From: Lachnospira sp. UBA5912
GTDB taxonomy: Bacteria > Bacillota > Clostridia > Lachnospirales > Lachnospiraceae
Length of the DNA: 15,550 nucleotides
Assembly (NCBI GenBank): GCA_002435585.1
Contig: DJDY01000041.1
Span: 524-16,073 of the forward strand
Direction of reading: 5' to 3'
Every line of letters begins with the position of its first letter. Positions within the stretch are counted from its first letter, which is position 1. The notes under the pieces are model-generated. The model saw only the letters and a list, made by a program, of their open reading frames with translations. It searched no databases and was not told the origin of the DNA. Positions 1 through 15,550 of the stretch are shown here, piece after piece. Made by a program: the position numbers and the translations under genes.

Positions 1-76
1 CAGAAAAACTGTGCGAATATTTGTGAAGCAGCATAGGTTATATTCAATTTCATTATGACAAATTAATATAATAAAT

Positions 77-95
77 GATAATGATAAATAATATC
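77..95. promoter_or_regulatory. Fur-like metal-regulator box (candidate)
   Basis: This 19-mer, GATAATGATAAATAATATC, matches the classical Fur consensus GATAATGATAATCATTATC at 16 of 19 positions, and its first eleven bases are identical. It lies about 250 bp upstream of the YbaN-family gene, so its target is unclear. It could serve a promoter for that gene or lie behind an upstream gene outside the window. The sequence around it is very AT-rich, so a chance match is a real possibility. Confidence 0.3.
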
Positions 96-190
96 AATAA
101 TAAAACTGCTAAAGTACTTGAAAAGATAAGTGTTTTATAATATCTTTTAAAATACGTGGTTAGCCAACCCTAACTGTATATTTTTAAAAT

Positions 191-301
191 CTGTAAGAAA
201 ATTTAAAGCAATGTAAAAATTTAAGATTGTGTCAGAAATATAAAGTCCTGTCAGAAAATTTTGAGTCTTATCAGAGATTTAAAGTTGTTTCAGGAAATAA
301 C
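191..301. repeat. Degenerate ~20-bp tandem repeat
   Basis: Five to six imperfect units of 18-20 bp can be laid out at 191, 211, 229, 248, 268 and 288. Each has a core like TGTCAGAAA followed by an AT stretch and AAAG or GAG. The middle units (229-267) are closest to each other: GTGTCAGAAATATAAAGTC and CTGTCAGAAAATTTTGAGTC. The array ends about 50 bp before the next start codon. It may be multiple binding sites for a regulator or a decayed minisatellite. Confidence 0.45.
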
Positions 302-348
302 AGGTTAGTAAGCTAAGCATTGTATAAAAAAGAAATGGAGATTATTGA

Positions 349-738
349 ATGAATTTAAAGAAAGTATTTTTTGTTATGTTAGGTTGCCTGGGACTTGGAC
401 TTGGAGCATTGGGTGCGGTTCTTCCGTTACTTCCCGCATTTCCTTTTTTAATGCTCGCTGCTTATTGTTTTGCTAAAAGTTCAGAAAGACTTCATAACTG
501 GTTTATATCCACAAGGCTGTATAAAAAGAATCTTGAAAGTTTTGTACAGGGTAAAGGCATGACAGTAAAGACAAAGGTAAGAATTATGCTTACAGTCACG
601 CTTCTTATGAGCATAGGTTTTGTTATGATGCATGCAGTACCAGTTGGCAGAATTGTTCTTGGAGCGGTGTGGCTGTTCCACATATTATATTTTATATTTG
701 GTATTAAGACATTAAAACTTGAAGAAGATTGTGCTTAA
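349..738 (+). CDS. YbaN/DUF454 family inner-membrane protein
   Basis: This 129-residue protein belongs to the YbaN/DUF454 family, small integral membrane proteins of unknown biochemical role. The family signature is visible: a glycine-rich first helix (residues 8-30), the PLLPAFPF segment (about 26-33), then FAKSSERLHNWF (about 41-52), and a hydrophobic C-terminal half with two further likely helices (about 80-115). The length is usual for the family. The start is supported by GGAG at 337-340, eight bases from the ATG. No neighbouring gene is close enough to suggest an operon, since the next lies 340 bp away behind its own promoter. In some genomes the family sits near heme or iron genes. The Fur-like box upstream hints at that, but nothing here proves it. 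Confidence 0.85.
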   Translation: MNLKKVFFVMLGCLGLGLGALGAVLPLLPAFPFLMLAAYCFAKSSERLHNWFISTRLYKKNLESFVQGKGMTVKTKVRIMLTVTLLMSIGFVMMHAVPVGRIVLGAVWLFHILYFIFGIKTLKLEEDCA

Positions 739-793
739 GTCCACAGTGTGGATTCGCTTCATGTGAGATAGGTAATTTATTTGTTATTTATAA

Positions 794-822
794 TTGACAT
801 ATTTGTTAAAAACAGTTAATAT
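794..822 (+). promoter_or_regulatory. Sigma-A type promoter for the riboswitch/antiporter transcript
   Basis: TTGACA (794-799), a 17-bp spacer and TAATAT (817-822) give a near-consensus vegetative promoter, with a start expected around 829. This puts the riboswitch aptamer about 110 nt into the transcript. The -10 overlaps an inverted repeat AATATCA/TGATATT (818-824 and 835-841), which could be an operator. A weaker second promoter may lie between 860 and 895. Confidence 0.65.
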
Positions 823-841
823 CAAATACGAGTATGATATT
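818..841. promoter_or_regulatory. Inverted repeat over the -10 and start site
   Basis: AATATCA (818-824) and TGATATT (835-841) form a perfect 7-bp dyad with a 10-bp spacer. Together they cover the -10 hexamer and the expected transcription start of the antiporter promoter. The position suits a repressor operator. AT-rich dyads of this length also arise by chance in this DNA. Confidence 0.3.
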
Positions 842-939
842 GATATAGTCAGATTGAAAGCATGACATATATCAGGAATAACATATATTTAAACATCAGG
901 TTTTAATATTTAAATATTACATTAGAATATTGATTTATA

Positions 940-1002
940 CGGGGAATGAAGTTCTCCCCTGGTATATACCAGAACCGCTTATTATGGCTGATGACTTCTA
1001 CG
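940..1002 (+). promoter_or_regulatory. Fluoride riboswitch (crcB motif) aptamer
   Basis: The segment follows the crcB/fluoride riboswitch plan. Hairpin one is GGGGA (941-945) paired with TCCCC (955-959), closing a loop with the conserved AUG and UUC. The joining element AACCGC is at 973-978. The conserved 3' segment GCTGATGACTTCTAC is at 987-1001. Loop bases GAAGT (948-952) can pair with ACTTC (994-998), which forms the pseudoknot typical of this class. An extra palindrome, CTGGTATATACCAG (959-972), sits between hairpin one and the AACCGC element and looks like a lineage-specific insertion. The downstream gene is a PF00999 antiporter, a known fluoride-regulon gene type. The identification rests on remembered consensus, not on a covariance search. 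Confidence 0.85.
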
Positions 1003-1035
1003 ATTTTTAATATCGTGGATGTTGTCAGCTTTTTT
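987..1035 (+). terminator. Riboswitch expression-platform terminator
   Basis: The 18-base arm at 987-1004 pairs with 1012-1029 around a 7-base loop, with only one mismatch and a few G-U pairs, followed by six T (1030-1035). The left arm is the same sequence that forms the 3' half of the fluoride aptamer and its pseudoknot, so the two folds exclude each other. Ligand binding should prevent the terminator, giving an ON switch for the antiporter. Confidence 0.85.
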
Positions 1036-1081
1036 GATGTCTGTATAAAAGGTAAGAAACATCCACAAAAGGAGGAAAAAT

Positions 1082-2278
1082 ATGTTAACATCACTATCAC
1101 TTATTTTTTTAGCAGGACTGGCTATGGCAGCTATATGCCAGAAACTTAAGCTTCCAAGGATTATAGGAATGCTTGTGACTGGTATTGTGTTAGGACCATA
1201 TGTGCTTAATCTTCTGGATCCATCTATTCTTTTAATATCTGCGGATTTAAGAAAGATGGCACTTATCATCATACTTATTAAGGCTGGACTTTCACTTGAT
1301 ATTGGTGATCTTAAGAAAGCTGGAAGACCAGCAGTGCTGTTATGCTTTTTACCAGCATCATTTGAAATAACAGGTTATATTATATGTGCGCCATATGTAT
1401 TAGGAATAAGCAGGGTAGATGCTGCCGTTATGGGGGCAGTTTTAGGAGCCGTGTCACCAGCCGTTGTAGTGCCAAGAATGGTAAATCTTATTGAAAGAAG
1501 ATATGGAACAAGGAAAGCCATACCACAGATGATTCTTGCAGGTGCTTCATGTGATGACATATTTGTAATAGTACTATTCACTACATTTTTAAGTATGGCA
1601 CAGGGTGGCAGTGCGCATGTTATGGATTTCGTAAATGTTCCTATATCAATAATTCTTGGTGTTTTACTTGGAGCCGTTATGGGGTATGGCTTATACATGT
1701 TTTTTGAAACATCGTATGCACACAAACATTGCGTGAGAAATAGTATGAAGGTGATTATTGTACTTGGTTTTTCATTTCTGCTTGTAGCAATAGAAGGCTG
1801 GCTAGAAGGAAAAGTGTCAGTGTCAGGCCTTTTAGCGGTTGTAAGTATGGCGTGTGTACTTAAGCTTAAAAGTACAGAGTTCGTGTCAAAGAGACTTTCA
1901 GAGAAGTTTGGTAAGCTTTGGCTGGCAGCAGAGGTTATTCTTTTCGTACTTGTTGGTGCAGCGGTAGATATAAGATATACACTTAGTGCTGGCATAGCGG
2001 CTGTCGTTATGATAATAATTGCACTTATATTCAGGACAATGGGCGTTCTTATATGTCTTATAAAGACACCACTTAGTGCAAAGGAAAGATTGTTCTGTGT
2101 TATAGCATATCTGCCTAAAGCAACAGTTCAGGCGGCTATTGGTTCGGTACCACTGGCAGCAGGTCTTTCATGTGGCAATATCATACTGTCAGTTGCAGTA
2201 CTTGCTATAATTATAACGGCACCTCTTGGGGCACTTGGAATAGACAGCACATATAAGAAGCTGTTAGAAAAAGAATAA
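1082..2278 (+). CDS. Cation/proton antiporter (PF00999, KefB/NhaP-like), fluoride-responsive
   Basis: This 398-residue polytopic membrane protein is probably a monovalent cation/H+ exchanger of the PF00999 superfamily, with about 12-13 hydrophobic helices. The N-terminal KLKLPRIIGMLVTGIVLGP (about residues 22-40) is the typical second-helix motif. KAGLSLD (about 67-73) resembles the RAGL.LD motif. The ion-binding double aspartate is present as D158-D159 within AGASCDDIF. The start has an excellent AAGGAGG (1069-1075) six bases upstream. The gene is alone, behind its own promoter and a fluoride riboswitch. Antiporters of this kind are known members of fluoride regulons beside crcB and CLC-F. 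The inferred job is fluoride tolerance, either by moving fluoride or by restoring ion and pH balance. Substrate cannot be told from sequence. No regulatory TrkA domain follows, so it is shorter than KefB or KefC. Confidence 0.88.
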   Translation: MLTSLSLIFLAGLAMAAICQKLKLPRIIGMLVTGIVLGPYVLNLLDPSILLISADLRKMALIIILIKAGLSLDIGDLKKAGRPAVLLCFLPASFEITGYIICAPYVLGISRVDAAVMGAVLGAVSPAVVVPRMVNLIERRYGTRKAIPQMILAGASCDDIFVIVLFTTFLSMAQGGSAHVMDFVNVPISIILGVLLGAVMGYGLYMFFETSYAHKHCVRNSMKVIIVLGFSFLLVAIEGWLEGKVSVSGLLAVVSMACVLKLKSTEFVSKRLSEKFGKLWLAAEVILFVLVGAAVDIRYTLSAGIAAVVMIIIALIFRTMGVLICLIKTPLSAKERLFCVIAYLPKATVQAAIGSVPLAAGLSCGNIILSVAVLAIIITAPLGALGIDSTYKKLLEKE

Positions 2279-2382
2279 GGATTATATACTGATTTAAAAT
2301 TTATATAATCTTCGTGCACAAAATAAATAATCAAAAAATAATTAAAATAATAATAATTGACAAAATAAGGAATTAACAATAT

Positions 2383-2425
2383 AATTACCAATGATAATTA
2401 CTTTAGATAATTATCATTGGTAATT
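2383..2425. repeat. Perfect 18-bp inverted repeat, operator or terminator
   Basis: AATTACCAATGATAATTA (2383-2400) and its exact reverse complement (2408-2425) flank a 7-bp spacer. The repeat is about 105 bp after the antiporter stop and about 170 bp before the marR start. It could be the self-operator of the MarR-type regulator. It contains TGATAAT and ATTATCA half-sites reminiscent of Fur-family boxes but with the wrong spacing. It could also be a bidirectional terminator, as a short T stretch follows it. Confidence 0.6.
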
Positions 2426-2484
2426 TTGATGCTAAGTATATCTGATTTAAATAATATATGAAAGAAATAAGCATATTTATTATA

Positions 2485-2537
2485 TTTTGAATTTATAAAT
2501 AATAATGTATTCAAAAATAATATTAAAAAATAATATT
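2485..2537. promoter_or_regulatory. TTTTGAAT/ATTCAAAA dyad and AT direct repeats
   Basis: TTTTGAAT (2485-2492) and ATTCAAAA (2509-2516) form an 8-bp inverted repeat with a 16-bp spacer. A 13-bp-period direct repeat of AAAAATAATATT follows (2513-2524, 2526-2537), and another ATTCAA lies at 2535-2540. These sit 60-110 bp upstream of the marR start, where an autoregulatory site would be expected. The low complexity of the DNA keeps confidence low. Confidence 0.25.
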
Positions 2538-2596
2538 CAAATATGATCGGACAAAATGAAGCAATCATAGTGAAAATAAGGAGGAATCGACATATT

Positions 2597-3052
2597 ATGA
2601 CGACAGATAAGATAAAAAGAATGTTAGATGCCTGTTATCTGGCTAAAAGAATAAGGGAGCTCCTTCCAGAACTCCCAGATGGTGTAACACCAGCATATAT
2701 CCAGTATATGGATGTGATTCACACATTGCAGAATGATAATAAGGATGTGAGGGTAAAGATATCCGATATAAGTGATAATCTGAAGCTTCCAAGGCCAGGT
2801 GTGACAAGAACAGTCAAGGAAATGGAGAATAAGGGATATCTTAGCAAAACAACATCGAAGGAAGATGCACGTATCACCTATATAACAATTACACCCAAGG
2901 GTGAGCAGTTGTCAGAAAAATACGATAAGAATTATTATAGCAGATTAGTGGAATATATGGATGACATAACAGATGAAGAGGCAGATTGCATGATTTGTAC
3001 GATTGAGAAATTCTACAGAATAATGGATGAAAGGAGAGTTAACATTGAATAA
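2597..3052 (+). CDS. MarR-family transcriptional regulator
   Basis: This 151-residue protein has the layout of a MarR-type winged-helix repressor: an N-terminal helix for dimerisation, a helix-turn-helix at about residues 55-85 (ISDISDNLKLPRPGVTRTVK), and a wing ending in DARITYITITPKG (about 95-107), which is very typical of the family. I chose the ATG at 2597 because AAGGAGG (2578-2584) precedes it, although the 12-base gap is long. An ATG 54 bases upstream has no ribosome site. The stop overlaps the start of a MATE efflux gene by eight bases, so the two are translationally coupled. Such regulators usually repress their own operon and are released by a ligand. The perfect inverted repeat at 2383-2425 is a candidate operator. 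Confidence 0.85.
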   Translation: MTTDKIKRMLDACYLAKRIRELLPELPDGVTPAYIQYMDVIHTLQNDNKDVRVKISDISDNLKLPRPGVTRTVKEMENKGYLSKTTSKEDARITYITITPKGEQLSEKYDKNYYSRLVEYMDDITDEEADCMICTIEKFYRIMDERRVNIE

Positions 3053-4394
3053 TTCAAAATCAGATTTTACACAGGGAAGTATATTAGGAAAATTAGTACC
3101 ATTTATGATACCAATACTCGGAGCACTTATTCTTCAGGCGGCATACGGAGCGGTTGACCTGCTCGTTGTAGGAAGATTCGGAACAACATCAGGGTTGTCA
3201 GCCGTTTCAACAGGCAGCCAGGTGCTTAATCTTGTAACCTTTGTCATAACACAGTTTGCCATGGGAATAACTGTACTTATAGCAAGATATATCGGGGAAA
3301 AGAAACAACAGCAGATAGGAGCACTCATAGGTGGTTCGATAGTAGTGTTTGCGGTGATATCAGCAGCACTTTTTGTCATTATGATATGTTTTTCAAGACC
3401 GATAGCTGTACTTATGCAGGCACCGGCCAAGGCAGTTTCACTAACTTCTGTATATGTAAAAATATGCGGAGGCGGAATATTTTTCATAGTTGCCTATAAT
3501 CTTTTAGCAGCTATATTCAGGGGACTGGGTGACAGCAAGTCACCACTTTTATTTGTAGCAGTTGCCTGTGTTGTAAATATAGTGGGTGATCTTGTACTTG
3601 TAGCAGGATTTCATCTTGATGCAGCAGGAGCAGCCATAGCTACAGTGTTTGCACAGGCAGTAAGTGTTGTATTTGCATTGTTATTACTTTTTAAAAGAAA
3701 TCTTCCATTTACTATCAGAAAGAGTGATTTTAAGATAAATGAGCATTGCAAGAGAGCATTAAAGACGGGACTTCCGCTTGCACTTCAGGAGTGTCTTACA
3801 CAGATATCCTTCCTTGCGTTATGTGCGTTTGTTAACAGGCTTGGTCTTGAGGCATCCTCTGGATATGGAGTTGCATGCAAGCTTGTAAACTTTGCGATGC
3901 TTATACCAAGCTCGCTTATGCAGTCTATGGCATCATTTGTATCACAGAATGTTGGTGCTGGTAATGAAAAGAGAGCAAGAAAAGCATTGCTTACAGGCAT
4001 TGGTGTAGGATTAGCGATAGGATGCGTAGTATTTGTATTTATAATGTTCAAGGGTGACCTGCTTACAGGAATATTTACAACTGATGAAGCTGTTATACAG
4101 AAAGGCTATGATTACTTAAGAGGCTTCGCACTTGAAACTATAGTTACTGCAATATTATTCAGTATGATAGGTTACTTTAATGGACATGATAAGACGATAT
4201 GGGTTATGGTTCAGGGACTTATACAGACACTTCTTGTACGTCTTCCACTTGCTTATTATATGAGCATACAGCCAGATGCAAGCCTTACTAAGATTGGATT
4301 TGCGGCACCTGCGGCAACTATGTTTGGTATTGTGTTAAATGTTATATTCTACATATATTGTAATAGAAAAAATAAAATAATAAATAGCAATTAA
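3045..4394 (+). CDS. MATE-family multidrug/cation efflux transporter
   Basis: This 449-residue integral membrane protein is a MATE-family antiporter, which exports organic cations or drugs in exchange for Na+ or H+. Family marks are the N-terminal FTQGSILGKLVPFMIPI followed by YGAVDLLVVGRFG (about residues 34-46), the AIFRGLGDSKSP segment around residue 160, and a repeated six-plus-six helix layout. The start is most likely TTG at 3045, with AGGAG eight bases upstream. That TTG lies inside the last codons of marR. An in-frame ATG at 3027 would place the ribosome site inside the coding region. The marR-MATE pair suggests a drug-inducible efflux operon. Substrate is not predictable from sequence. 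No terminator is obvious just after the stop. Confidence 0.9.
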   Translation: MNNSKSDFTQGSILGKLVPFMIPILGALILQAAYGAVDLLVVGRFGTTSGLSAVSTGSQVLNLVTFVITQFAMGITVLIARYIGEKKQQQIGALIGGSIVVFAVISAALFVIMICFSRPIAVLMQAPAKAVSLTSVYVKICGGGIFFIVAYNLLAAIFRGLGDSKSPLLFVAVACVVNIVGDLVLVAGFHLDAAGAAIATVFAQAVSVVFALLLLFKRNLPFTIRKSDFKINEHCKRALKTGLPLALQECLTQISFLALCAFVNRLGLEASSGYGVACKLVNFAMLIPSSLMQSMASFVSQNVGAGNEKRARKALLTGIGVGLAIGCVVFVFIMFKGDLLTGIFTTDEAVIQKGYDYLRGFALETIVTAILFSMIGYFNGHDKTIWVMVQGLIQTLLVRLPLAYYMSIQPDASLTKIGFAAPAATMFGIVLNVIFYIYCNRKNKIINSN

Positions 4395-4459
4395 AAATAT
4401 TATACGTTACTGTCCAGAGATATATAAAGTCTTATATTTATAAAGAAACGATAACTTAG

Positions 4460-4627
4460 CTGGACATTAAATCATGTACAGTTGAAGTTTTTAAAACAGC
4501 CGGTACATATGTTTCTATAGGAATACTGGTACTTGCACTGATATTATCTTTTAAGAAGGTGCATCCAATTATAATAATTGTTTTAAGTGCAATACTTGGT
4601 ATAGCTGCCGGGTATATTGCAGTCTAA
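4460..4627 (+). pseudogene. C-terminal remnant of a chromate transporter (ChrA family)
   Basis: After a TAG at 4457-4459 an open frame of 55 codons runs to TAA at 4625-4627. It has no ATG, GTG or TTG start with a ribosome site. Its translation includes FKTAGTYVSIGILVLAL, then FKKVHPIIIIVLSAILG and GIAAGYIAV. A hydrophobic helix, a K-x-HP turn and a final helix ending the protein match the C-terminus of CHR-family chromate transporters in clostridia, as I remember the family. The upstream part of the gene is absent, because the MATE gene ends only 65 bases before it. I infer a gene lost by deletion, leaving its last two helices. The short hydrophobic match leaves room for another transporter family. 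Confidence 0.55.
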
Positions 4628-4670
4628 GTGTTTGAAAAGAACTATGACATATGATAGAATTTCTTTTGTA

Positions 4671-4679
4671 TGATATAAT
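4671..4679 (+). promoter_or_regulatory. Extended -10 promoter upstream of the hairpin element
   Basis: TGATATAAT (4671-4679) is a perfect extended -10 element (TG-N-TATAAT). A good -35 at 17 bp is missing, which extended -10 promoters tolerate. Transcription would begin about 4686, at the left edge of the GC-rich hairpin array, and run toward dnaE. This may drive a small RNA, the dnaE leader, or both. Confidence 0.55.
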
Positions 4680-4680
4680 G

Positions 4681-4800
4681 AGCGCAAAAGAAAAGGAAGC
4701 GGCTGCGAAGCAGCCATTTACTTTTCTTGCGCCATTAACGAACGAACAGTCGTGCGAAGCAGGACGAAAGAGCGCGAAAAGCGCGGGTTCGTGAGTGTAG
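4681..4800 (+). ncRNA. GC-rich multi-hairpin element, possible structured RNA or dispersed repeat
   Basis: The segment is much richer in G+C than its surroundings and folds almost completely. Hairpin A pairs GCGC (4682-4685) plus AAGAAAAG (4688-4695) with CTTTTCTTGCGC (4721-4732), and is capped by GGCTGC-GAA-GCAGCC (4701-4715). Hairpin B is GTCGTGC-GAA-GCAGGAC with one mismatch (4749-4764). Hairpin C is GCGC-GAAAA-GCGC (4772-4784). ACGAAC (4738-4743) can close B and C by pairing with GTTCGT (4787-4792). All three tips have a GAA or GAAAA loop closed by C-G. An extended -10 promoter abuts the left side and an intrinsic terminator lies at 4901-4925. I do not recognise it as a named RNA family, and a dispersed hairpin repeat is the main alternative. 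Confidence 0.5.
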
Positions 4801-4853
4801 GGATGTTTGAAGAATAAAATATGATATAAGGGTTAAAAGGACATTTATGCCAG

Positions 4854-4880
4854 CGTAATAAGGAGCTTGAACTTATTATG
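4854..4880 (+). other. Leader hairpin upstream of dnaE
   Basis: CGTAATAAG (4854-4862) pairs with CTTATTATG (4872-4880) over nine positions, including one G-U pair, with a 9-base loop. The AAGGAG of a possible tiny reading frame lies in its left arm and loop, and the ATG of that frame closes the right arm. Folding would therefore hide the start signals. Confidence 0.4.
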
Positions 4881-4901
4881 CATAACCAGGAAATGAAATA
4901 A
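4878..4901 (+). CDS. Possible seven-codon leader peptide before dnaE
   Basis: ATG at 4878 opens a frame reading MHNQEMK and stopping at TAA 4899-4901, on the first base of the terminator stem. An AAGGAG (4860-4865) lies 12 bases upstream. The arrangement of a short frame ending on a terminator resembles attenuation leaders. The codons are not enriched for one amino acid, so a classical amino-acid sensor is not indicated. It may be chance. Confidence 0.25.
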   Translation: MHNQEMK

Positions 4902-4925
4902 AAAGTCGAATATTACGGCTTTTTT
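4901..4925 (+). terminator. Intrinsic terminator immediately upstream of dnaE
   Basis: AAAAGTCG (4901-4908) pairs with CGGCTTTT (4916-4923) through eight pairs, one of them U-G, around the loop AATATTA. The stem runs into six T (4920-4925). It ends 27 bases before the dnaE start codon, so either an upstream transcript stops here or the terminator is conditional and controls dnaE. No clear separate dnaE promoter lies between it and the gene. Confidence 0.75.
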
Positions 4926-4952
4926 ATGGTCATATATGGAGGAAAATATAAT

Positions 4953-7900
4953 ATGTCATTTACACATTTACATGTCCATACAGAATATTCCCTGTTAGAT
5001 GGTTCAAGTAAGATTAAGGAGATAACCAAGCGTGCAGCAGAGCTTGGTATGGATAGTCTTGCGATAACTGACCACGGGGTTATGTATGGTGTTATAGATT
5101 TCTATCGGGCGGCTAAGGATGCAGGCATCAAGCCTATTCTTGGATGTGAGGTGTATGTAGCGCCAGGTTCAAGATTCGATAAAGAAGCAGGAACGGGTGA
5201 GGATAAGTACAACCATCTTGTACTGCTTGCTAAGAATAATACGGGTTATCACAACCTTATGAAGATAGTTTCAAGAGGTTTTACAGAAGGCTTCTACTAC
5301 AAGCCACGAGTAGATAAAGAGATTCTAAGAGAGTTTCATGAAGGTATTATAGCTACAAGTGCCTGCCTTGCCGGGGAGGTTCAGAGATACTTAGCAAGAG
5401 GCATGTATGAAGAAGCGAAAAAAACCGCTCTTAATTATCAGGAAATATTCGGAAAGGATAATTTCTTTCTTGAGCTTCAGGATCATGGCATAGCAGAGCA
5501 GCAGTATGTTAATCCACAGCTTTTAAGGATGTCAGAGGAAACAGGTATAGAACTTATATGTACTAATGATGTGCATTATACATATGCAGATGATGCGGAT
5601 GCACATGACATTCTGTTATGTATACAGACTGGAAAAAAGGTTACCGATGAGAATAGAATGCGTTATACAGGTGGACAGTACTATCTTAAGTCGCCAGAGG
5701 AGATGAAAGAACTTTTTAAGTATGCACCACAGGCTATTGCTAATACTGAAAAAATAGCACAAAGATGTAATGTAGAGATAGAGTTTGGTGTAACAAAGCT
5801 TCCTAAGTTTGCAGTGCCGGAAGGATATACATCATGGACATATCTTAACTATCTGTGCTATGAGGGACTTAAGAAAAGATATCCTGACCAGGCATCCGGT
5901 ATATCTGTTGAAGAGTTCGTAAAAAAGGCACAGGAAGAGTCTGTAGAGGATAGAAAAGATGTTGTTATAAAGATAGCAGAGGATACCAACAATATATTCC
6001 AAAGACTGTCTTATGAGCTTTCGGTTATCTATTCTATGGGATATGTGGATTATTTTCTTATAGTATGGGATTATATTAATTTTGCGAAAAGACATGATAT
6101 ACCAGTAGGTCCGGGAAGAGGTTCGGCAGCGGGTAGTATAGTATCTTACTGTCTTGAGATAACGGATCTTGATCCTATTAAGTATGGACTTATCTTTGAG
6201 AGGTTCTTAAACCCTGAGCGTGTATCCATGCCAGATATTGATGTGGACTTCTGTTATGAGAGAAGGCAGGAGGTTATAGATTATGTTGTTGAGAAGTATG
6301 GCAAGGACTGCGTTTCGCAGATAGTAACATTCGGTACTATGGCAGCAAGAGCTGTTATAAAGGATGTTGGAAGAGTATTAGACCTTCCTTATGCCATGGT
6401 TGATAATATAGCAAAGATGGTGCCAAGAGAGATAGGTATAACTATAGATAAAGCCATAGCAGAGAATCCTGACCTTAAGAGCGAGTATGAGAATAATGAG
6501 GTTGTAAGGGATCTTATAGATAAGAGTAAGAGACTTGAAGGCCTTCCACGACATGCATCCATGCATGCAGCCGGCGTTCTTATATGTGGAAAGCCAGTTG
6601 AGGACTATGTTCCGTTATCAACAGGCTCAGATGGTGCGGTGGTTGCCCAGTTTGTCATGACAACACTTGAAGAACTGGGACTTCTTAAGATGGATTTCCT
6701 TGGACTTAGAACACTTACAGTCATAAAGGATGCTGAGAATCTTATTAAAAAGCATAACAGCACCTTTTCTATTAACAATATAGATTATTCTGATAAAGGT
6801 GTGTTTGATGCTATAAGCACTGGCAAATGTGATGGCATATTCCAGCTTGAAAGTGCTGGTATGAAATCATTCATGAAAGAATTAAAACCAAGGTCGTTAG
6901 AAGACCTTATAGCCGGAATATCACTGTACAGACCAGGTCCTATGGATTTTATTCCACAGTATATAAAAGGTAAGAATAATCAGGAAAGCGTAACTTATGA
7001 ATGCCCACAGCTTGAGGCTATACTTAAGCCAACCTACGGATGTATAGTATATCAGGAGCAGGTTATGCAGATAGTACGTGATCTCGCCGGTTATTCGTGG
7101 GGACGAAGTGACCTTGTAAGACGTGCGATGTCTAAGAAAAAGGCATACGTTATGGAGCAGGAGCGCAAGAACTTTATATATGGTAATAAGGAGGAAGGCG
7201 TTAAGGGCTGTGTTAATAATGGTATAGATGAGAAGGTTGCAGGTAAGATATATGATGAAATGATAGACTTTGCCAAGTATGCATTTAATAAGTCACATGC
7301 CGCATGTTATGCGGTTGTATCATTCCAGACAGCTTATCTTAAGACATATTATCCTGTAGAGTTTATGGCGGCACTTATGACATCTGTTATTGATAACACT
7401 TCAAAGGTGGCAGGATATATATATGCCTGCAAGCAGATGAATATATCCATCCTTCCTCCTGATGTCAACGAATCACAGATGGAGTTTTCAGTAGAAGATG
7501 GAAAGATAAGATTTGCCATGGCGGCGATTAAGTCACTAGGAAGACCAACCATACAGGCAATTCTTAAAGAACGTAATGAAAACGGCAGATTTACTTCCAT
7601 GCAGGACTTTGTTACAAAGATGTCACCAGTGCTTAATAAACGTGCAGTTGAGAATTTTGTCAAGGCAGGTGCATTTGATACATTTGGACATACAAGAAAG
7701 TCCATGATGATAGTATCAGAAAGCATGCTCGATAATGCCATAAAGCAGAATAAGGATTCCATGTCAGGACAGATGTCACTATTTGATTTTGCAGCAGAGG
7801 ATGACAAGAAGGCCTTTGAGATAAGAATCCCGGATGTGGCAGAGTACACGAAGGAAGAACTTTTGGGCTATGAAAAGGAGATTCTTGGAGTGTATGTAAG

Positions 7901-8489
7901 TGGTCATCCGCTTGATGAATACACCGGCATGGTTAACAAATATATAACAAATGTATCATCAGATTTTGAAGTGGATGATGAACTAGGAGAGACTAAGGCA
8001 AAGGACGGAGCTATTGCAACTATAGGAGGAATAATAACTGAAAAGACTATTAAGACAACTAAGAAAGGACAGCTTATGGCGTTTCTTACAGTTGAGGATG
8101 TTGTTGGAACAGTTGAGGTAGTTGTGTTTCCTAACAGTTTCACAGCTAACCGGGTTGTTATAGACCATGCTGAAAAGGTGTTTGTTACAGGAAGAGTCCA
8201 GGCAAATGCTGATGAAAATGCCAAGCTTATATGTGATAAGGTTGTTGACTTTGCAAGTATCCCAAGAAAGTTGTGGATAAGATTCACAAGTCTGGCAGAA
8301 TATGAGGAAAAGAAGGATGAATTATATGGAATATTATATGATTCAGATGGAAAAGATACAGTTGTAATATATTGTACCAAAGAAAATAAAAGACTCTCAC
8401 TTCCTGCTAACAGAACTATCGGGGTTGATTCAGAGCTTATACAGAAACTTCAGGCTATGTATGGCAAAAAGAATGTGACTACAACATAA
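4953..8489 (+). CDS. dnaE: DNA polymerase III subunit alpha
   Basis: This 1178-residue replicative polymerase extends DNA at the fork. The PHP domain (about residues 1-280) keeps all expected metal-binding residues: H7, H9, D16, H41, E66, H88, C138, D206 and H208. The palm holds GPGRGSAAGS (386-395) and the catalytic triad D430 and D432 in PDIDVDF plus D581 in KMDFLG. A beta-clamp binding motif QMSLF is at 940-944. A C-terminal OB fold spans about 1018-1100. No DEDD exonuclease domain is present, so this is DnaE rather than PolC. The start at 4953 has GGAGG at 4938-4942. An ATG 27 bases earlier emerges from the terminator T run and lacks a ribosome site. The length is normal for clostridial DnaE. 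pfkA follows after 142 bases, a pairing I associate with Firmicutes. Confidence 0.97.
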   Translation: MSFTHLHVHTEYSLLDGSSKIKEITKRAAELGMDSLAITDHGVMYGVIDFYRAAKDAGIKPILGCEVYVAPGSRFDKEAGTGEDKYNHLVLLAKNNTGYHNLMKIVSRGFTEGFYYKPRVDKEILREFHEGIIATSACLAGEVQRYLARGMYEEAKKTALNYQEIFGKDNFFLELQDHGIAEQQYVNPQLLRMSEETGIELICTNDVHYTYADDADAHDILLCIQTGKKVTDENRMRYTGGQYYLKSPEEMKELFKYAPQAIANTEKIAQRCNVEIEFGVTKLPKFAVPEGYTSWTYLNYLCYEGLKKRYPDQASGISVEEFVKKAQEESVEDRKDVVIKIAEDTNNIFQRLSYELSVIYSMGYVDYFLIVWDYINFAKRHDIPVGPGRGSAAGSIVSYCLEITDLDPIKYGLIFERFLNPERVSMPDIDVDFCYERRQEVIDYVVEKYGKDCVSQIVTFGTMAARAVIKDVGRVLDLPYAMVDNIAKMVPREIGITIDKAIAENPDLKSEYENNEVVRDLIDKSKRLEGLPRHASMHAAGVLICGKPVEDYVPLSTGSDGAVVAQFVMTTLEELGLLKMDFLGLRTLTVIKDAENLIKKHNSTFSINNIDYSDKGVFDAISTGKCDGIFQLESAGMKSFMKELKPRSLEDLIAGISLYRPGPMDFIPQYIKGKNNQESVTYECPQLEAILKPTYGCIVYQEQVMQIVRDLAGYSWGRSDLVRRAMSKKKAYVMEQERKNFIYGNKEEGVKGCVNNGIDEKVAGKIYDEMIDFAKYAFNKSHAACYAVVSFQTAYLKTYYPVEFMAALMTSVIDNTSKVAGYIYACKQMNISILPPDVNESQMEFSVEDGKIRFAMAAIKSLGRPTIQAILKERNENGRFTSMQDFVTKMSPVLNKRAVENFVKAGAFDTFGHTRKSMMIVSESMLDNAIKQNKDSMSGQMSLFDFAAEDDKKAFEIRIPDVAEYTKEELLGYEKEILGVYVSGHPLDEYTGMVNKYITNVSSDFEVDDELGETKAKDGAIATIGGIITEKTIKTTKKGQLMAFLTVEDVVGTVEVVVFPNSFTANRVVIDHAEKVFVTGRVQANADENAKLICDKVVDFASIPRKLWIRFTSLAEYEEKKDELYGILYDSDGKDTVVIYCTKENKRLSLPANRTIGVDSELIQKLQAMYGKKNVTTT

Positions 8490-8535
8490 ATTATGATAAA
8501 TTTTTTGTAAAACAATATATTATTTTTGGATTTTG

Positions 8536-8544
8536 TGGTACTAT
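8536..8544 (+). promoter_or_regulatory. Possible extended -10 promoter for pfkA
   Basis: TGGTACTAT (8536-8544) fits an extended -10 (TG-N-TACTAT), but the -35 region is poor. A TACTA/TAGTA dyad (8539-8543 and 8554-8558) overlaps it and might be an operator. The dnaE-pfkA gap has only a weak AT hairpin with a T run at about 8488-8507, so pfkA may also be reached by read-through from dnaE. Confidence 0.35.
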
Positions 8545-8631
8545 TAATGGCAGTAGTATTAAAATATTTATAAGGACAATATATCTTTTACGATGAAAGG
8601 TCATAGACTTTAGATGAAAGGGGAAATATAT

Positions 8632-9606
8632 ATGGCTAAAGAAATTAAGACAATTGGTGTGTTAACAAGCGGTGGCGATGCCCCTGGTATGAATCCTGCG
8701 ATAAGAGCTGTAGTAAGAACGGCTATCAACAAAGGACTTAAGGTAAAAGGAATACAGAAAGGTTACAATGGTCTTATCAATGATGAGATTATTGATATGG
8801 ATAAAAAGAGCGTGTCAGATATCATCCAGAGAGGTGGTACGATTCTTTATACAGCAAGATGTCTTGAATTCATGACAGAAGAAGGACAGAAGAAGGCAGC
8901 AGAGGTATGTAAGAAGCATGGTATAGATGGCATGGTAGTTATCGGTGGTGATGGTTCATTCAGGGGTGCGCAGAAGCTTGCAGATGCTGGTGTTAACACT
9001 ATCGGATTACCAGGAACTATTGACCTTGATATAGCATGCACAGATTATACTATTGGTTTTGATACAGCTGTTAATACAGCTATGCAGGCTATAGATAAGA
9101 TACGAGATACTTCAACATCACATGAAAGATGCAGCATTATTGAGGTTATGGGACGTAATGCAGGTTATATTGCACTCTGGTGTGGCATTGCGAATGGTGC
9201 AGAAGATATTCTTCTTCCAGAAAGATATGATGGTGATGAACAGGCTATTATCAACCACATCATAGATGGAAGAAAGAAGGGGAAGAAGCATCACCTTATC
9301 ATCAATGCAGAGGGTATCGGACATTCAACTGGTATGGCAAGAAGAATAGAGGCTGCGACAGGTATAGAAACAAGAGCAACTATTCTTGGATATATGCAGA
9401 GAGGTGGCTCACCTACATGTAAGGACAGGATGTATGCATCTATTATGGGGTCATATGCTGTAGACCTTTTAGTTGCAGGTAAGAGTAACAGACTTGTTGC
9501 TTACAAGAATGGTAAGTTTGTTGATTATGATATTGATGAAGCACTTGCCATGACTAAGGATATAAGCGAGTATGAGTTCAATATAAGCTCAATGCTGTCT
9601 AACTAA
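8632..9606 (+). CDS. pfkA: ATP-dependent 6-phosphofructokinase
   Basis: This 324-residue cytosolic enzyme phosphorylates fructose 6-phosphate to fructose 1,6-bisphosphate, the committed step of glycolysis. The N-terminal VLTSGGDAPGMNPAIRA is the ATP-binding glycine loop. GGDGS (105-109) has glycine at the position that marks ATP-dependent rather than pyrophosphate enzymes, and PGTID has G128 where PPi enzymes have lysine. The catalytic base is D131, followed by D133. The usual asparagine between them is leucine (TIDLD). MGRNAGYIAL and the PE-R segment near residues 200-205 complete the substrate site. The length matches bacterial PfkA. The start at 8632 has AAAGGGG (8617-8623) eight bases upstream. 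An ATG at 8614 would overlap that ribosome site. A terminator at 9715-9753 ends the dnaE-pfkA unit. Confidence 0.95.
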   Translation: MAKEIKTIGVLTSGGDAPGMNPAIRAVVRTAINKGLKVKGIQKGYNGLINDEIIDMDKKSVSDIIQRGGTILYTARCLEFMTEEGQKKAAEVCKKHGIDGMVVIGGDGSFRGAQKLADAGVNTIGLPGTIDLDIACTDYTIGFDTAVNTAMQAIDKIRDTSTSHERCSIIEVMGRNAGYIALWCGIANGAEDILLPERYDGDEQAIINHIIDGRKKGKKHHLIINAEGIGHSTGMARRIEAATGIETRATILGYMQRGGSPTCKDRMYASIMGSYAVDLLVAGKSNRLVAYKNGKFVDYDIDEALAMTKDISEYEFNISSMLSN

Positions 9607-9714
9607 TCTTATCGTGATTCTGAATTTATGTTAGATGATATCGTTACACATATATTATATATCAATGTGATGGATTAGCTGTAAGATTAGAGTTAATATA
9701 GTATATAACATAAC

Positions 9715-9753
9715 AGGCGGGTATCTGTGGATAGCAGGTGACCGCCTATTTTT
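9715..9753 (+). terminator. Intrinsic terminator after pfkA
   Basis: AGGCGG (9715-9720) pairs with CCGCCT (9742-9747), with a smaller inner TATC/GATA hairpin in the loop (9722-9734). The stem is followed by ATTTTT (9748-9753). It separates pfkA from the downstream methyltransferase gene, leaving only about 20-55 bases for a new promoter. The methyltransferase may therefore depend partly on read-through. Confidence 0.75.
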
Positions 9754-9772
9754 AAGATTAATAGGAAAGGAA

Positions 9773-9841
9773 ATGCCAGAAATATATGAAAACTGGCAGG
9801 TAAGATATAATGATTACAAGTACAAGCAGTTCTCAGGTTAA
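9773..9841 (+). CDS. Possible 22-codon upstream frame overlapping the methyltransferase start
   Basis: ATG at 9773, preceded by AGGAAAGG (9763-9770), opens a frame beginning MPEIYENWQVRYNDYKYKQF and stopping at TAA 9839-9841. It runs over the ATG at 9810 in another frame. Its ribosome site is better than that of the real gene. It could couple or dampen translation of the methyltransferase, or be fortuitous. The peptide itself is not recognised. Confidence 0.3.
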   Translation: MPEIYENWQVRYNDYKYKQFSG

Positions 9842-10631
9842 GCATATAGTGAACCTGCAGAAGAAGTCAAAGCTAAGAAGGGAAGAAAGGCAGTTTGTTG
9901 TTGAGGGCATAAAGATGGTGTCAGAAGCACCAAAAGAGAGGCTTGTAAAGGTATACATATCCGAAACATTTAAGGCTGACAATGAAGAATTCCTTGATAA
10001 AATGAATTATGAAGCTTTGGGAAAAGACGTGCTGGAGGTTGTGTCAGATAATGTGTTTATCCGTATGTCGGACACACAGACACCACAGGGAATAATGGCT
10101 GTAGTTAAGATGTCGGGTGTATGCATAGAAGATATGTTTGAAAAAGATAACTGTTCAGATAGCAAAGATGATAAAAAACAGCCATTACTGCTTATATTGG
10201 AGAATCTCCAGGATCCGGGCAATCTTGGTACAATTATAAGAATGGCAGAGGGAGCTGGTGTTACGGGCGTTATTATGAGCAGCAACACAGTAGATATATA
10301 TAATCCTAAGACCATTCGTTCAACTATGGGCTCATTATATCGTGTTCCAGTTATATATGTGGATGATATGTGTGAGGCAGTGGAAGAATGTAAGCAAAAG
10401 GGCGTGAAAGTATATGCAGCGCACCTTAAGGGTACTGATAACTACAACAAGAAAGATTATACACAGCCAACAGCATTTATGATTGGAAACGAGGGAAACG
10501 GACTTACAGATAAGCTTACGTATAAGGCAGATGAATTAGTAAGGATTCCTATGCAGGGAAAAGTAGAATCGCTTAATGCTGCCATAGCATGTACTATATT
10601 GACATATGAGGCAGTAAGACAGCGGTTGTAA
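9810..10631 (+). CDS. SpoU/TrmH-family RNA 2'-O-methyltransferase (TsnR-like)
   Basis: This 273-residue protein transfers a methyl group from S-adenosylmethionine to a ribose 2'-OH, most likely on 23S rRNA. The N-terminal substrate-binding domain (about 1-105) begins MITSTSSSQVKHI and includes FVVEGIKMV. The C-terminal SPOUT knot has all three motifs: ENLQDPGNLGTIIR (131-144), IGNEGNGL (225-232) and IPMQG..ESLN (246-256). A short acidic-lysine stretch between the domains (about 114-124) looks like a flexible insert. The start is fixed at 9810 by an in-frame TAA nine bases upstream, with only a weak AGG (9798-9800) as ribosome site. The exact target nucleotide cannot be assigned. I associate dnaE-pfkA-methyltransferase order with related clostridia. 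Confidence 0.9.
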   Translation: MITSTSSSQVKHIVNLQKKSKLRREERQFVVEGIKMVSEAPKERLVKVYISETFKADNEEFLDKMNYEALGKDVLEVVSDNVFIRMSDTQTPQGIMAVVKMSGVCIEDMFEKDNCSDSKDDKKQPLLLILENLQDPGNLGTIIRMAEGAGVTGVIMSSNTVDIYNPKTIRSTMGSLYRVPVIYVDDMCEAVEECKQKGVKVYAAHLKGTDNYNKKDYTQPTAFMIGNEGNGLTDKLTYKADELVRIPMQGKVESLNAAIACTILTYEAVRQRL

Positions 10632-10806
10632 TTCACCAATTATACGATGTCATTGGCAAAAGTTTTAAGTAAACATGAGCTTATTCATAAGTTGGTGAAA
10701 GATCTTGAATGATGATTAATCTGTAAAATTTCAACATTTTATTACAACAATATACACTTAACTTAATAAACATTTTATAATTGTAAACTGGATAATATTG
10801 CCTGTA
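10632..10806. other. Spacer after the methyltransferase, with inverted repeat
   Basis: No gene is seen. TTCACCAA (10632-10639) and TTGGTGAA (10692-10699) are perfect complements 52 bases apart, and a few further pairs form with a one-base bulge. A CTTAT/ATAAG hairpin (10680-10691) lies inside. The rest is AT-rich. The segment ends at the strong terminator at 10807. Confidence 0.4.
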
Positions 10807-10838
10807 AACCGCAGAAGTACGTGCTTCTGCGGTTTTTT
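10807..10838 (+). terminator. Strong intrinsic terminator
   Basis: AACCGCAGAAG (10807-10817) pairs perfectly with CTTCTGCGGTT (10824-10834) around a six-base loop and runs into six T (10833-10838). It closes the dnaE/pfkA/methyltransferase region 175 bases after the last stop. Nine bases later comes the -35 of the wall-hydrolase promoter. Confidence 0.93.
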
Positions 10839-10847
10839 GTAACAAAT

Positions 10848-10876
10848 TTGACAAAACAGCTTAACTTTGCTATTAT
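10848..10876 (+). promoter_or_regulatory. Sigma-A promoter of the wall-hydrolase gene
   Basis: A consensus TTGACA (10848-10853), a 17-bp spacer and TATTAT (10871-10876) make a strong vegetative promoter. Transcription should start near 10883, giving an untranslated leader of about 70 bases. The WalR-like repeats begin at or just after this start. Confidence 0.8.
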
Positions 10877-10882
10877 ACTTTC

Positions 10883-10909
10883 GTAACAAAATGTAACAAT
10901 TCTGTAACA
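10883..10909 (+). promoter_or_regulatory. WalR (YycF)-like box: three GTAACA repeats
   Basis: GTAACA occurs at 10883, 10893 and 10904, about one helical turn apart. The last two give TGTAAC-AATTC-TGTAAC (10892-10908), an exact fit to the WalR/YycF consensus TGTWAH-N5-TGTWAH. ACAAAATGT (10886-10894) and ACATTTTGT (10907-10915) also form a perfect 9-bp dyad. WalR controls cell-wall hydrolases in Firmicutes, which matches the next gene. The position downstream of the -10 would suit repression unless another start is used. Confidence 0.6.
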
Positions 10910-10955
10910 TTTTGTAGGCGCATTAAACAACTTGTGCCGGAAAGGGAAAAACTTT

Positions 10956-11963
10956 ATGAAACTTAGAAGTAGCAAAGCTGCTTGTTGTTTAGGAGCTACA
11001 CTGGTAGTGATGATGATGCCGGTGCTTCCAAAAGTAACAGACGCGAAACCTACCTATGAGCAACACGAAAGTACAATTACTGATACCGAGATCAGAGTTG
11101 CATCATACGCAGCCAATGTTGAAGAAACAGTATTAACAGTACAGGAAGAAACAAAAGGCCAGATGCATGACAAAGCGCTTGCGATTACAGATCCATACCT
11201 TGATGTATATCAGGGAAAGGGTTCAGATTCAGAGATTGTCGGACGACTTTACAGGAACACAGAGGTAGATGTGTTAGAGATAAGTGAAGGATGGACTAAG
11301 ATAAGCTCTGGTAATTGTGAAGGTTATACTAAAACGGCAGCTCTCCTGTTTGGTCAGGAAGCAGATGCGATTGAAGCTTCATTAGGTGAAGGAGACATCC
11401 TTACAGGATACACACTTGAAGAAGCAGAGGCTAAGGAAGCTGAAGAAGAAGCAGCAAGGATAGCCGAAGAAGAAAGAATCGCAGCCGAGGCTGAAGCAGC
11501 AAGAAAAGCTGAAGAGGCCAAAGTACAGTCGATTATATCAAACACTATATCTGGAACAGATATAACATATAATCCTACGATGAGCGTGAGTGATGAAGAA
11601 TTATATCTTCTTGCATGTATCATTGACTGGGAGGCTAACGGCGAGCCATACGAAGGTAAGCTTGCAGTAGCTAATGTGGTATTAAACAGAGTAAGAAGCT
11701 CTGCATACCCTAACTCAATATCTGGTGTAATATATCAGAAATCCCAGTTCTCTGGAGTGTCAGATGGAGCAGGTAGTCCATCAGCGAAGTTCCAGAGCAG
11801 AATCAACAGTGGATTACGTTCACAGGAATGTATGAACGCTGCAGTTGAGGCATTATCAGGACATAACAATATCGGCGGATACACATCATTCAGAATGATA
11901 TCTGTAGCGAATATGTCATCTATGTCCAGCTATGTTATCATAGGGAATCATGTATTTCACTAG
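10956..11963 (+). CDS. Secreted SH3-domain SleB-like cell wall hydrolase
   Basis: This 335-residue exported protein probably cleaves peptidoglycan. A signal peptide covers about residues 1-29 (basic MKLRSSK, then a hydrophobic core ending VTDA). A bacterial SH3-like wall-binding domain spans about 73-135, with LDVYQGKGSDSEIVGRL and GWTKI typical of the fold. An Ala/Glu-rich helical linker fills about 150-195. The C-terminal SleB/CwlJ hydrolase_2 domain starts near 208 and carries WEANGEPYEGK, with E226 as the probable catalytic acid. The family includes spore-cortex lytic enzymes, but the vegetative-type promoter and WalR-like box argue for growth-phase wall turnover. The start at 10956 has AAAGGG (10941-10946). 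An ATG 24 bases earlier lacks a ribosome site. The gene is monocistronic, with terminator candidates downstream. Confidence 0.88.
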   Translation: MKLRSSKAACCLGATLVVMMMPVLPKVTDAKPTYEQHESTITDTEIRVASYAANVEETVLTVQEETKGQMHDKALAITDPYLDVYQGKGSDSEIVGRLYRNTEVDVLEISEGWTKISSGNCEGYTKTAALLFGQEADAIEASLGEGDILTGYTLEEAEAKEAEEEAARIAEEERIAAEAEAARKAEEAKVQSIISNTISGTDITYNPTMSVSDEELYLLACIIDWEANGEPYEGKLAVANVVLNRVRSSAYPNSISGVIYQKSQFSGVSDGAGSPSAKFQSRINSGLRSQECMNAAVEALSGHNNIGGYTSFRMISVANMSSMSSYVIIGNHVFH

Positions 11964-12113
11964 AATTAAGAATAACATAAGATGCCATGATTATATATCA
12001 TGTTTAATTTGACTAGACTGATTAAGAATAATAATTATGGCAGAAACAGTTTAATCATTAGTGTAAGAATGATAACTTACGCTTTCACCGAATAGAATTA
12101 AACTTATAGAATG

Positions 12114-12152
12114 AACCATACATGATGGCAGATGTCAGCGTGTATGGTTTTT
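12114..12152 (+). terminator. Intrinsic terminator downstream of the wall hydrolase
   Basis: AACCATACA (12114-12122) pairs perfectly with TGTATGGTT (12141-12149), with a small TGA/TCA inner pairing, and is followed by TTTCT. It lies 150 bases after the hydrolase stop. The T tract is short, so termination may be only moderate. Confidence 0.65.
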
Positions 12153-12308
12153 CTGACTTTTTACATGTTTTATATATTTTAACTTCTTACATATTTTCAT
12201 TTTATATATTTATGAAATATATCTTGGTAATTAAGATATTTCTATGATTTGTTTTTAATATGTTTTGAAAATTTTATGTATTTTGTTATGTGTATTCTGT
12301 CTTATAAT

Positions 12309-12345
12309 CCACATTTTGTCACCACATTTCACCACATTTTGTTAC
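12309..12345. promoter_or_regulatory. CCACATTT direct repeats upstream of the argF promoter
   Basis: CCACATTTT, CCACATTTC and CCACATTTT start at 12309, 12322 and 12332, just upstream of the -35 hexamer at 12358. The position suits an activator or repressor. The last copy reads into ACATTTTGTTAC (12334-12345), the exact reverse complement of GTAACAAAATGT at 10883-10894 in the wall-hydrolase promoter. Confidence 0.4.
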
Positions 12346-12357
12346 ATATGTTAATAC

Positions 12358-12386
12358 TTGTATTTATAAAACAAATGCGATAAAAT
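12358..12386 (+). promoter_or_regulatory. Promoter of argF
   Basis: TTGTAT (12358-12363), a 17-bp spacer and TAAAAT (12381-12386) form a reasonable sigma-A promoter. The start is expected near 12393, giving about 100 bases of leader. I could not identify a convincing arginine-repressor box around it. Confidence 0.55.
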
Positions 12387-12491
12387 ATATTCCATGTTTT
12401 ACGCAGAATTTGTGTTTGGGCGTACATATCACAGATTCATTATGCATAACAGGTAAGTTACAAAGAAGTGTGCGCAGAAATGGAGAATATT

Positions 12492-13484
12492 ATGAATCTT
12501 AAAGGCAGGGATTTTTTAACATTAAAGGACTATACACCAGAGGAGATAGAATATCTTATAGAGCTTGCAGCAAAGCTTAAGAAGATGAAAAAGGATGGTG
12601 TTGTTGAACAGCCACTTCTTGGAAAGAATGTTGCACTTATATTCGAAAAGACAAGTACACGTACAAGATGTTCGTTCGAGGTAGCAGCACATGACCTTGG
12701 TATGGGAGTTACATATCTTGACCCTAAGGGTTCACAGATAGGAAAGAAGGAAAGTATAGCAGATACTGCAAGAGTTCTTTGCACTATGTTTGAAGGTATT
12801 GAATATAGAGGTTTTGGACAGGAAATAGTAGAAGACCTTGCTAAGTATTCATCAGTTCCTGTATGGAATGGACTTACTAATGAATATCATCCAACACAGA
12901 TGCTTGCAGATATGCTTACAATAAAGGAAAAGCTTGGCAGATTAAAGGGTGTTAAGTTTGTATACATGGGTGATGCAAGATATAACATGGGTAATTCACT
13001 CATGATAGTATGTTCTAAGTTAGGATTACATTTTACAGCATGTACAGCTAAGGAATATTTCCCTAATGAAGAGCTTGTTAACCAGTGCAAGGAATGGGCT
13101 AAGGAAAGCGGTGGCTCAGTAACACTTACAGAAAATGTAGAAGAAGGTACTAAGGGAGCAGAGGTACTTTATACAGATGTTTGGGTATCTATGGGAGAGC
13201 CTGATGAAGTATGGAATGAAAGAATCAAAGCATTACTTCCATATCAGGTTAACAAAAAAGTTATGGATAATGCAGATAAGAATGCTATATTTATGCACTG
13301 CCTTCCAGCCTTCCATGATCTTAAGACAACTATCGGAAAGGAAATACACGATAAGTTTGGCCTTGATGAGATGGAAGTTACAGATGAGGTGTTTGAGTCA
13401 GAACAGTCAGTTGTGTTTGATGAGGCCGAGAATCGTATGCATACAATAAAGGCAGTTATGGCAGCTACACTTGGTGCATACTAG
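12492..13484 (+). CDS. argF: Ornithine carbamoyltransferase
   Basis: This 330-residue cytosolic enzyme joins carbamoyl phosphate and ornithine to make citrulline, in arginine synthesis or, run backwards, in the arginine deiminase pathway. Carbamoyl-phosphate binding residues are seen in STRTR (55-59) and HPTQ (133-136). Ornithine-site residues lie in the DVWVSMGEP loop and MHCLP (268-272). Long stretches ([40 protein letters not shown]) resemble the enteric ArgF/ArgI and catabolic ArcB branch more than Bacillus anabolic ArgF. No other arginine gene is in the window, so direction of use is open. The start at 12492 has GGAG six bases upstream. ATGs at 12468 and 12480 lack ribosome sites. Confidence 0.95.
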
Positions 13485-13501
13485 GAATAGATTATTACAC
13501 G

Positions 13502-13537
13502 CGGGATTTGTGCCTGCGCACATTTGACACAAGCCCG
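13502..13537 (+). other. Hairpin between argF and the next gene
   Basis: CGGG (13502-13505) plus TTGTG (13508-13512) pairs with CACAA (13528-13532) plus CCCG (13534-13537), leaving a small internal bulge. A GTGC/GCAC helix (13511-13522) is an alternative inside. No T run follows, so it is unlikely to be a complete terminator and may be a processing or stability element within an argF operon transcript. Confidence 0.4.
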
Positions 13538-13572
13538 ATATGTTAAAAACATGTGCGGAAATGAGGAGTAAT

Positions 13573-13857
13573 ATGTATTATACAACAAGTGGTTCATACA
13601 AAAAGACAAAGATGATTATAGACTACACAAATATTGTTCTTACAGTTGCAGCTACAGTAATATTTATTATTGTCCTGTTTTTAAGAAGCAGAAGCGGAAT
13701 ACTTTTTCCTATAGAGTTTCTTCTTGGAACAATAGTTAATGCACTTACATCTGTTAAGCATTTTATTAATGGTAATAAAGTGTCAGGTCTTATAGTTGCA
13801 GTTGTTGCAGTAATGCTTGCAGTTATGACAGTTGTCACTGCACTTATCGTTTTATAG
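13573..13857 (+). CDS. Small three-helix membrane protein of unknown function
   Basis: This 94-residue protein is not firmly recognised. After a short hydrophilic start (MYYTTSGSYKKTKMIIDYTN) it has three hydrophobic segments at about residues 20-38, 42-62 and 71-94, consistent with three membrane helices and no large soluble domain. The start at 13573 has AGGAG four bases away, which is tight. An in-frame ATG at 13561 would give four more residues but has a poorer site. It lies 88 bases after argF and 41 before birA, so it probably shares a transcript with birA. I have an impression of similar small proteins at this place in other Lachnospiraceae, but cannot name a function. Confidence 0.75.
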   Translation: MYYTTSGSYKKTKMIIDYTNIVLTVAATVIFIIVLFLRSRSGILFPIEFLLGTIVNALTSVKHFINGNKVSGLIVAVVAVMLAVMTVVTALIVL

Positions 13858-13898
13858 AATGTTTAAGAGATTGCAGCAGATTCAGGTGGTATAAATAT

Positions 13899-14897
13899 AT
13901 GAAATCAGAAATATTACATCTGCTAAGGTGTGCAGATGGCTATGTGTCAGGTCAGCAGCTGTGTGAGACATTTGGAGTATCAAGAACAGCTGTGTGGAAA
14001 GTTATTAACCAGTTAAAGGAAGAAGGATATGTGATAGATTCTGTTCAGAATAAAGGTTACAGAATTATAGAATATCCTGATATAATAACGGCTTCTGAGA
14101 TAGAGAGCCTTTTGCTTGACGATAATGGAAATATGCAGGGAATATGTCAGCATATCAGGTATTTTGAAGAGACTGATTCTACTAATAACCAGGCGAAGCT
14201 TGCAGCAGAAAAGAATGCGCCAGATGGTACACTTTTCGTAGCTGAGTGCCAGACAGGTGGACGTGGGAGAAGAGGCAGAACATGGGTATCACCAGCAGGA
14301 AGCGGTATATGGATGAGTCTTCTTTTAAGACCGGATATTAGTCCGGAGAGTGCATCTATGCTTACACTTGTGCTTGCAGTTGCCATGGTTGAGGCTATCA
14401 ATAAAGAGGTTCAGGATGCCAGATGTTTTGTCAAATGGCCCAATGACATAGTTCTTAATAACAAGAAGATAAGCGGAACCCTCACCGAGATGAGTGCAGA
14501 GATGGAGCGTATACATTATGTGGTTATAGGTATCGGAATTAATGTTAACACAACAGATTTTGATGAGTCTATAAAGGATATGGCAACATCTATATATCTT
14601 GAAACGGGAAAGAAAGTTAAGAGAAGCAACATAATAGCTGCATTTTCACGTAGTTTTAAGAAGTACTATGAAGAATTCTTAAAGACACAGGATCTTACTC
14701 TTCTGATAGATAGATATAACGAACTGCTTATTAACAAAGGAAGAACAGTAAAGGCGATATATGCAAATAAGGAACTTATTGGTGAGGCTCTTGGAATCAA
14801 TAAGGAAGGAGAACTTATTATAAAAACAGAGGATGGATGTGAGACTGCCATAAGAGCTGGTGAGGTCTCGGTGAGAGGATTATACGGATATGTATGA
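13899..14897 (+). CDS. birA: Bifunctional biotin-[acetyl-CoA-carboxylase] ligase and biotin operon repressor
   Basis: This 332-residue protein activates biotin to biotinyl-AMP and attaches it to a lysine of carboxylase carrier domains. Its N-terminal winged helix (residues 1-60, with GVSRTAVWKVINQLKEEGY as recognition region) marks the group II form that also represses biotin genes. The catalytic domain has GGRGRRGRTW (120-129), the biotinyl-AMP loop, KWPND (179-183), KISGTLTE, and VIGIGINVN. A C-terminal SH3-like domain covers roughly 280-332. The length is normal. AGGTGG (13884-13889) lies nine bases before the ATG. The stop overlaps the next gene by eight bases, so the two are translationally coupled. 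No biotin synthesis genes or clear BirA operator are seen in the window. Confidence 0.96.
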   Translation: MKSEILHLLRCADGYVSGQQLCETFGVSRTAVWKVINQLKEEGYVIDSVQNKGYRIIEYPDIITASEIESLLLDDNGNMQGICQHIRYFEETDSTNNQAKLAAEKNAPDGTLFVAECQTGGRGRRGRTWVSPAGSGIWMSLLLRPDISPESASMLTLVLAVAMVEAINKEVQDARCFVKWPNDIVLNNKKISGTLTEMSAEMERIHYVVIGIGINVNTTDFDESIKDMATSIYLETGKKVKRSNIIAAFSRSFKKYYEEFLKTQDLTLLIDRYNELLINKGRTVKAIYANKELIGEALGINKEGELIIKTEDGCETAIRAGEVSVRGLYGYV

Positions 14898-15225
14898 TAA
14901 TGATGAGAATGTAGTATTATGTGCTTCGAATTCTTATGAGAAGAAATACTATTTTAATCCGGATTTTGACAGGCTTCCGGAGGATATTAAAAATGAGCTG
15001 AAGATTATGTGCGTGTTATTCACAGAAGAAGTTGGCGGCATACTTGATCTTGAGTTCGATGAGGATGGAACATTGTTGTTTAAGTCAACAGCAGACGAGG
15101 GAGACCTTTTATATGACGAGATAGCATGTGGTCTTCTTGTTAAGAAGAACCAGTATGAGAAAAGAGAGTTGTTGGAATCTCTGGAAATGTTTTATAAAGT
15201 GTTTTTCTTAGGACTTGACGGCTGA
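14890..15225 (+). CDS. Conserved small protein of unknown function (DUF6145-like)
   Basis: This 111-residue soluble protein has no recognised catalytic motif. It is acidic, with an N-terminal VVLCASNSYEKKYYFNPDF, a central IMCVLFTEEVGGILDLEFDE and a C-terminal ESLEMFYKVFFLGL. From memory this resembles the DUF6145 proteins found beside birA in Lachnospiraceae, but I cannot confirm it without a search. The ATG at 14890 overlaps the birA stop by eight bases, and AGAGGA (14874-14879) serves as ribosome site. That implies coupled expression with birA and perhaps a linked role, although none is known. No signal peptide or membrane helix is evident. Confidence 0.8.
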   Translation: MYDNDENVVLCASNSYEKKYYFNPDFDRLPEDIKNELKIMCVLFTEEVGGILDLEFDEDGTLLFKSTADEGDLLYDEIACGLLVKKNQYEKRELLESLEMFYKVFFLGLDG

Positions 15226-15479
15226 TAATTTAATAGTTGTAAGCCATATTACCTTAAAGAATATTAATAATAATTATCAGATAAAGTGGGTGTCGAAAGT
15301 AGAAAGTATTTTACAACAGATAGAAACAATATTTTTCACTTTTGGCACTTGCATTATAAAATTATAAGAAACAAGCTATAAATGAGTAATTCTGTATACT
15401 TTTCTGTATTTGTTCATTTATAGAATGTTCATTTATTGAAAAAATTAAAAGAATAAGAATGAAAGGCTATAAAGTTGAT
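15226..15479. other. Spacer before dusB
   Basis: No gene or convincing terminator is visible in these 254 bases. A possible promoter is TTTTCA (15333-15338), a 16-bp spacer and TATAAA (15355-15360). Between it and dusB are short direct repeats: TTCTGTAT twice (15390-15397, 15402-15409) and a 15-bp tandem duplication (15411-15440). These would lie in the 5' leader of dusB if that promoter is used. Confidence 0.45.
15411..15440. repeat. 15-bp tandem duplication upstream of dusB
   Basis: TGTTCATTTATAGAA (15411-15425) is followed directly by TGTTCATTTATTGAA (15426-15440), 14 of 15 bases identical. It could be a paired binding site or a recent slippage duplication. Confidence 0.7.
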
Positions 15480-15550
15480 ATGAATATAGGTTCAGTTAAT
15501 ATAAAAACTCCCATAGCCTTAGGACCAATGGCAGGTGTAACAGACCTGCC
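15480..15550 (+). CDS. dusB: tRNA-dihydrouridine synthase, 5' end only
   Basis: The last 71 bases encode MNIGSVNIKTPIALGPMAGV and then TDLP, cut by the window end. The GPMAGVTDLP segment is the FMN-binding start of the Dus barrel (usually APMAGVTD), so this is a flavoenzyme reducing uridine in the D-loop of tRNA. DusB is the usual member in this lineage. The start is uncertain. ATG 15480 matches the family's N-terminus, with AAAGG 13 bases upstream. An in-frame ATG at 15459 would add seven residues but has a weak ribosome site. The preceding glycine in place of the usual alanine of the motif is minor. Confidence 0.85.
   Translation, partial: MNIGSVNIKTPIALGPMAGVTDL

Follow-up and report, generated by a model that had tools for sequence, protein, structure and literature searches.

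Within the 15,550-nucleotide stretch of DNA from Lachnospira sp. UBA5912 that we analysed (the window), an element that looks, from its sequence, like a working fluoride-sensing RNA switch lies before a sodium/proton antiporter gene. The element is probably an ON fluoride riboswitch with a terminator, and the gene that it precedes probably encodes an NHA2-like exchanger acting as a fluoride-tolerance protein in place of Fluc (crcB) or CLC-F. The placement of a fluoride riboswitch before a Na+/H+ antiporter is already in print: according to the accessible part of a 2024 review, such antiporters are the gene class most commonly associated with fluoride riboswitches after the exporters (PMC11139923, citing Baker 2012). 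The coordinates of the features are collected in Table 1.

Table 1. Features of the riboswitch-antiporter locus (window coordinates).
Feature	Position	Strand	Basis
Candidate promoter TTGACA-17-TAATAT (10/12)	794-822	+	Consensus match alone
Second candidate promoter	862-889	+	Consensus match alone
Fluoride riboswitch aptamer RF01734	933-1007	+	cmscan, 45.5 bits, cut-off 34
P1 hairpin, 942-945 paired with 955-958, loop AUGAAGUUC	942-958	+	Rfam alignment
Pseudoknot 5' strand GAAGU	948-952	+	Reverse complement of 994-998
Inserted hairpin CUGGU-AUAU-ACCAG	959-972	+	Folds as 5 bp; related riboswitches
Conserved AACCGC	973-978	+	Rfam alignment
P2, weak	977-988	+	Rfam alignment
Pseudoknot 3' strand ACUUC	994-998	+	Reverse complement of 948-952
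Intrinsic terminator, arms 986-1004 and 1012-1030, T run 1030-1035	986-1035	+	Folding
Probable ribosome-binding site GGAGG	1071-1075	+	Sequence
Antiporter, 398 aa, PF00999, NHA2/SLC9B-like	1082-2278	+	ORF; Pfam; NHA2 E 4e-38

The match to the Rfam fluoride riboswitch model covered the model end to end (positions 1-64 of 64, E 5.3e-10) and exceeded the gathering score. No other Rfam family did so in the whole window, and no second RF01734 match was found elsewhere in the host genome assembly, which is 78.7% complete. The crcB-type layout and the 5-bp pseudoknot claimed in the initial annotation are both borne out. AACCGC is followed by GCTGATGACTTCTAC at 987-1001, and the pseudoknot strand in the P1 loop (GAAGT in the DNA) is the exact reverse complement of the 3' strand (ACTTC). 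In the Rfam alignment P2 consists of G977-C988, C978-G987 and U979.G986, followed by a U.U mismatch. Folded alone, the aptamer had a z-score of -1.0, and 29 of 200 shuffles were equally good, with a program that leaves pseudoknots unscored. The window shares with the Rfam crcB motif the full-length match, the pseudoknot, AACCGC and GCUGAUGAC...CUAC. It differs from the motif in an extra hairpin between P1 and AACCGC, in a P1 loop that is one base longer (954) and in the pseudoknot, GAAGU/ACUUC as against GGAGU/ACUCC in the Rfam consensus line.

The terminator at 986-1030 with its T run is the expression platform and competes with the aptamer. As the initial annotation had described, the stem of 18 bp ends in six T and reuses the 3' half of the aptamer. 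It folds as 10 + 8 bp with one mismatch, and its left arm shares bases with P2 and the pseudoknot. Folding of the region 933-1040 gave a z-score of -5.5, and none of 200 shuffles was as good. When growing transcripts were folded, the terminator displaced P2 once a length of about 1029 was reached. Three sites came out of a simple terminator scan, each of them on the minus strand; 986-1035 was not among them, and our guess is that the mismatch is probably the reason. Terminators overlapping the crcB motif RNA have been described (PMC2864571, in part). In the Bacillus cereus crcB riboswitch, the accessible text reports, fluoride binding disrupts the intrinsic terminator (PMC8752731). The two switches have the same kind of platform, but the B. 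cereus riboswitch controls crcB, whereas the one in the window precedes an antiporter gene. By its spacing, A991-U999 in the window would match the A40-U48 link of B. cereus. We infer that the window RNA binds fluoride and acts by antitermination. Without fluoride, the RNA would fold into the terminator and transcription would end around 1035, ahead of the antiporter gene. When Mg2+ and fluoride are present, the terminator's left arm would be tied up in the pseudoknot and P2, and RNA polymerase would continue into the gene (an ON switch).

The extra hairpin, CTGGTATATACCAG, has a stem of 5 bp and an AUAU loop; the segment 958-972 folds at -4.7 kcal/mol with a z-score of -2.6. We compared 102 riboswitches, namely that of the window, those of 71 orthologue loci and the 30 best family matches (28 before antiporters and 2 before CLC-F); some genomes may be present in both sets. 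It turned out that 101 of the 102 carry an insert of at least 12 bases between P1 and AACCGC, and only one (L085) lacks it. A script parsed 99 of them, all with the insert, and the inserts of L093 and L112 were judged by eye. Thus, the palindrome that the initial annotation called unusual is the rule at this place among related riboswitches, and its arms covary. Among 65 distinct inserts, standard pairs, counted from the outside inward, were found in 31, 41, 64 and 64 of 65, and the fifth pair in 27 of 31. At the outermost position the pairing is weak in most cases. The second pair varies between U-A, C-G, A-U and G-C, and its commonest form is U.U (20/65). Compared with the form in relatives, the window insert has a longer stem and an AUAU loop.

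In the window 959-972 is also a perfect 14-bp DNA palindrome, as would be expected of a DNA operator for a regulator in place of an RNA hairpin. This reading is very improbable and we rejected it: changes in the arms are compensated among relatives (the first four positions sum to 200 standard pairs, against 172 ± 4 in shuffled inserts, with a maximum of 186 over 2000 shuffles), and a GNRA loop, which is an RNA signature, occurs in 27 of 34 distinct 12-nt inserts. The RNA hairpin would sit at the base of P1 as a peripheral stem and would mark a clostridial subtype of the aptamer. By eye, the same insert was seen before CLC-F genes (L125, L129-L132, L134), before crcB (L124) and before a universal stress protein gene (L217); the idea that the insert is specific to antiporters was rejected on these grounds. 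The extra hairpin characterises a lineage-specific subtype of the riboswitch and does not single out antiporters. Among the phylum-level and new loci, 35 of 120 were unclassified as to gene (19 + 16 at phylum level). Match length was rejected as a proxy for the insert, as some long phylum-level matches have a long P2 instead. A limited literature search, whose reach ended short of figures and of the 2012 papers, returned no published description of the hairpin. For structural work, it offers a naturally occurring variation on an aptamer of very small size.

The product of the gene was assigned to PF00999 from the outset, and this stands: the match scores 138.4 bits against a cut-off of 26.2 and covers residues 9-385. 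PF00999 was the only Pfam family found in the product, which belongs to neither the Fluc (crcB) nor the CLC-F family. Among solved structures, the closest to it by sequence is human-type NHA2/SLC9B2 (7b4l), and the next are chains of the NapA-like NA(+)/H(+) ANTIPORTER 1. Residues E95, D158, D159, R318 and K346 align with human NHA2 E215, D278, D279, R432 and K460 (numbering counted by hand along the alignment) and are kept in 125, 125, 123, 124 and 124 of 125 homologues, respectively. Both the DD motif and the Glu-Arg pair of the NHA2/SLC9B type are present. According to the accessible part of a structural source, two Asp of NHA2 bind the cation (bison numbering is one lower), the Glu-Arg salt bridge is NHA2-specific and the exchange is electroneutral (PMC8850199). 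The antiporter of the window thus has the site residues of NHA2, among them the Glu specific to NHA2 and the Arg that pairs with it. It differs in being bacterial, in lying behind a fluoride riboswitch and in its size (398 aa against 537, the match starting at NHA2 residue 142). Judging by these residues, its chemistry is likely electroneutral cation/proton exchange, which is likelier than direct fluoride transport because the catalytic residues of NHA2 are kept.

Two neighbours were also observed in the window. Upstream of the riboswitch, positions 349-738 contain a DUF454 (YbaN-like) gene. At 2357-2425, a perfect TTGACA-17-TATAAT is combined with a 19-bp inverted repeat (2383-2425) before MarR and MATE genes; from its sequence, the arrangement resembles an autoregulated operator.

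To see how widely the switch accompanies the gene, we took the best 80 of 235 relatives of the antiporter from a scan of species genomes (72-85% identity). They span Lachnospiraceae, Oscillospiraceae, Erysipelotrichaceae, Peptoniphilaceae, a Negativicoccus and others. RF01734 scored over its cut-off upstream in 71 of these 80 loci (18/20, 18/20, 19/20 and 16/20) and was missing over the cut-off in nine (L005, L006, L031, L043, L046, L072, L073, L077 and L082). At L043 the contig begins 33 bases before the antiporter gene, L031 and L072 retain the 3' half of the riboswitch with the terminator, and L006 retains an apparent right arm of the terminator. Since no orthologues are closer than L005 and L006, the linkage is lost at short range. 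In 397 genomes of the same family, 57 of 70 riboswitches over the cut-off lie less than 600 nt before an antiporter gene (median 75 nt), and they come from 56 of the 68 riboswitch-bearing genomes. The other 13 riboswitches precede CLC-F-like genes in seven cases (G282, G209, G102, G394, G214, G271, G321), crcB in one (G091) and shortened antiporters in two (G008, G325). Three others are that of G131, a second site of G209 and that of G046, which is 1982 nt ahead of the antiporter. Of the 89 family genomes with the antiporter, 32 lack a riboswitch that reaches the cut-off, and in 20 upstream regions from these 32 genomes there was no RF01734 match even at E 0.1. A FastTree phylogeny of 127 antiporters required at least 19 changes between linked and unlinked states, against 26.5 in shuffles.

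Several single loci are described here in their own right. Tandem fluoride riboswitches precede a single antiporter at L136 (G164, 245-440); the first has a terminator, and the ribosome-binding site adjoins the end of the second. At L064 (2895-2983) and L066 (2904-2988) the fluoride riboswitch is separated from the antiporter by a GA-cis RNA (RF02987). In a genome of the same genus (G008, L123) the riboswitch is kept, and the antiporter ORF of 123 aa has N- and C-terminal-like parts with the middle missing. At L126 (G131) the fluoride riboswitch and its terminator are followed, about 340 bases on, by a long ORF for an sCache/MCP chemoreceptor, which may have its own promoter. After the insert-free fluoride riboswitches of L240, L244, L247 and L252 there is a membrane-protein-like ORF of 382-390 aa, which, on reading alone, looks like a different antiporter class.

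The initial annotation had proposed that no crcB is needed beside this antiporter, and the genome contents fit this. Neither crcB nor a CLC-F-like protein was matched in the host genome assembly, where, at 78.7% completeness, absence is unproven. The single CLC of the host is split over places on one contig (C16). It was considered as a CLC-F and rejected, with about 30-33% identity to riboswitch-linked CLC-F among the matches listed. There is no crcB in two genomes of the same genus, each with 99% completeness; one of them (G336) has the riboswitch and the antiporter and contains no CLC more than 36% like CLC-F.

The same proposal fits the near-exclusion of crcB and antiporter that we saw in the 397 family genomes, which represent 334 genera. 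The antiporter was called at E 1e-60 or better (89 genomes), crcB over its Pfam cut-off (83), a CLC-F-like protein at 47% identity or more (21) and an ordinary CLC at 39% or less (119), the two CLC limits being placed after the gap between them was visible. Antiporter and crcB occurred together in one genome where 18.6 were expected (p 1.7e-9), antiporter and CLC-F in none (4.7 expected, p 0.006), and crcB and CLC-F in one (G317; 4.4 expected, p 0.09), with p values that treat related genomes as independent. The only genome with antiporter and crcB (G365) is 81% complete, and among 319 genomes of good quality this overlap was zero against 14.7 expected. Since the antiporter rarely shares a genome with either exporter, this suggests that it does the job of the established fluoride exporters.

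The exclusion might instead be a by-product of ancestry and habitat, if branches inherited either crcB or the antiporter and the two never met. The counts do treat related genomes as independent and take no account of habitat, and 206 of the 397 genomes have neither the antiporter nor crcB nor CLC-F. We consider this explanation rather unlikely, given that the sample is spread across 334 genera and that ordinary CLC proteins follow no such pattern (27 genomes with the antiporter against 26.7 expected; 24 with crcB against 24.9). Moreover, in four genera the two proteins are divided between species, one with crcB and one with the antiporter: g3 (G002, G334), g15 (G015, G340), g43 (G043, G359, where the antiporter is a fragment) and g44 (G360, G044). 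A literature search that was weak, with figures and the 2012 papers out of reach, yielded no published description of the exclusion pattern. It likewise yielded no account of antiporters replacing fluoride exporters, with Baker 2012 and Stockbridge 2012 outside its scope.

HF enters the cell and dissociates in its more alkaline interior; F- does not cross the membrane, and the pH gradient keeps it trapped. Three modes of action are conceivable for an exchanger here: (a) repairing the pH, (b) lowering the gradient and with it the trapping, or (c) moving fluoride. Repair of the pH predicts that the antiporter keeps company with exporters, which is not seen, and the other two predict replacement.

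If the riboswitch is real and the antiporter merely restores the pH after acidification by HF, fluoride export would be left to other proteins. This is possible, though we would sooner doubt it than accept it. It is the role that the accessible text of the review assigns to riboswitch-linked antiporters, which are placed under pH homeostasis, and it agrees with the conserved DD motif and E-R pair of a cation/proton exchanger. In Clostridioides difficile one fluoride riboswitch precedes both a CLC gene and an NhaP-type antiporter gene (CD0656-7; PMC11477304, in part), so exporter and antiporter can coexist. That operon resembles the locus of the window in joining a fluoride riboswitch to an antiporter gene, but its first gene is of the CLC type and its antiporter carries an NhaP-type annotation, whereas in the window the antiporter follows the switch directly. 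However, a helper should often accompany an exporter, and crcB is present in 1 and CLC-F in 0 of the 89 antiporter genomes.

That the NHA2-like antiporter itself exports fluoride (or HF), as a third family of fluoride exporters, is improbable. The near-exclusion with both known exporters, the direct control by the riboswitch and the swaps with crcB within four genera would agree with it, but the residues for cation/proton exchange are conserved, and no change toward an anion site was noticed in a survey short of a systematic search. We infer that the antiporter is a fluoride-tolerance gene which more likely alters the pH gradient that traps fluoride than carries fluoride itself; the conserved cation residues would favour gradient lowering over direct transport. 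Against this reading stand the orthologues and the family antiporter genomes without a riboswitch over the cut-off, the repeated changes of linkage, the genomes lacking all three proteins, the neglect of relatedness and habitat in the exclusion counts and the operon of C. difficile; moreover, a conserved cation site leaves the exit of fluoride unexplained.

The 2024 review notes that a bacterium typically has one or the other of two fluoride exporters (PMC11139923). Replacement of Fluc and CLC-F by riboswitch-controlled NHA2-like antiporters in many clostridia, as a third detoxification route through fluoride transport or gradient collapse, can be proposed tentatively, and we stop short of regarding it as probable. 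If the antiporter truly replaces the exporters, many clostridia rely on a different defence against fluoride, and the question can be put to the test.
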